DNA from: Acidisphaera sp. L21
GTDB lineage: Bacteria; Pseudomonadota; Alphaproteobacteria; Acetobacterales; Acetobacteraceae
Reading direction: 5' to 3'
DNA: 64,000 bases
Assembly: GCF_009765685.1 (NCBI RefSeq)
Contig: NZ_LMUY01000103.1
Location: 35,955-99,954 of the forward strand
The notes below the pieces were generated by a model. The model did not search any database. It was not told the origin of the DNA and worked only from the letters and a program-made list of their open reading frames with translations. A program made the translations under genes and the position numbers. Shown piece by piece: positions 1 to 64,000 of this stretch (position 1 is its first letter; the number at the start of each line of letters is the position of its first letter).

Positions 1-908
1 TTCAAATTGGTGAACGGCCCGCGCGTGAAGTTCAGGATATACGGCCAGTTGTGCGGGTAGGTGTTGGTGATGATCTGCATCCCCGCCCGCTTCAGCACCG
101 GCACGGCATCGGGCGCCGGCGCCTCGATGAAATTCACCTGGCCGGACAGCAGGGCCGCCGTGCGCGTCGCCGCCTCTGGCATCGGCAATAGGATCAGCTT
201 GTCCTGCTTCGGCACGCGCGCCTTGTCCCAGTAATCCGGGTTCGGCGCCAACTCCATCCGCTCATGCGCGGTCGCGCTGACGAATTTGTAGGGCCCGGTG
301 CCGGAGGGCTGGTTCGCATAGGCGTTCCAGTCGTACTTCAGTGCCTCGGCCCGGCAGCGGCTGATCATCAGCACGTAGGACATGTCGTAGGGGAAGAGTG
401 ATTCGACGAATTTGGTCGTGATGGCGACCGTGTGGTCGTCCACCTTCTCGATCCCGTCGTAGTTCGTCAGATACGCACGGGCGAGCGCGAATTGCTGGGT
501 GTAGAATTGCGGTGCGGTCTGGTCGCTGATGCGCTTGAAGTTCCACACCACGTCATCGGCGTTGAAATCGCAACCGTCGTGCCACTTAACGCCCTGGCGC
601 AGGGTGAAGATCCAGCGCTTGTGGTTGTTCGGATCGATATGCCACTCGGTCGCCAGGCCCGGCTTGATGTCGGATGCCTTGTCGGCAGACGACAGATCCC
701 AGTCGATCAGCGCGTCATACAGGCTCCAGCCGACGAACCGAAAACCCTCGAACCCTTGGTCCGGGTTGCCGGTGGTCACCGGCAGATCACCCGCCGTCAT
801 TGCCACGGTCAATACCCCGGCAGCCTGGGCTGGAATCGCCGCCGCACCACCCAGCAGCGCCGCTGCCAGGGTCCATCGGCCCAATGTGTTGAGGAATGAA
901 TTCGCCAT
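1..908 (-). CDS. ABC transporter substrate-binding protein, family 5 (partial)
   Basis: Periplasmic binding protein of the peptide/nickel/opine (SBP_bac_5) type, which delivers a peptide-like or other small ligand to an ABC importer. About 302 residues are visible. The C-terminal part lies beyond the left edge. The start ATG at 908 gives a typical signal peptide (basic start, hydrophobic AALLGGAAAI, then PAQA/A). The family block with WHDG and FNADDV follows near residues 110-120, and a TGPYKF segment comes later. No permease or ATPase for it is in view, and these would lie to the left. It diverges from the aspartate dehydrogenase gene across about 220 bp. The ligand cannot be told from sequence. 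Confidence 0.9.
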   Translation of the reverse strand, partial: MANSFLNTLGRWTLAAALLGGAAAIPAQAAGVLTVAMTAGDLPVTTGNPDQGFEGFRFVGWSLYDALIDWDLSSADKASDIKPGLATEWHIDPNNHKRWIFTLRQGVKWHDGCDFNADDVVWNFKRISDQTAPQFYTQQFALARAYLTNYDGIEKVDDHTVAITTKFVESLFPYDMSYVLMISRCRAEALKYDWNAYANQPSGTGPYKFVSATAHERMELAPNPDYWDKARVPKQDKLILLPMPEAATRTAALLSGQVNFIEAPAPDAVPVLKRAGMQIITNTYPHNWPYILNFTRGPFTNL

Positions 909-1130
909 AATGCCTCCGCTGGAGCCGGCCACGCTGTGAAGAAATCGCGCAGCGTCCTGAGTAACATAGTCGAGAGCACATTCCGTGAGCAAGTGGATTG
1001 CTGCGGTGCGAAACGATGCTTCGAATGTTGGCAATATCGCAAATAGATAGGGTTTGATGCCGTTTATGTAGGCAATGCGCGTCTGTCTGCGCCGATGGAC
1101 GATCGGCTGATTGCTTCATACAGTCCGACC

Positions 1131-1946
1131 ATGAGCCAGATACACGCTGCGCCGCCGCTTCGCATCGCCATCGCCGGGTTCGGCGCCATTGGCCGAACCG
1201 TAGCCGCCCGGCTGCTGGCTGGCATTCCTGGCCTTCAACTCACTGCCGTAGGCGTGCGCGGCGTCGCCAAGGCTCGCGCCACCCTGCCATCCGACGTCGA
1301 GGTCACCGACGTCGCCAGTTTGGCGCAACATGCCGACATCATCGTCGAATGCGCCCCGGCTGCCGTACTGCCAGGCATCGCGGAACCAGCGTTGCGCGCC
1401 GGCCGCACTGTCGTCGTGCTCAGTTGCGGCGCGCTGTTGGAACAGATGTATCTTGTGGAACTGGCCAGGGCACATGGCGGACGCATCATGGTGCCCACCG
1501 GCGCCTTGCTCGGCCTGGACGCGGTCGCTGCCGCGGCAGAGGGGGAAATCCATTCCATCCGCATGATCACCCGCAAGCCGCCGCGCGGCCTGGTCGGCGC
1601 GCCTTACCTGATCGAGCATGGCATCGAACTCGAAGGCCTGACCGCCCCATTGCGAGTGTTCGAGGGCACGGCACGCGAGGCCGCCCGCGGCTTCCCGGCC
1701 AATCTGAACGTGGCGGTGGCCCTGTCGCTCGCCGGCATTGGCCCCGACCGCACCCGGTTGGAAATCTGGGCCGACCCGACCGTCACCCGCAACACCCACA
1801 CCATCGAACTCGATGCCGACTCCGCGCGCCTGTCGGTGAAGATCGAGAACATTCCCAGCGAAAACCCCAAGACGGGCCGCATTACCGCCCTGTCCGTCAT
1901 TGCCCTGTTGCGGAAATTGCGCAGTCCGCTGGCAATCGGAACCTGA
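1131..1946 (+). CDS. nadX: aspartate dehydrogenase (DUF108/NadX family)
   Basis: NAD(P)-dependent L-aspartate dehydrogenase family (271 aa), which oxidises aspartate to iminoaspartate and ammonia and works in NAD synthesis or aspartate breakdown. An N-terminal Rossmann motif GFGAIG lies at residues 16-21. The C-terminal block PANLNVAVALSLAG followed by GPDRT is the conserved dehydrogenase core of the family. An in-frame ATG at 1095 would add 12 residues. I prefer 1131 because the fold begins right after it, although neither start has a good ribosome site. No nadA or nadC is nearby, so a catabolic role in the surrounding nitrogen-compound cluster is as likely as NAD synthesis. Confidence 0.82.
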   Translation: MSQIHAAPPLRIAIAGFGAIGRTVAARLLAGIPGLQLTAVGVRGVAKARATLPSDVEVTDVASLAQHADIIVECAPAAVLPGIAEPALRAGRTVVVLSCGALLEQMYLVELARAHGGRIMVPTGALLGLDAVAAAAEGEIHSIRMITRKPPRGLVGAPYLIEHGIELEGLTAPLRVFEGTAREAARGFPANLNVAVALSLAGIGPDRTRLEIWADPTVTRNTHTIELDADSARLSVKIENIPSENPKTGRITALSVIALLRKLRSPLAIGT

Positions 1947-1948
1947 GC

Positions 1949-2980
1949 GTGCCGACATCCACCAAACACCGCATCGCCGGGCTGTATACCGCCCTCATCG
2001 CCGCCAACGTCGCTGCCTGGGCCTGGGCGGTCGTCATTTTCCAACATCAACCCGTGCTGCTGGGAACCGCGCTGCTCGCCTACGGGTTCGGCCTGCGCCA
2101 CGCGGTGGACGCGGACCATATTGCCGCGATCGACAACGTCACCCGCAAACTGATGCAGGAGGGTAAGCGCCCAATCGCCGTCGGTGCGTTCTTCGCGATG
2201 GGTCATTCCACCGTGGTCATACTGGCCGCCGCCGCGGTGGCTGGGGCCGCCACCGCACTACAGGGCTCGCTCAGTCAATTCCGCCCAATCGGCGGCATCA
2301 TCGGCACCAGCGTGTCGGCCCTGTTCCTGTTCGCCATCGCCGCGGCCAACATCGTTATCCTGCGATCGGTCTGGCGCAGCTTCCGCCACGTGCGTCGCGG
2401 CGGTCGCTACGCCGATGCCGATTTCGACATCCTGCTGAATAAAAGCGGCCTGCTCGCGCGCCTGTTCCGGCCGCTCTTCCGGCTGATCACCACCAGCTGG
2501 CACATGGCCCCGCTCGGCTTCCTGTTCGGCCTGGGGTTCGACACCGCGACCGAGATCGCCTTGCTCGGCGAATCCGCCACCCAGGCGGCGCACGGCGTCT
2601 CCGTCTGGTCGATCATGGTCTTCCCCGCCCTGTTCGCCGCCGGCATGTCGCTGATCGACACCACGGATGGGCTGCTGATGCTGGGTGCGTACGAATGGGC
2701 ATTCATCAAGCCGATGCGTAAGCTCTACTACAACCTCACCATCACCTTCGTGTCCGTCATCGTCGCGGTGCTGGTCGGCGGGATCGAGGCATTGGGCCTG
2801 CTGGGCGACCAGTTGCAATTGAAGGGCATCTTCTGGGACGGCATCAGCGCGCTGAACGATAATTTCGGCACGCTCGGCTTCCTCACCATCGGCGTGTTCA
2901 TCGCCGCCTGGGTCGGCTCGGTGATCGTCTACCGCTACAAGGGGTTGGACCACACCGAGATCACGATCGCCCGAGGCTGA
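1949..2980 (+). CDS. NiCoT family nickel/cobalt permease
   Basis: Inner-membrane Ni2+/Co2+ permease of the HoxN/NixA (NiCoT) family, 343 aa, about eight membrane segments. The family signature RHAVDADHIAAIDN lies at residues 50-63, and the second conserved block LGFDTATEIALL is present. The start is a GTG two bases after the aspartate dehydrogenase stop. The long open frame continues upstream only as a shadow of that gene. The close spacing implies co-translation, which is an unexpected pairing. No cobalamin riboswitch or NikR-like operator was seen upstream. Ni versus Co preference cannot be read from sequence. Confidence 0.92.
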   Translation: MPTSTKHRIAGLYTALIAANVAAWAWAVVIFQHQPVLLGTALLAYGFGLRHAVDADHIAAIDNVTRKLMQEGKRPIAVGAFFAMGHSTVVILAAAAVAGAATALQGSLSQFRPIGGIIGTSVSALFLFAIAAANIVILRSVWRSFRHVRRGGRYADADFDILLNKSGLLARLFRPLFRLITTSWHMAPLGFLFGLGFDTATEIALLGESATQAAHGVSVWSIMVFPALFAAGMSLIDTTDGLLMLGAYEWAFIKPMRKLYYNLTITFVSVIVAVLVGGIEALGLLGDQLQLKGIFWDGISALNDNFGTLGFLTIGVFIAAWVGSVIVYRYKGLDHTEITIARG

Positions 2981-2984
2981 TCCG

Positions 2985-3731
2985 CTACAGCAGCACCCGC
3001 TCGGCATGGACGCCGCGGCAGTCCAGTTCGAACTCCAGCCCAATGACGGGTGGCCGGCAGAAATGCCAGGTTACCCCGTGCTCCGCCGCACCGCGCGCCA
3101 CGATGTCCCGCGCAAGCGTCGGGTAGATGTCGTACACGGTGTATGCTTGCGCGCCCGTCACCATGGTCCAATCCACATCCAGCGACGCCATGCGCTTTTC
3201 CACCTGGCCCAGCACGAAGCCGATCTTCTCCGCTATCGCATCTACGCTGGTTTCGCCCCAACGGACTGTCTTGTCGCGGTACGCACCGGGACCTTCATGC
3301 GCCTCCGCACTACCGGCGATCACGAAGGAGGGCGGCGCGTCCGGTGACGGCACGGCGATGGAAAACGCGTGAAAACTCGGCCCCTCCGGCTTGTTCAGTT
3401 CCGGACACACATTGCTGCGCGCCACCGGGTTGTTGTCACCCTCCACGATGCCCCATCGCGTCAGCGTGCCAACATAGTCGCGATTGAACGCGATGAACCC
3501 AGCATCGGTGAACGGCGCCGGGGAGCGTAATTCGCAGGCACAGAACGCCGTCAGCGGCAGGCCCTGCTGGGTCAGAAACGCTTCGATCCGGTCGAAGCCC
3601 TGCTTCAACAACACCGGCTTGGCAAACCGCACCCGATGGATCGCGTAACCCGGCAGCGCCGCCACGCCAGACGAAAATTGGAATGGCCCTGGAATATACC
3701 GATAGCCGGTTCGCTCGACTGCGCCGCTCAT
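2985..3731 (-). CDS. CnbZ-like 2-aminomuconate-type deaminase
   Basis: A 248-aa protein that resembles, as I recall the family, 2-amino-5-chloromuconate deaminase CnbZ, which releases ammonia from aminomuconates after aromatic ring opening. The visible family-like block is ARSNVCPELNKPEGPSFHAF in the middle, with a Tyr/Asp-rich C-terminal half (YTVYDIYPTLARD). A good ribosome site (AAAGGA) sits just before ATG 3731, inside the end of the upstream amidohydrolase gene. It is the second gene of a two-gene minus-strand operon. The substrate is unknown. The neighbourhood (amidohydrolase, aspartate dehydrogenase, DUF1028, amino-acid ABC importer) suggests breakdown of a nitrogen-bearing small molecule rather than chloronitrobenzene specifically. 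Confidence 0.6.
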   Translation of the reverse strand: MSGAVERTGYRYIPGPFQFSSGVAALPGYAIHRVRFAKPVLLKQGFDRIEAFLTQQGLPLTAFCACELRSPAPFTDAGFIAFNRDYVGTLTRWGIVEGDNNPVARSNVCPELNKPEGPSFHAFSIAVPSPDAPPSFVIAGSAEAHEGPGAYRDKTVRWGETSVDAIAEKIGFVLGQVEKRMASLDVDWTMVTGAQAYTVYDIYPTLARDIVARGAAEHGVTWHFCRPPVIGLEFELDCRGVHAERVLL

Positions 3732-3744
3732 GCTGCATTTCCTT

Positions 3745-4971
3745 TCAATCCGTCGTCCCCACCGGCAACAACTCCGGCCGGCTCCACTGCATTGTCTGTC
3801 GCCCGGCCTTGAATGCCATCAGCGGCTGCCGCAACTCCCGCACCGCCTGCACGGGGCCGTCGGCATCCAGCACCAGCACATCCGCCGGATTGCCGGGGTG
3901 AATGCCGTAATCTCCCTGGTTCAGCACCGCGGCCGCGCGGCTGGTGATCATCTCGAAACACTCGGCCATATGCGCGTCCGTACTCACCTGCACCACATGC
4001 GCATACATATTGGCGATGCGCAGGATGGAGGCATCGCCGAACGGCGTGAACCCGTTCAGCACGTTGTTGGTGCCGATGCAGGCACGCACCCCCTCCGCCA
4101 GCAGCATGTTCGCGTCCACCACGCCGCGGCGCACATTATCCGTCTGGTCACGCCCCATCAGGAACAGATCGGTCGCTGGCAGCACCGCGCAGGCGACGCC
4201 GGCATCGGCCATCCGCCGCGCAATCACCCGCTGTTGCGGCAAGGGGTGCGTCGTCAGCTTGGTCAGATGCGCCACGGTAACCCGGCCGCCCAGCCGATGC
4301 TCGTCCGCCAGGCGGCACACCAGGTCGATATCCATGTCACCGGGCACATTGCCGAAATCGACGTGCAGATCCACGTCGCAATCATACTGCCGGGCCAGCG
4401 CAAAGATCCGCCGCAACTGCCCGGCGCGATCCGTGTCGGACGCCGGGGCCCCGCCGATCACCCGCACGCCCGCCTCCAACGCCGCCACCAGCAATTCGTC
4501 GGTGCCAAGATTATTGGTGAGACCCTCTTCCGGAAACACGCAGATCTCCACGTCGATCTGCCGCGCAAAAGTCGCGATCGCTTGCTGCACGCCCTCCAGC
4601 CCGCGCAGTCCCACGATCGGATCAAGCTCCACCTGGGTGCGCATCCGCATCGTGCCGAACGACACGGCCCGGGCCAGGACCCGGCATGCCCGCTGGTACA
4701 CGTCGGGCACGGTAAAACCCTGCTTCACCTCGCTAGACCGCCGCACGGAGTCTGCCAATCGCCCCGGTTCCGGCGCAGTACGGTCGAACACGCAGGCCTT
4801 GTCCAGATGTATGTGGCAATCCACCAGCCCGCCGCAGGCCAGGCGGCCGCCCAGTTCGACCGAAGCGGCTTCCGCCACCAGCCCCGGCTGCACGACGGCG
4901 ATGCGGCCATCCGCAATGCCGATATCGGTCAACTCGCCACCCACCAGGCCGTTGCGCAAGATCAGATCCAT
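3745..4971 (-). CDS. amidohydrolase, cytosine deaminase-like
   Basis: Metal-dependent hydrolase of the amidohydrolase superfamily, cytosine deaminase/N-isopropylammelide branch (408 aa). The metal-binding HxH is in CHIHLDKA near residue 55. A second HxD-type site, DLHVDFG, follows near residue 200, and then VTVAHLTK and the GTNNV segment that carries the late Asp/Asn region. The C-terminal strand GNPADVLVLDADG is the composite beta-sandwich typical of the superfamily. It likely hydrolyses or deaminates a heterocycle. It is first in an operon with the CnbZ-like gene (13 bp spacing) and diverges from the DUF1028 gene across 66 bp, so both directions probably share a control region. Confidence 0.85.
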   Translation of the reverse strand: MDLILRNGLVGGELTDIGIADGRIAVVQPGLVAEAASVELGGRLACGGLVDCHIHLDKACVFDRTAPEPGRLADSVRRSSEVKQGFTVPDVYQRACRVLARAVSFGTMRMRTQVELDPIVGLRGLEGVQQAIATFARQIDVEICVFPEEGLTNNLGTDELLVAALEAGVRVIGGAPASDTDRAGQLRRIFALARQYDCDVDLHVDFGNVPGDMDIDLVCRLADEHRLGGRVTVAHLTKLTTHPLPQQRVIARRMADAGVACAVLPATDLFLMGRDQTDNVRRGVVDANMLLAEGVRACIGTNNVLNGFTPFGDASILRIANMYAHVVQVSTDAHMAECFEMITSRAAAVLNQGDYGIHPGNPADVLVLDADGPVQAVRELRQPLMAFKAGRQTMQWSRPELLPVGTTD

Positions 4972-5037
4972 ATCGAAACCGCTTCCACTCCGCCATTGGC
5001 GCTAGTTTTGCATGGCTCAGCCGTCAGGAGGAAGGTA

Positions 5038-5739
5038 ATGACGTTCTCGATTGCCGGGCTGTGTTCGCGAACAGGGGAGATCGGCGCGGCACTGGCCACA
5101 TCCAGCATGGCTGCTGGGGCGCGTGCCATGTTCGTGTCGCCGGGCCGCGGCGCCGTATTTGCCCAAGCCCGGTCCGACCCAATGCTCGGCGCACTCGGCC
5201 TGGCGCGGCTGGAAGCCGGGGACAGTGCGGAGCAAGTTTTGGCCGCCATGCTCGCCGCCAAGCCCGATGCCGAATTTCGTCAGATCGCCGTGCTGGATGC
5301 CACTGGACGTATCGCCCACGCCACCGGAGACCGCTGCCTCGCCCCCAAGGGCGCGGTGGTGGATCTGGGGGCAGTCGCGTTGGGCAATGCCGTGGACAAC
5401 GACGACGTCATCCCCGCCATCTTGCGCGGTTTCGAAACAGCGGACGGGCCCCTCGCGCATCGCCTGATCGCGGCTCTGGAGGCTGGCGCCGCAGCGGGTG
5501 GCGAGCCCTACCCGCTGCGTTCCGCCGCGCTCAAGATCGTCCGGCCAGACGTGCCCTTCGCCGTCGTCGATCTACGTGTAGACCTGGCCGAACACCCTAT
5601 CGCCACCCTGCGGCATCACTGGGCGGCGTACGAGCCGCTGATGGAGGGCTACCTGGCCCGCGCGCTCACCCCCGAACAGGCACCGCTCGCCGCGGCGATC
5701 GAGGGCCACCTACGAAGCTGGCCCGTAGGCACACCCTAA
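5038..5739 (+). CDS. DUF1028 family protein
   Basis: A 233-aa DUF1028 protein (Ntn-hydrolase-like fold, function not established). It starts MTFSIAGL, with the family pattern of an N-terminal TFSI strand followed by SSMAAGARAMFVSPGRGAV and AQARSDP. The start at 5038 is set by a strong AGGAGG six bases upstream. In the longer open frame everything before it is a shadow of the opposite-strand amidohydrolase. It is followed after 22 bp by an amino acid ABC transporter, with which it is probably co-transcribed. DUF1028 genes often sit with amidohydrolases and ABC importers, which fits here, but no reaction can be assigned. Confidence 0.85.
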   Translation: MTFSIAGLCSRTGEIGAALATSSMAAGARAMFVSPGRGAVFAQARSDPMLGALGLARLEAGDSAEQVLAAMLAAKPDAEFRQIAVLDATGRIAHATGDRCLAPKGAVVDLGAVALGNAVDNDDVIPAILRGFETADGPLAHRLIAALEAGAAAGGEPYPLRSAALKIVRPDVPFAVVDLRVDLAEHPIATLRHHWAAYEPLMEGYLARALTPEQAPLAAAIEGHLRSWPVGTP

Positions 5740-5761
5740 CATACAGATTTCTGGAGTCCCG

Positions 5762-6589
5762 ATGTCTCGCACCCGCATCACATTCGTCGTGTCGTGCCTG
5801 GTCGCCGCCATGCCGGCCACCGCGCAAACGCTGCCCAAGCGCATCCAGGACAGCAAGATCATCAGCATCGCCGTCAACGGCACCTACCCGCCGATGGAAA
5901 GCGTCGACCCGGTGACCAACAAACTCGTCGGCTTCGACCTCGATCTCGGCGACGCGCTGGCGAAGAAACTTGGCGTCACCCTGGAGTGGCATGACGGCGC
6001 CTTCGCGCAATTGATACCCTCGCTGCAAACCGGCCGCGCCGACATGATCCTGTCTGGCATCAGCGACCTGCCCGCCCGGCGCGAGACCATGGACTTCGTC
6101 GACTACCTGAATTCCGGCGCCCAGTTCTACACCCTGGACACCAGCGGCATCAAAACCCCTGAGGATCTGTGCGGCAAACGCGTTGGCACCGTCCGCAGCA
6201 CCAACTATCCCGCCAACATCGCCGCCTGGAGCGACGAACATTGCGTCAACGCCGGCAAGCCCGCCATCGACTCCGTCGGCGTCGACCGCATGCCGCTGGT
6301 CCACACCGAATTGCAGCAGGGCCGCATCGATGCCGCCGTGCAGGGCAGCGAAACCCTGCCGACGCTGATGAAGACCGAACCCGGCATCTACCGGTTGGTC
6401 GCGCCCCCCTTCACCAAGAACTTCCAAGGCATCGCCTTCGCCAAAGCCGACACTGGGCTGCGGGACGCCGTCATGGGCGCCCTGAAATCACTGTATGCCG
6501 ACGGCACCTACACCACCCTGATCAAAAAGTGGGAACTGGACGCCAGCGCCGCCCCCGCCCCGACACTGAACGGCGACCCGGCGCCGTGA
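5762..6589 (+). CDS. ABC transporter substrate-binding protein, family 3 (polar amino acid type)
   Basis: Periplasmic solute-binding protein (275 aa) of the polar amino acid/opine family (SBP_bac_3). The signal peptide is MSRTRITFVVSCLVAAMPATAQT. The mature part opens with the family strand ISIAVNGTYPPMESVDP, then LVGFDLDLGDALAKKLG and DMILSGISDLPARRE, the hallmark blocks of the family. It is the first gene of a three-gene importer and overlaps the permease start by four bases. Together with the next two genes it forms a complete importer, probably for an amino acid or related amine taken up for the surrounding catabolic enzymes. Confidence 0.95.
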   Translation: MSRTRITFVVSCLVAAMPATAQTLPKRIQDSKIISIAVNGTYPPMESVDPVTNKLVGFDLDLGDALAKKLGVTLEWHDGAFAQLIPSLQTGRADMILSGISDLPARRETMDFVDYLNSGAQFYTLDTSGIKTPEDLCGKRVGTVRSTNYPANIAAWSDEHCVNAGKPAIDSVGVDRMPLVHTELQQGRIDAAVQGSETLPTLMKTEPGIYRLVAPPFTKNFQGIAFAKADTGLRDAVMGALKSLYADGTYTTLIKKWELDASAAPAPTLNGDPAP

Positions 6590-7449
6590 CCGAGCCGGCT
6601 GCGGTGGTGCTGGACAGCGCCTCCGCCCTGGACATCGCTCAATTGCGCCACGTGCGGCCCCGTCATTGGGGCCGCATCGTCTCTGCGACCTGCTTGCTCG
6701 TCCTGCTGGCGCTGCTGGTGCACGCTTTCGCGATCGGGCAGATCAACTGGGCCACCGTTGGGGTGTACCTAACCTGGCCCACTATCCTGGCCGGCCTGTT
6801 GAACACAATCATCATGTCGGTCTGCGCCATGGCACTTGGCATCGTGCTGGGCGTCGCTGCCGCGGTCGCGCGCATGTCGCCCAACCCGGTGCTCCGCAGC
6901 ACCGCCATCGGCTACGCCTGGCTGTTCCGCGGCACGCCGGTCATCCTGCAATTACTGCTATGGTTCAACCTGGCGCTGATCTTTCCCGTTCTAGGCATTC
7001 CCGGCCTATGGAGCGCCCGTGCCGTAACCGTCATCACCCCCTTTGCCGCGGCGTTGCTTGGGCTGGGCCTCAACGAGGGCGCCTACGTTTCCGAAATCGT
7101 GCGCGCCGGGCTCCTCTCGGTGGATGCCGGGCAGTACGAAGCCGCAAAGTCCATCGGCATGTCGCATAGCCTGTCCCTACGCCGCATCATCCTGCCGCAA
7201 GCAATGCGCGTGGTCGTGCCGCCGCTGGGCAACCAGTTCATCACCCTGGTAAAAACCACCTCGCTCGCCAGCGTCATCGAATACGCCGAGCTGCTGCACA
7301 ATGCGGAGAACATCTACTACAGCAACGCCAAGGTGATGGAGCTGCTTTTCGTTGCCGCCTTCTGGTATCTCGTCGTAGTGACGGCGCTCTCATTCGGCCA
7401 GGCTGTTTTGGAACGCCGCTTCGCCCGCGGCATAGCCAGGGCACGATGA
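6586..7449 (+). CDS. amino acid ABC transporter permease
   Basis: Inner-membrane permease of the HisM/GlnP type (287 aa) with about five hydrophobic segments. The family N-terminal region TILAGLLNTIIMS is present. The EAA loop follows in the form EAAKSIGMSHSLSLRRIILPQAM and is the contact site for the ATPase. The GTG start at 6586 overlaps the binding-protein stop (GTGA), and the gene ends in a four-base overlap with the ATPase, so the three genes are translationally coupled. The upstream part of the long open frame is a shadow of the binding-protein gene. It has a longer cytoplasmic N-terminus (about 35 residues) than many relatives. Confidence 0.94.
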   Translation: MTEPAAVVLDSASALDIAQLRHVRPRHWGRIVSATCLLVLLALLVHAFAIGQINWATVGVYLTWPTILAGLLNTIIMSVCAMALGIVLGVAAAVARMSPNPVLRSTAIGYAWLFRGTPVILQLLLWFNLALIFPVLGIPGLWSARAVTVITPFAAALLGLGLNEGAYVSEIVRAGLLSVDAGQYEAAKSIGMSHSLSLRRIILPQAMRVVVPPLGNQFITLVKTTSLASVIEYAELLHNAENIYYSNAKVMELLFVAAFWYLVVVTALSFGQAVLERRFARGIARAR

Positions 7450-8210
7450 CGCCAATCGTTTCCGCCGTGAAGGTCGGCAAATCCTTTGGCACCGTGCAGG
7501 CGCTGTCCGACATCACGATGGACGTCGCCGCCGGGGAGGTCGTATGCCTCATCGGCCCTTCGGGCTCCGGCAAGACGACGTTTCTTCGCTGCATCAACCA
7601 ATTGGAACGCTTCGATTCCGGCGCCCTGTTTCTGGAAGGCGAGTTGGTCGGGTATCGCCGGGCTGGCGACCGCCTACATCCGCTGGCCGAGGCGCAAATC
7701 GCCCAACAACGCCGCGCCACCGGCATGGTGTTTCAGCGCTTCAACCTATTTCCGCACCTCACGGCGCTGGGCAACATCACCGAAGGCCCAGTTCAGGTGT
7801 TGCGTCAGCGCCCGGCGGAGGCGGCGGAGCACGCGCGCAGTCTGCTCGCCCAGGTTGGCCTGTCCCACAAGGCGGATGCCTATCCCTCCCAACTCTCGGG
7901 CGGTCAGCAGCAGCGCGTTGCCATCGCCCGCGCATTGGCCATGCGCCCGCGCCTGATGCTGTTCGACGAGCCGACCTCCGCCCTGGACCCGGAACTGGTT
8001 GGCGAAGTGCTGGCTGTCATGCGCGACCTGGCAGAACGCGGCACCACGATGATCACCGTCACCCACGAACTCAGCTTCGCGAGGGAAGTAGGCCACCGCG
8101 TCATTTTCATGGATGGCGGCCGTGTCGTGGAAACCGGCCCGGCGCGCGAGCTTCTATCCAACCCGCAGGAAGCGCGAACCCGCGGTTTCTTGGCCGCAGT
8201 CCTATCTTAA
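7446..8210 (+). CDS. amino acid ABC transporter ATP-binding protein
   Basis: Cytoplasmic ATPase of the polar amino acid importer (254 aa). The Walker A motif GPSGSGKTT is at 37-45, the signature LSGGQQQR at 150-157 and Walker B LMLFDEP at 170-176, followed by TSALDPE. The switch His lies in TMITVTHELSFAREV. It belongs to the GlnQ/HisP group by these blocks and by size. The ATG overlaps the permease stop (ATGA). It ends eight bases before the convergent LysR gene with no visible terminator between them. Confidence 0.96.
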   Translation: MTPIVSAVKVGKSFGTVQALSDITMDVAAGEVVCLIGPSGSGKTTFLRCINQLERFDSGALFLEGELVGYRRAGDRLHPLAEAQIAQQRRATGMVFQRFNLFPHLTALGNITEGPVQVLRQRPAEAAEHARSLLAQVGLSHKADAYPSQLSGGQQQRVAIARALAMRPRLMLFDEPTSALDPELVGEVLAVMRDLAERGTTMITVTHELSFAREVGHRVIFMDGGRVVETGPARELLSNPQEARTRGFLAAVLS

Positions 8211-8217
8211 CTCGATC

Positions 8218-9069
8218 CTAAACGCTGGGCTCGTCCATCAACGCCCGCAGACCCGCACGGGCCAGATCGGTCACGTGCGGATTCCGCGGTTGTGCGGGGT
8301 AAACCGCGTAGATTTGCCGGGTGAAGCGCGGCGCCTCCGCAACCACGACAAGATCGCCCTTGGCTACCAATGGGTTCGCCGCTCGTGCAGGCAGATAGCA
8401 GGATCCTTTCAGGTCCAACACGTAACGCAGCGCCAGCGCACCGACGCTCACCGTCACGCTTGGAGGCGGCATGTCTGCGAATGCTTGCGTATGCGACACA
8501 GCAAACTCCTCACCAAGGTCGACCAGGGCGTAGTTATCAAACCACTCGCCCGCCATGTGGGGGTGGCGCACCAACATGAGTTCTTCCGTCATCAACGGCT
8601 CGACAATCACGTGGTCGCGATATCGTGGACTATACAACAGGGCGACGTCCAGCAAGCCATTCGATACCTGTTCGAACAACCCATCCGAGTAGCTACCGCC
8701 CAAGTATAATGCGACGCCGGGCGCGTTGTGTCGCATCCAGTCGACCCAGCGAGCGATCACGCCATCCCACAGCGACACCGGGGCACCCAGACGGAACACC
8801 GCGTGATAGCCCTGCGGAAGCGCCACGCCTTGCCGCGCCTGCTCCCATATCTGGATGATCCGCCTGGCATGAGTCTGAAGCTCGATGCCGGCTGGTGTCA
8901 GGTCCGCGCCGCCACGCCCCCGGCTGAACAATGTCTGTCCGAGCTCCGCCTCCAACCCTTGGATACGGCTGCTGATCGTCGACTGTGTGACATTCAGCGA
9001 CGCAGCTGCGAGACTAAAACTTCCAGTTTCAATGATCTGGATGAAGCTTCTAAGTCGATCGAGATCCAT
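8218..9069 (-). CDS. LysR family transcriptional regulator
   Basis: LysR-type DNA-binding regulator (283 aa). The N-terminal winged helix-turn-helix opens MDLDRLRSFIQIIETGSFS, with AAASLNVTQSTISSRIQGLE as the recognition part (about 20-40) and LGQTLFSRGRGG closing it. A periplasmic-binding-like effector domain follows. It is divergent from the FAD oxidoreductase gene across a 136-bp AT-rich gap and convergent with the amino acid transporter, so either could be its target. By the usual LysR layout the divergent oxidoreductase is the first candidate. Confidence 0.93.
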   Translation of the reverse strand: MDLDRLRSFIQIIETGSFSLAAASLNVTQSTISSRIQGLEAELGQTLFSRGRGGADLTPAGIELQTHARRIIQIWEQARQGVALPQGYHAVFRLGAPVSLWDGVIARWVDWMRHNAPGVALYLGGSYSDGLFEQVSNGLLDVALLYSPRYRDHVIVEPLMTEELMLVRHPHMAGEWFDNYALVDLGEEFAVSHTQAFADMPPPSVTVSVGALALRYVLDLKGSCYLPARAANPLVAKGDLVVVAEAPRFTRQIYAVYPAQPRNPHVTDLARAGLRALMDEPSV

Positions 9070-9205
9070 GATTTAATACATCGACTTTCCCGATAACAAT
9101 ACATTAACAAAACTGTTGATCTACAACATTATAGCCTGATACTGGTATGCGACAAATCTAGTTAGACGCAATATCGGCGATAATATTAGGTCCAAAATGG
9201 CATAA
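9070..9205. promoter_or_regulatory. LysR/oxidoreductase divergent control region
   Basis: This AT-rich 136-bp gap between divergent genes contrasts with the GC-rich surroundings. It contains the imperfect inverted repeat TTAACA-AAAC-TGTTGA at 9104-9119, a plausible LysR site. Overlapping it is a possible rightward promoter, TTGATC at 9116-9121 with GATACT at 9138-9143 (16-bp spacing). The repeat and elements are seen in the sequence. Their function is inferred. Confidence 0.4.
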
Positions 9206-10363
9206 ATGACACCGCCAAGTGTAATTATTGTAGGCGGCGGTATTGCGGGCGCAGGGCTGGCCTACGCACTTGCAGGCCATGCGGACGTAACGCTGCTGGA
9301 ACGTGACAGCTATTTGGCCCGGCGCGTACCAAAGCAGCCAGTCGCCAACTTCGTTGAGCCGCCGGGCACAGCGGTGGTGCGGCAGCTCGCCGCAGCCAGC
9401 CGCCCATTTCTCGAAGCTCCGCCGCCGAATTTCACGACGGCGTCAATCCGCATAGGATGCGGTGCGGTGACCATCGCGGGCGAAGATCGGATCGAAGCCC
9501 TGGCACTCAGGCTGGCGGCGGCGCGAGAGCAGAGGTCGGACGCACGAGCCATCGACCTAACCGAGGCCGGACGTCGCTTTCCCATCCTGCGCCCCGGTTA
9601 CGCTGCGTGGGCCATGTTGGAGCCAGACTCAGCCCATGTGAACGCCCACGCGCTCCATCACGGCTATCTGCAGGGGCTGCGCGGGCGAAGTGGCCGCGTC
9701 GTCACCGATGCCCATGTCGTCGGCATGCGCCGTATTGTTGGGCGCTGGACGGTGGAGACCGCCGCATCCGGGCGCTTCTACGCCGATGTCGTGGTCAACG
9801 CCGCCGGGGCTTCCGCCGACAAATTGGCGGCGATGGCCGGCATCAAGCCGCTCGGCCTACGTGCCAAGCGCTGCCTCGCCATCATGCTGGACATTCCGTT
9901 GGACATTCCGCCGAATGACTGGCCGCTCCTCCGGGACATCAGTGGCGACTTGTGTGTCAGCGCAGACGCCAACGCGCTGTTCATTTCGATCCCGGATATC
10001 CGGTCTAGTGCTTCGCCCAACGCGGCTCCGGCGGAGGAGGACGTGGTCGCTGCCATCGCGCGCCTGCAACGCGCCACCACCGTGACGGCGGGCCAGGTTC
10101 GCCATGCCTGGGCCGGCCTGCGCAGCTTTGCCCAGGACCAAAATCCGGTCGTCGGCGTCGAACACCATGCCGACGGCTTCGTTTGGCTGGCGGCCCAGGG
10201 TGGCGCCGGCATCAAGGCCTCCCCCGCCATATCCCGCATTGCTGCCGCAGCCGTGCTGGATCAGTGCTTCCCAGCGGATCTGGCGGCACTGGGCCTCCGT
10301 GCCGCCGAGTTATCACCGCAGCGCCTGCGACTGCAGCAATCCGCGCAGCCGAAGCTCCACTAG
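9206..10363 (+). CDS. FAD-dependent oxidoreductase (DAO family)
   Basis: Flavoprotein of the glycine/D-amino acid oxidase (DAO) superfamily, 385 aa. The dinucleotide-binding motif VGGGIAGAGLAYAL is at residues 9-22, followed by the acidic strand end VTLLERD. The mid-protein VVNAAGASADKLA and the C-terminal VWLAAQGGAGIKASPA blocks are the usual FAD contact regions. It probably oxidises an amino acid or secondary amine, releasing an imine or ammonia. It diverges from the LysR regulator. It is likely soluble since no signal peptide is seen. The substrate cannot be named. Confidence 0.88.
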   Translation: MTPPSVIIVGGGIAGAGLAYALAGHADVTLLERDSYLARRVPKQPVANFVEPPGTAVVRQLAAASRPFLEAPPPNFTTASIRIGCGAVTIAGEDRIEALALRLAAAREQRSDARAIDLTEAGRRFPILRPGYAAWAMLEPDSAHVNAHALHHGYLQGLRGRSGRVVTDAHVVGMRRIVGRWTVETAASGRFYADVVVNAAGASADKLAAMAGIKPLGLRAKRCLAIMLDIPLDIPPNDWPLLRDISGDLCVSADANALFISIPDIRSSASPNAAPAEEDVVAAIARLQRATTVTAGQVRHAWAGLRSFAQDQNPVVGVEHHADGFVWLAAQGGAGIKASPAISRIAAAAVLDQCFPADLAALGLRAAELSPQRLRLQQSAQPKLH

Positions 10364-10446
10364 CAGCATTGTGCCTCGCACCCGTGAGTTGACGCCGCGG
10401 TGGCCCCGGGCCTAAACGCGCGGCCTTCCAGCCGCACAGGTACCCC

Positions 10447-11721
10447 GTGACAACAATCCTCGGCATTGATTTCGGCACTACGAACAGCGTCTTCGCCGTG
10501 CTGGACACCGAGTCCCGCCAGGTCACCACCCGCCGTTTCGCCGTGGGTGGGGAGGATTACGACGTCTTTCGCACCGTCCTGTGCTTCTGGGCCGACCAGG
10601 CCAATGGTCGCACCACGCTACGCCACGCCGCCGGGCCAGCCGCCATCCTGGCCTATCTGGACGAGCCGCTGGACAGCCGGCTGGTCATGTCCACCAAGAC
10701 CTATCTCGCCAGCAAAAACTTCACCGCCACCAATCTGTTCGGCCGCACATTAACCTTGGAGCAGTTGATCGGCCTGTTCCTGCGCGACCTGTTCGGCGCG
10801 GCGGAGTTGGACACCACGGGGCTGCACATCGTTGCCGGCCGCCCCGTGCAATTCGCCGGCGAGCAGGCCGATGACGCGCTGGGCCAGACCCGGTTACGCG
10901 CCGCCTTTGCCGAGGCGGGGTTCCCCAGCATCGACTTGGCGCTGGAGCCGGAGGCCGCCGGGTATCGCTTCACCCGCGCCCTGAACGGCGCGGCGACCGT
11001 CCTGGTGGGCGATTTCGGCGGCGGGACCAGCGACTTTTCCGTCCTGCGGTTCGACCCCGGGGCCGACACCCCCATCACCGCGCTTGGCCGCGCTGGCGTC
11101 GGTATTGCCGGGGACTCATTCGACGCGCGGATCATGGACAAGGTGGTTGCACCCCTGCTGGGCAAAAACACCACCTACAAGCCCTGGGGCACCGACCTGC
11201 CCGTGCCCGCGGAGTGGTATAGCGCCTTTGCCCGCTGGCATCGCCTGTCGATGATGCGCAGCCCTCGCACCATGCGCGACATCGCCGAGGTCCGCCGTAC
11301 GGCGGACCATCCAGAACGGCTGGACCATTTGGTAAGCCTGATCGAGGACGAGCAGGGCTATTCGCTCTACCGCGCGGTTTCCAATGCTAAGGCGGCACTT
11401 TCCTCCGCCGACAGCACGTCGCTACGCTTCGACCATGCCGGGTTTAGCATCGACCAGCCGATCGCCCGCACCGAGTTCGAGGGCTGGATCGCGCCGGAGC
11501 TAAAGCGGCTGGACGCCACCATCACCGAGGCGCTGGCCGCCTCCAACATCGCAGAGCACGCAATCGACCGCGTTTTCCTGACCGGGGGCACCGCCTTCGT
11601 GCCCGCTGTACGCGCGCTGTTCGACACGCGCTTTGGCCCAGAGCGCGTGTCCGGCGGTGGTGAGTTCGTCTCGGTGGCCGAGGGGCTGGCGCTTATCGGG
11701 GCGGAGCGGCTCGGCCTTTAA
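10447..11721 (+). CDS. Hsp70 family protein (YegD-like)
   Basis: Actin-fold ATPase of the Hsp70 superfamily, 424 aa, close in length to YegD and lacking the C-terminal peptide-binding domain of DnaK. Phosphate-binding blocks are seen at ILGIDFGTTNSVFAV near the N-terminus, VLVGDFGGGTSDFSVLR in the middle and VFLTGGTAFVPAVRALF near the end. The start is a GTG at 10447. The stop overlaps the convergent chalcone-isomerase-like stop in a shared TTAA. The cellular role of this group is not settled. It stands alone here, without dnaJ or grpE. Confidence 0.9.
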   Translation: MTTILGIDFGTTNSVFAVLDTESRQVTTRRFAVGGEDYDVFRTVLCFWADQANGRTTLRHAAGPAAILAYLDEPLDSRLVMSTKTYLASKNFTATNLFGRTLTLEQLIGLFLRDLFGAAELDTTGLHIVAGRPVQFAGEQADDALGQTRLRAAFAEAGFPSIDLALEPEAAGYRFTRALNGAATVLVGDFGGGTSDFSVLRFDPGADTPITALGRAGVGIAGDSFDARIMDKVVAPLLGKNTTYKPWGTDLPVPAEWYSAFARWHRLSMMRSPRTMRDIAEVRRTADHPERLDHLVSLIEDEQGYSLYRAVSNAKAALSSADSTSLRFDHAGFSIDQPIARTEFEGWIAPELKRLDATITEALAASNIAEHAIDRVFLTGGTAFVPAVRALFDTRFGPERVSGGGEFVSVAEGLALIGAERLGL

Positions 11722-12290
11722 TCGGCGGCTTGGCCCAGCAAAGCACTGCGCAGCTCCGTCGAGGGTGGATGCTCGCCGATAAAGCCGGACAAGATCCGAG
11801 CCGCAAGATCCGGATTGTTGAACTCAGCGATCGGGCGATTATTGGCTAGCAGCTTGAAGCCATGCGCGGTGAAGATATAGGTGGACGTGTCACCCACCTT
11901 CACCGCCGGCGCTGCCGCAACCAGCTTTTCGAAATCTGCCGCGTCCGCTGGATTGCAACCGCCGCTGCCGCAGTTCGTCGTCTCGCCGGCGCGGTATTCC
12001 TTCTCCACATCCGCCTTTGACCCGGAGTGCAGGAACTGTAGCAGCAGCACCTTGGACCCAGTCGAGGCCAGGATCTGCTGCGCGTCGTGGCTCTGTTGCG
12101 GCAAATACAGCCCGGCGACGTAGACCTTCACATTGAAGATTGTCAGCGTCCGCACGCCAATCCCATTCAGCACGAGGGACTGGCCCTCTACCGGGTAGCG
12201 GTCGGGCAGCGTGACACCGTCGAGCGTTGCCGCCCTGGCCTGAGACGCGAGCAGAACGCCAAGCAACGCAGGCAAAAACCGACGAACCAT
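11718..12290 (-). CDS. chalcone isomerase-like secreted protein
   Basis: A 190-aa exported protein with a signal peptide (RRFLPALLGVLLASQARA) and a chalcone-isomerase-like domain. The family strand GVRTLTIFNVKVYVAGLYL and the late DTSTYIFTAHG segment are visible. Bacterial members of this family are not known to act on chalcones, and a lipid-binding role is a common suggestion. Two cysteines flank a Ser/Gly turn (TNCGSGGCN) and might form a disulphide in the periplasm. It converges on the Hsp70-like gene with a four-base overlap. Confidence 0.8.
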   Translation of the reverse strand: MVRRFLPALLGVLLASQARAATLDGVTLPDRYPVEGQSLVLNGIGVRTLTIFNVKVYVAGLYLPQQSHDAQQILASTGSKVLLLQFLHSGSKADVEKEYRAGETTNCGSGGCNPADAADFEKLVAAAPAVKVGDTSTYIFTAHGFKLLANNRPIAEFNNPDLAARILSGFIGEHPPSTELRSALLGQAAD

Positions 12291-12356
12291 TATGACCTAC
12301 ACCTGATGGATGGAACCGTAATGCAAACGACACAGCAGCATCATCGTTCCACGGCC

Positions 12357-13319
12357 CTAACGCACCAGGTTCGGCGGCTCCCGTCCCGCCAACACCGCAT
12401 CGATCCCGTCCAGCACCATATTACCCATGGCGTCGCGGGTAACCGCAGTCGCACTGCCCAGATGCGGCAGCAGCACCACATTTTCCAGCGTGATGTAGGC
12501 AGGGTTCAGCGCGGGTTCGCCCTCATAGACATCCAGTCCGGCCGCCGCGATCTGCCCACTGCGAAGCGCAGCGATCAAGGCCGCATCCTGCACCAGCGTG
12601 CCCCTGCCGGCATTGGCCACCACTGCACCGCGCGGCAGCTTGGCAATACGGTCCTCGTTCAACCAATGCATGGTGGGCGCGCCACCGGGCGCATTCAACG
12701 ACAACAGTTCGCTGACGGCGAGGAAGCTGTCGTCATTGTCGTGGTAGATTGCCCCCTTTTCCAGATCCGGCGGCAGACGGACGATGTCACGGTAATGCAC
12801 CGTCATCGATAGACCCTGCGCCAGCGCTGCCAATTCGCGCCCGATCCGCCCCATGCCAAAAATACCAAGCGTTCGGCCCACGACCCCGGCGCCCAGCAAT
12901 TGCGTCGGCGCCCAGCCGTTCCAGCCACCGCCTCGAATCAGCCGCTCGCCTTCACCGGCCCGGCGTGCGGCCGCCAGCAGCAGCAGCAGCGCGCATTCCG
13001 CTGTTGCGACGGATAGGACGTCCGGCGTGTTTACCAGGGCAATGCCACGGGCTTTCAACGCCGCAACGTCGATATGGTCGAACCCGACGCTAAACGTGCC
13101 CAGTACCTTCAACGTCGCCGGCAGCGCTTGAATGACCGTGGCGTCCAGCTTTTCCGCCGGGCAACACAGAACGGCAGTCGCCCCTTGCGCCATTGCCGCC
13201 ACATCGGCGCCGGTGCGCACGGTGTCCTCCGCGTTCAGCCGCGCATCATAATCACGCACGGCCCGCGCCTCGATAGCGGGCGGCAGGCGGCGCGTCACGA
13301 ACAGGATGGGCTTGGACAT
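12357..13319 (-). CDS. D-2-hydroxyacid dehydrogenase (glyoxylate/hydroxypyruvate reductase type)
   Basis: NAD(P)H-dependent D-2-hydroxyacid dehydrogenase (320 aa) that interconverts 2-keto acids and D-2-hydroxy acids, probably glyoxylate/hydroxypyruvate. The Rossmann motif is LGIFGMGRIGREL. The catalytic trio lies in NAGRGTLV (Arg), YEGEPALNP (Glu) and LLPHLGSAT (His). I start at MSKPILFV (13319); the open frame runs 20 codons further up, but that stretch does not look like the family. It could equally be another member of the same fold with different substrate choice. Confidence 0.88.
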   Translation of the reverse strand: MSKPILFVTRRLPPAIEARAVRDYDARLNAEDTVRTGADVAAMAQGATAVLCCPAEKLDATVIQALPATLKVLGTFSVGFDHIDVAALKARGIALVNTPDVLSVATAECALLLLLAAARRAGEGERLIRGGGWNGWAPTQLLGAGVVGRTLGIFGMGRIGRELAALAQGLSMTVHYRDIVRLPPDLEKGAIYHDNDDSFLAVSELLSLNAPGGAPTMHWLNEDRIAKLPRGAVVANAGRGTLVQDAALIAALRSGQIAAAGLDVYEGEPALNPAYITLENVVLLPHLGSATAVTRDAMGNMVLDGIDAVLAGREPPNLVR

Positions 13320-13389
13320 GGCGGGGGGCTCCCAGTTTTGTCGCCATTTTGGCGACGATCGCCCCCCGGCGCCAGCCATGCCCGTCGGT

Positions 13390-13968
13390 TTACGCCGTCA
13401 GGCTAGTGCTGGTGCTAGCGGTGGCGGCGGAACTGTAGGCGCTCAGCGACTGCTGCAGCGTGGATTGCAGCTTATCCAGGACGGACTGCAGATCCGTCGG
13501 CTGGCTCGTGGTGGCGGCGGCCGTGGCGTTGGACGCGGCCGTCGTCGCGGCGGTGGCGCCGGACCCGACGGTGGACAACAGGCTTTGCAGCCGGTCCGCG
13601 ATATTGCGCACCGAATGGCCCGGCGTGGCAGGCGGCGCCGTGGGATCCGTGGCGCCCGCCGGATCCACCGAGGTGGACGGGTCATTCGCCGTGGTGTTCT
13701 GCGAGCTTGGCTTTCCGGACTGCGCGCTGATCAGGATCGACTGCAATTCGGCGGCAAATTTCTGCAGCCCAATGCTGGACGTGGCGCCAGCGCTGCTCCT
13801 GGCCGTGGTGGCGGTAGCGCTGCTGCTGCTGCTGGTGCTGCTGCTGTCATCCGAGTCCAGCACGCCCAACGCGCCCGATTTCGACGCGGCGCCTGCCCCG
13901 CCCGAGCGGTGATGGTGGTGAATTTGGGCAGGGCTTGCCGATGTGGCGCCGACGGCTGATGTGCTCAT
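13390..13968 (-). CDS. Ser/Thr/Ala-rich low-complexity protein, unknown
   Basis: A 192-aa protein that I do not recognise. It is built largely of Ser, Thr and Ala, with a His cluster near the N-terminus (IHHHHRSGG) and a poly-Ser tract encoded by repeated AGC codons. Two short amphipathic stretches stand out: GLQKFAAELQSILISAQ and, near the C-terminus, DLQSVLDKLQSTLQQSLSAYSS. No signal peptide is obvious. The start at 13968 is fixed by a strong GGAGG six bases upstream. The stretch above it (to 14091) contains a terminator and is not coding. It lies just after the acyl-CoA operon terminator and is probably its own unit. It could be a surface-exposed or disordered protein. Confidence 0.6.
   Translation of the reverse strand: MSTSAVGATSASPAQIHHHHRSGGAGAASKSGALGVLDSDDSSSTSSSSSATATTARSSAGATSSIGLQKFAAELQSILISAQSGKPSSQNTTANDPSTSVDPAGATDPTAPPATPGHSVRNIADRLQSLLSTVGSGATAATTAASNATAAATTSQPTDLQSVLDKLQSTLQQSLSAYSSAATASTSTSLTA
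13819..13847. repeat. CTG-type triplet tract
   Basis: A short run of CTG/GTG triplets within the low-complexity gene encodes the poly-Ser tract on the minus strand. Such tracts can change in copy number by slippage in whole codons without breaking the frame. Confidence 0.6.
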
Positions 13969-14032
13969 AGCTGCCTCCATGGAGGAAAGGGGTGACTGGG
14001 TCTTGCCCAAGTATTTGCACCCCCCGTGCCAG

Positions 14033-14060
14033 CGAAAAAATGGCGGATTACCGCCATTTC
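14033..14060 (-). terminator. intrinsic terminator of the acyl-CoA operon
   Basis: Read on the minus strand, this is the stem AAATGGCGG, loop TAAT, stem CCGCCATTT, continuing into a T run. The nine-base-pair stem followed by T residues is a classic rho-independent terminator. It lies about 75 bp past the CoA transferase stop and just ahead of the next minus-strand gene, so it separates the two transcripts. Confidence 0.85.
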
Positions 14061-14135
14061 TCAATCGCAACAGGCAGCCTAGGACCGGCATAAACTGCCG
14101 GGTTCGGCAATTTGCGCCGATCCGGCCGGGTGCCG

Positions 14136-15254
14136 CTAGGCGAACTCCGTCCGGATGGCGGCGGATTGCTCCCCGATAGCTGGGACCGGCCCCAATTGCC
14201 GCGGCCCAGCGCTGTCAATCACCGGTGGTGCCGCAATCATCGCCGGGCCACCCGGCGTCTGCACTGCAACCCGACGCAGCGCCGGGTGCTGGGAGAACGC
14301 TGCCAGATCGTTCACGTAGCCAAACGCAGTCTTTCCAGCGCGCAACCGGCCCCCCGCTTCCTCCCGCGTCAATGTCGCAAACACTGTCGCGATGTGGCCG
14401 TCCACCGCCGGGCGATTGGTGACACGCGCCGTGTTGTTCTCGAACCCCGGCCGCGTCGGCAGATCCGGTTCCAATAGGAAATGGGTGCAGAAAGACGTCC
14501 ACTCCCGCTCGTTTTGGATCGCCAGCAACACGGCGGACCCGTCCTTCGTGTCGAACGCGCCATAGGGTGCGATGGATGGGTGGGCCAAGCCAACCCGTTT
14601 TGGCGCCTTCCCCGTGCCCTCGAAATATAGCAACGGCACGTTCATCCAATCGGCCATGCCGTCGAACAGGCTCACCTTCAGCCCCTTGCCGCGGCCGCTG
14701 ATCCCGCGCTCGATCAGTGCCTCCAATACGCCGGCATGCGCCGCCATGCCGCAGGCGATATCGCAGGCCGACACGCCCACACGCCCCGGCCCCGCCGGAT
14801 GCCCGGTGATCGACGCCAGCCCGCTTTCCGCCTGCACCAACAGGTCGTAAGCCTTCATGTCGGCGTAGTCATGCCCCTCGCCATAGCCGCTGATGTCGAC
14901 CGTGATCAGCCGCGGATGTCGTTCCCGCAATGCCTCCGACCCAAACCCTGCGCGCGCCGCCGCATTTGGCGCCAGATTCTGGATGAACACGTCCGCTTGG
15001 GCCAATAGCCTATGGATCAGCGCCGAGTCCTCAGGCTGCTTGATATCGGCGACCAGGCTTTGCTTGCCCCGGTTCAGCCACACGAAATAGCTCGACAGCC
15101 CATGCACGGACGCATCGTAGCCGCGGGCGAAATCGCCCTCTGCCCGCTCGATCTTGATGACCCGCGCGCCGGCATCCGCCAGCTTGCACGAGCAATAGGG
15201 CGCCGCGACCGCCTGTTCCAAGGCGACCACCAGCAGCCCATCCAACGCGCCCAT
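14136..15254 (-). CDS. CoA transferase family III (CaiB/BaiF)
   Basis: Family III CoA transferase (372 aa), which moves CoA from one acyl-CoA to a free acid. The N-terminal blocks GLLVVALEQAVAAPYCSCKL and ADAGARVIKIERAEGDFARG are the conserved CoA-binding region. The catalytic Asp region SYFVWLNRGKQSLVADIK follows, with DVFIQNLAPNAAARAG after it. The ATG overlaps the upstream ACAD stop by one base (TAATG). It is the last gene of the six-gene acyl-CoA operon and is followed by the terminator. It probably activates the starting or an intermediate acid of the pathway, with succinyl-CoA or a similar donor. Confidence 0.92.
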   Translation of the reverse strand: MGALDGLLVVALEQAVAAPYCSCKLADAGARVIKIERAEGDFARGYDASVHGLSSYFVWLNRGKQSLVADIKQPEDSALIHRLLAQADVFIQNLAPNAAARAGFGSEALRERHPRLITVDISGYGEGHDYADMKAYDLLVQAESGLASITGHPAGPGRVGVSACDIACGMAAHAGVLEALIERGISGRGKGLKVSLFDGMADWMNVPLLYFEGTGKAPKRVGLAHPSIAPYGAFDTKDGSAVLLAIQNEREWTSFCTHFLLEPDLPTRPGFENNTARVTNRPAVDGHIATVFATLTREEAGGRLRAGKTAFGYVNDLAAFSQHPALRRVAVQTPGGPAMIAAPPVIDSAGPRQLGPVPAIGEQSAAIRTEFA

Positions 15255-16423
15255 TAGTACGAGCGCGGCATGCCGAGCACATGCTCGGAAATAAACGACA
15301 GAATGAGGTTCGTGCTAATAGGCGCTACCTGATACAGCCGGGTCTCGCGAAATTTACGTTCGATGTCGTACTCCTCGGCGAAGCCATAGCCGCCATGGGT
15401 CTGAATGCACGCCTCGCCCGCGGCCCAGCTTGCCTCCGCTGCCAGCATCTTTGCCATGTTGGCCTGCTCGCCACAGGGCAGCCCGGTCTCGAACCGCTCT
15501 AGCCCGTCGCGCACCAGCAACTCGGCGGCGCGCATCTGGGCGTAGGCACGCGCGATCGGGAACGCCACGCCCTGGTTCTGCCCGATAGGTCGGCCGAAGA
15601 CCTTGCGTTCATTGGCGTACGCGGTGGACTTGGCGGTGAACCACTTGGCATCACCAATACATTCAGCCGCAATCAGCAGCCGCTCCGCATTCATGCCATC
15701 GAGGATGTAGCGGAACCCCTTGCCCTCCACGCCCACCAGATTGGCAGCCGGCACCGGCATGTTGTCGAAGAACACCTCGCACGAATTGTGGTTCATCATC
15801 GTGCGGATCGGCCGGATGGTCAGGCCCGGCGTGTTCTTCATGTCCACGATGAAGGTGGACAGCCCCTCGGTCTTCTTCGCGACCTGGTCCTTCGGCGTGG
15901 TGCGGGCCAGCAGAAGCATCAGGTCCGAGTGTTCGGACCGGCTGGTCCACACCTTCTGACCATTGACGATATAGGTATCGCCTTCCAGCTTAGCGACGGT
16001 GCGTAGGCTGGTCGTATCTGTGCCGCTCGTTGGTTCGGTCACGCCGAACGCCTGCAGCCGCAACTCGCCGGTTGCGATCTTCGGTAGGTATTGCTGCTTC
16101 TGCGCATCCGACCCGTGCCGCAGGATCGTGCCCATGATGTACATCTGGGCATGGCAGGCGGCGCCATTGCAGCCTTCCGCCTGCACCGTCTCCAGGATCG
16201 CCGCCGCCGCGGAAATACCAAGACCGGAGCCGCCATATTCTTCGGGGATCAGCACCGACAGATAGCCGGCTTCCGTCAACGCCTGCACGAACTCGGTCGG
16301 GTAGCCACGCACTTCATCCAACTTGCGCCAATACTCGCCGGGAAAGCGCGAGCACAGCTTGCGGACCTCCTCCCGTATCTCAGCGTGGTCGTCACGGGCA
16401 ACCAGGGGGTGGTCCATCATCAA
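15254..16423 (-). CDS. acyl-CoA dehydrogenase
   Basis: FAD-dependent acyl-CoA dehydrogenase (389 aa) that forms an alpha-beta double bond in an acyl-CoA. The signature blocks are AFGVTEPTSGTDTTSLRTVA (FAD/substrate loop), YIVNGQKVWTSRSEHSD, and the C-terminal IQTHGGYGFAEEYDIERKFR with the usual catalytic-region layout. The family's IYEGT-like tail is replaced by LYQVAPIST, as in some CaiA-like or short branched-chain members. It is co-translated with the CoA transferase and follows the MmgE/PrpD gene by 46 bp. Confidence 0.94.
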   Translation of the reverse strand: MMMDHPLVARDDHAEIREEVRKLCSRFPGEYWRKLDEVRGYPTEFVQALTEAGYLSVLIPEEYGGSGLGISAAAAILETVQAEGCNGAACHAQMYIMGTILRHGSDAQKQQYLPKIATGELRLQAFGVTEPTSGTDTTSLRTVAKLEGDTYIVNGQKVWTSRSEHSDLMLLLARTTPKDQVAKKTEGLSTFIVDMKNTPGLTIRPIRTMMNHNSCEVFFDNMPVPAANLVGVEGKGFRYILDGMNAERLLIAAECIGDAKWFTAKSTAYANERKVFGRPIGQNQGVAFPIARAYAQMRAAELLVRDGLERFETGLPCGEQANMAKMLAAEASWAAGEACIQTHGGYGFAEEYDIERKFRETRLYQVAPISTNLILSFISEHVLGMPRSY

Positions 16424-16469
16424 TCCTTCTTTTGGGGCGTAGACCCGTGTCCCAGGCCTACGCTATCGC

Positions 16470-17855
16470 TCACGCCGCCATTCGCGCGGGCTGGGCCACC
16501 CGCGCCAGGCTCGATACATTGTTGGTCACGTCGATCCGCAGCACCGCATCCGCCAACGCCGCGGACCCGGCGCTGCCCAAAACGGCCTCGGTCAACCCGG
16601 CAAACTTCGCCCGCAACTCATTCTCGGTCAGGAAGTTCGACGGCTCGCCCTTCGGCACCACCACCTTCTTGGTGAAGGTCTTGCCACCGGCCAGAACAGT
16701 CACCTTGCCGGACATGTTCGTCGGGAATTCGGCCTCGATCTCCGGGTCCTGCTCGCAGATCACCTTCGGCAGCAGGCTGCGGATCGTTGGGTCCTGCAAC
16801 GCACCGTAGCTGTCCCAGTTCATCTTGCCCGTGGTCAGCGCTGCCAAGAGCACGAACGGACCGCTGAACTGGCCATCCACCACGTTCTGAGGGTCGGCCT
16901 TCTTCGCCGCAGGCGCACCCACCAGCAGCATCCCGGCATGGGACGTGCCGTAGGTGATCTTCTCGATCTGTGCCGGGTTGAACTTATGTTCGTCCTGCAG
17001 GGCCAGCATCGCGTCAATCCCGGCATGGCCGTAGCGGCAGGACGGATACGGCTTCACCGCCGTCGCCATCAGTTCATACACTGTGCCAAGGTTTTGCACC
17101 GCGCGCGCCGGGTTCGGATTGGGGGCGTAGGTGGACAGGAAACCGTGCCGCCCATCTAGCGCCTCGCTGGCACCCTTGAAGCCTTCCCGCGCCAGCGTTG
17201 CCGCCGCCAGACCGGCCATGCCTGCCCAGCCGACCTGGAACCGCTTGGTCCACGCGCCATTGACCAGGAATTGCAGGCTGCCAGCACTCTGGCTCAGCGC
17301 GATGCCGAGTGCGGACTCAACCCCAGCAGCGTCCAGCCCGAACACCCGCGCCGCCGCTGCCGCCGCGCCGAACACGCCGCAGGTGGCGGAAGGATGATAG
17401 CCCCGCTGGTAATGATCCCCGGCCGGCAGCGCCACCGCCGTGCGGCACATCACCTCATACCCAGCGATGATTCCCGCCAACACATCGGCCCCCGACGCCC
17501 CGCACATCTCGCCAGCGGCGATCGCCGCCGGAATCACTGGCGCACCGGGGTGCAGCGTGCCGGCCGCATGGGTGTCATCGAAATCCAGGCTGTGCGCCAG
17601 CACGCCATTCACCAGCGCCGCACCGGTGGGCGAGTAGCGCTTGGTGTCGCCGAACACGAAGCAATTGCCCTGGTCTAGCCCCAGCGCTTTCGCCGCGGAT
17701 AGAAGCGCCGGCGTGCTTTCCGCATCGTGCCGGGCGCGGACGATGTTGCCCACCAGGTCCAGCACCAGGAATCGGGCGCGCGTCACCACCTCCGGCGGCA
17801 GCGCGTCCAGCTTCATGGAGGCCGCGTAGGCGGCCAGTGTCGGGGTGATGCTCAT
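16470..17855 (-). CDS. MmgE/PrpD family protein
   Basis: MmgE/PrpD superfamily protein (461 aa), the family of 2-methylcitrate dehydratase and related dehydratases/isomerases. Visible family blocks are VLAHSLDFDDTHAAGTLHPG with the His-Pro-Gly turn, GYHPSATCGVFGAAAAAARV, and YPSCRYGHAGIDAML. No prpB or prpC is nearby, so a methylcitrate role is unlikely. In acyl-CoA clusters such genes may hydrate or isomerise an unsaturated acid. The start at 17855 overlaps the SDR stop (ATGA), which is why I prefer it over an ATG 12 bases earlier. Confidence 0.92.
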   Translation of the reverse strand: MSITPTLAAYAASMKLDALPPEVVTRARFLVLDLVGNIVRARHDAESTPALLSAAKALGLDQGNCFVFGDTKRYSPTGAALVNGVLAHSLDFDDTHAAGTLHPGAPVIPAAIAAGEMCGASGADVLAGIIAGYEVMCRTAVALPAGDHYQRGYHPSATCGVFGAAAAAARVFGLDAAGVESALGIALSQSAGSLQFLVNGAWTKRFQVGWAGMAGLAAATLAREGFKGASEALDGRHGFLSTYAPNPNPARAVQNLGTVYELMATAVKPYPSCRYGHAGIDAMLALQDEHKFNPAQIEKITYGTSHAGMLLVGAPAAKKADPQNVVDGQFSGPFVLLAALTTGKMNWDSYGALQDPTIRSLLPKVICEQDPEIEAEFPTNMSGKVTVLAGGKTFTKKVVVPKGEPSNFLTENELRAKFAGLTEAVLGSAGSAALADAVLRIDVTNNVSSLARVAQPARMAA

Positions 17856-18757
17856 ACCGGGTCCCATGCGAACACATCCTGGCTGCGATCCAATGGAATC
17901 AAACTGGCCTTCAGCGCCGGCGCGCCGTGCTCGGCGATCAACTCCGGCGTCCAGCCCTCGCCCCGATGGACGGAGCGGATCGGCCGGCTCTGGCTCATCA
18001 GGAAGATCTCGTTATAGCGGGTCGCGAACACCTGGCCGGTGAAGCCAGCCGCCTTGTCCGACGCCAGGAACACCGCCATCGGGGCATTCTTGTCCGGCGT
18101 CATCTGCTGCAGCTTGGCCACCCGCGCCTTCTGCTCTGGCGTCTCGGCCGGGATGGAACTGGTCATCCGGCTCCACGCAAACGGTGCGATGCAGTTGGAC
18201 CGCACGTTGTAGCGCTGCATATCCAGCGCGATCGACTTCGACAGCGCCGTAATGCCCAACTTCGCCGCCGAGTAGTTCGCCTGCCCGAAATTCCCCACCA
18301 ACCCCGACGTGCTGGTCATATGCACGTAGGAACCCGATTGCTGCGCCCGAAACTGGTCCGCTGCTGCCCGGCTGACGAAGAACGAACCGTTCAGATGCAC
18401 ACCGATCACGCTCAACCAGTCTTCAGGCGACATTTTGTGAAATATCACGTCACGCAGAATGCCGGCGTTGTTCACGACGACGTCGACCTTGCCGAAATTA
18501 TCCATCGCGCATTGCACGATCTTTTGGGCGGACGCCCATTCGGCCACGCTATCGGTGCTGATGACGGCCTTGCCGCCGCGCTGCTCGATGATCTGCTTGG
18601 TCTGCTCGGCCGGGGAGGCAGACAGCCCCTGCCCCGTCAGCGAAGCACCGACGTCGTTGATCACCACGTCGGCGCCGGCCAGCGCCATTGCAACCGCGAT
18701 CTCGCGCCCGATGCCGCCGCCGGCCCCCGTGACGATCGCAACCTTGCCTTCTAGCAT
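17852..18757 (-). CDS. SDR family dehydrogenase (3-hydroxyacyl-CoA type)
   Basis: Short-chain dehydrogenase (301 aa) resembling the (3R)-hydroxyacyl-CoA dehydrogenase part of multifunctional enzyme 2. The cofactor motif is TGAGGGIG near residue 10. The VINDVG strand end, NNAG motif, the Ser in HMTSTSG and the YSAAK catalytic pair are all present. A strong GGGAGA precedes the ATG. The C-terminal 50 residues extend beyond the basic SDR fold, as in MFE-2-type enzymes. Between two ACADs and a ligase it fits the second oxidation of a beta-oxidation-like pathway. Confidence 0.92.
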   Translation of the reverse strand: MLEGKVAIVTGAGGGIGREIAVAMALAGADVVINDVGASLTGQGLSASPAEQTKQIIEQRGGKAVISTDSVAEWASAQKIVQCAMDNFGKVDVVVNNAGILRDVIFHKMSPEDWLSVIGVHLNGSFFVSRAAADQFRAQQSGSYVHMTSTSGLVGNFGQANYSAAKLGITALSKSIALDMQRYNVRSNCIAPFAWSRMTSSIPAETPEQKARVAKLQQMTPDKNAPMAVFLASDKAAGFTGQVFATRYNEIFLMSQSRPIRSVHRGEGWTPELIAEHGAPALKASLIPLDRSQDVFAWDPV

Positions 18758-18802
18758 CGTGTCTCCCTTCGTTCGTTCTCGCTGCCAGCCATCAGGCCAA
18801 CC

Positions 18803-19840
18803 TCAATCCTCATCATCCGGAACCAGCCGCGCATACCGCGCCCGGTGTGCCGCGGCCGAGCCATACGCATTGCTCAGCACCATAGCCTTGCGTAGGTACA
18901 GCCCAACATCATACTCGTCGGTATAACCGATACCGCCATGCAGTTGGATCGCCTGGCGCGTCACCAGCATACCCGCGGTAGAGGCCCGCGCTTTCGCCCG
19001 CGACACCGCCGCCTGGCGCTGCGCCTTCGGTGCGCCTGCATCCAACACCGCAGCCGCGCTTTCGACACTGGCTCGCGTCAGCTCCAGTTGCAGCTTCAAA
19101 TCCGCCGCACGGTGCTGCAGCGACTGGAAGCTGCCAATCGGCTTGCCGAATTGCTGCCGGGTCTTCAGGTATTCCAGCGTCATCACGAAGGCCTGGCCCA
19201 TCACGCCCAGCAGCATGGCGCTGGTCGCCAAGGTCGCCTCCTCCAACGCATCGCTTGCCTCGCCTGGCACTGCCGTGGCAGGTGTGTCGGCGAAATCGAC
19301 GGTGGCGACATGACCGCCATCCTGGGTGCGGGCGGTCTCGATCGTCACGCCTGGCGCAGACCGCTCCACCAGCGCCAGCCCCTGCGCCGTGGTAAGGATG
19401 AAGGCGTCTGCCGCTCCCGCCATCGGCACGAACAGCTTGCGGCCGGTTACCCGGCCATTCGCCAGAGCCGTCTCGGGTATCTGGTCCAACACATCCGGTC
19501 GCTCCTGCCAGGCGGGCACCACCACACGCTGGCCCGCTAGCAACGCGGCGTCCGGATGCAACAGCGCGGCAGTGGCGCACGGCAACAGCGGCTCCGGCAC
19601 CAGCGCCGCGCCGCATTCTTCCAGCACGGCGCAGAACTCGGCCATCCCTAGCCCGGCGCCGCCCTTCTCCTCGGCGACCCGCAGGCCGATCCAGCCCATC
19701 TCGCCCATCTGCTGCAGCACTGCCGGGTCGAAACCCGGCTCGGTGAACCGTAGCGCACGGATCCGGCGCAGATCGCCGCCTCGGGGCGCAATCGCCGCCG
19801 CGCTGTCGCGAATGAGACGTAGATTCTCGAAATCAGGCAT
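18803..19840 (-). CDS. acyl-CoA dehydrogenase (small, possibly heteromeric)
   Basis: Acyl-CoA dehydrogenase fold, 345 aa, shorter and more divergent than the other ACADs here. Recognisable blocks are EKGGAGLGMAEFCAVLEECG, LKTRQQFGKPIGSFQSLQHR (FAD site) and IQLHGGIGYTDEYDVGLYLR near the C-terminus. The start is MPDFENLRL at 19840, overlapping the end of the ligase gene by eight bases. Divergent short ACADs of this type often act as one partner of an alpha2-beta2 enzyme, as in steroid side-chain degradation. The second partner could be the 389-aa ACAD of this operon, but this is inference. Confidence 0.88.
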   Translation of the reverse strand: MPDFENLRLIRDSAAAIAPRGGDLRRIRALRFTEPGFDPAVLQQMGEMGWIGLRVAEEKGGAGLGMAEFCAVLEECGAALVPEPLLPCATAALLHPDAALLAGQRVVVPAWQERPDVLDQIPETALANGRVTGRKLFVPMAGAADAFILTTAQGLALVERSAPGVTIETARTQDGGHVATVDFADTPATAVPGEASDALEEATLATSAMLLGVMGQAFVMTLEYLKTRQQFGKPIGSFQSLQHRAADLKLQLELTRASVESAAAVLDAGAPKAQRQAAVSRAKARASTAGMLVTRQAIQLHGGIGYTDEYDVGLYLRKAMVLSNAYGSAAAHRARYARLVPDDED

Positions 19841-21920
19841 TGATCTGCACCACCGCATCCACGGCATACGCGCCGTCTGGCATTGCCAACACTGGATTCA
19901 GGTCGATCGCCTGCAATTTCGGCCCCGCCTCATGCGCATAGGACGACAGGCGGGACAGCATTTGCGCCAGCGCCGCGATATCCACCGGCGGTCGCCCCCG
20001 GGCACCTAGCAGCAGCGGCGCTCCGCGCAGGCCACGTATCATCTTCTCCGCCACATCCGGGCCGAATGGGCAGCGCCGCACTGCCACGTCCCGCATGATC
20101 TCCACGAAGATGCCGCCTAGCCCGACCATTGCCACCGGGCCGAACACCGGGTCCTGATGCACCCCCAGGATACACTCCACCCCGCCGCTCAATTGCTTGG
20201 CCACCAACACGCCCTGGATGCGTGCATCCGGCGCCTTCTCCGCGGCGCGGGACATCAGCAGCGCGAACCCGTCGCGCACGCCGGCCGCATCCGTCACGTC
20301 CAGCAATACGCCGCCGATTTCCGACTTGTGCACGATGTCGGGCGACAGGATCTTCAGCACTACCGGGTAGCCGATGGCCTCTGCCGCCACGACCGCCGCC
20401 TCCGCATCGGCACAGGCCCGCTCCGGCGCGCTTTCAATCCCCGCCTCGGCAAGCAGCTTCTTCGCCCCGGCCTCGTCTGGCGACGCGGGCGGCAACTCGG
20501 CTGCCCCCACATCCGGCGGCGGCAGCCCCGGCGGCTCGGCAAAGGCGTCGCCCAGCCGGCCCATTGCCTCGATCGCAGTGACCGACCGGGTCGGGTCCTC
20601 GAACACAGTCCAACCATCCGCCTCGTACCCGTCGACCAGGTTCGCCGCGGCCAGCACCGACAATACATACAGCCGGTCCGGATGCCGGGTTTTGATCGCC
20701 GCCAGTTCCTTGCGCAACCGCGGCGCGATGGAGGCCGCCCCGCCCGTCTGCGAGAAGAACGCCAGGACCGAGCCGTAGCCGCCCTCCTGGACCATCGCCT
20801 CGGTGAAGGAGGTAACCAGGCTCATATCGTTCAGCGACTGGGCGGTACAGTCCACCGGGTTATGCGCGGCGGCGTAGGGCAGCAATGCCAGCAGCCGCTT
20901 CTGCGTTGCCAGCGGCATTGGCGGCATGGGCAGGCCCAGCGCCTCCGCCGCATCGCTCACCAACACGCCGGCGCCACCGCTGACGGTGATCATGCCCAGC
21001 GTATTGCGCACCGGGTAAATCTTGCGCGCCGCAAGCTGCGCGAAATCCAGCATCTCCTCGGTCGACCGCGCCCGCAGCGCCCCGAACTCCGCCAGCACGG
21101 CGGATGTCACCGCATCGTCGCCGGCGATCGCCGCGGTGTGGGACTGCGCCGACAGCGCGCCCAGCCGCGACCGGCCGACCTTCATCATGATGATGGGCTT
21201 GCGCGCCGCCTTCGCCGCACCCAGCGCCCGGATGAAGCTGGCACTCTCGCGGATACCCTCGGCATAGACGGCGATTACGTCGGTGCCCTCGTCCTCCACC
21301 ATCCAGCCGATCACCTCGCCGACGGCGACATCAGCCTCGTTGCCCGTCGCCACGCAGATCGGCGTGCCCAACCGGCGCTGCCGGGCAATGGTGAACACAT
21401 GGGTGCCATACGCACCCGACTGGCTGACGATCCCGACGCGACCCGGCGGTGGATACCCGGTCTCCAGCGAGGCGGAGAAAATGCCGTAGAACCCAATCCG
21501 GTCGTTGAACAACCCAAGGCAGTTTGGTCCCAGCACCCGCATGCCATGCGCTCGCGCCACGTTCACCATCCTGTCCTGCAGGGCCGCCCCATCCACTCCC
21601 GTCTCGGCAAACCCGGCGGAGAAGACGATGGCGCCCTTAACACCCTTGGCCCCCAGCGCGGCGACCGTGTCCACCACCTGGTTGGCGGGCACGGCGACGA
21701 TCGCCACATCGGGCACCTGCGGCAGGCTGGCAATGTCCGGGTAGGCCTGCAAGCCCTGGATTTCGGAACGGTTCGGATTCACCGGGTAAATCGCACCCTT
21801 GAAGCCCCGCGCCTTCATGTAGGCGATCGGCCGTCCCCCGATCCGCGTCGGGTCGGTCGATGCCCCGATGACTGCCACCGATTGCGGCGCCAGCAGCGGC
21901 GTCAAGCCAGCGAACCCCAT
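19833..21920 (-). CDS. acyl-CoA synthetase, ADP-forming/acetate-CoA ligase family
   Basis: NDP-forming acyl-CoA ligase (695 aa) with fused alpha and beta parts. The N-terminal CoA-binding domain begins SVAVIGASTDPTRIGGRP, then NPNRSEIQGLQAYPDIASLP and VLGPNCLGLFN. The succinyl-CoA-ligase-like domain has the flavodoxin-like SQSGAYGTHVF and the conserved AQSHTAAIAGDDAV phosphohistidine-loop region. The C-terminal ATP-grasp region includes YPVVLKILSPDIVHKSEIGG. The start at 21920 has an AAGGAGG at good spacing. It is the first gene of the minus-strand acyl-CoA operon and likely activates the entering acid. Confidence 0.93.
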   Translation of the reverse strand: MGFAGLTPLLAPQSVAVIGASTDPTRIGGRPIAYMKARGFKGAIYPVNPNRSEIQGLQAYPDIASLPQVPDVAIVAVPANQVVDTVAALGAKGVKGAIVFSAGFAETGVDGAALQDRMVNVARAHGMRVLGPNCLGLFNDRIGFYGIFSASLETGYPPPGRVGIVSQSGAYGTHVFTIARQRRLGTPICVATGNEADVAVGEVIGWMVEDEGTDVIAVYAEGIRESASFIRALGAAKAARKPIIMMKVGRSRLGALSAQSHTAAIAGDDAVTSAVLAEFGALRARSTEEMLDFAQLAARKIYPVRNTLGMITVSGGAGVLVSDAAEALGLPMPPMPLATQKRLLALLPYAAAHNPVDCTAQSLNDMSLVTSFTEAMVQEGGYGSVLAFFSQTGGAASIAPRLRKELAAIKTRHPDRLYVLSVLAAANLVDGYEADGWTVFEDPTRSVTAIEAMGRLGDAFAEPPGLPPPDVGAAELPPASPDEAGAKKLLAEAGIESAPERACADAEAAVVAAEAIGYPVVLKILSPDIVHKSEIGGVLLDVTDAAGVRDGFALLMSRAAEKAPDARIQGVLVAKQLSGGVECILGVHQDPVFGPVAMVGLGGIFVEIMRDVAVRRCPFGPDVAEKMIRGLRGAPLLLGARGRPPVDIAALAQMLSRLSSYAHEAGPKLQAIDLNPVLAMPDGAYAVDAVVQINA

Positions 21921-22016
21921 CCTGATCCGTCCTCCTTGGCTGCGGTGTGCAACCGCTTGCTCCTGCGCTAGAACCGTTTTCAACCGCGCGCAAGTCGCGG
22001 CAGAGGAGAACGATCT

Positions 22017-23240
22017 GTGCAAATTCCCCGTCGAACCTTGTTGGGCGGTGCCACCGCCGCCCTGGCCCTGCCAGTGCGGGCGCAGCAGGCCCGGCCGACC
22101 TTCCGCGTCGGCGTCATGACCGACTTGTCCGGCCAGTATCGCGACAATTCAGGCCCTACCAGCGTGCTCGCCGCCCGCCAGGCGGTGGAGGATTTCCGGC
22201 CGGAACAGCACGGCTTCAACGTCGAAATCCTGGCCGCCGACCATCAGCAGAAGCCCGACGTCGGTAGCAGCATCGCGCGCCAATGGTTCGACCAGCAATC
22301 GGTGGATGCCGTGGCCGACCTCAATAACACAGCCATCGCCCTGGCGGTCGGCAACATCGCGAAGGACAAGGACAAGGCGCTGCTGATTTCCGGCGCCGCT
22401 TCAGCAGACCTCACGGGCAAGGCGTGCATGCCCATCTCGATCCACTTCGCTCCAGATACGTATTCGGACAGTCACTCGACCGGAAATTCCGTGCTGAAGG
22501 CCGGTGGCAAAACCTGGTTCCTGATCGTCGCCGACTACACGTTCGGTCACGCGCTCGCCCGCGACATCACCGCGCTCATCGAGGCGAATGGCGGCAAGGT
22601 TCTCGGCAGCGCCGCCTATCCCTTCCCCGGCACCAGCGACTACTCATCCTTCCTGGTGCAGGCGCAGAGCAGCGGTGCCAAGGTCGTCGGGCTCTGCAAC
22701 ACCGGCGGCGACATGGAAAACTGCGTCAAGCAGGCCCGCGAGTTCGGCCTGCCGCAATCCGGCATGACGGTCGCCGCCCTGCTAGGCTTCGTCACCGAGG
22801 TGAAGTCCATGGGCCTGGACGTGGCGCAAGGCCTGTCCCTGTCCGAAAGCTTCTATTGGGACCTGAACGACCGCACCCGGGCCTTCACCAAGCGCTTCCT
22901 GCCGAAGACGCCGACCAATTATCCCAGCAGCCTGCACGCTGCCTGCTATGCCGCCGTCACCCACTACATGCGCGCCATCGTTGATCTGGGCCCGGACAAG
23001 GCCCGCAGTGGCCTGGCCGCCATCAACGCCATGAAACGCCTGCCCACGGATGACGATTGCTTCGGCAAGAACACCATCCGCGCCGATGGCCGGTTCCTGT
23101 GCCCGATTCATCTGTTCAAGGTGAAGACCCCAGCCGAGAGCAAAAGCACCTGGGACGTCTTCAACCTGGTCGACACGACGCCTGGCCCGGAGGCATTCCG
23201 GCCGATGGCGGAGGGCGGTTGTCCCCTGGTGAAGACATGA
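22017..23240 (+). CDS. ABC transporter substrate-binding protein (branched-chain amino acid type)
   Basis: Periplasmic binding protein of the LivJ-like Peripla_BP_6 family, 407 aa. The N-terminus MQIPRRTLLGGATAALALPV carries a twin-arginine-like signal (RRTLLGG plus a hydrophobic run ending VRAQQA). Family blocks are VGVMTDLSGQYRDNSGP and WFLIVADYTFGHALARDI. The start is a GTG with AGAGGAG upstream. No permease or ATPase genes accompany it, so it either uses an importer encoded elsewhere or works as a sensor. It is coupled by ATGA to the next ACAD gene and diverges from the acyl-CoA operon, which suggests it binds that pathway's substrate. Confidence 0.92.
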   Translation: MQIPRRTLLGGATAALALPVRAQQARPTFRVGVMTDLSGQYRDNSGPTSVLAARQAVEDFRPEQHGFNVEILAADHQQKPDVGSSIARQWFDQQSVDAVADLNNTAIALAVGNIAKDKDKALLISGAASADLTGKACMPISIHFAPDTYSDSHSTGNSVLKAGGKTWFLIVADYTFGHALARDITALIEANGGKVLGSAAYPFPGTSDYSSFLVQAQSSGAKVVGLCNTGGDMENCVKQAREFGLPQSGMTVAALLGFVTEVKSMGLDVAQGLSLSESFYWDLNDRTRAFTKRFLPKTPTNYPSSLHAACYAAVTHYMRAIVDLGPDKARSGLAAINAMKRLPTDDDCFGKNTIRADGRFLCPIHLFKVKTPAESKSTWDVFNLVDTTPGPEAFRPMAEGGCPLVKT

Positions 23241-24877
23241 TGCTGGATCGCCTCGTCGTCCCCACTGGGGCGGCAGCGGTTCCCGACAGCCAGGGCTTGA
23301 ACCTACTGGGCGCCGACCGATGCCTGATGCCCCTCGCATCGCTCTATCTGCCGCCGCCGCTGCTGCAGCATTTGGCTCCACATCTCGATCGCCTTGGCAG
23401 CCTCGGCGGCGGCGCGTTGGACGCGCTGGCGGCAGAGGCGGACCGCAACCCGCCCGTGCTGCATCACCGCACTCGCACCGGCGAGGACCGGCAGCACATC
23501 GCCAAACACCCCTCCTATCGGGAGATGGAGCGGCTGGCCTTCTCCGAATACGGCCTCGCCGCCCTATCCCACCGCGGCGGTGTGCTCGGCTGGGCGGATA
23601 AGATGCCGCCGGCCGCGAAATACCTGATCACCTATCTGTTCGTGCAGGCGGAGTTTGGTTTGCTCTGTCCCGTCAGCATGACCGACAGTCTGGCGCGAAC
23701 CCTGCGTCGCTTCGGGGACCCGGCGTTGGTCGCGCGCTACCTGCCCGCCCTTACCAGCCAGGACATGGATGTGCTGCACCAGGGCGCCATGTTCATGACC
23801 GAGCAGGGCGCCGGCTCCGACATCGCCGCCACCACCGTCACCGCATCCCCAGACGGCACCGGAGCCTGGCGGTTGAGCGGCGACAAATGGTTCTGCTCGA
23901 ACCCCGACGCCGGACTGGCCATGGTGCTGGCCCGCCCCGATGGCGCCGCGCCGGGCATCAAGGGGGTGTCGCTGTTCCTGCTGCCCCGCACCCTGCCCGA
24001 TGGCTCCGCCAACGCCTATCGGATCGTCCGGCTGAAGGACAAGCTGGGCACCCGCTCCATGGCCAGCGGTGAGATCCGGCTGGAGGGCGCGACGGCCTAC
24101 CTGGTCGGTGAACTCGGCGCCGGGATGCGCCAAATGGCCGACATGGTGAACAACTCCCGCCTGTCGAACGGCGTGCGGGCCGCCGGGCTGATGCGCCGGG
24201 CCGTGACGGAGGCGCTGTTCGTCGCCCGCAACCGGCAGGCCTTCGGCAATCGTCTGATCGACATGCCCCTGATGCGGCGCCAACTGGCCAAGATGATCAT
24301 GCGCGCCGAACAGGCCCGCAGCATGATGTTCCAGGCCGCCGACGCCCTGCGCCGCGCCGACGCTGGCGAAGACGGCGCCTACGCCCTGCTGCGCGTGCTG
24401 ACCCCACTGCTGAAATTCCGCGCCTGCCGCGACGCCCGGCAGGTGACGGCGGACGCGATGGAGGTCCGCGGCGGCTGCGGCTATATCGAAGACTTCCCGG
24501 ACGCAAAGCTGCTGCGCGACGCCCATCTCGGCTCGATTTGGGAAGGCACCAGCAACATCGTCGCCCAGGATGTCCGCCGGGCCGATGCGCGGGAGAGTTC
24601 GCTCGACATTCTACGTGCCCACCTGGCACCGATGGACCCCACCATCCTGCCGCTGCTGGATCGCGCGATCGCCCTATCCCGAGCCGGCGACCCGTCCAGC
24701 GTCCGCCAATCCGGCTCTGCGATCTATCACATTACCTCCGCCGCCGTGATGCGATGGGAGGCGAAGCAGCTTGGCGATCCCAGCCGAGCCGCGCTGGCGG
24801 AGATGGTGCTGACGCATCGCGTACAGCCCCGTGATCCACTGGCGCCAGCACCGGAACCACCAAGCGAAATCTTCTGA
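23237..24877 (+). CDS. acyl-CoA dehydrogenase, AidB-like
   Basis: Large acyl-CoA dehydrogenase (546 aa) of the AidB-like group. N-terminal LAFSEYGLAALSHRGGVLGW is followed by FVQAEFGLLCPVSMTDSLAR, then MTEQGAGSDIAATTV (FAD loop), LSGDKWFCSN, and the C-terminal VRGGCGYIEDFPDAKLLRDA with IWEGTSNIV, the conserved tail. It overlaps the binding-protein stop (ATGA), so its start at 23237 is well supported. The long open frame before it is a shadow. It may act on a bulky acyl-CoA of the adjacent pathway. A DNA-damage role as in AidB cannot be excluded. Confidence 0.93.
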   Translation: MMLDRLVVPTGAAAVPDSQGLNLLGADRCLMPLASLYLPPPLLQHLAPHLDRLGSLGGGALDALAAEADRNPPVLHHRTRTGEDRQHIAKHPSYREMERLAFSEYGLAALSHRGGVLGWADKMPPAAKYLITYLFVQAEFGLLCPVSMTDSLARTLRRFGDPALVARYLPALTSQDMDVLHQGAMFMTEQGAGSDIAATTVTASPDGTGAWRLSGDKWFCSNPDAGLAMVLARPDGAAPGIKGVSLFLLPRTLPDGSANAYRIVRLKDKLGTRSMASGEIRLEGATAYLVGELGAGMRQMADMVNNSRLSNGVRAAGLMRRAVTEALFVARNRQAFGNRLIDMPLMRRQLAKMIMRAEQARSMMFQAADALRRADAGEDGAYALLRVLTPLLKFRACRDARQVTADAMEVRGGCGYIEDFPDAKLLRDAHLGSIWEGTSNIVAQDVRRADARESSLDILRAHLAPMDPTILPLLDRAIALSRAGDPSSVRQSGSAIYHITSAAVMRWEAKQLGDPSRAALAEMVLTHRVQPRDPLAPAPEPPSEIF

Positions 24878-24887
24878 CAGCAGCTCT

Positions 24888-26075
24888 CTACGGCGTACTG
24901 TGCATCAGGAACGCGAACAATTCCTGTCCCGCGGACGGCTGGCGCAGGACCTGTTCGTTCTCCTCATAGACGATGATATCTGCATCCCGCAGCGTCACTG
25001 CCCGGGCTGCCCCGTCCACGCCCGGCTGCCGCACCATGCCGGCCGCATTCCATTGCAGGGTGAAGGTGTGCCAGTACTCATATTCTGTCGCCACCACTGG
25101 GCAGGCGAGCGCCAGCAGCGCCCGGAGGCTGCCGATGGCAAAACTGCCGCCGACGATAGCGACCCGGGGCGGCTGGCAAGCCCCCGCAGCCGGTACGGGT
25201 TGTGCGGTTGTCACGGGAACCGGGCCGTTTGCGGTTCGCACGAACAAATTCATCAGCCGCGCCAGGTCGGCTTCGTCCGAGTTCGGGCCCGGGTGGGCGG
25301 CCATAGCGTAGGTAAAGCCGCCAGGCGCCAGCCCGCGGCCCGGCAGGATCTGATCCATCCCGCGCAGGATGGCCTGTTCACCCAGCGCCTCGCCCACTGC
25401 GTTCCAATGCGTGCCGCCATCGGGGTAGAGCCGGAACGGATACGCGCCATGCGCCTTCCACAGCACCGCCGTCGTGTCGACCACGTGCACGCCGGCGGCC
25501 TGCAGGATCGCTAGCCAGGTCCGCACCAGCCCAACCCGATCCGCCACCGGCGCCGGGCAGCGGTAGCCGACGGGCAGCAGTTCCGGATACTGCGCCGCCT
25601 TCGAAGGTGTCAGGACATACAGGAACGCCTTGCCCCGGCGCTCCTGCTCGTCCTGCATCGCCTTGATCTTACTCGCCCAGGCCACGGCTCCAGGGCGCCA
25701 GGCCGCGATCTCGCGGGAGCAGTAATCCTCGGCATAGGCCCGCTCGATCAGCACGTCATCACGTCCCACGATGACCGATGGTGTCGGCGAAAACCCGAGA
25801 AGCGAGAATTGCACCTGATTTCGCAGCCGGACCGCCGCCGGGTAGAGCGGCATCTGCGTGCCGATCAGCCGCCCGTAGACCGCCTGAAACCGGCCATCCA
25901 GCACGCTTGCCCAGCCCGTCGGCAACACCTCTGGATCCGTCACCCCGATCAGACCCGGCACCAGCTTGATCGGAGGATGCCCGGCGGCCATCACTGCAAG
26001 GTTCACCACCAACAGCAGCGCCCCCACGGCAAGCACCAGCGCCCCAAGCCCGAGCGGAAGAACTTTGCGAATCAT
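24888..26075 (-). CDS. AlgX/AlgJ-like O-acetyltransferase partner
   Basis: A 395-aa membrane-anchored periplasmic protein resembling AlgJ/AlgX, SGNH-fold enzymes that put acetyl groups on exopolysaccharides. One N-terminal membrane segment (VLPLGLGALVLAVGALLLVV) is followed by a periplasmic domain with KAFLYVLTPSKAAQYPELLP, the catalytic-type DGGTHWNAVGEAL (Asp/His) and a Ser block VAIVGGSFAIGSLRALL. The open frame extends above 26075, but MIRKVLPL is the sensible start. It lies four bases after the MBOAT gene and forms a pair with it. No alginate or other polymer synthesis genes are in the window, so the acceptor sugar is unknown. Confidence 0.82.
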   Translation of the reverse strand: MIRKVLPLGLGALVLAVGALLLVVNLAVMAAGHPPIKLVPGLIGVTDPEVLPTGWASVLDGRFQAVYGRLIGTQMPLYPAAVRLRNQVQFSLLGFSPTPSVIVGRDDVLIERAYAEDYCSREIAAWRPGAVAWASKIKAMQDEQERRGKAFLYVLTPSKAAQYPELLPVGYRCPAPVADRVGLVRTWLAILQAAGVHVVDTTAVLWKAHGAYPFRLYPDGGTHWNAVGEALGEQAILRGMDQILPGRGLAPGGFTYAMAAHPGPNSDEADLARLMNLFVRTANGPVPVTTAQPVPAAGACQPPRVAIVGGSFAIGSLRALLALACPVVATEYEYWHTFTLQWNAAGMVRQPGVDGAARAVTLRDADIIVYEENEQVLRQPSAGQELFAFLMHSTP

Positions 26076-26079
26076 GCCC

Positions 26080-27489
26080 CTAGAACCGGAAATACAGGAA
26101 CGGCTTGAACGGATCCGCCAGCGCCTTGGCCAGCGCGAATGCGAAAAGCAGGGACAGGGCAAAGTCCAGCACAGCGCGCCCCGCCGGCATCACCCCAACG
26201 GCAGTCGCCAACCGATCAAACCCTGGCACTCGCGGCAGGAACGAGATTAGCACCGCTGCCACCAGCGCGGCTATCATTGGCGCCGTCCACCACATGCCAA
26301 CGACGCTGCCAATCCGCGCCGGCTGCATCATCGTGGCAAACATGGACCCGGCCTGGCCGAGCGACGCTGACCGGAACACCAGCCACCCTGCGACGGTGAT
26401 CCCGAACGTCACCGCATTCGCGAGCGCCCGCGGCATCCGGTCCAGCCAGCGCAACAGCAAGAGCCGCTCCAGCACCAGGAACACACCGTTATACGCGCCC
26501 CACAATACGTAGGTCCACGCAGCCCCATGCCATAACCCGCTGGCAAGAAAGCAAACCCAGAGGTTCACGTACCGGCGCCATGCCGCCACCCGGTTCCCCC
26601 CCAGCGGGATGTATAGATACTCCCGGATCCAGGTGGACAGCGAGATATGCCAGCGTCGCCAGAACTCGGTAATGCTGCAGGAGATATACGGCCTGTTGAA
26701 ATTCTCGTTCAGCCGGAAGCCGAACATCCGCGCCAGCCCGATCGCCATGTCGGAATAGGCGCTGAAGTCGATGTAGATCTGGAAGGTAAAGAACAGCACG
26801 CCGCCCCAGGCGTCGCCCCACCCAAGCAACGCCGGGTCGGCGGCGAACGCCATATCCGCGCCGGAGGCCAAGGTGTCCGCCAGCACCGTCTTCTTCACCA
26901 CGCCCAGCATGAACCGGCGAAAGCCTTCCGCCAGATCATCCCCCCGAAGGCGGCCGAAGGCGACCAATTGCGCCTCCAACTCATGGTATTTGATAATTGG
27001 GCCGGCCAGCAGCTTCGGAAACAGGAACACATACAGCATATAGGTCGGCAAACCCGGCGCTGGCTTGCTGCGGCCTCGTGCAATATCAACGAGGTAGGTG
27101 ATCTTCTCGAACACGATGAATGATACGCCGACCGGCAGCGCGACCTGCCCCACATGCCACGGCCGCAACCCGGCGCTCACCAGCAGAACATCCAGATTAT
27201 CGACGGCAAAGCCGGTGTATTTGTAGTATGCCAGCATCCCCAGATTGATCAGCACTCCCACCACCAACGCCGTCCGGCTACCCCGCGCCACCTGCAGTGC
27301 CAGCACGTAATCGGTAACGCAGGTCGCTAAAACCACCGGCACGAAAAGCGGCTCACTCCACAGGTAGAACACCAGGCTGGCCACCAGCAGCACGCCAGCC
27401 CGCGCCCCCGCCCGGCGCCGCGCGGCCAGGAACACCGCCAACACCGCCGGGAAGAACAGGAAGAGGAACAGCGGCTCGTAAAACAGCAT
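26080..27489 (-). CDS. MBOAT family O-acyltransferase (AlgI-like)
   Basis: Membrane-bound O-acyltransferase (469 aa, about ten or more membrane segments), AlgI/DltB type, which passes acetyl groups across the inner membrane. Key blocks are FLFFPAVLAVFL at the N-terminus, FQIYIDFSAYSDMAIGLARM, FNRPYISCSITEFWRRWHIS, and the catalytic-His region ASGLWHGAAWTYVLWG. The start MLFYEPLFLFLFFP at 27489 fits AlgI. A longer frame to 27576 lacks family likeness. With the AlgX-like gene it makes a two-gene acetylation module. It diverges from uvrB. Confidence 0.94.
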   Translation of the reverse strand: MLFYEPLFLFLFFPAVLAVFLAARRRAGARAGVLLVASLVFYLWSEPLFVPVVLATCVTDYVLALQVARGSRTALVVGVLINLGMLAYYKYTGFAVDNLDVLLVSAGLRPWHVGQVALPVGVSFIVFEKITYLVDIARGRSKPAPGLPTYMLYVFLFPKLLAGPIIKYHELEAQLVAFGRLRGDDLAEGFRRFMLGVVKKTVLADTLASGADMAFAADPALLGWGDAWGGVLFFTFQIYIDFSAYSDMAIGLARMFGFRLNENFNRPYISCSITEFWRRWHISLSTWIREYLYIPLGGNRVAAWRRYVNLWVCFLASGLWHGAAWTYVLWGAYNGVFLVLERLLLLRWLDRMPRALANAVTFGITVAGWLVFRSASLGQAGSMFATMMQPARIGSVVGMWWTAPMIAALVAAVLISFLPRVPGFDRLATAVGVMPAGRAVLDFALSLLFAFALAKALADPFKPFLYFRF

Positions 27490-27606
27490 CAGCGGACCGA
27501 AGGGCTGGACAGAATGGGAACTCCGGGCCGGTGACGTGTTAGAAGGAGTCTCGACGGCGGTCGCAGCCATCGCCATCTAGAATGCCGACCGCAGAGGGAG
27601 TGCCGG

Positions 27607-29850
<2,244 letters not shown>

Positions 29851-29882
29851 CATCCACCCCTGCCCACACGAAAGACCGCGAC

Positions 29883-30959
29883 ATGGACACGCTGCCCCCG
29901 GCCACCGCCGGGTCCACCCGCCCACAGCAATTCGCGATGGGCGCCCTCGGCCTGGCCCTGGTTTGCCTGGGTGTCTACACGCTCTGGAACTTTATCAGCG
30001 CCTTGGTGTGGGCCGGGATCTTCGCCATCGCGTTATGGCCGCTCTATCACCGGGCCATCACGCGCTTCGGCACGGGGCACCACAACATCCTGCTCCCGGC
30101 CGTATTCACCCTGGCCGTGGCGCTGGTGTTTATCGTGCCCCTTGGTGTCATCGGAGTGCAATTGGCGCACGAGACGCACAACGCCACCGAATGGCTGCGC
30201 CATACCCAGGAAAACGGCATCCCAGAGCCTGAATTCCTCCACCACCTGCCATTCTTCCAAGCCCAGGTGGATAGCTGGTGGCAGGCGAACCTCACCGACC
30301 CCGGCAGCGCCCGCGAACTGGTGCAGCGCACCACACGCGGCCATGTGTCCGACGTCAGCCGGATGGTCGGCACCCAGATTGCCCGGCGGCTCACCCTGTT
30401 CATCTTCACGCTGCTGACCCTGTTCTTCCTGTTCAAGGAAGGCCGCGTCGTCACCGACCAACTTCGCATCGCCAGCAACCGCGCCTTCGGTCCCAATGGC
30501 GAGCGCATCGGCCGCCAGATCATCGCCTCCGTACACGGCACTGTCGACGGGCTGGTGCTGGTAGGCCTTGGCGAGGGTTTGATTCTCGGCGTCATCTACG
30601 CCATCGCGGGCGTGCCGCACCCCACCATCTTCGGCGCATTGACAGCGGTCGCCGCGATGATCCCGTTCGCCGCACCCGTCATCTTCGTCGTCGCGGCGCT
30701 GTTCGTAATCGCCCAGGGCTCATTGGTCTGGGGCGTTACCATCATCGTCGCCGGGTTCGCAGTCACCTTCATCGCCGACCATTTCATCCGGCCAGTGCTC
30801 ATCGGCGGCGCGACGAAGCTACCCTTCATCTGGGTGCTGCTTGGCATCCTCGGCGGCGTGGAAGAATGGGGTCTGATCGGCCTGTTCCTCGGCCCGGCCA
30901 TCATGGCGGCACTGATCCTGCTCTGGCGGGAGTGGGCCTGCGGCCGTAGACCGATGTAA
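29883..30959 (+). CDS. AI-2E family transporter
   Basis: Polytopic inner-membrane protein of the AI-2E (UPF0118/PerM) family, 358 aa, with about eight hydrophobic segments. An N-terminal pair is followed by a soluble stretch (residues about 90-160), then a dense C-terminal membrane half with VLVGLGEGLILGVIYAIAGV and the conserved GATKLPFIWVLLGILGGVEE and GLIGLFLGPAIMA blocks. Members export autoinducer 2 or act as Na+/H+ antiporters. Which applies here is unknown. It starts 32 bp after uvrB and ends in a one-base overlap with the next gene (TAATG). Confidence 0.9.
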   Translation: MDTLPPATAGSTRPQQFAMGALGLALVCLGVYTLWNFISALVWAGIFAIALWPLYHRAITRFGTGHHNILLPAVFTLAVALVFIVPLGVIGVQLAHETHNATEWLRHTQENGIPEPEFLHHLPFFQAQVDSWWQANLTDPGSARELVQRTTRGHVSDVSRMVGTQIARRLTLFIFTLLTLFFLFKEGRVVTDQLRIASNRAFGPNGERIGRQIIASVHGTVDGLVLVGLGEGLILGVIYAIAGVPHPTIFGALTAVAAMIPFAAPVIFVVAALFVIAQGSLVWGVTIIVAGFAVTFIADHFIRPVLIGGATKLPFIWVLLGILGGVEEWGLIGLFLGPAIMAALILLWREWACGRRPM

Positions 30960-32296
30960 TGCGCCAAATCCACCTCAACGCGTTCGACATGGCCTGCGTC
31001 GGCCATATTCAGCAGGGGATGTGGACCCACCCGCGCGACCGCTCGGCGGAGTATGATACGCTCGGCGCCTGGACCCGGCTGGCACAAACGTTGGAACGCG
31101 GGCTGATCGACGGCCTATTCCTAGCCGATGTCCTGGGTGCCTACGATGTCTACGGCGGCACGCCCGACGCCGCCCTGCGTCATGCCGTGCAAGTGCCGCT
31201 ACTGGACCCGATGATGCTGGTGCCCGCCATGGCCGCCGTCACCCAGCATCTCGGCTTTGGCGTCACTGTGAACCTGGCCTACGAGCAGCCCTTTACCTTT
31301 GCCCGCCGCATGTCCACGCTGGACCAACTGACCGGCGGCCGCATCGGCTGGAACATCGTCACCGGGTATCTGGACAGCGCAGCCCGCGCCATGGGCTTCA
31401 CCAACCAGATGGCGCATGACGATCGCTACGATTTGGCCGACGAGTTTATGTACGCGGTCTACGCCCTGTGGGAACACAGCTGGGACGAAACCGCCGTGCA
31501 GCGCCAGCCTGGCCAATTCACCGACCCCGCGCAGGTCCGTCGCGTGGTGCACAATGGCGCGCAATACCGCTTCGACGCGATGGCCCTCGTTGCCCCTACG
31601 CCGCAACGCACACCCGTGCTCTACCAGGCCGGCAGCAGCGACCGCGGCCGCGTCTTCGCCGGTCAACATGCCGAATGCGTCTTCGTCAATGGCGGTAGCA
31701 AGATGGCGGTTGCCCGCCTAGTCGCCGACCTCCGCGCCCGCGCCGCCCCGCGCCCGATCCGAGTCTTTGTCGGCGCCACGCCCGTTCTCGCCCGCACCAC
31801 GGCGGAGGCGCAGGCGCTGCTGGCCGAATACCGCGCGCACAGCAGCACCGAGGGTGCGCTCGCCCATGCCGCCGCCTCGCTCGGCATCGACTTCGCCCGC
31901 TACGATTGGGACCAGCCGGTCGATGCCTCCCCCACCGAAGCCATCCGCTCCAACGTCGAATCGATGACCCGGCAACTCGGTGCCGGTTGGACCAAGCGCA
32001 TGCTGGCAGACCGCTTTATCCTCGGCAGCCGCCAGCCCCCTGTCGTCGGCAGCCCGGCCGAAGTCGCGGACGAACTGCAGGCCTGGGTCGCCGAGGCCGA
32101 CGTCGACGGCTTTAACCTATCCCGCACCGTGGCACCCGAGTGCTGGGAAGCGGTCGTCGACCTCCTGGTGCCGGAACTGCAGAACCGCGGCGTCTACAAA
32201 ACCGCCTACGCCCCGGGCACCTACCGTGAGAAACTCTTTGCCGCCGGGCCGAGGCTCGCACCGCCGCACCCGGCGGCACTGGCCCGCGCCAGCTAG
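30959..32296 (+). CDS. LLM class flavin-dependent monooxygenase (NtaA/SnaA/DszA type)
   Basis: FMNH2-dependent bacterial-luciferase-like monooxygenase (445 aa), NtaA/SnaA/SoxA(DszA) branch, oxidising amines, sulphur compounds or aminocarboxylates. Typical blocks are [19 protein letters not shown] at the N-terminus, [41 protein letters not shown], and the later [20 protein letters not shown]. It needs a flavin reductase that is not seen nearby. The start overlaps the AI-2E stop. The stop overlaps the convergent chemoreceptor stop in a shared CTAG. Confidence 0.93.
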
Positions 32297-34155
32297 GCAG
32301 CGCGCCGCCCCACCCGGGGCCGGGCCGCCGCACGGCTCGCATCGGCAGGTGCAGCATCCTCGGCATCGTCGATCTGGAACCGCGCTGTCAGGCTAGCCAG
32401 TTCCATGGTCTCATGCGCCAGCGAGTGGCTGGCCGCCGTTGTCTCTTCCACCATTGCAGCGTTCTGCTGGGTCACCTGGTCCATCTGATTGATGGCCGAG
32501 TTCACTTCGTGCAACGCCGTCGCCTGCTCCTGCGCCGAAGCCGCAATGTCGGACACGGCAGTGCTGATCTCGGTGACATGCGTCACGATCCGGTCGAGTG
32601 CCTGACCCGTCTGTCCTACCAGTTTCACACCCGCGCCAACCTGTTGAGCGGAGGTGGAGATGATCGCCTTGATCTCCTTCGCCGCCTGGGCAGAACGCTG
32701 CGCCAGCGCGCGCACTTCGCTTGCCACCACCGCGAACCCTCGGCCCGCATCGCCAGCCCGCGCTGCTTCAACGCCAGCATTCAACGCCAGAAGATTGGTC
32801 TGGAACGCGATCTCGTCGATCACGCCGATGATCTGGCTGATCTGCTGCGATGACTGCTCGATGCTACCCATGGCGCCCACGGCCTGGCGCACGACCTCGC
32901 CAGATTGCTCGGCATCGGTGCGCGTTCGCGCAACGACGTCCCGGGCCGCATTCGCCCCCTCGGCGGTCTTGCGCACGGTCGCGGTAATCTCGTCCAACGC
33001 TGCGGCAGTCTCCTCCAGGCTGGCAGCCTGCTGTTCCGTCCGTCGGCTCAAATCGTCGGAGGCCTGGGCGATCTCGCCAGCACCTGCCTTGATCGTCGCA
33101 GTACTGGACATCAACTGCCGCACCGTCTCGCTCAGCTGCAGAACGGCGGCATTGAAGTCTTTGCGCAACTGCTCGTAGCCCGGCGCGAACTCGTCTTCTA
33201 GACGGAACGTCAGGTCACCCTGAGCCAGATGAGACAGGCCGCCGGTCAATCCATTGACCACTGCCGCCTGCTCCGCATTCGCCTTGCGCTGCTTGGCGTC
33301 CTCCGCTTCCCGCGTCAGTTCGACCTGGCGCCGGGCTTCGGTGGCCTCGACCTCCATCTGCACCTTGGCGATTGCGGCGTCTTTGAACACCTGCACCGCG
33401 TCAGCCATGTCGCCGACTTCGTCCTTGCGGCCGATCGCCGGGACGGTGATGTCCATATCGCCATCCGCCAGCCGCTTCATGGCGCTGGTCATCGCGACGA
33501 CTGGCCGGCCGATTGCCCGGCTCAGGACCCAACCTGCCGCGACCGACAGCAGCAGGCTTCCCGCGGCGCCCGCCAGCAGGATGACGCGCAATACCGTCAT
33601 GCTATGGCTCTGCGCAGCGTCCTCGTCATCGGACCAAGTGCGAAGCTTGGCAATAATAGCGTTCAAATCTGCAAATACCGCCGGGCTACGGATACCAACG
33701 CCGGCGCCATCATTGGTGAAATCACGCATCTCCTGCAATTGGCTCGCATCCGACATCCGCGCCAATTGCAACGAGCCGAACGTGTCCCACCAGCTCTGCG
33801 TCAACTTGCGGGACGAGGCAATTGCTGCTGCCAAGTCTGGCCGGGCGGGCGCCGTCAACGCCGTCGCGCGGTCCATCGCCGCGCCAAGATCGTGCCATGC
33901 GGAGACCAGTTCGTCCCGATACGACGCTTTGCCGGCAACCGCGAAGGTGGATATGGCGCGGCCTGCAACATTAAAATCGGTGGCGGCTTCCTGCATCGCC
34001 GCCAAGGCGTCGCTCGAATCGCTGTTTCGTTGTGCGATCGACTGTAGATTATCCAGGTTCATCCAGGACATGCTGTTGGCGCCGATGATCGTGCAAACCA
34101 CAACCGCAAACCCCAGCACCAGCTTGCGCGAAATTCTTAAATTAGTCAGCCACAT
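32293..34155 (-). CDS. methyl-accepting chemotaxis protein
   Basis: Transmembrane chemoreceptor (620 aa). TM1 is at about residues 11-28 ([19 protein letters not shown]), then a periplasmic sensor of about 160 residues, and TM2 in [25 protein letters not shown] domain carries the [19 protein letters not shown] block and a second HAMP-like segment has [11 protein letters not shown]. The signalling hairpin tip contains [20 protein letters not shown] and [18 protein letters not shown]. No C-terminal CheR-tether pentapeptide is present. The ATG at 34155 has a GGAG seven bases upstream; the open frame also allows a GTG at 34170. The ligand is unknown. Confidence 0.96.
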
Positions 34156-34251
34156 TACCATCTCCGTCACACGCCAGTCGTCGTTGTGGCCGAAGCAATG
34201 CGACAGATTGGTGAACGGGAGATTTAGAGGGTAAATTTCCCGCCAGAAAAG

Positions 34252-34728
34252 TTAACCAGTCGTTGAACCGGCGAGATCGAGCTTCATCCCTACGTGGCTC
34301 GCCTTGAACCCAAGCGATACATAGAAGCGCTGGGCATCGATCCGCGCCGTGTTCGTGGTCAGTTGCAGCAGACCGCATCCTTTCGCCCGGCACGCCTCGA
34401 TCACCCAAAGCATCATCGATCGGCCGATCCCGGCACCGCGCAAATCACTTGCCACCCGAACCGATTCCACCTGGCCCCGCCATGTCCCACGCATTGACAG
34501 CCCCGACAGAAACGTCAGTTGCAGACAGCCGACGACACGGCCTGCGAGATCGGCGACCACCAGATCGTCATTGGGATTGGCCAAAATCCGCTCGAACGCC
34601 ACCAGGTAGGCGGCGTCCAGCGTATCAGCATTCGTCTCCCGCGTTTGCCCCAGCACATCGTCGGCAAGCAAGGCAACGATCGCCGGCAGATCGCCCCGTG
34701 TGGCGGAGCGGAATATCACATCGGCCAT
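34252..34728 (-). CDS. GNAT family N-acetyltransferase
   Basis: GCN5-related acetyltransferase (158 aa) that transfers acetyl from acetyl-CoA to an amine. The acetyl-CoA pyrophosphate loop is in VASDLRGAGIGRSMMLWVIE, after the beta-4 strand RGQVESVRV, and the C-terminal strand pair QRFYVSLGFKASHVGMKL is typical. It starts at MADVIFRSAT (34728), inside the end of the upstream metallo-hydrolase gene (13-base overlap), and is the third gene of an MFS/MBL/GNAT operon. The substrate is unknown. Confidence 0.9.
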   Translation of the reverse strand: MADVIFRSATRGDLPAIVALLADDVLGQTRETNADTLDAAYLVAFERILANPNDDLVVADLAGRVVGCLQLTFLSGLSMRGTWRGQVESVRVASDLRGAGIGRSMMLWVIEACRAKGCGLLQLTTNTARIDAQRFYVSLGFKASHVGMKLDLAGSTTG

Positions 34729-35675
34729 AGAGTCGGCTCCGTTGGTGCCCACGCCCAGCCAGGCGGCGGCGGTGTATACGGCGACCCGGCTACGAGCCGC
34801 CCGCCCTGCCATCGCGCCGCGCCCGAGCGCAACATCTCCGCCATCAGCGGCCCTACGAGATCGGCCGGGTCAACGCAGAACGGCATCGCGGCGTAAGCCA
34901 CGAACCACGGGCTGCGCAAGAGCAACGGCGTGATTTCCGCCTCATCCAGCCCGTTCTCAACCATGAGTGCATAGGCGAAAACTCGCTTGGCGCCGTGCCA
35001 GGCCATCCGTTCCGGCGCACTCCGCCAGCCCGCCAACCGGCGCGCCGCCACTGCGAGGGCAGCCGCCGGGTCCGTCGTCGGCGGGCCATGGCCGGACAAG
35101 GCGCAGCCTATGCGCAGTTCTGCCAGCCGCCGCATCGTCGCCTCCGCCGCATCCAGCATGTCCGGCCGGGTCGCATCCACCCAACCCAGATCGTTACTAT
35201 GCACTGCATCACCGGTCACGAGCAGCCCGAGCGCCGGGGCATGCAGGCTCAAATGGCCGGCGGTATGCCCTGGCGTTTCCACCACCATCCAGTGTGCCAA
35301 TCCGGTATCGACGACATCGCCAGGCTCCATGGCCCAATCCACCCGATACGGCTCGACCGGCTGGTGCAGATACCGGGCGCGGCAGGCCTCCGCATCGCGC
35401 GCATTCACCAGCGCCGCCTCCGCCCAGTGGGTGGCAATCGGAATGCTGAATTGCCCAGACAGAACGTGATTGGCGCCAGCATGGTCGCAATCGAAATGCG
35501 TGTTCACCAGCAACGACAGATGCTCGGCCGGTACCCCCTGCGCTTGCAACCAAGCCAGCAGCGCCGGCACGTCGGCGCCAAATCCACCATCCACCAGCAC
35601 CGGTCGCTCTCCACGCAACAGCACCGCGTTGGCGCTGGGGAATGGCCGCTGGAAGAAGGCAACCGCGTCGTTCAC
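34716..35675 (-). CDS. MBL fold metallo-hydrolase
   Basis: Metallo-beta-lactamase-fold hydrolase (319 aa). The first metal motif reads HFDCDH (in LLVNTHFDCDHAGAN), with Asp in place of the middle His of the common HxHxDH. Later ligands are in VETPGHTAGHLSLH, LLVTGDAVH and LSGHGPP. The start is a GTG at 35675 overlapping the MFS stop (GTGA). The long open frame above it is a shadow of the MFS gene. A C-terminal region of about 100 residues follows the fold. It could be a lactonase, thioesterase or glyoxalase-type enzyme acting on what the transporter imports. Confidence 0.88.
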   Translation of the reverse strand: MNDAVAFFQRPFPSANAVLLRGERPVLVDGGFGADVPALLAWLQAQGVPAEHLSLLVNTHFDCDHAGANHVLSGQFSIPIATHWAEAALVNARDAEACRARYLHQPVEPYRVDWAMEPGDVVDTGLAHWMVVETPGHTAGHLSLHAPALGLLVTGDAVHSNDLGWVDATRPDMLDAAEATMRRLAELRIGCALSGHGPPTTDPAAALAVAARRLAGWRSAPERMAWHGAKRVFAYALMVENGLDEAEITPLLLRSPWFVAYAAMPFCVDPADLVGPLMAEMLRSGAARWQGGRLVAGSPYTPPPPGWAWAPTEPTLWPM

Positions 35676-37093
35676 GCCGACAGCGGCTCCGCAATGTCTT
35701 CCAGCGACTTGCCCTCCGCATCGATGCCCAACCACAACTCCATCCCAGCCCCCGCCAGCATCAGCAGCCCAGCAACACAATATCCGGCAGAGAGCGCCCA
35801 AGCAGACCCAGCCGCGATCAGCTTGCCAAATAGCCACGGGGCCGCCGCCCCGCCGATCAGCGTACCCAGCGCATAGAATACCGCGATCGCTAGAGCCCGT
35901 GTTTCCAACGGAAAGATTTCACTGGCCGTCAAATAGGCGGACGACGCGGCTGCCGAGGCGAAGAAAAACACGCCAACCCAGCACAAGGTCTGCGTGGTCG
36001 CCGTCAACAGCCCCATGCCAAACAACACGGCCACCACCATCAGCAGCACGCCCGAGATAGCGTAGGTACCGGCTATCATCTTTTTGCGCCCGACCGTGTC
36101 GAATAAATGCCCCAGCGCGAACGGCCCGACCAGATTGCCCAGGCAGAGCGGCAGAATATACAGCCCGATATGGGCGTCCGGCACGCCCTCGTAATGCTGC
36201 AGCACCAAGCCGTAGGTGAAAAACACCGCATTGAACAGAAACGCCTGCGCCACCATCAGCACCAGCGCCAAGCAGGACCGGCCACGATGCTTGCCCAACA
36301 TTGCCGAGAATACCGGCACGAAGCCGAACACCTTCCGCGGATGCACCGTCAACACACCCTCTGCTTTTGGAAGCGCCCCGCCGCCGCTATGGCTCACCCG
36401 CTGCTCGATCTCGTCGATCGTGCGCTTGCCCTCAGCCTCCTTGCCATGCGTCACCAGCCAACGCGGGCTTTCCGGCACCCAATGCCGCAGGAACAGGATG
36501 CTGATCCCCAACACGCCGCCAATCCCGAACCCTAGCCGCCAGCCCCAATCCAACGGCACGAACTGCCCCGACAGCAGTGGGATGGACGCCGCCGCACCTG
36601 CTGCCGCTCCCGCCCAATAACTGCCATTGACCATCAGATCGATGCGGCCGCGCAGTCGCGCCGGCATCAGTTCATCGATGGCCGAGTTGATCGCGGCATA
36701 CTCTCCGCCGATGCCCAGCCCGGTGATGAACCGGAACGCCGCGAAACTCCAGAAATCCCAGGCAAACGCCGACAGCAGCACGCCCAGCACGTAGATCCCG
36801 AGCGTGACGTTGAAAATCACCTTCCGCCCCAGCCGATCCGTTAACCAGCCGAAGAACAACGCCCCCACCACCGCGCCCATCACGTAAATCGATGCAACGC
36901 TACCAATATCCTGTGGCGTCAGCCCCAACGTGCGCTTGTCCTGCAGCACCGGGCCAAGTGAGCCGACGATCGTCACCTCCAACCCGTCCAGGATCCAGGT
37001 CACGCCGAGCCCGATCACCACTAGAAGGTGAAACCGGCTCCACGGTAGGCGGTCGAGCCGCGCTGGAATATCGGTCTGAATAGCGCCGCTCAA
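35672..37093 (-). CDS. MFS transporter (metabolite:H+ symporter type)
   Basis: Twelve-helix major facilitator transporter (about 473 aa) of the sugar/aromatic-acid symporter type. Conserved loop motifs are GWLTDRLGRKVIFN between helices 2 and 3, FRFITGLGIGGEYAAINSAI in helix 4, WVPESPRWLVTHGKEAE at the middle loop, and GHLFDTVGRKKM in the second half. I place the start at a TTG (37093) preceded by a GGGGGA, because no ATG or GTG lies between it and helix 1. The open frame to 37216 has no family likeness. It is the first gene of an operon with the MBL and GNAT genes. Confidence 0.87.
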   Translation of the reverse strand: MSGAIQTDIPARLDRLPWSRFHLLVVIGLGVTWILDGLEVTIVGSLGPVLQDKRTLGLTPQDIGSVASIYVMGAVVGALFFGWLTDRLGRKVIFNVTLGIYVLGVLLSAFAWDFWSFAAFRFITGLGIGGEYAAINSAIDELMPARLRGRIDLMVNGSYWAGAAAGAAASIPLLSGQFVPLDWGWRLGFGIGGVLGISILFLRHWVPESPRWLVTHGKEAEGKRTIDEIEQRVSHSGGGALPKAEGVLTVHPRKVFGFVPVFSAMLGKHRGRSCLALVLMVAQAFLFNAVFFTYGLVLQHYEGVPDAHIGLYILPLCLGNLVGPFALGHLFDTVGRKKMIAGTYAISGVLLMVVAVLFGMGLLTATTQTLCWVGVFFFASAAASSAYLTASEIFPLETRALAIAVFYALGTLIGGAAAPWLFGKLIAAGSAWALSAGYCVAGLLMLAGAGMELWLGIDAEGKSLEDIAEPLSA

Positions 37094-37194
37094 TGCTGCA
37101 TCCCCCGTTCGGTCGCAGGTGGGAACAATCCCGCGTCCGGATGGTTGCCGCCCGCCTTTAACCCCCTTCCGCCCGCTTCCTCTATATTCCCCAT

Positions 37195-38966
37195 ATGTTC
37201 CCCTCCGGCCCCACATCGTCGCCCTGGACGCTCCTGACCGACTGGCGGCTCCCCCGCCTGCGCCGCCGTATCGACGCCGTGTTGCTGATGCCGCGGGCGA
37301 TCGTCGCCTGCACGGTGCGCCAGGGCCGCCGGCACAGCGCGCAGGACCGCATCGCCGCCGAGGACGCCGCGTTGGACCTGCACGATTTCCACGCCGGCAG
37401 CCGCGCCCATCCAGTCATTCCCTTGCTCGTTACCATGGACGCCACCCGCAACAGCGCCAACCGCCCCCTGATGCTGCCCGGCGTCACCCCGGTCATGGAG
37501 GCGAGCGCCGCCACCCTCTCCCCCGTCCTGCAGGACATCGCCGACGCCACGCCATTCGGCCCGCCACTGCACCGGCCGAGTGGCAGAACGCGCCTTACCG
37601 TCCCGTTCCCTCGCTGATCGAGGCGGCGCGCATGCTCTACGCCCGGCATGGCGTCGCCGACATCGCCAACACGCATGCCTCGGCGCAAAACCTCACAGCC
37701 ACCCGAACCGCCATTGCCGACGCGTTCCAACAGGCAGCGTCCATCCGCCGACCAACGATAATCTTCGTCACCGGGATCCCCGGCGCCGGCAAAACCCTGT
37801 GCGGTCTGGACACCGCCTTCGCCGGCCAGGCGGCCTTCCTCACCGGCAATCCCAGCCTCGTCCACGTCCTGCGCGAGGCACTGGCCCGCGATTCGGACCT
37901 ACAATTGCGCGCCGCCCGCCAGCGCATGGAGGGCGTCATTCAAGCCCTGCCCAGTTTTCGCGACCACTACGCCAAGGACGGGATACCACCAGAACGCGTC
38001 GTGGTGATCGACGAAGCCCAGCGCTGCTGGTCCAAAGCCCATGCGGCCGCGAAAACCGCCACCAGCGCCAATCCGCTGCGCGACAGCGAGCCCGCCCTCC
38101 TGCTGGACATCATGGCGCGGCGCGACGACGGCCCGGTGCTGCTCTGCCTCATCGGCACCGGCCAGGAAATCCACGATGGCGAAGGCGGCCTCGCCGAATG
38201 GGGCATCGCCCTACGAACCCGTCCCGCCTGGTATGTGCTCGCCGCCCCCTCCGCGACCGAGGCGCCGCTCCTCCGACACCGGCTCCCCGTTCTGTCGAAC
38301 GCAGCGACCGACCCTGCCTTCCACCTCGACGTGCCCGTGCGATCGTTGCGGAATGCCGCCGCGCCTGCCTGGGTCGATGCTGTCCTCGCCGGCGACACCG
38401 AAGCGGCACGTGCCATTGCCCGTGACGGCATTCCCTTCAGCGTCACCCGCGACCTCGCCACCGCCCGCGCCCGCCTCCGCCGTGCCTGCCGCGGTACACG
38501 GCGCGCCGGGTTGCTCTGTTCGTCCGGCGCTCGCCGCCTACGGGCCGAAGGCCTCGGTGCCACCCTCCCGCATGACGACCCTGCCGCCGTCGCCCGGTGG
38601 TTCCTCGACCGCTTCCCCGACATCCGTGCCTCCGACGCGCTGGAAGTCGCAGCCACGGAGTTCTTTGCCCAAGGTCTCGAACTCGACGCCGCCGGCCTGT
38701 GCTGGGATGGCGATCTGGTTCGCGAGGCCGCCAACTGGGCCTGTCGCGCCTTCCGCGGCACGACATGGACGCGCCCGCGAAATCCCGACAAACTCGCCAA
38801 CAAGCTGAATGCTTACCGCGTGCTGCTGACCCGGGCGCGCTACGAAACCGTCATCTGGGTGCCTCCGGGGGACAACGCCGACCCAACCCGCGACCCGGAC
38901 ACGCTGAACGACATCGCCGGCTATCTGCTGTCATGCGGCGCTCATCGCCTAGGATCTCCCCGGTGA
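37195..38966 (+). pseudogene. DUF2075 (Schlafen group 3-like) helicase, frameshifted
   Basis: Relative of DUF2075 DNA/RNA helicases that is split over two frames. The first frame (from ATG 37195) encodes the family nuclease-like N-terminal part, LPRLRRRIDAVLLMPRAIVA to AHPVIPLLVTMDAT, and then goes out of frame and stops at 37617. From about 37563 the -1 frame carries on with AEWQNAPYRPVPSLIEAARM, Walker A TGIPGAGKT, the VVVIDEAQRCW motif, and the C-terminal LNAYRVLLTRARYETVIW. The break lies between about 37560 and 37580 and equals one lost base. The N-terminus also looks about 50 residues shorter than usual. A TATATT lies at 37183-37188. A sequencing error is possible. Confidence 0.75.
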
Positions 38967-39826
38967 CCAAACACCTAGCGCTTCTGCTCGCTACTCTCCT
39001 GCCGCTCGCCCCCATCGCCCGCGCCGCCGATTTGAAGGTTGCGACCTGGAACCTGGAATGGCTCACCCCTCGTCCACTGGGCGACCTGGCGCTGCCGGAG
39101 GACGTCCGTCCCAAATCCGCCGCCGACCGCGCCCTGCTGCGCGGGTACGCCCAGAAGCTCGACGCCGACGTCATCGCCGTCGAGGAAGTGGATGGGCCGG
39201 CCATCGCCGCAACCATTTTCCCACCCGACCGCTACGCGCTTTATTTCACCCAGGACGACGTAGTGCAGCGCGTCGGCATCGCTGTCCGCCGCGGCATCCC
39301 GGTGCATCAAAACCCCGACCTCGCCGCCCTGGACGTAACGCCGAACGCCACCCACCGCCTCCGCAGCGGGGCGGACCTCACGGTGGATCTGCCATCCGGC
39401 CCGATCCGCCTGCTGGCGCTGCACCTGAAAACCGGTTGTAATCGCGACCAGTTGGATCGCAGCCGTCGTCCCCAGTGCGCCACGCTGCGCAGCCAAACCG
39501 CCGTGCTGCAGGGCTGGATCGCCCAGCGCCGGCGGGAGGGCATCCCCTTCGTCATCCTCGGCGACTTCAATCGCTGGATGGACCCGGCCGACCAGTTCCT
39601 GGCCGCTCTGCAGGAAACCGCCCCACTCGCCCGCGCAACCGAGGGCCATGACAGCCCGTGCTGGGGTGGTGAACGCTTCATCGACCACATCCTGGCGGGG
39701 GGCGCCGCCCGCGCTTGGATGGACCCGGCCTCGCTTCGCGTTCTCGTCTACCGCGAAGCCCCCGACCAAAAGGAACACCTCTCCGACCACTGCCCGGTTT
39801 CCGTGCGCTTCCATCTTCCCGGCTGA
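38963..39826 (+). CDS. endonuclease/exonuclease/phosphatase family protein, secreted
   Basis: Exported protein of the EEP (DNase I-like) fold, 287 aa. The signal peptide is VTKHLALLLATLLPLAPIARA. The active-site blocks are VATWNLEWL (metal Asn), AVEEVDG (Glu), LHLKTGC, VILGDFNRW (Asp/Asn) and EHLSDHCPVSVRF (Asp/His). The GTG start at 38963 overlaps the helicase stop (GTGA), with AGGA upstream. An ATG at 38933 is in frame but would spoil the signal peptide. It may be a periplasmic nuclease or a phosphodiesterase. Four cysteines (for example TGCN and SPCWG) suggest disulphides. Confidence 0.88.
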   Translation: MTKHLALLLATLLPLAPIARAADLKVATWNLEWLTPRPLGDLALPEDVRPKSAADRALLRGYAQKLDADVIAVEEVDGPAIAATIFPPDRYALYFTQDDVVQRVGIAVRRGIPVHQNPDLAALDVTPNATHRLRSGADLTVDLPSGPIRLLALHLKTGCNRDQLDRSRRPQCATLRSQTAVLQGWIAQRRREGIPFVILGDFNRWMDPADQFLAALQETAPLARATEGHDSPCWGGERFIDHILAGGAARAWMDPASLRVLVYREAPDQKEHLSDHCPVSVRFHLPG

Positions 39827-39868
39827 TCGGGCTAAAACCCTGTCCGATCCACGAACGGGAGCAATCGC

Positions 39869-40285
39869 ATGCCAGAATATACCGCCCATGCCACTACGGT
39901 CGCCGGCCGAAACGGCCATGTGGAGAGCAGCGACGGCGTTCTGAAGCTTGACCTGACACTCCCCAAGGAGATCGGCGGCCCTGGCAAGCCGAATGCAACC
40001 AATCCTGAGCAGCTTTTCGCCGCTGGCTACTCCGCCTGCTTCGGCGGTGCCGTCAGTGCCGTGGCCGCAGCCGAAAAGGTGAAGACCGGCGCCGTCAGCG
40101 TCACCGCAGACGTCACCCTGCATGTCGATCCAGGCCCGAACTTCTACATTTCCGTGAAGTTGGGTGTGAAGATCGACGACGTGGACCACGAGACGGCCGA
40201 ACGCCTGGTGCACAAGGCGCACGAGGTTTGCCCCTACAGCAAGGCCACGCGCAACAACGTTAAAGTGGAATTGACCGTCCTATGA
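39869..40285 (+). CDS. ohr: organic hydroperoxide resistance protein Ohr
   Basis: Thiol peroxidase of the Ohr/OsmC family (138 aa) that reduces organic and fatty-acid hydroperoxides. Both catalytic cysteines are present, in AAGYSACFGGAV (peroxidatic) and EVCPYSKATRNN (resolving). The Arg/Glu pocket residues fall in the expected N-terminal region. The N-terminus YTAHATTVAGRNGHVESSDG is typical of Ohr rather than OsmC. The thiol-sensing repressor OhrR is not encoded next to it. It is coupled by ATGA to the following SDR. Confidence 0.95.
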   Translation: MPEYTAHATTVAGRNGHVESSDGVLKLDLTLPKEIGGPGKPNATNPEQLFAAGYSACFGGAVSAVAAAEKVKTGAVSVTADVTLHVDPGPNFYISVKLGVKIDDVDHETAERLVHKAHEVCPYSKATRNNVKVELTVL

Positions 40286-41031
40286 GCACCGTTCTCGTCA
40301 CCGGCGCCACCGCCGGCTTCGGCGCTGCCATCACCAAGCGTCTGGTGGGCGACGGCCACCGCGTCATTGCCACCGGCCGCCGCAAGGACCGCCTGGACGC
40401 GCTGGTCGCCGAACTCGGCAGCGCAGTCCTGGCTTTCCCGCTGGATGTCACCGATGCGGCTGCCGTCGCTGCCATGCCCGGCAGCCTGCCCGAGGGGTGG
40501 CGCGAGGTCGATATCCTCGTCAACAACGCCGGTCTTGCGCTGGGTCTGGACCCGGCGTGGAAGGCGAGTCTGGCCGATTGGGACACCATGGTCGCCACCA
40601 ACATCACCGGGCTGATCGGCGTGACCCGCGCCCTGCTGCCAGCGATGGTCGAACGCAACCGCGGCTTCATCATCAATCTCAGCAGCACCGCCGGCAGCTA
40701 TCCCTACCCGGGCGGCCACGTCTATGGATCCAGCAAGGCATTCGTCACCCACTTCACCCTCAACCTGAAGTCGGACCTCGTCGGGACCAACATCCGCGTC
40801 AGCAGCGTGGAGCCTGGGCTCGTTGGCGGCACCGAGTTCAGCAGCGTTCGCTTCGGTGGCGATTCCGATAAAGCAGCTGGCGTTTACAAGGGCACCGTTC
40901 CGCTGAATGCCGAGGACATCGCTGAGACCGTGGGCTGGCTGGTCAGCTTGCCAGAACACGTCAACATCAACCGCGTGGAAATGATGCCAACCTGCCAGGC
41001 GCCTGGGCCCCTGGCCGTCAAGCGGACCTAA
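40282..41031 (+). CDS. SDR family NADP-dependent 3-hydroxy acid dehydrogenase (YdfG-like)
   Basis: Short-chain dehydrogenase (249 aa) close to YdfG, which oxidises L-allo-threonine, L-serine and 3-hydroxypropionate. The cofactor motif is TGATAGFG at residues 6-13. The Arg of ATGRRKDRL fits NADP. NNAG, the Ser in NLSSTAGSYPYPGG and the YGSSK catalytic pair are present, and the C-terminal RVSSVEPGLVGGTEFS block matches the YdfG branch. It overlaps ohr by four bases, so the two are co-translated. It ends three bases before the convergent radC. Confidence 0.92.
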   Translation: MSTVLVTGATAGFGAAITKRLVGDGHRVIATGRRKDRLDALVAELGSAVLAFPLDVTDAAAVAAMPGSLPEGWREVDILVNNAGLALGLDPAWKASLADWDTMVATNITGLIGVTRALLPAMVERNRGFIINLSSTAGSYPYPGGHVYGSSKAFVTHFTLNLKSDLVGTNIRVSSVEPGLVGGTEFSSVRFGGDSDKAAGVYKGTVPLNAEDIAETVGWLVSLPEHVNINRVEMMPTCQAPGPLAVKRT

Positions 41032-41034
41032 CGC

Positions 41035-41748
41035 TTACAGCAAGCCCTGCTGCCGGAAGCTGAGCCACTTGCCGTTACCGACGATGATGTGGTCATGGAC
41101 GACCACATCGATCGTCTCCAAGGCGCGCTTGATCTCCGCCGTCATATCCAGGTCCGGTCGTGACGGAGTGGGATCGCCACTTGGGTGGTTGTGCACAAGG
41201 ATCAGCGCCGTCGCGTGCAGTTCCAGCGCGCGCTTCGCCACCTCCCGCGGATAAACCGGCGTATGATTCACCGTGCCACGTGCCTGCGCCTCATCCGCAA
41301 GCAGCCGATTTTTGCCGTCCAAAAACAAGATGCGAAACTGTTCGATTCGTTCACGCGCGAGTTGGGCGTTCAAATATCCCATTAGCGCGTCCCAGTTGGA
41401 CAGGACGGGGCGGCCCTGAACCTCCGCCCGAATCAGCCGCACGGCCGCGGCGTGTACCGTCTTCAGTGCCGCACTGCCAGCTTCGCCCATCCCTTCTACG
41501 GAACGCAGATCCTGCAATGGTGCGGCAATTGCGTTCGCAAACGAGCCGAAGCGGTTCAGCAGCGCGCGCGCGATCGGCTTGGTATCGCGCCTTGGCAGCG
41601 CCAGAAACAGTACTAGTTCCAGCAACTCATGGTCCGCTACACTGTCGGGTCCCGCAGTCAGCAGGCGCTGTCGCAGACGCTGCCGGTGCCCCTCCGCGCT
41701 TAGCGGTGACGCGGGCTTTGGGTCGGGCCCGAGGTCCAAGCTGTCCAT
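41035..41748 (-). CDS. radC: RadC family JAB/MPN+ protein
   Basis: RadC-type protein (237 aa). The helix-hairpin-helix-like N-terminal part has ALLNRFGSFANAIAA and SVEGMGEAGSAALK. The C-terminal JAB metalloprotease-like domain has the metal motif LVHNHPSGDPTPSRPD. Despite its name, a repair role for RadC is disputed, and a link to natural transformation or genome maintenance is suggested for some. It is last in a same-strand run recA, cytidine deaminase, DUF3072, radC, separated from DUF3072 by 68 bp. Confidence 0.95.
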   Translation of the reverse strand: MDSLDLGPDPKPASPLSAEGHRQRLRQRLLTAGPDSVADHELLELVLFLALPRRDTKPIARALLNRFGSFANAIAAPLQDLRSVEGMGEAGSAALKTVHAAAVRLIRAEVQGRPVLSNWDALMGYLNAQLARERIEQFRILFLDGKNRLLADEAQARGTVNHTPVYPREVAKRALELHATALILVHNHPSGDPTPSRPDLDMTAEIKRALETIDVVVHDHIIVGNGKWLSFRQQGLL

Positions 41749-41816
41749 TCGACATCAGCCTGCCACGCCAACAGGCCGGACGGCAATCCAGCCGCCCGGT
41801 CAGCTTATGATAGGGC

Positions 41817-42047
41817 TTAGTGGTCCTTGCCCCGCCCCGTCTTACCCTGCAGCGCGTCGATCCGTTTAGACGCATCGGCCTTGCTCAGCGAGGCATCGAA
41901 TTCCTCGCCCGCTTCCTCGCAGAGCGTTTTCAGGTAGGAAGCCTGGGCCCCGGTCATGGTCTCATCTCCCGTGGTCCAGTTATCGGGATCCTTGACCGTA
42001 TTGGACGGGACCGAGTCATCATTGGTAGTCTTTGGGTTTGTGCTCAT
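41817..42047 (-). CDS. DUF3072 domain protein
   Basis: A 76-aa acidic, hydrophilic protein of the DUF3072 type. The core is DPDNWTTGDETMTGAQASYL followed by KTLCEEAGEEFDASLSKADA with a basic end (KTGRGKDH). Its function is unknown. Small proteins of this family are abundant in stress conditions in some alphaproteobacteria, but nothing here shows that. It starts 33 bp after the cytidine deaminase gene. Confidence 0.85.
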   Translation of the reverse strand: MSTNPKTTNDDSVPSNTVKDPDNWTTGDETMTGAQASYLKTLCEEAGEEFDASLSKADASKRIDALQGKTGRGKDH

Positions 42048-42080
42048 ACGAGATCAACGCGGATGTGCACGCTCTGTTCC

Positions 42081-42506
42081 CTATCGTTGGTAGGGCAACG
42101 GTAACAGAATGCGGACCGGGATTCGCTGCAGCCCACCGGGTCCCTGCACGATCACGTCAGCTGCCGGGTCGAAATCCGTCAGCATTTCCCGACAGGCGCC
42201 ACAGGGCGGCACAACCGCTATGTCTCGCACGCTTTCCTCGGCCTTGGGATGGCGAACCGCTACAGCGCACTCGACCGTGCCATCTCCCTCCAGGATCGCC
42301 CGGCCCAACGCCACTGCCTCGGCACACACCGAAAGGCGACCGACCGTGGCGCCCAAATGCACCCCGGTCCAGATCCGCCCATCACGCGAACGCAAAGCCG
42401 CACCGACAGTGTGCCAGTGCGGCTTATAGTGTTTTACCAGGATCGCCCGAGCCGCCTCGACCAATTCGAGGTCGGCCTCATCCAATTCTACGACCGCCGG
42501 GCTCAC
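42081..42506 (-). CDS. cytidine deaminase-like protein
   Basis: Zinc-dependent deaminase of the cytidine/blasticidin-S deaminase family (141 aa). The zinc site is formed by CAEAVALG (Cys and the proton-shuttle Glu) and [10 protein letters not shown] (two Cys). The helix-strand start [20 protein letters not shown] is typical. It probably salvages cytidine or deoxycytidine, though unusual nucleoside substrates are possible. It overlaps the recA stop by four bases (ATGA), an odd but clear translational coupling. Confidence 0.9.
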
Positions 42507-43540
42507 TCTGCGGCTTCGGCCTCTTCGCCTTCTTCCGGGGCGACCAACATCGCCTTCTCCACCACGACGGCCTGGTCCCGCACCCGCTTCTCAATGCTGA
42601 TGGCCACGTCCGGGTGGTCCTTCAGGAAGGTCTTGGCGTTCTCACGCCCCTGTCCGATCCGCTGGCTATCGTAGGAAAACCAGGCCCCTGACTTCTCCAC
42701 CACCCCGGCCTTGACGCCGAGGTCGACCAATTCGCCACGCTTGCTGATGCCTTCGCCATACATGATGTCGAACTCCACCTGGCGGAACGGGGGCGCCAGC
42801 TTGTTCTTCACCACTTTCACCCGGGTTTGGTTGCCCACCACCTCGTCCCGATCCTTGATTTGCCCGATACGCCGAATCTCCAGCCGAATCGAAGCGTAGA
42901 ACTTCAGGGCGTTGCCGCCGGTGGTCGTCTCCGGGTTGCCGAACATCACGCCGATCTTCAACCGGATCTGGTTCAGGAAGATCAGCATCGTCTTGGATTT
43001 CGAGACGCTGCCCGTCAACTTACGTAGTGCCTGGCTCATCAAACGGGCGTGTAGGCCGACATGGGTATCCCCCATCTCACCCTCCAGCTCCGCCCGCGGC
43101 ACTAGCGCGGCGACGCTGTCGATCACCACGATGTCGATAGCGCCGGACCGCACCAGCGTGTCGCAAATCTCCAGCGCCTGCTCACCACCATCCGGCTGCG
43201 ACAGCAGCAGATTGTCTACATCGACACCCAACTTGCGGGCGTAAATCGGGTCCAGCGCATGTTCCGCATCGATAAACGCGCACGTGCCGCCACGCTTCTG
43301 CGCCTCTGCAATCGCATGCAGCGCCAGCGTCGTCTTGCCAGAGCTTTCCGGACCATAGATCTCCACGATCCGGCCGCGTGGAAACCCACCAATCCCAATG
43401 GCCATGTCCAGCCCCAACGAGCCGGACGAGATCACATCGATCTGCTCATCCGACCGAGCGCCCATGCGCATGATGGACCCTTTGCCGAAGGCCCGTTCGA
43501 TCTGGCTGAGCGCGGCGTCGAGCGCCTTGGTCCTGTCCAT
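42503..43540 (-). CDS. recA: recombinase A
   Basis: RecA strand-exchange ATPase and SOS co-protease (345 aa). Walker [10 protein letters not shown] is at residues 63-71, [19 protein letters not shown] precedes it, Walker [21 protein letters not shown] follows, and loop-2 region [20 protein letters not shown] comes next. The C-terminus is acidic ([10 protein letters not shown]), as usual. The open frame reaches 43591, but the AAGGAA ribosome site sets the start at [11 protein letters not shown] (43540), matching the family length. It is the first gene of the run ending in radC. Confidence 0.98.
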
Positions 43541-43673
43541 GGGAAATTCCTTGTGTCTGGCGAGTCGGGCGGCGAAGTTCGGCTCTGTCATAGGCCGAAA
43601 AGGCCCCGTAACCGAGCCTCCGACCCACCCCAGCCGCCGTGCTCATTTTAACGCGTTTGCTGTGCTGGATGCG

Positions 43674-43706
43674 TTAATAAACCGTGCCTCTTCCGTTCAC
43701 AAGAAC
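43674..43706 (-). promoter_or_regulatory. candidate recA promoter with overlapping palindrome
   Basis: Read on the minus strand, a -35-like TTGTGA (43697-43702) and a -10-like TATTAA (43674-43679) are exactly 17 bp apart, about 135 bp upstream of the recA ATG. The palindrome GTTC-ACAA-GAAC (43695-43706) covers the -35. This is not the alphaproteobacterial LexA direct repeat GTTC-N7-GTTC, which I did not find in the 241-bp gap. An SOS operator of a different type is possible. Confidence 0.4.
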
Positions 43707-43781
43707 AAAACGTGATCAACTTCACCCGCTCGTAGATATTCGGGTTCGAGTGGTTGAGCTCGAGTTTTTGAGTTCAAGAAA

Positions 43782-45470
43782 TCAGCCGGGTAGATCGCCC
43801 GGCAGTGCCCGCTCCCGCACCGCCGCGAGCATGACCTTCAGCGTGTAGGGTTTGGGCAAAAACGCAATATCTTCCGCCGCCAGATCGCCCCGGACCGCTT
43901 CTTCCGCGTATCCGGACGCCAGAATCGCTGGCAAACCCGGAAACTGCTCCCGCACGGCGCGCACCAACGATGGCCCGTCCATACCCGGCATCACCACGTC
44001 CGAGAGGATCACAACAGGCCTGGCGCCTTCCTCCTGCTCGGCCAGCAACGCCAGTGCGGCCTCGCCCGACTCGGCGCTCAACACCGTCCAACCTTCTTTG
44101 GTCAGCGCACGGGCCGCCAATCGACGCACGCCATCCTCGTCATCCACCAGCAGCACGGTGCGCCCGCCCGGCGCCGAATGCACCACCGGCTCAACAATCG
44201 CCGGGACCTCCGCCACCATCGACACAGGGGCCGCCGCAGCGTCGCCAACCGGCAGCCGGGGTATCGCCATCGCATCGCCGTCGTGGCGCGGCAAATAGAT
44301 CCGGATCCGCGTGCCCTTGCCAAGCAAGCTATCGACGGCGAGGAACCCGTCCGATTGGCGAATAATCCCATGCACGGTCGACAGCCCAAGCCCGCTGCCC
44401 CCACGCTCCCGCCTCGTGGTGAAGAACGGATCGAAGATCCGCGGCAACACCTCCGGTGGAATACCCACCCCGGTATCCTGCACCTCGACCATCACGTAGC
44501 GACCCGGCGGGATCGTCTCCTCGCCGCGAATCAGTGCGCGATACAGCGTGATGTGCCCGGTGCGCAGGGTCAGCTGCCCGCCCTCCGTCATCGCATCGCG
44601 CGCATTCACCGCCAGATTCACCAGCACCTGGTCCAGCTGCGTCGGGTCGACGCGAACCGTGCGCCCCGGATGCTCCAGCTCCAGCTCCAGCCGGATCGTG
44701 CTGCCCAGCAGCCGGCGCAGCAGCCCCGTCAGGTTCTCCACCGCATCGTTGATCGACACGGCCCGCGGCTGCAGCGTTTGTTGCCGCCCGAATGCCAGCA
44801 ATTGGCGCACCAATGCTGCCCCGCGCCCAGCGCTGGTGCGGATCTGCTCCAGATCCTCCACCGTATCCTGCTCCGGCAGGCCGCGGGCCAACGCCTCATC
44901 CGCCGCACCGATAATCGCCGTCAGCAAATTGTTGAAGTCGTGTGCGATGCCACCGGCCAACTGGCCCACCGCCTGCAGTTTCTGGCTCTGCGCCAACTGC
45001 GCTTCCAGCCGCTTTTGCGCCGAGATATCCGTCAGTTGCAGCACGGCCCCACTGACGGTCTCATCCGCCTCGCGCAGCGCCACGGTGGACACCTCCACCG
45101 TCTGTTCCGAGGCGCCGCTCTTGCCCCGCAACATCGAGATAAAGGACCGCGGCGGCCGCCGCCCCTGCAACGAGGGCGCGAGCTCATCCCAAACCTCATC
45201 CCGCCGCTGCTCGCAGAACATGTCCTGCACGGGCTGGCCCGGCGACAAATCGCATTCCCGGTCTACCATGCGCCGCAGCGACTCATTCACCCGGATCAGC
45301 TTGCCAGCCCGGTCCACGATGGCGATGCCGACCGAGGATTCCTGCACCAGCACCTGCAGTATGTCGTCCAACGGACCGGACAGCCGGTCGATCAGGCGCT
45401 TCGCCCGGGGTCGATTGCGGCCCCACGGCCAGGCCCATAGGCGCGGAGGAAACGACACCGCGGCACTCAT
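43782..45470 (-). CDS. hybrid sensor histidine kinase, CckA-like
   Basis: Hybrid histidine kinase (562 aa). A PAS domain lies at about residues 35-150 (SSVGIAIVDRAGKLIRVNES), HisKA carries the phospho-His in VGQLAGGIAHDFNNLLTAII (His177), the ATPase has VLVNLAVNARDAM and GSGLGLSTVHGI, and the C-terminal receiver has DVVMPGMDG with Asp491 and the FLPKP end. The His-box and receiver match CckA, which feeds phosphate through ChpT to CtrA. No membrane segment is visible, unlike Caulobacter CckA. The ATG overlaps the flhB stop (ATGA), so kinase synthesis is tied to the flagellar export operon. Confidence 0.8.
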   Translation of the reverse strand: MSAAVSFPPRLWAWPWGRNRPRAKRLIDRLSGPLDDILQVLVQESSVGIAIVDRAGKLIRVNESLRRMVDRECDLSPGQPVQDMFCEQRRDEVWDELAPSLQGRRPPRSFISMLRGKSGASEQTVEVSTVALREADETVSGAVLQLTDISAQKRLEAQLAQSQKLQAVGQLAGGIAHDFNNLLTAIIGAADEALARGLPEQDTVEDLEQIRTSAGRGAALVRQLLAFGRQQTLQPRAVSINDAVENLTGLLRRLLGSTIRLELELEHPGRTVRVDPTQLDQVLVNLAVNARDAMTEGGQLTLRTGHITLYRALIRGEETIPPGRYVMVEVQDTGVGIPPEVLPRIFDPFFTTRRERGGSGLGLSTVHGIIRQSDGFLAVDSLLGKGTRIRIYLPRHDGDAMAIPRLPVGDAAAAPVSMVAEVPAIVEPVVHSAPGGRTVLLVDDEDGVRRLAARALTKEGWTVLSAESGEAALALLAEQEEGARPVVILSDVVMPGMDGPSLVRAVREQFPGLPAILASGYAEEAVRGDLAAEDIAFLPKPYTLKVMLAAVRERALPGDLPG

Positions 45471-46513
45471 CGGGCGACACGGCCGCGCAGGCGCCACACG
45501 TAGGCGATCACCTCGGCCACCATCTTGAAATGCTCGGCCGGGATCTCGGCATCCAGCTCAACCTTATACAGGGCACGGGCCAGGGGCGGGTTTGGTACGA
45601 GCGGCACACGGTGCTCGGACGCCAACTCACGAATACGGGCTGCCACCTCATCGACCCCCTTCGCGACGACGCGGGGTGCGCCGCCCTTCTCGCGGTCATA
45701 TAACAATGCGATAGCGTAGTGGGTTGGGTTCGTCACCACCACTGTTGCAGTCGGCACTGCGGCCATCATCCGCTTGCGTGCCCGCGACATCCGGATCTGC
45801 CGCAACCGCGCCTTCACATGCGGGTTGCCATCCGACTCCTTGGCCTCCTGCCGGATGTCTTCCTTGCTCATCCGCAGCTCTTTGTGGTGCTTGTAGCGCA
45901 CCCACCACATGTCGGCCCCGGCGATCACCACCTGCGCGCCCAGCAGCGTCATCGTCAATTGCAGCACCTGGCGCATGATCCGGTCCGCAAGTTGCGCCGG
46001 CAGCCAAGACGTCGCCCCCGCCATCGCCATCACGTTGCCCGACAGCACGTGATACGCCGCGAAGCCGAGCACCCCCAGCTTCAGGATCGACTTGCCCGCC
46101 TCCACCAGCCCAGTCATGCCGAACAGCCGCTTGAACCCCTTCATCGGGCTCAAACGCATCAGATCCGGCATCAGGGCGTTCATGTTGAACACCAGCCCAG
46201 TCTGCAACAACGTCGCTGCCACCGACGCCGCCAACACCCCCAAAATCACCGGTGACGCCAACGTCGCGATAGCCATCACCGCCGCCACCAGCGCATCCTT
46301 CGGGTCCTGCGTGATGGAAAGGTCCAGCATCGGGGTCAACCGGTTGGCGACGCTCTGCCCCATCGATGGGCCGAACATCATCAGCACCATCGTGGCCGCA
46401 CCCAGCCCCGCCAGCGCCGGCACCTCGCGTGAGACGGCAACGCTCCCCTCGCTTCGGGCACGTTCGAGCCGTTTGGGGGTAGCGGCCTCTGTCCGGTCTT
46501 CGGTGTCTGCCAC
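45467..46513 (-). CDS. flhB: flagellar type III export switch protein FlhB
   Basis: Inner-membrane export-gate protein that switches substrate specificity from rod/hook to filament (348 aa). The N-terminus TEAATPKRLERARSEGSVAV, four membrane helices and the cytoplasmic domain are typical. The autocleavage motif NPTH is at residues 262-265 within VVTNPTHYAIALLYD. Next comes the VVAKGVDEVAARIRELA helix. It follows fliR after three bases and overlaps the CckA-like kinase. Confidence 0.98.
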   Translation of the reverse strand: MADTEDRTEAATPKRLERARSEGSVAVSREVPALAGLGAATMVLMMFGPSMGQSVANRLTPMLDLSITQDPKDALVAAVMAIATLASPVILGVLAASVAATLLQTGLVFNMNALMPDLMRLSPMKGFKRLFGMTGLVEAGKSILKLGVLGFAAYHVLSGNVMAMAGATSWLPAQLADRIMRQVLQLTMTLLGAQVVIAGADMWWVRYKHHKELRMSKEDIRQEAKESDGNPHVKARLRQIRMSRARKRMMAAVPTATVVVTNPTHYAIALLYDREKGGAPRVVAKGVDEVAARIRELASEHRVPLVPNPPLARALYKVELDAEIPAEHFKMVAEVIAYVWRLRGRVAR

Positions 46514-46516
46514 CCG

Positions 46517-47293
46517 CTACAATCCCGGTAGCACGTTGAAGCTTTCGCGCGCCGTCTCGACCCAGATCTCGGCCAGGCTGGTCGCCAGAATGGCCAATAA
46601 CGCCAGACCACCGATAATCTGACCCGGCATAGCCGCGAAATATATTTGCAGTTGCGGAATCAACCGCGACAGCAGGCCTAGCCCCACCTGCCACACCACG
46701 CTGGCAATCACGAATGGCGCCGCCAGCCGCATCGACAGCCCGAACGTGGTCGATACCGCGCCTACGGCCGCATCCACCCCGTCCGTTACCGACAGCAGAT
46801 GGCCCATCGGCACCAAACTATAGCTGCCGGACAACGCCGCCACCGGCAGCGCCCACAGTCCCGTGCCCAGCACCAACACTGGCGCCGCCAGCGAGAACAT
46901 CCGCGAAATCGTGCTGGTTTGGCCCAACATCGGGTCGGGCGCCACGATGCTGGTCAGCCCCAGCATTACCGAAATAATCTGCCCCGCCATTGGCAAGGCC
47001 AGCGCAATGCACCGCGCCAACCAGCCCAACACGCCACCGCAAAGCAATTCCGCTCCGATCATCGCCAGCATCGGCCACGGTCCCGGCGGCTGCATCACCC
47101 CCACGCCGGGCAACACCAGCACCACCAACCCGATCGACAACCCGGCGCGTAGCGACGCCGGCGGCTCCGCCTCACCCAACCCGGGCAGCAACATGACCGC
47201 CGAGCCGCAACGGCACAGCACCAGCACGAACGAGAACGCCCACGCGGGGAGCGCAGCCAGCAGCGCCGACGTGTCGAGCGCCGACAGGTCCAT
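46517..47293 (-). CDS. fliR: flagellar export protein FliR
   Basis: Polytopic export-gate component (258 aa, about six membrane helices) that forms the FliP5Q4R1 core. Typical features are FVLVLCRCGSAVMLLPGLGE near the N-terminus and AAPFVIASVVWQVGLGLLSR in the second half, then a GGLALLAILATSLAEIWV ending. The start overlaps the fliQ stop by one base (TAATG). Confidence 0.96.
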   Translation of the reverse strand: MDLSALDTSALLAALPAWAFSFVLVLCRCGSAVMLLPGLGEAEPPASLRAGLSIGLVVLVLPGVGVMQPPGPWPMLAMIGAELLCGGVLGWLARCIALALPMAGQIISVMLGLTSIVAPDPMLGQTSTISRMFSLAAPVLVLGTGLWALPVAALSGSYSLVPMGHLLSVTDGVDAAVGAVSTTFGLSMRLAAPFVIASVVWQVGLGLLSRLIPQLQIYFAAMPGQIIGGLALLAILATSLAEIWVETARESFNVLPGL

Positions 47294-47565
47294 TATTGAC
47301 CGCCGATGGCGATCATTTGGTCGAACAGGCCGTGCGTGTAGTCCGACAGCGTCGCCAACATGAACGGACCCGTCAGCGCCAACACGCCGACGATGACCAC
47401 AACCTTCGGAACGAAGGCCAACGTCGCTTCATTCACCTGGGTAATGGCCTGGACCAGCGACATGAACACGCCGACTGCAAGCGCCGAGAGCAGCGCCGGG
47501 CCGCCCATTTTCAACACCACTATCATCGTCGCGTGCAATGCTGCACCAACGTCGCCTTCGCCCAT
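47293..47565 (-). CDS. fliQ: flagellar export protein FliQ
   Basis: Small export-gate subunit (90 aa) with two membrane helices: PALLSALAVGVFMSLVQAIT and VVVIVGVLALTGPFMLATLS, joined by the conserved QVNEATLAFVPK loop. A strong AAGGAGC sits seven bases before the ATG. It lies 38 bp downstream of fliE and overlaps fliR. Confidence 0.97.
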   Translation of the reverse strand: MGEGDVGAALHATMIVVLKMGGPALLSALAVGVFMSLVQAITQVNEATLAFVPKVVVIVGVLALTGPFMLATLSDYTHGLFDQMIAIGGQ

Positions 47566-47603
47566 GCCATGCTCCTTTTTGGATTGGCTGCGTCAGATAA
47601 GCG

Positions 47604-47918
47604 TTAGATCGGCATCTTCATGATGTCCTGATACGCCTGCACCACCCTGTCGCGTATTGCGGATGTGGTTTGTAAAGCCAGTTCGGCCCTGTTCACCGCA
47701 GTCACCACATCGGTGAGGTTCGCCGTGCCGGTGCCAGCGATCGCCTCGGCCGATTTCGTGTCTGCCGTATGGCCGGTATCAACCACGCCCTGCAGCGCCT
47801 GGGTCAGCGCATTGCCGAAGCCCTCCATGCTTGGCGCCTGCCCGGCATCGACGCGGCCATACGCCCCCGCAGCGCTCGCGGCCGAAACCGAAAGGCCTGG
47901 GATGGCAGGAACGCTCAT
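47604..47918 (-). CDS. fliE: flagellar hook-basal body complex protein FliE
   Basis: Rod-MS ring adaptor, 104 aa. A variable N-terminus is followed by FGNALTQALQGVVDTGHTAD and the conserved C-terminal LTDVVTAVNRAELALQTTSA then IRDRVVQAYQDIMKMPI, the standard FliE end. The ATG overlaps the flgC stop (ATGA). Confidence 0.96.
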   Translation of the reverse strand: MSVPAIPGLSVSAASAAGAYGRVDAGQAPSMEGFGNALTQALQGVVDTGHTADTKSAEAIAGTGTANLTDVVTAVNRAELALQTTSAIRDRVVQAYQDIMKMPI

Positions 47919-48322
47919 TTCAGCAGATCGATCGCACGCGTCAGCATCGTGCGCGTCACTTCCATCACGTTCAGGTTCGCGCTGAACGAGCGCTGAGCCT
48001 CCCGCATGTCCATCACTTCGACAAAGCTGTTAACGTTCGGCGTCTGCACGTAGCCCTGGGCGTCCGCCGCCGGGTGGGACGGGTCGTAGCGCTTCGGGAA
48101 TGCGGCCTTGTCGGTGCCGACGTTCTTCACGCGAACGGTATCCTCGCCCAACGTGGCGTCCATCTTATCTTCGAACGTCACCGTCTTTCGGCGATACGGG
48201 CTGGCGCCCGGCGCATCCCCCGTCGTGTCCTGGTTGGCGAGGTTTTCCGCGATCACGCGCAGCCGCGTGGTCTGTGCGTCCATGCCGCGGGCGGAAATGC
48301 TCAGTGCCTTGGTCAGATCCAT
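47915..48322 (-). CDS. flgC: flagellar basal-body rod protein FlgC
   Basis: Proximal rod protein (135 aa). It carries the rod N-terminal motif SARGMDAQTTRLRVIAENLA with ANQDTT, and the C-terminal helix EAQRSFSANLNVMEVTRTML. PNVNSFVEVMDM before it is conserved in FlgC. An AGGAGCC lies before the ATG. It is eight bases downstream of flgB. Confidence 0.97.
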   Translation of the reverse strand: MDLTKALSISARGMDAQTTRLRVIAENLANQDTTGDAPGASPYRRKTVTFEDKMDATLGEDTVRVKNVGTDKAAFPKRYDPSHPAADAQGYVQTPNVNSFVEVMDMREAQRSFSANLNVMEVTRTMLTRAIDLLK

Positions 48323-48330
48323 GCTGGCTC

Positions 48331-48711
48331 CTACTTGCCGATCGCGATGCGGAACAGGCCGAGATACTTGTGATAGAGATTTGTCACCAAAGCCTGAGTA
48401 CTGGCGTCGTCGGCGACCTTGGTCATCTCGGTCTCGATCGACACCGCGTTGCCGTCCGGCGCCCGCTCGCTAGGGCGGATCATTGGGTCGGTCCGGCCGA
48501 CCGAACTGGTGCCGGTCATGTGCGCCGCGTTCGTGACCGCCATGTCCGGCATCGATTGCGCCAGCAGCTTGGCGAATGGCTGCAGATCCTTGGCCACATA
48601 TCCGGGCGAGTTGGCGTTGGCGATATTCTGCGCCAACAACCCCTGTCGCTTATCGACCCAGGCGAGCTTGCGTTCTGCAAGGTCGAACAGACCCATACCG
48701 TCGTTCTTCAT
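48331..48711 (-). CDS. flgB: flagellar basal-body rod protein FlgB
   Basis: Proximal rod protein (126 aa). The start MKNDGMGLFDLAERKLAWVD leads into the rod motif KRQGLLAQNIANANSPGYVA. The C-terminal helix STQALVTNLYHKYLGLFRIA is typical. The open frame runs to 48831, but that part overlaps the divergent 97-aa gene and has no FlgB likeness. It is the first gene of the flgB-flgC-fliE-fliQ-fliR-flhB-kinase run. I could not find a sigma-54 site in the 85 bp upstream. Confidence 0.95.
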   Translation of the reverse strand: MKNDGMGLFDLAERKLAWVDKRQGLLAQNIANANSPGYVAKDLQPFAKLLAQSMPDMAVTNAAHMTGTSSVGRTDPMIRPSERAPDGNAVSIETEMTKVADDASTQALVTNLYHKYLGLFRIAIGK

Positions 48712-48796
48712 GGCCGCACTCTCGCGCGCAACAGTTTCGAGCGGGTTAATTCCAGGCAGCAACGCTTCGGTAATTCCTCCCTGCCTATAAGGCCGT

Positions 48797-49090
48797 ATGA
48801 CAACCACGCCCGGGCTGTTCAATTTCGACAACGCCGACTACGAGGCGAACGCGCTGAAGACCGCCATCGGTATGGCCGAGGGTCTGGCGCGGACGATCTG
48901 CATCGCCCGTCTCCTGGTGGAAAACGGCCGCACGGTCGACATGGCGGGCCTGGATCGCGGCGTTGGTCTGCTGTGCGCCAAGGCGCTCGACCTACCGCCC
49001 GATTCCGGCCGCAGCCTGCGCCCAACGCTGATGATGGTGCTGGAGGAGGCGAACGGTCTGACGGAGGCGATACAGAACCAAGCCGCCTAA
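48797..49090 (+). CDS. unknown 97-aa protein between flgB and fliO
   Basis: I do not recognise this protein. It is short and mostly helical by eye, with ANALKTAIGMAEGLARTICI and ARLLVENGRTVDMAGLDRGV, then a LRPTLMMVLEEANGLTEAI helix. No signal or membrane segment is seen. It is divergent from flgB across 85 bp and upstream of fliO in the same direction, so a flagellar link (chaperone, regulator) is suggested by position only. Confidence 0.6.
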   Translation: MTTTPGLFNFDNADYEANALKTAIGMAEGLARTICIARLLVENGRTVDMAGLDRGVGLLCAKALDLPPDSGRSLRPTLMMVLEEANGLTEAIQNQAA

Positions 49091-49101
49091 ACCAAACCCA
49101 C

Positions 49102-49127
49102 CCCAGGCGGCGAAAATGCCGCGTGGG
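49102..49127. repeat. inverted repeat before fliO
   Basis: Arms CCCAGGCGGC and GCCGCGTGGG (nine of ten pairs) surround GAAAAT, just after the 97-aa gene stop and 40 bp before fliO. There is no T run, so a factor-dependent terminator, an RNA processing site or a protein-binding site are all possible. Confidence 0.5.
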
Positions 49128-49167
49128 TCACCCTGCTGCTTCCAAGGCAAAATGCCGAAAGGATGCG

Positions 49168-49437
49168 ATGAATACGACGTCGATTTTCACCGCCGTGGCA
49201 GCTCTTGCCGCCGTGCTGCTGTTAATTCTCGTGGCCGGTCGCCTCGCGCGGATGACCAAATTTGTCCGCCCGCGCGGCATCGGCGCACCGCGGATGAGCA
49301 TCCAGGATGCATTGGTGCTGGATCCCCGCCGCCGCCTGCTGATGATCGACTGCGACGGTCGCAGCCTCCTGCTGCTCACCGGGCCGCAGGATCAGGTGGT
49401 CGGCTGGCTCCCGCCCCAGGCGGAGCCGATGGCATGA
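49168..49437 (+). CDS. fliO: flagellar biosynthesis protein FliO
   Basis: Small membrane protein (89 aa) that helps assemble the FliP ring. One N-terminal helix (VAALAAVLLLILVAGRLARM) is followed by a basic stretch and a short domain ALVLDPRRRLLMIDCDGRSL with LLLTGPQDQVVGWL, the FliO domain pattern. The start at 49168 has an AAAGGA upstream. It overlaps fliP by four bases (ATGA). The open frame to its left is a shadow of flgC/flgB. Confidence 0.85.
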   Translation: MNTTSIFTAVAALAAVLLLILVAGRLARMTKFVRPRGIGAPRMSIQDALVLDPRRRLLMIDCDGRSLLLLTGPQDQVVGWLPPQAEPMA

Positions 49438-50210
49438 AGGCCGCGCCTCTGAAACACTGCGCCACCTGGCGCAATGCCATGATGTGGCTCGTCTTTGGCG
49501 TGCTGCTGTTCATTGCCTCCCCGGCCATCGCCCAGTCCGTCAGCATCGATCTGGGTGCCGCCGGGCAAAACGGTGCCACGGGACGGCTGATCCAGCTCAC
49601 CGCGCTCATCACGGTCCTGTCCATCGCGCCGAGTCTGCTGGTGATGGTCACGGCGTTCACACGAATCGTGATCGTCTTATCGCTGCTGCGTTCCGCCATT
49701 GGCGCCCAGGGCGTGCCGCCCAACACGGTGCTTATTGGCCTGGCCCTGTTCCTGACCTTTTTTGTCATGCAGCCAGTGCTGGACCAATCCTACACCAACG
49801 GTCTGCTGCCCATGAGCGACGGTCGCGTCGGCGAGTTGGAGGGCTTGCGCCTGGCCGCCGAGCCATTTCGCCACTTCATGGCCGTCAACGTACGCGGCAA
49901 CGACCTGCAGCTTTTCCTGGACATCGCCCACCTGCCCCCAGCCGCCAACGCAGACGGCGCCCCATGGCGCGCCCTGGTCCCCGCCTTCATGATCGGCGAG
50001 CTACGCCGGGCGTTCGAGATGGGGTTCCTGCTATACCTGCCATTCCTCGTCATCGACATGGTCGTCGGCAGTGTGCTGATGAGCCTGGGCATGATGATGC
50101 TACCGCCTGCCAGCATCAGCCTGCCGTTCAAGCTGATCTTCTTCGTGCTGGTCGATGGGTGGCGTCTGGTATCCGGCAGCCTTGTGCAGGGATTTGCCGG
50201 CGGGGGCTGA
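49434..50210 (+). CDS. fliP: flagellar export protein FliP
   Basis: Main export-gate ring subunit (258 aa) with a cleavable signal (MMWLVFGVLLFIASPAIAQS) and four membrane helices. Conserved blocks are LLVMVTAFTRIVIVLSLLRS, IGAQGVPPNTVLIGLALFLT, ALVPAFMIGELRRAFEMGF, and the end LPFKLIFFVLVDGWRLVSGS. It is coupled to fliO and oriented against the fliQ-fliR-flhB genes. Confidence 0.97.
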   Translation: MKAAPLKHCATWRNAMMWLVFGVLLFIASPAIAQSVSIDLGAAGQNGATGRLIQLTALITVLSIAPSLLVMVTAFTRIVIVLSLLRSAIGAQGVPPNTVLIGLALFLTFFVMQPVLDQSYTNGLLPMSDGRVGELEGLRLAAEPFRHFMAVNVRGNDLQLFLDIAHLPPAANADGAPWRALVPAFMIGELRRAFEMGFLLYLPFLVIDMVVGSVLMSLGMMMLPPASISLPFKLIFFVLVDGWRLVSGSLVQGFAGGG

Positions 50211-50264
50211 TGCAAACCCGCAGACCACTGGGCGTTAGGTCGGTTGCAGCAAAGGAGAACGGCC

Positions 50265-50537
50265 GTGAAACAGCCCCATACCGAGCAGTCGATCGACCAC
50301 ACCGACGGCCAGCAGAACACCGGCAACCACCCAGCACCCGGCGCCACGAAGACGCCGGGTGGCACACGCATCGGCGCCAAGAATGTCGAAACCGATCGCG
50401 ATACCCGCGAGGAGTCTGTCGAGATCGGCACCGACGTGGACAAAGTCACGGGTCTGGATGAGGTCAACACCAGCACGAAGCAGGTGGACAATCCCCGCGA
50501 GCGTCATCCGGAGCGGGACGAACACGGGCGGCTGTAA
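50265..50537 (+). CDS. small hydrophilic protein, unknown
   Basis: A 90-aa, highly charged protein without hydrophobic stretches (for example VETDRDTREESVEIGTDVDK and VDNPRERHPERDEHGRL), probably disordered. The GTG start at 50265 is supported by AAAGGAG at good spacing. The open frame begins at an ATG at 50244. I know no family for it. It lies 54 bp after fliP. Its stop is inside a 15-bp palindrome. Confidence 0.55.
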   Translation: MKQPHTEQSIDHTDGQQNTGNHPAPGATKTPGGTRIGAKNVETDRDTREESVEIGTDVDKVTGLDEVNTSTKQVDNPRERHPERDEHGRL

Positions 50538-50543
50538 TACAGC
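50529..50543. repeat. palindrome across the small-gene stop codon
   Basis: GGCTGTA-A-TACAGCC, seven-base arms around one base, with the TAA stop of the small gene in its centre. No T run follows. It may be a weak 3' end structure. Confidence 0.5.
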
Positions 50544-50550
50544 CAGTCGA

Positions 50551-50777
50551 TCGGCCGCCGCCCTGCAACCCGTGTCCTAACGGGGGCTTTCCCCCAGGCC
50601 ACACAGCCATTGCTGGCGCGGACCGCGAGTAGAACCGGAGAAGCGAGCGACGGCCGAACACACGACAACCGGCCGTCGCTCTGCAACCCGTGTTCCAACG
50701 GAGGCTTTCCTCCTGGCCACGCAGCCATTTCTGGCGCGGACCGCGAGTAGAACCGGAGAAGCGAGCGACGGCCGAAC
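50551..50777 (-). ncRNA. tandem pair of structured repeats, possible small RNA
   Basis: Two units with a 118-bp period (97-bp cores 50563-50659 and 50681-50777, 90 of 97 bases equal) fill most of the 304-bp gap between the small gene and speE. On the minus strand each unit can form a closing stem. In the unit at 50670-50774 it is 12 perfect pairs (CGGCCGTCGCTC with GAGCGACGGCCG). Inside it are a GCCA-GNAA-TGGC hairpin whose loop is GCAA in one unit and GAAA in the other, and a GG(G/A)GG-AAAG-CC(C/T)CC hairpin whose middle pair changes on both sides together. No promoter was identified. It could also be a dispersed DNA repeat. Confidence 0.55.
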
Positions 50778-50841
50778 CAACTAACGAAGCATCGTCGGGA
50801 GCGGGGAAATAGTCTACCGCCCCCTGTAATACAACCCTTAT

Positions 50842-51693
50842 CTAGCGCAGCACTCGCGAAATATATGGCGGCAGCGCAAACGCGCCACGATGGACTGCTG
50901 GCGTCCAGTATTCGGTATCGCCGAACATTCCCGCAGACTTCGCGCGCGACTCCAAAACGGCCGCCGGAACATCCTCGATCGGCATGTCGCTGGCGATGCC
51001 CAGGGCCATGAAGCCACCGACATAGGTCGGCACCGCTGCAACATAGGCGCCGACATGGGCGAACACACGGGCCCGCAATGCGCTGGTATCGCGCAGCTCA
51101 TCACTCTGCATGAACGGCACGCCACACTGGTTTACCAGCAGCCCGCCAGGCCGCAGGATTCGCGCGCAATTACGATAAAACGCCTCGGTAAACAGCGACG
51201 CGCCTGGTCCCGCCGGATCGGTGCTGTCGACGATGATGACGTCGACCGAGGCCGAGAGCGCCGCAGCAACATAGGCAATGCCGTCGCCAACGATCACCTC
51301 TGCCCGCACGTCATCCCACGCGCCCCCACCAATACCCGGCAGATGTTCGCGTGCTAGCCGGATTACCGCGCCGTCGATCTCGACCATGACCGCGTGCGTC
51401 ACGCCGCGATGCTGCAACACCCGCCGCAAAACCCCGCCATCGCCAGCGCCGATGATCAGGACCCTATCCGCAGCCCCATGCTGCAACAGGGGCACGTGGG
51501 TTATCATTTCCTGGTAGGCGAATTCATCCGCCTCGGTAATCTGCACCACGCCATCCAGCAGCAGAACGCGCCCGTGCGATGTCGTTTCTACCACGACGAT
51601 GTCCTGAAACGCCGAGGTTTCGCGCGCGATTTCCCGCACGACATCGAAGCTCTGCGCCCATCCGGGATATAGATTTTCTGCAAGCCAGGTCAT
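50842..51693 (-). CDS. speE: spermidine synthase SpeE
   Basis: Aminopropyltransferase (283 aa) making spermidine from putrescine and decarboxylated S-adenosylmethionine. Key blocks are LLLDGVVQITEADEFAYQEM, the nucleotide loop VLIIGAGDGGVLRRVLQH, VDVIIVDSTDPAGPGASLF (catalytic Asp region) and LLVNQCGVPFMQ. AAGGA lies ten bases before the ATG. It is downstream of speD on the same strand across a 150-bp gap with two hairpins. Confidence 0.97.
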   Translation of the reverse strand: MTWLAENLYPGWAQSFDVVREIARETSAFQDIVVVETTSHGRVLLLDGVVQITEADEFAYQEMITHVPLLQHGAADRVLIIGAGDGGVLRRVLQHRGVTHAVMVEIDGAVIRLAREHLPGIGGGAWDDVRAEVIVGDGIAYVAAALSASVDVIIVDSTDPAGPGASLFTEAFYRNCARILRPGGLLVNQCGVPFMQSDELRDTSALRARVFAHVGAYVAAVPTYVGGFMALGIASDMPIEDVPAAVLESRAKSAGMFGDTEYWTPAVHRGAFALPPYISRVLR

Positions 51694-51789
51694 GATACAG
51701 GCAGTCCTTCATCATCATGGCCGGGTCACCCCGGCCACACACCAACCAACAGCGGAAGGAATGCAGGCGGCCGAAGCCGCCTGGAAGAC

Positions 51790-51839
51790 TGCCCGGGCAC
51801 GTTGGCCCGGGCAAAACGGTGACGGGGCGCTAGGCCCCG
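51790..51839. repeat. two hairpins in the speD-speE gap
   Basis: Stem TGCCCGGGC with GCCCGGGCA (51790-51813) and stem CGGGGC with GCCCCG (51823-51839), both perfect, lie just downstream of the speD stop and about 100 bp before speE. Neither has a T run on the minus strand. They could dampen read-through or stabilise the speD mRNA end. Confidence 0.6.
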
Positions 51840-51843
51840 GCCG

Positions 51844-52308
51844 CTAGAACCTGCCGCGACGCTGCTCGTCCAGGTCTACCCGACCCGGCGAGAAGGCGTC
51901 CTGCAGCACTGGGATCGCATCATGTGGGTTGCAATCACCACACATGAAAATATCGATCGCAGCAAACTGGCGCTCGGGCCAGGTGTGGATTGAGATGTGG
52001 CTCTCCGCCAACACGACCACGCCCGACACTCCGCCATTTGGCGAAAAGTGATGGAAATGGCTGTGCAGGATCGTTGCCCCCGCACGCACGGCAGCGGCCC
52101 GCAGGGCCGTGTCGATATGCACGGGATCGGCTAGATTTTCCGCGTCCCACAAATCCGCCAGAAGGTGAGTCCCGGCAAATTTCATGCCGTCCTTCTCAAC
52201 GAAGTAATCCTTCCGATCCTCTCCCTCGAAAACAGGAAGAGTCGCGATTGTCGTCTGGTTCTCGCTCGGAAGCTCCGAGACCATCCCCAGTTGAGCAAGT
52301 GCGTTCAT
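51844..52308 (-). CDS. speD: S-adenosylmethionine decarboxylase proenzyme SpeD
   Basis: Self-cleaving, pyruvoyl-dependent S-adenosylmethionine decarboxylase of the bacterial class (154 aa). The cleavage site is Glu102/Ser103 in LAESHISIHTWPE, and MCGDCNPHDA carries the conserved catalytic Cys region. HSHFHHFSPNGGVSG precedes it. The start is MNALAQLGM (52308). The open frame above it runs on for 19 codons without likeness. It supplies the aminopropyl donor for SpeE. Confidence 0.96.
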   Translation of the reverse strand: MNALAQLGMVSELPSENQTTIATLPVFEGEDRKDYFVEKDGMKFAGTHLLADLWDAENLADPVHIDTALRAAAVRAGATILHSHFHHFSPNGGVSGVVVLAESHISIHTWPERQFAAIDIFMCGDCNPHDAIPVLQDAFSPGRVDLDEQRRGRF

Positions 52309-52440
52309 CACGTACCCCCAAACCAGTAGACAGCCTGTTGGACGCGGCGCGTCCCCTTGGGCCAAGGTGGCGTGAGATAGTCCCCCGGCATCGCGGGCGC
52401 AAGTCCTAATGCTTGCTCCCGCGACATAGCTGGGGCGAAT

Positions 52441-55434
52441 TTAATGTGATCCAATCGCGGCGAGCCCTGCGGGAACCGCACGCGCCAAGGCCACTTCGCC
52501 TGCCGCCCGGCGTAGATCACTGGGCCCGGTAACCGGTGCCGCCGTCAGGAGCCGGAACATGTCGGCCCGCGCGCCGACAATCCGGGTCGCCTCCCGCATC
52601 CCCAGCAACCGCAGCCCGGCATCGTCGCCAGCCTGCGCCTGGGCAGAGGCCAGGCGCAGCACGATATCCTGCTGCGCCGGGCTCAGCGCGCCCTCTGCAG
52701 GCACGGCACGTGCCATCAAGGAAGACAACGCAGCGGCAGCGCCACTCCAGTCCTTGGCATCGCTGAGGATCGTCGCACGCAGATCATCGGCCGCATTGCT
52801 ATCGATGCCCGACAGGATTGCGACGGCGCCCCCGACATCATGCGCCCGCGCATGCAGTCGCGCGTCCAGCAATCCACGCTCCTCGGTTAAATCCGCCGGC
52901 AAATCCGGTGCGTCGGTCGCCACAAGCGCCGCAGCCGCACCCTTGTCATCCCCCTCACCCAGCCGCATCGAGGCCAGGCGCACGCCAAGTTTGGCCTTGG
53001 CGTTTCCAGGTGGCGCGGCGGCGATCATCCGCTCAATGATCGGGCCCGCGCGTTTCGGCAGATCCAAAGCGCTCAGCTTATCGGCCAGCAAAGACGACAC
53101 GACTGGCTCGTCCGCCTTCGCTATCGCCTCGGCGTTTTCCTCCGCCAATCCCACGAGTTCCATCGGCGGCAGGTTCGCCGCGTCTGGGCCGCGCAGTAGC
53201 TCCGTCATCATCGTCGTCATGCGCGCGTTGATGGTGGGCGTCGCCTCTGGAAACAATTGCGATGTCTCTCGGAGAGCGTCGAACGCGGCGTGCCACTGCC
53301 CCGCCTTCGCCCGCAACGACGCCACGCGCAGCCGTAATTTGCGTTCACGATCATCGCCACGCCAGGCGAGGAATTGCCGTTCCAACGCAGTCGCTGCATC
53401 GCCCGGGCCAATCGCGCCGCTCGACAATCGCAGCAATGTGGCACGGGTTGCAGCGCGCGCGCTGGTCAGCCGGTCACGCCCTACTGCCAAGGCGTCATAC
53501 ACCGCCAATGCATCGGCAGTTTTGCCCTTGGCTTCCAGCCGGATCGCCCTGGTCAACGCCAGGAGCGGCTCATCCGGCAATTTGGCCAGCAGGGCATCTG
53601 CCGCGTCCGCCGCACCGCCTTCCGCCATCGTCTCCGCCGCCAACGGCAGCAGCCGATTGCGCAAGGCCGGCGGGTAGGACATCACCAGCCCCATGGTTGC
53701 GGCAAATACCGGCGCCGCCTCCGGCGAGTCGGGCCGCAACATCGTTGCCCGCACCGCGCGCCACAACGCTATCTCGTCACTGCCATTCAGCCGCGGTTCC
53801 ATCAGTCCGCTAGATTCCTCCGGACGTCCGCTCAACAACCCTGCAATCCCCGCCAGCCCGGCAACATCCGGGTCATCCAACCCGCGCGGATCTTCGGTTA
53901 CCGCCAACCCCAGCAGCGACTGCGCCTCCGCCCCCAGCCCCAGCGTCAACATCGTCTGCGCCGCCCGTTTGCGGGGCTCCAACCGCGACTGCGGCGGCGC
54001 ACGTCCCTGGTCCGCCACCTGCGTCTGCAGCCGGCGCAGCAGAATCGACGGCGGCTCATCCGGGAAGTCAAAACGGCGCGTCAGCACCGCGGCATCGGCC
54101 AGCGCCCGCGCGCTATCCGGCGCAGGTGCCAGCGTGTCCCCGGTCTCGATCACGAAGCCATCCTTTGTGGCGCGCAACTGCGTCCGGTCCGAAACCGGTT
54201 CCACCACGACGCCCTGCCAACTCGGCCGCACCGAGAACTCTGGCACGCGATATGGCACCGGCACGCCGGGGCCGCCATTATGCAGCGTGCCGACCAGCAG
54301 GTTCTGCCCGGTATCCGGGTCCGCCACGACGACGATCGACCCAGGCCCAGCCGCCGGGAACGTCAACTGCGTGTCCTTCGACACCGGGATCAGCGGCGCT
54401 GCCGTGGAAGGCTTGTCGGCCAGCGTCACCGACCAGCCAGCCTTCTGGTGCTCCATTCGCAGATCACGCCCCGCCGGCATCTTCACCCGCACCAGCGTCG
54501 CCTGCGGCAGCAATTGCACCACGGCGCCCGCCAGCATCGGATCGTCGCTCAATGCCGCCAGATCCAACGGCCGGCGCTCGTCGAACACCATCCATCCTTC
54601 GGCGCCATGGCGGAACGCCGCGGCGGACACGGTCTGCCCAAATGGCAGCAGCACCGAGCTTCCGGCCTCGCCTGGCGGCAACGGCATGCGCTTGGCCGCC
54701 AGCGCCATAGTTTCGGCATCACCTGGCGGCGTAGCGGGCGCGCCCGGCGCCGGCGCCGGGGCACCATCGGCTGGTAATGTTGCAGCCGCGGGCGTCGAGG
54801 CAGGCGCGGCAGCCGGTGGCGCATCGCGCACCACGGGCACAACCGGCGCAGGCTGCGCAATCGCACCCGGCGTTATCACCTTCGGCATGTCCGCCGACGG
54901 CTTGGCCAATACTTGCGCGGCTGGCAGCGGGCTCTTTCCAGTCGGCGCGATGACGGCTGGCGCGGCCGCCGGAGCGAGTGGCGCCGATTTCGCCGCAGCT
55001 TCACTATGCTCCCCCGGCTTCGCTGCCGCAGGCTGCACCGGCTTGGCAGCGGCCTCACGCGACCGCCCTCGCGCGACTGCCTTGGGCGCCTCTTTGTCCA
55101 GCCCAGCATCCAGCGCATCGACGACGACGCGATTGCCCAGCTTCATCGTATGCACGCGCGCACCCGGCGCCAGGGTCACCGTCGCCATGCCAGCGCCGCC
55201 GGCCATGCTCACGATGTTGCGGGCCGTGCCACCGATTGCCGGAACCGCGCCCGCGCCCTCGAAGCGTAGCACAACAGTGTCGCCGTTGCGTTCCATCTTG
55301 AACGGTGTCGGTTCGGTGAATTCGAACACCAGGCGGCCATACGCTTCGTGCGTGGCCATCCGGACGTCGGCGGTTTCGGCCGCCAGCACCGGCCCCGCCG
55401 CCATCAATATGGCGACAGGCAAAACGAACTTCAT
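52441..55434 (-). CDS. 997-aa periplasmic protein with helical repeats, unknown
   Basis: A 997-aa exported protein with a signal peptide (FVLPVAILMAAGPVLAAETA). Residues 20-110 look like a small beta domain (AYGRLVFEFTEPTPFKMERN), AMIN-like by eye. Next comes a Pro/Ala linker (about 125-240), another beta-rich part to about 430, and then a long C-terminal half of helix pairs in TPR/HEAT style (for example RAIRLEAKGKTADALAVYDA). The ATG overlaps the cheZ stop by one base (TAATG), so it belongs to the fliL-to-cheZ operon. I know no named family. The layout recalls periplasmic motor- or polar-scaffold proteins such as FimV, but this is inference. Confidence 0.75.
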   Translation of the reverse strand: MKFVLPVAILMAAGPVLAAETADVRMATHEAYGRLVFEFTEPTPFKMERNGDTVVLRFEGAGAVPAIGGTARNIVSMAGGAGMATVTLAPGARVHTMKLGNRVVVDALDAGLDKEAPKAVARGRSREAAAKPVQPAAAKPGEHSEAAAKSAPLAPAAAPAVIAPTGKSPLPAAQVLAKPSADMPKVITPGAIAQPAPVVPVVRDAPPAAAPASTPAAATLPADGAPAPAPGAPATPPGDAETMALAAKRMPLPPGEAGSSVLLPFGQTVSAAAFRHGAEGWMVFDERRPLDLAALSDDPMLAGAVVQLLPQATLVRVKMPAGRDLRMEHQKAGWSVTLADKPSTAAPLIPVSKDTQLTFPAAGPGSIVVVADPDTGQNLLVGTLHNGGPGVPVPYRVPEFSVRPSWQGVVVEPVSDRTQLRATKDGFVIETGDTLAPAPDSARALADAAVLTRRFDFPDEPPSILLRRLQTQVADQGRAPPQSRLEPRKRAAQTMLTLGLGAEAQSLLGLAVTEDPRGLDDPDVAGLAGIAGLLSGRPEESSGLMEPRLNGSDEIALWRAVRATMLRPDSPEAAPVFAATMGLVMSYPPALRNRLLPLAAETMAEGGAADAADALLAKLPDEPLLALTRAIRLEAKGKTADALAVYDALAVGRDRLTSARAATRATLLRLSSGAIGPGDAATALERQFLAWRGDDRERKLRLRVASLRAKAGQWHAAFDALRETSQLFPEATPTINARMTTMMTELLRGPDAANLPPMELVGLAEENAEAIAKADEPVVSSLLADKLSALDLPKRAGPIIERMIAAAPPGNAKAKLGVRLASMRLGEGDDKGAAAALVATDAPDLPADLTEERGLLDARLHARAHDVGGAVAILSGIDSNAADDLRATILSDAKDWSGAAAALSSLMARAVPAEGALSPAQQDIVLRLASAQAQAGDDAGLRLLGMREATRIVGARADMFRLLTAAPVTGPSDLRRAAGEVALARAVPAGLAAIGSH

Positions 55435-56018
55435 TATTCGAAACTAGCGAGAAGCGCGTCCACTGCACCCTGATCCATAGCGTCCCCCACACGTTGCGGT
55501 CCATTCAACAGCACAACGGGGCGAATCACGGACGATGTTTCCATCGGCCCACGGCCAAACACGCGCAGCATGTCGGCGATTTTCGCCTCGATGGTCTTCA
55601 GCGTGTGCACCACTTTGGCGACACGCTGTCCGGTAATGTCCTGGAACGAACAGGCTTCGTAGATCCGGGCCGTCATGGCCGTGACATCAGTACGCAGCTC
55701 CGTCTTGGCGACGATCGCATCCAGGTGTTCACATTCATCCAGGATCAAGCCGGTCGCTTCGGCCGTGTGCATCACGACCGCGTCTAGCTCGTCCGTCGCC
55801 GCCGGCACATCGCGGCCGACGATTTCGTCCACACCAACGGCCGCGACTTCTTGCCGGGCCGCGTCGATGAAGTCTGCCAGAATGCGCAGTTCGGAGAGCA
55901 GCGCAGCATATTGCCCCGCCGACACCGTTTCAGCCTCGGGCTCAACGACCGCAATGCGGCCGTGCAACTCAGACAAGCGCTGCGCCAGCCCGTCCGGGGC
56001 GACGCCGCTATTAACCAT
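55434..56018 (-). CDS. cheZ: CheZ-type chemotaxis phosphatase
   Basis: Protein of the CheZ family (194 aa) that speeds up loss of phosphate from CheY. The catalytic-type block ACSFQDITGQRVAKVVHTLK carries the conserved Gln-Asp pair, inside a long helical hairpin. The start MVNSGVAPDG lies eight bases inside the cheY end. The N-terminal half (LHGRIAVVEPEAETVSAGQY) is divergent, as in other alphaproteobacterial CheZ homologues. Confidence 0.88.
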   Translation of the reverse strand: MVNSGVAPDGLAQRLSELHGRIAVVEPEAETVSAGQYAALLSELRILADFIDAARQEVAAVGVDEIVGRDVPAATDELDAVVMHTAEATGLILDECEHLDAIVAKTELRTDVTAMTARIYEACSFQDITGQRVAKVVHTLKTIEAKIADMLRVFGRGPMETSSVIRPVVLLNGPQRVGDAMDQGAVDALLASFE

Positions 56019-56391
56019 GCAGCACCTTTTCGATCTTCGACTGCAGCGTCTCCGCATTGAACGGCTTGACGATGTAGTTACTCACACCGGCCTGCTTGGC
56101 GGCGATCACGTTCTCGGTCTTACTCTCAGCCGTGATCATGATGAAAGGCGTGCTCTTGAGCCGCGTATCCGCGCGCACTTCCTGCAGCAACTGCAGCCCC
56201 GTCATCGGCGCCATGTTCCAGTCGCTGATCACCAGGCCGAAATTACCCGCGCGAAGCTTATCCAGCGCCTCACTGCCGTCGCTCGCTTCCTCGACGTTGT
56301 GGAAGTCGATCTGCTTCAGCAGGTTGCGGACAATCCGAAGCATGGTCTTGTAATCATCCACGATCAGCACGCCGGCAGAGGTATCCATCAT
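56011..56391 (-). CDS. cheY: CheY-like response regulator
   Basis: Single-domain response regulator (126 aa). The acidic pocket is VLIVDDYKTM, the phospho-Asp is in LVISDWNMAPMTG, Thr/Ala lie in FIMITAESK and Lys in YIVKPFNAETL, all as in chemotaxis CheY. DDYKTMLRIVRNLLKQI resembles motor-binding CheYs. It lies between motE and cheZ, so it probably controls FliM binding. Confidence 0.94.
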   Translation of the reverse strand: MMDTSAGVLIVDDYKTMLRIVRNLLKQIDFHNVEEASDGSEALDKLRAGNFGLVISDWNMAPMTGLQLLQEVRADTRLKSTPFIMITAESKTENVIAAKQAGVSNYIVKPFNAETLQSKIEKVLHG

Positions 56392-56412
56392 GCTACGCAA
56401 TTCCCTCGGTCG

Positions 56413-57168
56413 TCAGCCCGCGCCCTGATGGTCCGGGGGCGGCAGTGTGGTGGAGCGGGTTCGCTGAGCTGCCAGTTGCGTCGTGGCGAGGCGGGCCCGA
56501 TCGGGCTGCATCGCACCAAGCACCAAGGCTGCCTTCGCGTCCTTCATCCGGTCCAACACATGAAGCAGCACAGGCATTTCCATATCGTTAAAAATTGCGG
56601 CGGCTTCACGAGGCTTCATCGTCTCGTAAACCTTTACCAGCCCGGTCCAGTTCGCCTCGTCATGGTCCTGACGCTCCTTCTCCAGCGTCTCCAACCGGGT
56701 TTGCAGGGCGGTTAATTCACCCACGCGCGCGCTTAACTTCTGCTCGGCTGCCGCCATCACGGCTTCGCGCTGGTTCAGCGCCTGCGCCCGCGCATCCAGC
56801 TCCTGCCGCCGGCCGCGCAGGTCCTGCAGCAACTGCTTCTCGGCATCGCTGACCATCGGTTGGGGCGGTGCGCTCGGCTCCCGCGGTGCACTCGGGACCG
56901 ATGGTTTGGCGTACGGGCTGGCACTGGCAGTCCGCTCCACACCCGCTTTGGCCGCATCCTTCGCGTCGCCAGGCTTCGCCGCACCATGCGCGTCCGCTGG
57001 TTTCGCCGCCGCATCTTCATGCGCCGGCGCCGCTTCGGCGGATGACACGACGCTGCCAACGGGAAGGAACGCCAGACCCAACGTTACCGTCTTGGTCGCC
57101 ATCAGCAGCCCCATCATGCCGAGCGTCGCCGGTAGCAGCCGCGGCTTCAACGTCCAGCCGTTCATCAC
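56413..57168 (-). CDS. MotE-like flagellar motility protein
   Basis: A 251-aa membrane or exported protein with an N-terminal hydrophobic segment (ATLGMMGLLMATKTVTLGLA), an Ala/Lys/Pro linker (about 45-105), a coiled coil (about 108-165, EKQLLQDLRGRRQELDARAQ) and a C-terminal MgtE_N-like part (LVKVYETMKPREAAAIFNDM). This is the plan of MotE/FlbB-type proteins, which guide stator assembly in alphaproteobacteria. It is coupled to the DUF6468 gene by ATGA. Confidence 0.8.
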   Translation of the reverse strand: MMNGWTLKPRLLPATLGMMGLLMATKTVTLGLAFLPVGSVVSSAEAAPAHEDAAAKPADAHGAAKPGDAKDAAKAGVERTASASPYAKPSVPSAPREPSAPPQPMVSDAEKQLLQDLRGRRQELDARAQALNQREAVMAAAEQKLSARVGELTALQTRLETLEKERQDHDEANWTGLVKVYETMKPREAAAIFNDMEMPVLLHVLDRMKDAKAALVLGAMQPDRARLATTQLAAQRTRSTTLPPPDHQGAG

Positions 57169-57620
57169 CGGGTCACCCGCAAGGCACGCAGAAGATCGCG
57201 TTCCGCCTGGCTGCGCACCCGTGCACCACCAGAATCGGCCATTTCGGGTTCCGGCGCGGCCACGGGCGCCGCGTAGCGCCGCGTAGGCTCCGGCTCGCGG
57301 TTGGCACGCACCAAACCATCCATCCGGTCCGCCAGGCGCTCCCCGCGATCAATCAGTGCGACCAGATCATCCTTCAAATTGGCAGCGGCTTCGATCTGGC
57401 GGGCAATATGTCGCCCAGCGCCATCGGCGGCGCTGCGCAAACGCTCCACACCATTCTCGGCTTGGCGCGTGCTGTCGTTGAAGCCGCGCAGCAGCTCCTC
57501 CAACTCCGCGCGGTCGCGGCGCACGACGCCGAGCGCCTTCTCCAGCCGTAGGGCGTGAAACAACGTCGTGCCCAGGAGGGCAATCAACGCGACTTCCAAC
57601 AAAATCTGCCAACCGCCCAT
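57165..57620 (-). CDS. DUF6468 domain protein
   Basis: A 151-aa protein with one N-terminal membrane helix (ILLEVALIALLGTTLFHALR) and a coiled-coil-like region (RDRAELEELLRGFNDSTRQA) ending near LVALIDRGERLADRMDGLV. It matches the DUF6468 proteins found beside fliM in alphaproteobacteria, of unknown function. It starts 18 bases after fliM and is coupled to motE, so a motor role is likely. Confidence 0.78.
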   Translation of the reverse strand: MGGWQILLEVALIALLGTTLFHALRLEKALGVVRRDRAELEELLRGFNDSTRQAENGVERLRSAADGAGRHIARQIEAAANLKDDLVALIDRGERLADRMDGLVRANREPEPTRRYAAPVAAPEPEMADSGGARVRSQAERDLLRALRVTR

Positions 57621-57638
57621 TTTCCGGCGTCTCCTTCG

Positions 57639-58670
57639 TCAGGCGTCACGTGGCAATTGAGCCACTTCATTCTCAATCCGAACCGCGACCCGGTTCTTGC
57701 GTCGGCCAACCTTGCCTTCGAACAGCGTTACCGCGCCGCATCGCAGTTGCACCGGGCTGCCAGGGCCGCACGCCAGAACGATCTGGCTTCCGGGCTGCAG
57801 CGCCATCACATCCGCCAGGCTCATCACCTGCTCATCCAACACAACATCGATATCGACATCGGTCGCCCACAACTCTTCGGCCAAATGGGTTTCCCAAATG
57901 CTATCGCGGCCGAACTTTTCGCCCATGAATTGCTGCAGCAGCAATTCACGTACCGGCTCCAGCGTCGCATACGGCAGCAGCAATTCCATGCGCCCGCCGC
58001 GATCCTCCATATCGACCCGCAGCCGCGCCAACACCGCCGCATTCGATAGGCGGCTGATCGTGGCGAAGCGCGGGTTTACTTCCAACCGCTCGAACTTGAA
58101 CGTCACCGGGCAGAGCGGGTCGAAGCTGGCGGAAAGATCGGTCAACACGACCTGGATCAGACGCTCGACCAACGTGCGCTCGATCGTGGTGTAGGGCCGC
58201 CCCTCGATCCGCATCGCCGCGGTGCCGCGACGGCCACCCAGCAGCACGTCGACGATCGAGTAGATCATGGCGGAATCAACCACCATCAGCCCGTAATTGT
58301 CCCACTCCTCCGCCTTGAACACCGCCAGCATGGCCGGCAGCGGAATGGAGTTGAGGTAGTCGCCAAACCGCAGCGACAGGATGTTGTCGATCGAGACGTC
58401 AACGTTGTCGGAAGTAAAGTTGCGCAGGCTGGTCGACATGATCCGGACCAGACGATCGAACACGATCTCCAGCATCGGCAGGCGTTCATACGATACCAGG
58501 CCGGAGGAGATAATCCGGTGCATGCCGGACCGGCTATCCTCCGCCGACGGGCCGCCATCGAAGCCCAACAGGCTGTCGATCTCGGCCTGGTTCAGCACCC
58601 GTGCCGGGGCCGCATTCTCCTCCGCAGCAGCACCCCAGGCGGCAGCCAATTGTTCGTCGTTACCGCTCAC
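57639..58670 (-). CDS. fliM: flagellar motor switch protein FliM
   Basis: C-ring switch protein (343 aa). The N-terminal CheY-P-binding motif VLNQAEIDSLLGF is at about residues 25-37, the middle domain has DYLNSIPLPAMLAVFKAEEW and VDVLLGGRRGTAAMR, and the C-terminal SpoA-like domain has EQVMSLADVMALQPGSQIVL. It overlaps fliL by four bases. FliG and FliN are not in the window. Confidence 0.97.
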   Translation of the reverse strand: MSGNDEQLAAAWGAAAEENAAPARVLNQAEIDSLLGFDGGPSAEDSRSGMHRIISSGLVSYERLPMLEIVFDRLVRIMSTSLRNFTSDNVDVSIDNILSLRFGDYLNSIPLPAMLAVFKAEEWDNYGLMVVDSAMIYSIVDVLLGGRRGTAAMRIEGRPYTTIERTLVERLIQVVLTDLSASFDPLCPVTFKFERLEVNPRFATISRLSNAAVLARLRVDMEDRGGRMELLLPYATLEPVRELLLQQFMGEKFGRDSIWETHLAEELWATDVDIDVVLDEQVMSLADVMALQPGSQIVLACGPGSPVQLRCGAVTLFEGKVGRRKNRVAVRIENEVAQLPRDA

Positions 58671-59200
58671 TGGACCAACAACTCGCTGAACAGGACGTCC
58701 ACCACGGTTGCCGGCGCCGCAGCCAGGCTGGCCCGCGCGATCAACTCTTCCCGCAGGCGATAGCTGCCGGCGGAACCGCGCAACTCATCCGGCCGCATCT
58801 CCCGCAGATAGGTTTGGAACAGGTCGATCACCCGCGGCTGCGCAGCGGTGAACGCCGCCTGGTCCGCTTCCTTCGACAACTCCAGCCGTACCTTCAGCTT
58901 CACGAACGAAGCGCGGCGGCCAGGTGCGTTAAGGTTGGCGATCATCTCCGGCAGTTCGACGAAGACGGGGGCATGCGCCTCCTTCTCCTTCTCTTTGCCG
59001 GCATGTTCTTCAGTCTCGGCCTTATGCCCCATGCCCAGCATGTTTGGCAGGATGCCGCTGAACCACAGACCCGCGCCGATTGCGATCAGCAGAACCGGTA
59101 TCGCCAGAATGATCAGCTTCTTCTTGCCGCCCTTCTTCGCCCCGCCCGCCCCGGCTGCCGCGTCACCCGGCGCCATCGTCGCTGCTGCCGCACTCATCAT
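58667..59200 (-). CDS. fliL: flagellar basal body-associated protein FliL
   Basis: Single-pass membrane protein (177 aa) supporting the stator. A Gly/Lys lead (AGGAKKGGKKK) precedes the helix LIILAIPVLLIAIGAGLWF, and the periplasmic domain follows with PVFVELPEMIANLNAPGRRA and VKLKVRLELSK. It ends VVDVLFSELLVQ, the usual FliL end. It is first in the motor/chemotaxis operon and diverges from flgF. Confidence 0.94.
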   Translation of the reverse strand: MMSAAAATMAPGDAAAGAGGAKKGGKKKLIILAIPVLLIAIGAGLWFSGILPNMLGMGHKAETEEHAGKEKEKEAHAPVFVELPEMIANLNAPGRRASFVKLKVRLELSKEADQAAFTAAQPRVIDLFQTYLREMRPDELRGSAGSYRLREELIARASLAAAPATVVDVLFSELLVQ

Positions 59201-59317
59201 GCGCCCCTAGTACTGTGCGAGCGCGAATGTGGCGGCAGACAGTTAAAGCCGTCTCAACATCCCATTGCGTGATCGATTTATTCCAAAGGGCTGCCCGGCA
59301 ATTTGGGGCGGATTTGA

Positions 59318-59336
59318 CCCGGCATGTTCTGCCGAC
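59318..59336. promoter_or_regulatory. palindromic activator-site candidate upstream of flgF
   Basis: CCCGGCATGTTCTGCCGAC, an imperfect palindrome, centred 72 bp upstream of the -24 GG of the sigma-54 promoter. It is nearly the same as the site at 63860-63878. A further half site, CCCGGCA, lies at 59294-59300. FlbD-type activators bind such GC-rich palindromes (ftr) in Caulobacter. Confidence 0.6.
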
Positions 59337-59397
59337 ACGGCACATCCGCACCCTACCACGCCATACCAAAAATCCATCAAATCAACTACTTATCCAG

Positions 59398-59412
59398 TGG
59401 CACGTCCTTTGC
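59398..59412 (+). promoter_or_regulatory. sigma-54 promoter of the flgF operon
   Basis: TGGCACGTCCTTTGC matches the RpoN consensus TGGCACG-N4-TTGC at every fixed position. The predicted transcript start is near 59424, about 23 bases before the flgF ATG. Confidence 0.88.
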
Positions 59413-59446
59413 GCTAGCTCCGCCGAACAAGCCGGACGCCGCGACG

Positions 59447-60187
59447 ATGCAAAACTCCACCTCGGTTGCCCTCTCCCGCCTCGTTGCGCAGCAGCGCGCC
59501 ATGGACGTGACGGCCATGAACCTCGCTAACGCCAACACGCCCGGCTTCAAGACCGGCCACACGCTCTTCGCCGACTGGCTAGACAATCAAACTGGAGTCA
59601 ACCCGCCGCAAGGTGGTCGCCAACTCGCCTTCACCCAGGACCGCGCCACCTATCGCGACCAAGCCGAGGGCACCGTCAGCCACACCGCCAACCCGTTGGA
59701 CATCGCCATCACCGGCGACGGCTTCTTCACCGTGCAGACCAAGGCCGGCCCGATGCTGACCCGCGCCGGCCGCTTCAACCTGCAGAACGATGGCACCGTC
59801 GTCGACATCGACGGCAACGCCCTGCTCGATACCGGCGGCCAGCCGCTGAAGGTCTCCTCCACCGACACCTCTCTCGCAGTAACCGGCGACGGCACGCTCA
59901 GCAGCGAGAACGGGCGGCTCGGCAAGATCGGCATCGTCAAGCCCGCCGACCTCTACCGCATGCAGGCCCAGGGCGACCATTTGTTCACCGCCCAAACCGC
60001 CACCACACCCGTCGCCCAGCCGAAGCTCATCGGTGGCGCGCTGGAGGAAAGCAACGTGCAGCCCGTCGCCGAAACCACCCGCATGATCAACGAATTGCGC
60101 CAATTCCAATTCGTCACCCAGTTCGTTCAGGGCGAGTCCGATCGGCAGCAATCTGCCATCGACAAGATCACTCAGCACCTGTCCTAA
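59447..60187 (+). CDS. flgF: flagellar basal-body rod protein FlgF
   Basis: Proximal rod protein (246 aa). The rod N-terminal motif is LVAQQRAMDVTAMNLANANT with PGFK. The hook-protein-like middle has ANPLDIAITGDGFFTVQTKA and GNALLDTGGQPL. The C-terminal EESNVQPVAETTRMINELRQ block is conserved. I start at MQNSTSVALS (59447). The open frame upstream crosses the sigma-54 promoter. It is the first gene of flgF-flgG-flgA-flgH. Confidence 0.95.
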   Translation: MQNSTSVALSRLVAQQRAMDVTAMNLANANTPGFKTGHTLFADWLDNQTGVNPPQGGRQLAFTQDRATYRDQAEGTVSHTANPLDIAITGDGFFTVQTKAGPMLTRAGRFNLQNDGTVVDIDGNALLDTGGQPLKVSSTDTSLAVTGDGTLSSENGRLGKIGIVKPADLYRMQAQGDHLFTAQTATTPVAQPKLIGGALEESNVQPVAETTRMINELRQFQFVTQFVQGESDRQQSAIDKITQHLS

Positions 60188-60200
60188 GGAGACCTAGTTC

Positions 60201-60986
60201 ATGCGATCCCTCGACATCGCCTCCACCGGAATGCAGGCGCAGCAGACCAACGTGGACGTCATATCCAACAACCTGGCCAACATGACCACGACCGGGTTCA
60301 AGCGCCGCCGGACCGAGTTCCAGGATCTGATCTACGAGAACATGCGCCGCGTCGGCTCCAACACCTCCGACACCGGTACCGTCGTGCCGGCTGGCGCGCA
60401 GGTCGGCCTCGGCGTGCGCACCGCCGCCATCTACCGCATTAACGAGCAAGGCACGCTGCAGCAGACGTCGAACAGCCTGGACCTGGCTATTCGCGGCAAC
60501 GGCTACTTCCCCGTCACCCTACCCTCCGGCGATACCGCCTACACCCGCGACGGCACATTCGGCCTATCCCCCGACGGCACCATCGTCACCGCGGACGGCT
60601 ACCCGATCGCCGGCGGCATCACCGTCCCGCCCAACGCCACCTCCGTCACCATCAGCACCAACGGCCAGGTGCAGGCCAGCCTGGACGGGACCACCGCCCC
60701 GCAAACTGTAGGCCAGATCCAGCTCGCGACCTTCGCCAACGAAACCGGGCTCGACGCTCAGGGCGACAACCTGTTCCTGCAAAGCGGCGCCAGCGGCAAC
60801 GCTGTCACCGGCAATCCGGGCGCACCCGGCTTCGGCACCGTGCTGCAGGGCTTCGTCGAAAGTTCCAACGTGAACGTCGTGACCGAGATCTCGAACCTGA
60901 TCACCGCCCAGCGCGCCTACGAGATGAACAGCCGCGTCATCACGACGTCCGACCAGATGCTCTCCACCCTCACCAACCTGCGGTAA
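60201..60986 (+). CDS. flgG: flagellar distal rod protein FlgG
   Basis: Distal rod protein (261 aa). Its start MRSLDIASTGMQAQQTNVDV with ISNNLANMTTTGFKRRR is diagnostic. NSLDLAIRGNGYFPVTLPSG and the C-terminal VTEISNLITAQRAYEMNSRV are also as expected. AAGGAGA is 14 bases downstream of flgF and before the ATG. Confidence 0.98.
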   Translation: MRSLDIASTGMQAQQTNVDVISNNLANMTTTGFKRRRTEFQDLIYENMRRVGSNTSDTGTVVPAGAQVGLGVRTAAIYRINEQGTLQQTSNSLDLAIRGNGYFPVTLPSGDTAYTRDGTFGLSPDGTIVTADGYPIAGGITVPPNATSVTISTNGQVQASLDGTTAPQTVGQIQLATFANETGLDAQGDNLFLQSGASGNAVTGNPGAPGFGTVLQGFVESSNVNVVTEISNLITAQRAYEMNSRVITTSDQMLSTLTNLR

Positions 60987-60991
60987 GACAG

Positions 60992-61951
60992 ATGCGCGCG
61001 CTCCCCCTCGCCTTGATGGTCATCGTCGCCTTCCCCGCCGCCGCCGCAACCCTGCGGGGCGGGACCACGCTCACCGACCAGCAGGTCCGCCTGTCAGATC
61101 TATTCGACGGCGTCGACAACGACCGCGTCATCGGCCCCAGCCCGGACCCAGGCGGCCGCATCATCGTCGAATCGGCACAGCTCGGCGCAATCGCTCGCCA
61201 GTTCTCTGTCGACTGGCGTCCCAGCAGCACCGCGGACCGCATCGTACTGGACCGACCGGGCAGACCATTCTCACGCGACCTGGCGGTGGACGCCTTGCGC
61301 GACGCACTCAGCGTGGCCGGCGTGGCTACCGATGCCGAGGTGGAAATGCCCGGCTTCACCCCACCGATCGTCCCAACCGGCGCCACGGGCACTGCGGAGG
61401 TCGGCCAACTCGACTACAACTCCACCAGCGGCCAATTCACCGCAGTGCTGTCCGTCACCGCGCCGGGCATGTCGCCCGCCCACACTCGCCTATCCGGCCG
61501 GGTATCGGAGATGGTGGCAGTGCCGGTGGCCGTGCATCGCATGATGCCCGGCGACATCATCGGCCCGAACGACCTACAGATCGCCCGGCTACACGCCAAC
61601 GCCGTCCGCTCGGACGTGGCGCAAGCACCCGCCCAGGCAATCGGCATGACCCTGCGCCACCCCGTTGGGCCCGGCGCGCCCATCCCCGTTGCCGACCTCG
61701 CGCGGCCCCAAATGGTTCAGAAAGGAGAGGCCGTGCAAATGCGGTTGGAAACGCCAGGCATTCAGCTCATCGCCCAGGGCATCGCCATGGACGGCGGCGC
61801 CATGGGCGAACACGTCCGGGTCCTCAACGCCTCCTCCCGCGCCATCGTGGACGCCGAGGTACTGGGCACCGGCAGGGTCCGCGTCAGCGGCACCACTCCC
61901 GTCGTTCTGCCCGCCGGCGCCAGCATGCCCGTTCGGTTGGCCGCCCGATGA
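60992..61951 (+). CDS. flgA: flagellar P-ring formation chaperone FlgA
   Basis: Exported chaperone for the P ring (319 aa) with a signal peptide (RALPLALMVIVAFPAAAATL). The C-terminal SAF-type domain has VAVHRMMPGDIIGPNDLQIA and IGMTLRHPVGPGAPIPVADL, then the GEAVQMRLETPGIQLIAQG strand block. It starts five bases after flgG and overlaps flgH (ATGA). It is longer than enteric FlgA through its N-terminal part. Confidence 0.94.
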   Translation: MRALPLALMVIVAFPAAAATLRGGTTLTDQQVRLSDLFDGVDNDRVIGPSPDPGGRIIVESAQLGAIARQFSVDWRPSSTADRIVLDRPGRPFSRDLAVDALRDALSVAGVATDAEVEMPGFTPPIVPTGATGTAEVGQLDYNSTSGQFTAVLSVTAPGMSPAHTRLSGRVSEMVAVPVAVHRMMPGDIIGPNDLQIARLHANAVRSDVAQAPAQAIGMTLRHPVGPGAPIPVADLARPQMVQKGEAVQMRLETPGIQLIAQGIAMDGGAMGEHVRVLNASSRAIVDAEVLGTGRVRVSGTTPVVLPAGASMPVRLAAR

Positions 61952-62694
61952 GACCCGCGCTGACGCTGGCGACCGCGCTCGCCTCCACCCTCGCCCTGTC
62001 CGGCTGCGGCACCCTGTCCAAATTGGCGGAAGTAGGCCGCGCGCCCGCCATGTCCGCCATCACCAATCCGACGGCGGATCCAAACTGGCGCCCCGTCAGC
62101 ATGCCGATGCCCCGGCCGGAGATGGCGCCTACCCAGGTGAGCAGCCTATGGCGATCCGGCAGCCGAGCGTTCTTCAAGGACCAGCGCGCCGCCATGGTCG
62201 GCGACATCCTCACCGTGTTGGTCAACATCTCCGACACCGCCAACCTGGCCAACGCTACCGGCGCCACCCGCACCGGGTCGGAAGATGCCGGCCTGCCGAA
62301 CTTCCTGGGATTGGAGGCGCAGTTGCCGAAGCTGATTTCCAAGGCTCTGGACACCAGCAAGCTCATCAGTTCCAGCAGCACCAACGCCAACACCGGCACC
62401 GGCACCATCAAGCGTAACGAGACAGTGACTCTGCGCCTGGCTGGTACGGTCACCCAGGTGCTGCCCAACGGCAACCTGGTCGTCGCCGCCAAGCAGGAGG
62501 TTCGGGTCAATAATGAACTGAGAGAACTGCAGGTCAGCGGTATCGTTCGTCCACAGGATATCGCCAGCGACAACACGGTGGTGCACGATCGTATGGCAGA
62601 GGCCCGGATCGCCTATGGCGGCCGCGGGACGCTCAGCGACCTACAGCAGCCACGCTACGGCCAGCAAGTCATGGACGTCCTAATGCCATTCTAA
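61948..62694 (+). CDS. flgH: flagellar L-ring lipoprotein FlgH
   Basis: Outer-membrane L-ring lipoprotein (248 aa). The signal peptide ends in the lipobox LALSGCG (Cys at residue 21). Conserved blocks are SLWRSGSRAFFKDQRAAMVG, VGDILTVLVNISDTANLANA, and the C-terminal VSGIVRPQDIASDNTVVHDR. It is the last gene of the operon and converges on dksA with a 136-bp gap. Confidence 0.97.
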   Translation: MRPALTLATALASTLALSGCGTLSKLAEVGRAPAMSAITNPTADPNWRPVSMPMPRPEMAPTQVSSLWRSGSRAFFKDQRAAMVGDILTVLVNISDTANLANATGATRTGSEDAGLPNFLGLEAQLPKLISKALDTSKLISSSSTNANTGTGTIKRNETVTLRLAGTVTQVLPNGNLVVAAKQEVRVNNELRELQVSGIVRPQDIASDNTVVHDRMAEARIAYGGRGTLSDLQQPRYGQQVMDVLMPF

Positions 62695-62830
62695 CCGAGA
62701 ACGAGCGCTAGCCCAAAATGGGTCCGGCCAAAACGGCCAGATACAGCATCCTCATCGCGTCAGAAGACCCTTCCCGCCGGGAGGGTTGGATGAGGGTCCG
62801 CCACTGCAGTGTGACGATGAGACAAACGCC
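62695..62830. other. flgH/dksA convergent gap with hairpins
   Basis: No gene was seen. It has small inverted repeats (GGCC-AAAAC-GGCC near 62727, and CCCTTCCC with GGGAGGG near 62769-62786, one bulge). No T runs follow, so a bidirectional factor-dependent end is possible. Confidence 0.4.
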
Positions 62831-63247
62831 TCAATCGTCGCGATGCACCCGCTCCATACGCTCATGACGCTCCTGCGCCTCGATCGACAGGGTTGCGATG
62901 GGTCGGGCTTCCAGCCGGCGAAGGCCAATCGGCTCGCCAGTTTCTTCGCAGAACCCGTATGTCCCGCCTTCGATGCGGGCCAGGGCCTGGTCGATCTTGC
63001 TGATCAGCTTGCGGGCGCGATCTCGGGTCCGCAGTTCCAGCGCCCGATCGGTTTCCACGCTGGCCCGGTCGGTAATATCCGCCTCGTGGATGCCGCCCTC
63101 GGACAAACTGGCGAGGGTTCCGTCCGCTTCACGCAACAGGTCGTTGCGCCAACGCAGCAGCTTTTGCCGGAAATACTCCGACTGCCGCGCGTCCATGAAC
63201 TCTTCGTCCTCGGCGGGGCGATAGTCTTGGGGCAGGGTTAGCATCAT
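62831..63247 (-). CDS. dksA: RNA polymerase-binding regulator DksA
   Basis: DksA/TraR family protein (138 aa) that works with ppGpp at RNA polymerase. A long coiled coil (YFRQKLLRWRNDLLREADGT to LISKIDQALARIEGG) carries DITDRASVETD at its tip. The globular end GTYGFCEETGEPIGLRRLEA keeps only one of the four zinc cysteines, as usual in alphaproteobacteria. I start at 63247, which has AAGG nine bases upstream. An ATG at 63256 is also open. It sits between flagellar genes on the strand opposite to flgH. Confidence 0.93.
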   Translation of the reverse strand: MMLTLPQDYRPAEDEEFMDARQSEYFRQKLLRWRNDLLREADGTLASLSEGGIHEADITDRASVETDRALELRTRDRARKLISKIDQALARIEGGTYGFCEETGEPIGLRRLEARPIATLSIEAQERHERMERVHRDD

Positions 63248-63421
63248 CAGTGCCATCCTTCGCGCTCCGGCCGCGTCCCGGCCTGAATGACCGGGTGGGC
63301 CGTTTCGCGGCTGTATAGCGATGCAGGTTCATGTCGCCAAGGGGACGGATGGCACGAATGTGGCGCAAAGAAGGCCGTCCGAGCCAGGTTTGGCGACATT
63401 CCATTCCGTGTCGCCAAACAG

Positions 63422-63823
63422 TCACATGGCGCGCCGGGCGATCTCCACTTGTACTCGCAGCGAAACGGCGCCCAGCGTCGCCCGCAATCCCGGATCGGCA
63501 GCCTCCGGACAATGCTCGGTCAGGGCACCCAGCCGTTCCAGCGTGCCTGGGTCCACATCGCCATCCAGCAATTCCCGTTGCAGCGCGGCCAGCCCCTCCA
63601 GCATCGCCTTGCCGTGCTTGCGCGCCTGGCGGTCCCGGGTTGCCCCGTCTTCCACCTGCTGCTGCAGCATCAACATGCCGTCCATCGACGTGGCGGACGT
63701 GGCCGCCGGGCCGGTGGCACCACTGGTGCCCGGCGTCGACACGGCAAAGCCGCTGCCACCTGCGACCCGACGTGCGCCGGCAGTCTGGATCGGAGGGCTA
63801 CTCACCCGCCCGACGCTCACCAT
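63422..63823 (-). CDS. fliX: flagellar assembly regulator FliX
   Basis: FliX-type protein (133 aa). A Gly/Ser/Thr-rich N-terminus with GARRVAGGSGFAV is followed by the helical region GMLMLQQQVEDGATRDRQAR and HGKAMLEGLAALQRELLDGD. In Caulobacter, FliX links basal-body assembly to the sigma-54 activator FlbD and is divergent from flgI. Here too a sigma-54 promoter points away from it. The start at 63823 has a GAGG upstream. The open frame goes on to 63889, over the palindrome site. Confidence 0.88.
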   Translation of the reverse strand: MVSVGRVSSPPIQTAGARRVAGGSGFAVSTPGTSGATGPAATSATSMDGMLMLQQQVEDGATRDRQARKHGKAMLEGLAALQRELLDGDVDPGTLERLGALTEHCPEAADPGLRATLGAVSLRVQVEIARRAM

Positions 63824-63859
63824 CCGAAAGACCTCATCGACCCGGCTCCTTCTACCCAT

Positions 63860-63878
63860 CCCGGCAAGTTCTGCCGGG
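63860..63878. promoter_or_regulatory. palindromic activator-site candidate upstream of the edge promoter
   Basis: CCCGGCA-AGTTC-TGCCGGG, a perfect seven-base-arm palindrome centred 62 bp upstream of the -24 GG of the next promoter and 46 bp upstream of the fliX start. It matches the flgF site in 16 of 19 positions. Confidence 0.65.
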
Positions 63879-63929
63879 GCTTCTATCACCCGATCCGCAG
63901 AAATCCGCGGTTTACGGGGCGATCGAGGC

Positions 63930-63944
63930 TGGCACGCCGTTTGC
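63930..63944 (+). promoter_or_regulatory. sigma-54 promoter at the right edge
   Basis: TGGCACGCCGTTTGC matches TGGCACG-N4-TTGC at every fixed position. The predicted start is near 63956, reading out of the window. By the Caulobacter layout the gene beyond is probably flgI. Confidence 0.85.
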
Positions 63945-64000
63945 GCTTAACGGTTCCGAAGCCCCGACGGGGTCAGAGTGCCGCGTAAATCTAAACGAGC

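Follow-up and report, generated by a model that had tools for sequence, protein, structure and literature searches.

A tandem RNA element behind the spermidine synthase gene of Acidisphaera sp. L21 and of most sampled Roseomonas species

The window, by which we mean the whole 64,000-nucleotide stretch of DNA analysed here, contains an array of two repeat units lying between convergent genes. The polyamine genes speE and speD are on the minus strand, and an open frame containing fliP and a second frame encoding a hydrophilic product of 90 amino acids are on the plus strand:

49116..50210, plus strand: open frame containing fliP (Pfam match, residues 164-356), convergent toward the array
50265..50537, plus strand: 90-aa open frame in the interval between fliP and the array, without Pfam match
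50842..51693, minus strand: speE, spermidine synthase (Pfam Spermine_synth, E 4.6e-50)
51844..52365, minus strand: speD, S-adenosylmethionine decarboxylase, upstream of speE (Pfam AdoMet_dc, E 6.8e-36)

Unit 2, the first behind speE, starts 67 nt past the speE stop codon on the speE sense strand. The array has the following parts:

50763..50774, minus strand: unit 2 outer stem, 5' arm, pairing with 50670-50681 in 12 perfect pairs
50748..50756, minus strand: unit 2 second stem, 5' side, with 50688-50697 as partner
50715..50742, minus strand: unit 2 hairpin A with a GAAA loop (GCAA in unit 1), not conserved beyond the window
50700..50713, minus strand: unit 2 hairpin B, site of an A-U to G-C change (50711/50702 versus 50593/50584)
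50670..50681, minus strand: unit 2 outer stem, 3' arm
50670..50774, minus strand: unit 2 as a whole, 105 nt, three-way-junction fold, covariance match
50657..50669, minus strand: spacer and T-rich tract after unit 2, 5 T among the first 10 bases
50552..50656, minus strand: unit 1, the second behind speE, 105 nt, folded as unit 2, covariance match

The direct copies (50552-50659 and 50670-50777) extend over 108 nt with 92% identity at a spacing of 118, which bears out the two-copy repeat described in an earlier note on this DNA. That note counted seven differences in 97 bp; the 105-nt units differ at nine positions on the minus strand, and seven fits when two changes in the 3' outer arm are omitted. 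The GCCA/TGGC stem closing a GCAA or GAAA loop is present as described, as is the paired change from G-C (50584/50593) to A-T (50702/50711). The long outer stems were likewise found, with 12 perfect pairs in 50670-50774 and, in 50552-50656, two G-U pairs among the 12 on the minus strand. Compared with shuffled sequences, the minus strands of the two units fold with z-scores of -4.2 and -6.1 and the plus strands with -1.5 and -4.5, the plus strand of unit 2 being unusually stable as well because the unit is nearly a palindrome. By blastn and covariance model, the genome of the window bacterium (6.38 Mb, 162 contigs) contains these two copies and no others.

Set against the minus-strand fold of unit 2, two of the nine differences are unpaired, two make up the compensatory pair and the remaining five are single changes that all swap G-U and Watson-Crick pairs, so that 7/7 differences at paired sites retain the fold. 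The minus fold of unit 1 has one extra pair that is absent in unit 2. Five pairs of the unit 2 plus fold are absent from unit 1; the unit 1 plus fold loses just one, since most of the changed sites are unpaired in it. When the same substitutions were placed at random, 824 of 20,000 placements broke no pair of the unit 2 minus fold (observed, 0 broken), and 57 of 20,000 broke at most one pair of the unit 1 fold (observed, one). At the former rate the two copies alone are suggestive, and the case therefore rests on homologues.

A blastn search of 397 family genomes with the unit as query recovered the two copies in the window and, elsewhere, seven short matches, of which six overlap long open reading frames. 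The exception, a 25-bp match of 92% to part of the unit (L020, 1501-1525, genome G285), lies outside long frames and has no visible second stem. Homologues were revealed by covariance models only, as the nucleotide search alone missed them. A model of the two window units (R1) found a syntenic copy in another genus between fliP and speE (G081, 62.4 bits) and, when run without filters on speE loci, three tandem copies in the fliP-speE interval of a genome taken to be Roseomonas rosea (G003), which are individually weak (E 0.0024 to 0.049) and made clear by their folds. A second model (R2), based on an alignment of 33 of the 35 units (A3; one unit each of G158 and G235 omitted), was used to survey the 397 family genomes with strict filters and nine candidates scored per genome. 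This search of related genomes, which the earlier note had proposed, yielded 35 units in 15 genomes belonging to 3 of 102 genera. In these 15 genomes each of the 35 units is encoded on the same strand as speE and lies 25-472 nt past its last aligned base, a context absent from the earlier note. Because the units are near-palindromic, both models give some of them a second, weaker score on the opposite strand. Weak R1 matches away from speE in G205 (E 0.22) and G140 (E 0.84) were set aside, R2 giving none in either genome up to E 1, and an R2 match in G382 (E 0.98) was treated as noise.

Within the genus of Roseomonas rosea the element is present in 14 of 15 genomes, with 1-5 copies each (150 candidates scored per genome). 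The one genome without a unit, G358, has a gap of 63 nt between its speE and fliP matches (L088); it sits inside an element-bearing clade and so looks like a loss. A class-wide sample of 337 genomes, searched with strict filters and 11 candidates scored per genome, gave a match in the window's own genome only. A pattern scan of GTDB (84,980 species, one genome each), derived from Roseomonas units and blind to the window's own type, returned nine records, eight of them from Roseomonas or Pararoseomonas, all eight with units directly behind speE; the ninth, from Frankia, has no speE, speD or fliP match at the locus and was put down to chance. A diverged form of the element was sought by running R2 unfiltered on 44 loci behind speE, and nothing appeared below E 0.1 (41 loci of the family, including G358, and 4 of other families, a tally that includes L034 with a downstream part of 10 nt; three positive controls are uncounted).

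Mapped onto a 67-row SpeE tree, the element requires five state changes. It occupies most of one Roseomonas clade, and the window's genome and G081 stand apart from that clade, a pattern which suggests that the element either is old, with losses, or has moved. The SpeE of the window (50842-51693, minus strand) has an unusually long branch in this tree (0.93 against a median of 0.11) and groups with that of G107, a genome without the element. An association with fliP instead of speE was considered and rejected: four Roseomonas genomes (G101, G158, G235 and G311) keep the array with no fliP match in the examined 1.5 kb and no unit elsewhere. In G101 the gene after the array, on the same strand, is a putative radA. 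In five Roseomonas genomes (loci L038, L078, L080, L086 and L089) the last unit has in common an outer stem with CATGC/GCATG, unlike the first units. Judged from this, tandem copies seem to hold their own identity across species, with no homogenisation.

The units share a common anatomy. An outer stem of 11-12 bp, ending in CGGCCG in nearly all units, is followed by a second stem of about 9 bp with a single bulged purine on its 3' side; in unit 2 of the window this is base 50691, and a purine is maintained there in the homologues. In Roseomonas the second stem could be placed in 29 of 30 units and starts 17-18 nt from the 5' end; the distance from its 3' side to the end of the unit is 14-15 nt, apart from seven rows that were parsed at a second tail motif and whose gap and tail lengths are off by 8 as a result. 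Unit length ranges from 78 to 114 nt and varies mainly in the upper part. The window and G081 both have a three-way junction there, which includes a GNRA hairpin in the window and lacks it in G081; the three G003 units form a single long hairpin. The GNRA loop to which the earlier note had drawn attention is thus a trait of the window units and not of the family, as the folded units of G081 and Roseomonas do not have that hairpin. Hairpin B recurs in G081 with a further compensatory change.

Behind the units there is a pyrimidine-rich tract. The ten bases after the 33 aligned units are 85% pyrimidine and 45% T (49% and 15% in the flanks), with at least 4 T in 8 after 21 of the 33 (4.5% at random positions) and at least 5 T after nine (1%); the tail of unit 1 in the window is exceptional, with 2 T in 10. 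The ten bases before the first unit contain at most 3 A at 14 of 15 loci (5 A in G081), and in the absence of A-richness there is no matching tail for the opposite strand. A scan for canonical short terminators (a compact hairpin with a loop of 3-8 nt, then a tract) found nothing at the window array, nor at any of the 15 element loci within 200 nt of the speE stop. Such terminators are rare at speE loci without the element too (3/39), so that 0/15 is no evidence by itself. At one locus without the element (L036, G010) a classic terminator hairpin and T run can be seen by eye behind speE, uncounted in the scan because the T run pairs into the stem.

In the alignment A3, which was made blind to structure, 95.6% of 956 cells pair and 15 of 29 pairs show two-sided change. 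The covariation score is 0.409, compared with 0.207 for shuffled alignments (0/500 as high) and 0.05-0.13 for slid partners. On a tree of the 33 units about 21.6 paired changes kept pairing, against a null mean of 1.7 and a maximum of 5 in 100 null alignments, and about 48 single changes kept pairing and about 14 broke it (null, 33 and 52); the tree derives from this alignment too, and the units within an array are paralogues. The earlier note had named homologues that break the stems as often as they keep them as what would speak against selection on a folded minus-strand RNA in tandem copies; across all 29 pairs, pairing survived about 70 change events and was lost in about 15, and the homologues support the claim. 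In the 22 pairs of the outer stems, 48 events kept pairing (18 paired, 30 single) and five broke it. A strict test of all 3,570 column pairs placed two structure pairs at the top (E 0.033) with no others at 0.05, and when it was restricted to the 29 structure pairs five passed at 0.05. Seven of the 29 pairs are invariant and uninformative either way. In the three units that form a three-way junction, those of the window and G081, 7/33 pairs have two-sided changes and 99% of cells are paired, a count that excludes the inner hairpin A because it does not align.

The strand of the fold can be read from the same changes. In the outer stems a Watson-Crick pair turned into G-U 16 times and into A-C 0 times, and over all 29 pairs the figures are 26.5 and 3.6 (null, 23.5 and 17.3); a slight G-U excess is expected from the null alone, and C-to-T mutation on the transcribed strand could add to it. 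This asymmetry of G-U over A-C points to the speE-sense RNA as the folding strand. Base-pair covariation beyond phylogeny, the mark of a conserved structured RNA, was found, and on this evidence the fold is under selection on the speE-sense strand. Rfam 15 gave 0 matches at gathering score in the whole window and eight related loci (best sub-threshold match to the array, E 0.79), in agreement with the earlier statement that no known RNA family fits. Among the open-licence PubMed Central papers listed in literature searches, none describes in its title or displayed abstract an RNA element behind speE or a structured Roseomonas RNA, although absence is not proven by this.

Read from sequence, selection on the fold, the speE-sense strand, a position 3' of speE for every copy found, variable copy number, the lack of an Rfam match and the U/C-rich tracts are established. 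For the function, we see about an even chance that the units are a gene-locked, tandem, terminator-like module of the 3' untranslated region that forms and protects the end of the speDE mRNA. Both units would lie in the transcript of speD and speE, within its 3' untranslated region, and each is a self-contained module of outer stem, bulged second stem, variable upper part and pyrimidine- or U-rich tract, and the modules would act in series as terminator-like 3'-end structures. Either RNA polymerase would exit at one of the hairpins or the transcript would be shortened as far as that hairpin, after which the high stability of the stems would bar 3'-to-5' decay. The outcome would be a fixed 3' end and lifetime of the speDE mRNA and the prevention of run-on into the next gene. 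That the bulged lower stem is conserved suggests additional recognition by a protein or ribonuclease.

Several features count against a terminator-like role. Intrinsic (Rho-independent) terminators, which also occur in tandem, resemble the element in having a GC-rich hairpin and a U/C-rich tract at the 3' end and on the strand of the gene, but the element is 78-114 nt long, has a bulged two-stem core, variable apical domains and strong covariation, and comes in 1-5 copies locked to one gene, with no short loop and mostly no clean U run. The units are far larger than the usual terminator hairpin, a plain terminator requires neither a bulged core nor a covarying upper part, and G358, of the same genus, manages without the element. 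The 3'-terminal stem-loops of selective RNA processing and stabilisation in Clostridium cellulolyticum are also stable structures at gene 3' ends, thought to set transcript abundance (PMC4423207); the stem-loops dealt with there are many and different, whereas here one homologous family stands behind one gene.

The main rival to such a 3'-end module is that the units are sibling sRNAs, cut from the speE 3' untranslated region by RNase E or RNase III; they would regulate other mRNAs in trans, and a chaperone would bind their U/C-rich tail. Their size of 78-114 nt, the 3'-UTR position, the U/C-rich tracts, the speE-sense strand and the tandem siblings would all suit this, and RNase E and RNase III are known to generate sRNAs from the 3' ends of mRNAs, as a published review sets out (PMC9438474). 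The 3'-UTR-derived sRNAs described there are likewise structured RNAs of similar size; the element differs in having up to five tandem copies and in that its conserved part is the closing stem, and it is known here from DNA sequence. The would-be seed region, in the upper part, varies in length and fold between genera, and the conserved portion consists of the paired lower stems. We regard processed sRNAs as somewhat unlikely, though a serious contender.

Doubtful in our judgement is a wider claim, that the units found a new cis-acting class of 3'-UTR RNA. Polyamine level, or else a dedicated RNA-binding protein or ribonuclease, would read the tandem bulged-stem modules, and these would determine where the speDE mRNA ends and how long it lasts, with copy number as an evolutionary dial. 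A polyamine-sensing role would be attractive. In a related reading the units are cis recognition sites, bulged stems of about 20 bp read by RNase III or a polyamine-dependent factor that controls speDE mRNA decay as a feedback on spermidine synthesis. The lower stem is kept, the bulge is fixed and the element occurs only behind a polyamine gene, all of which such sites would explain, and spermidine-sensing RNAs exist in bacteria (PMC10853860). The known spermidine riboswitches, SAM-I variants acting by premature termination (PMC10853860), are also RNA structures tied to spermidine synthesis genes; however, they act in front of genes, and the element has a different fold and a 3' instead of a 5' position. 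The element is moreover absent from other speE-bearing genomes, and we consider recognition sites of this kind improbable. Membership in the spermidine riboswitches themselves was rejected, as there is no SAM-family match at gathering score and the units are 3' of speE.

A DNA-level palindromic or mobile repeat (REP- or MITE-like) that stands behind speE by accident would account for the near-palindromic ends (CGGCCG), the tandem copies and the good fold of the plus strand of unit 2. Dispersed palindromic repeats such as REP/BIME are, as generally described, also near-palindromic intergenic units that form tandem clusters at 3' ends, but they have many copies at many intergenic sites per genome, and the element was found at one locus per genome in 15/15 genomes with matches. 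There are no dispersed copies: the window's genome has its two, and all units are at speE in the 14 Roseomonas genomes (150 candidates scored in each). The asymmetry between G-U and A-C also favours an RNA of one strand, and a DNA repeat is very improbable. A functionless chance duplication of a GC-rich intergenic stretch, with which the pattern in the window would be at most moderately at odds given the placements that break no pair, has next to no probability in view of the same-locus homologues in other genera and their covarying stems. A plasmid or phage origin was rejected by blastn using window DNA only. The RNA repeats of type III toxin-antitoxin systems were also weighed, and no toxin-like gene was noticed.

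Bacterial regulatory RNAs with a defined structure are for the most part known as 5' leaders or free sRNAs. It is unusual for a covarying RNA family to be tied to the region 3' of a single metabolic gene, where it has 1-5 tandem copies, and to lack an Rfam match. As polyamine synthesis is widespread, a layer of 3'-UTR control on speDE would, if true, be of general interest. The element offers a compact test of whether a conserved 3'-UTR structure controls an mRNA and why its copies multiply, and the function of this new RNA element, behind the spermidine synthase gene in the window bacterium and most sampled Roseomonas species, is now testable.

The DNA of the window has some further repeats. 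The array is bracketed by a 13-nt direct repeat with one mismatch (50532-50544, CTGTAATACAGCC; 50824-50836, CTGTAATACAACC), the core of which is itself palindromic and which may be due to chance. Two other short tandem repeats, with periods of 22 and 27, lie at 37305-37350 and 56951-57009.
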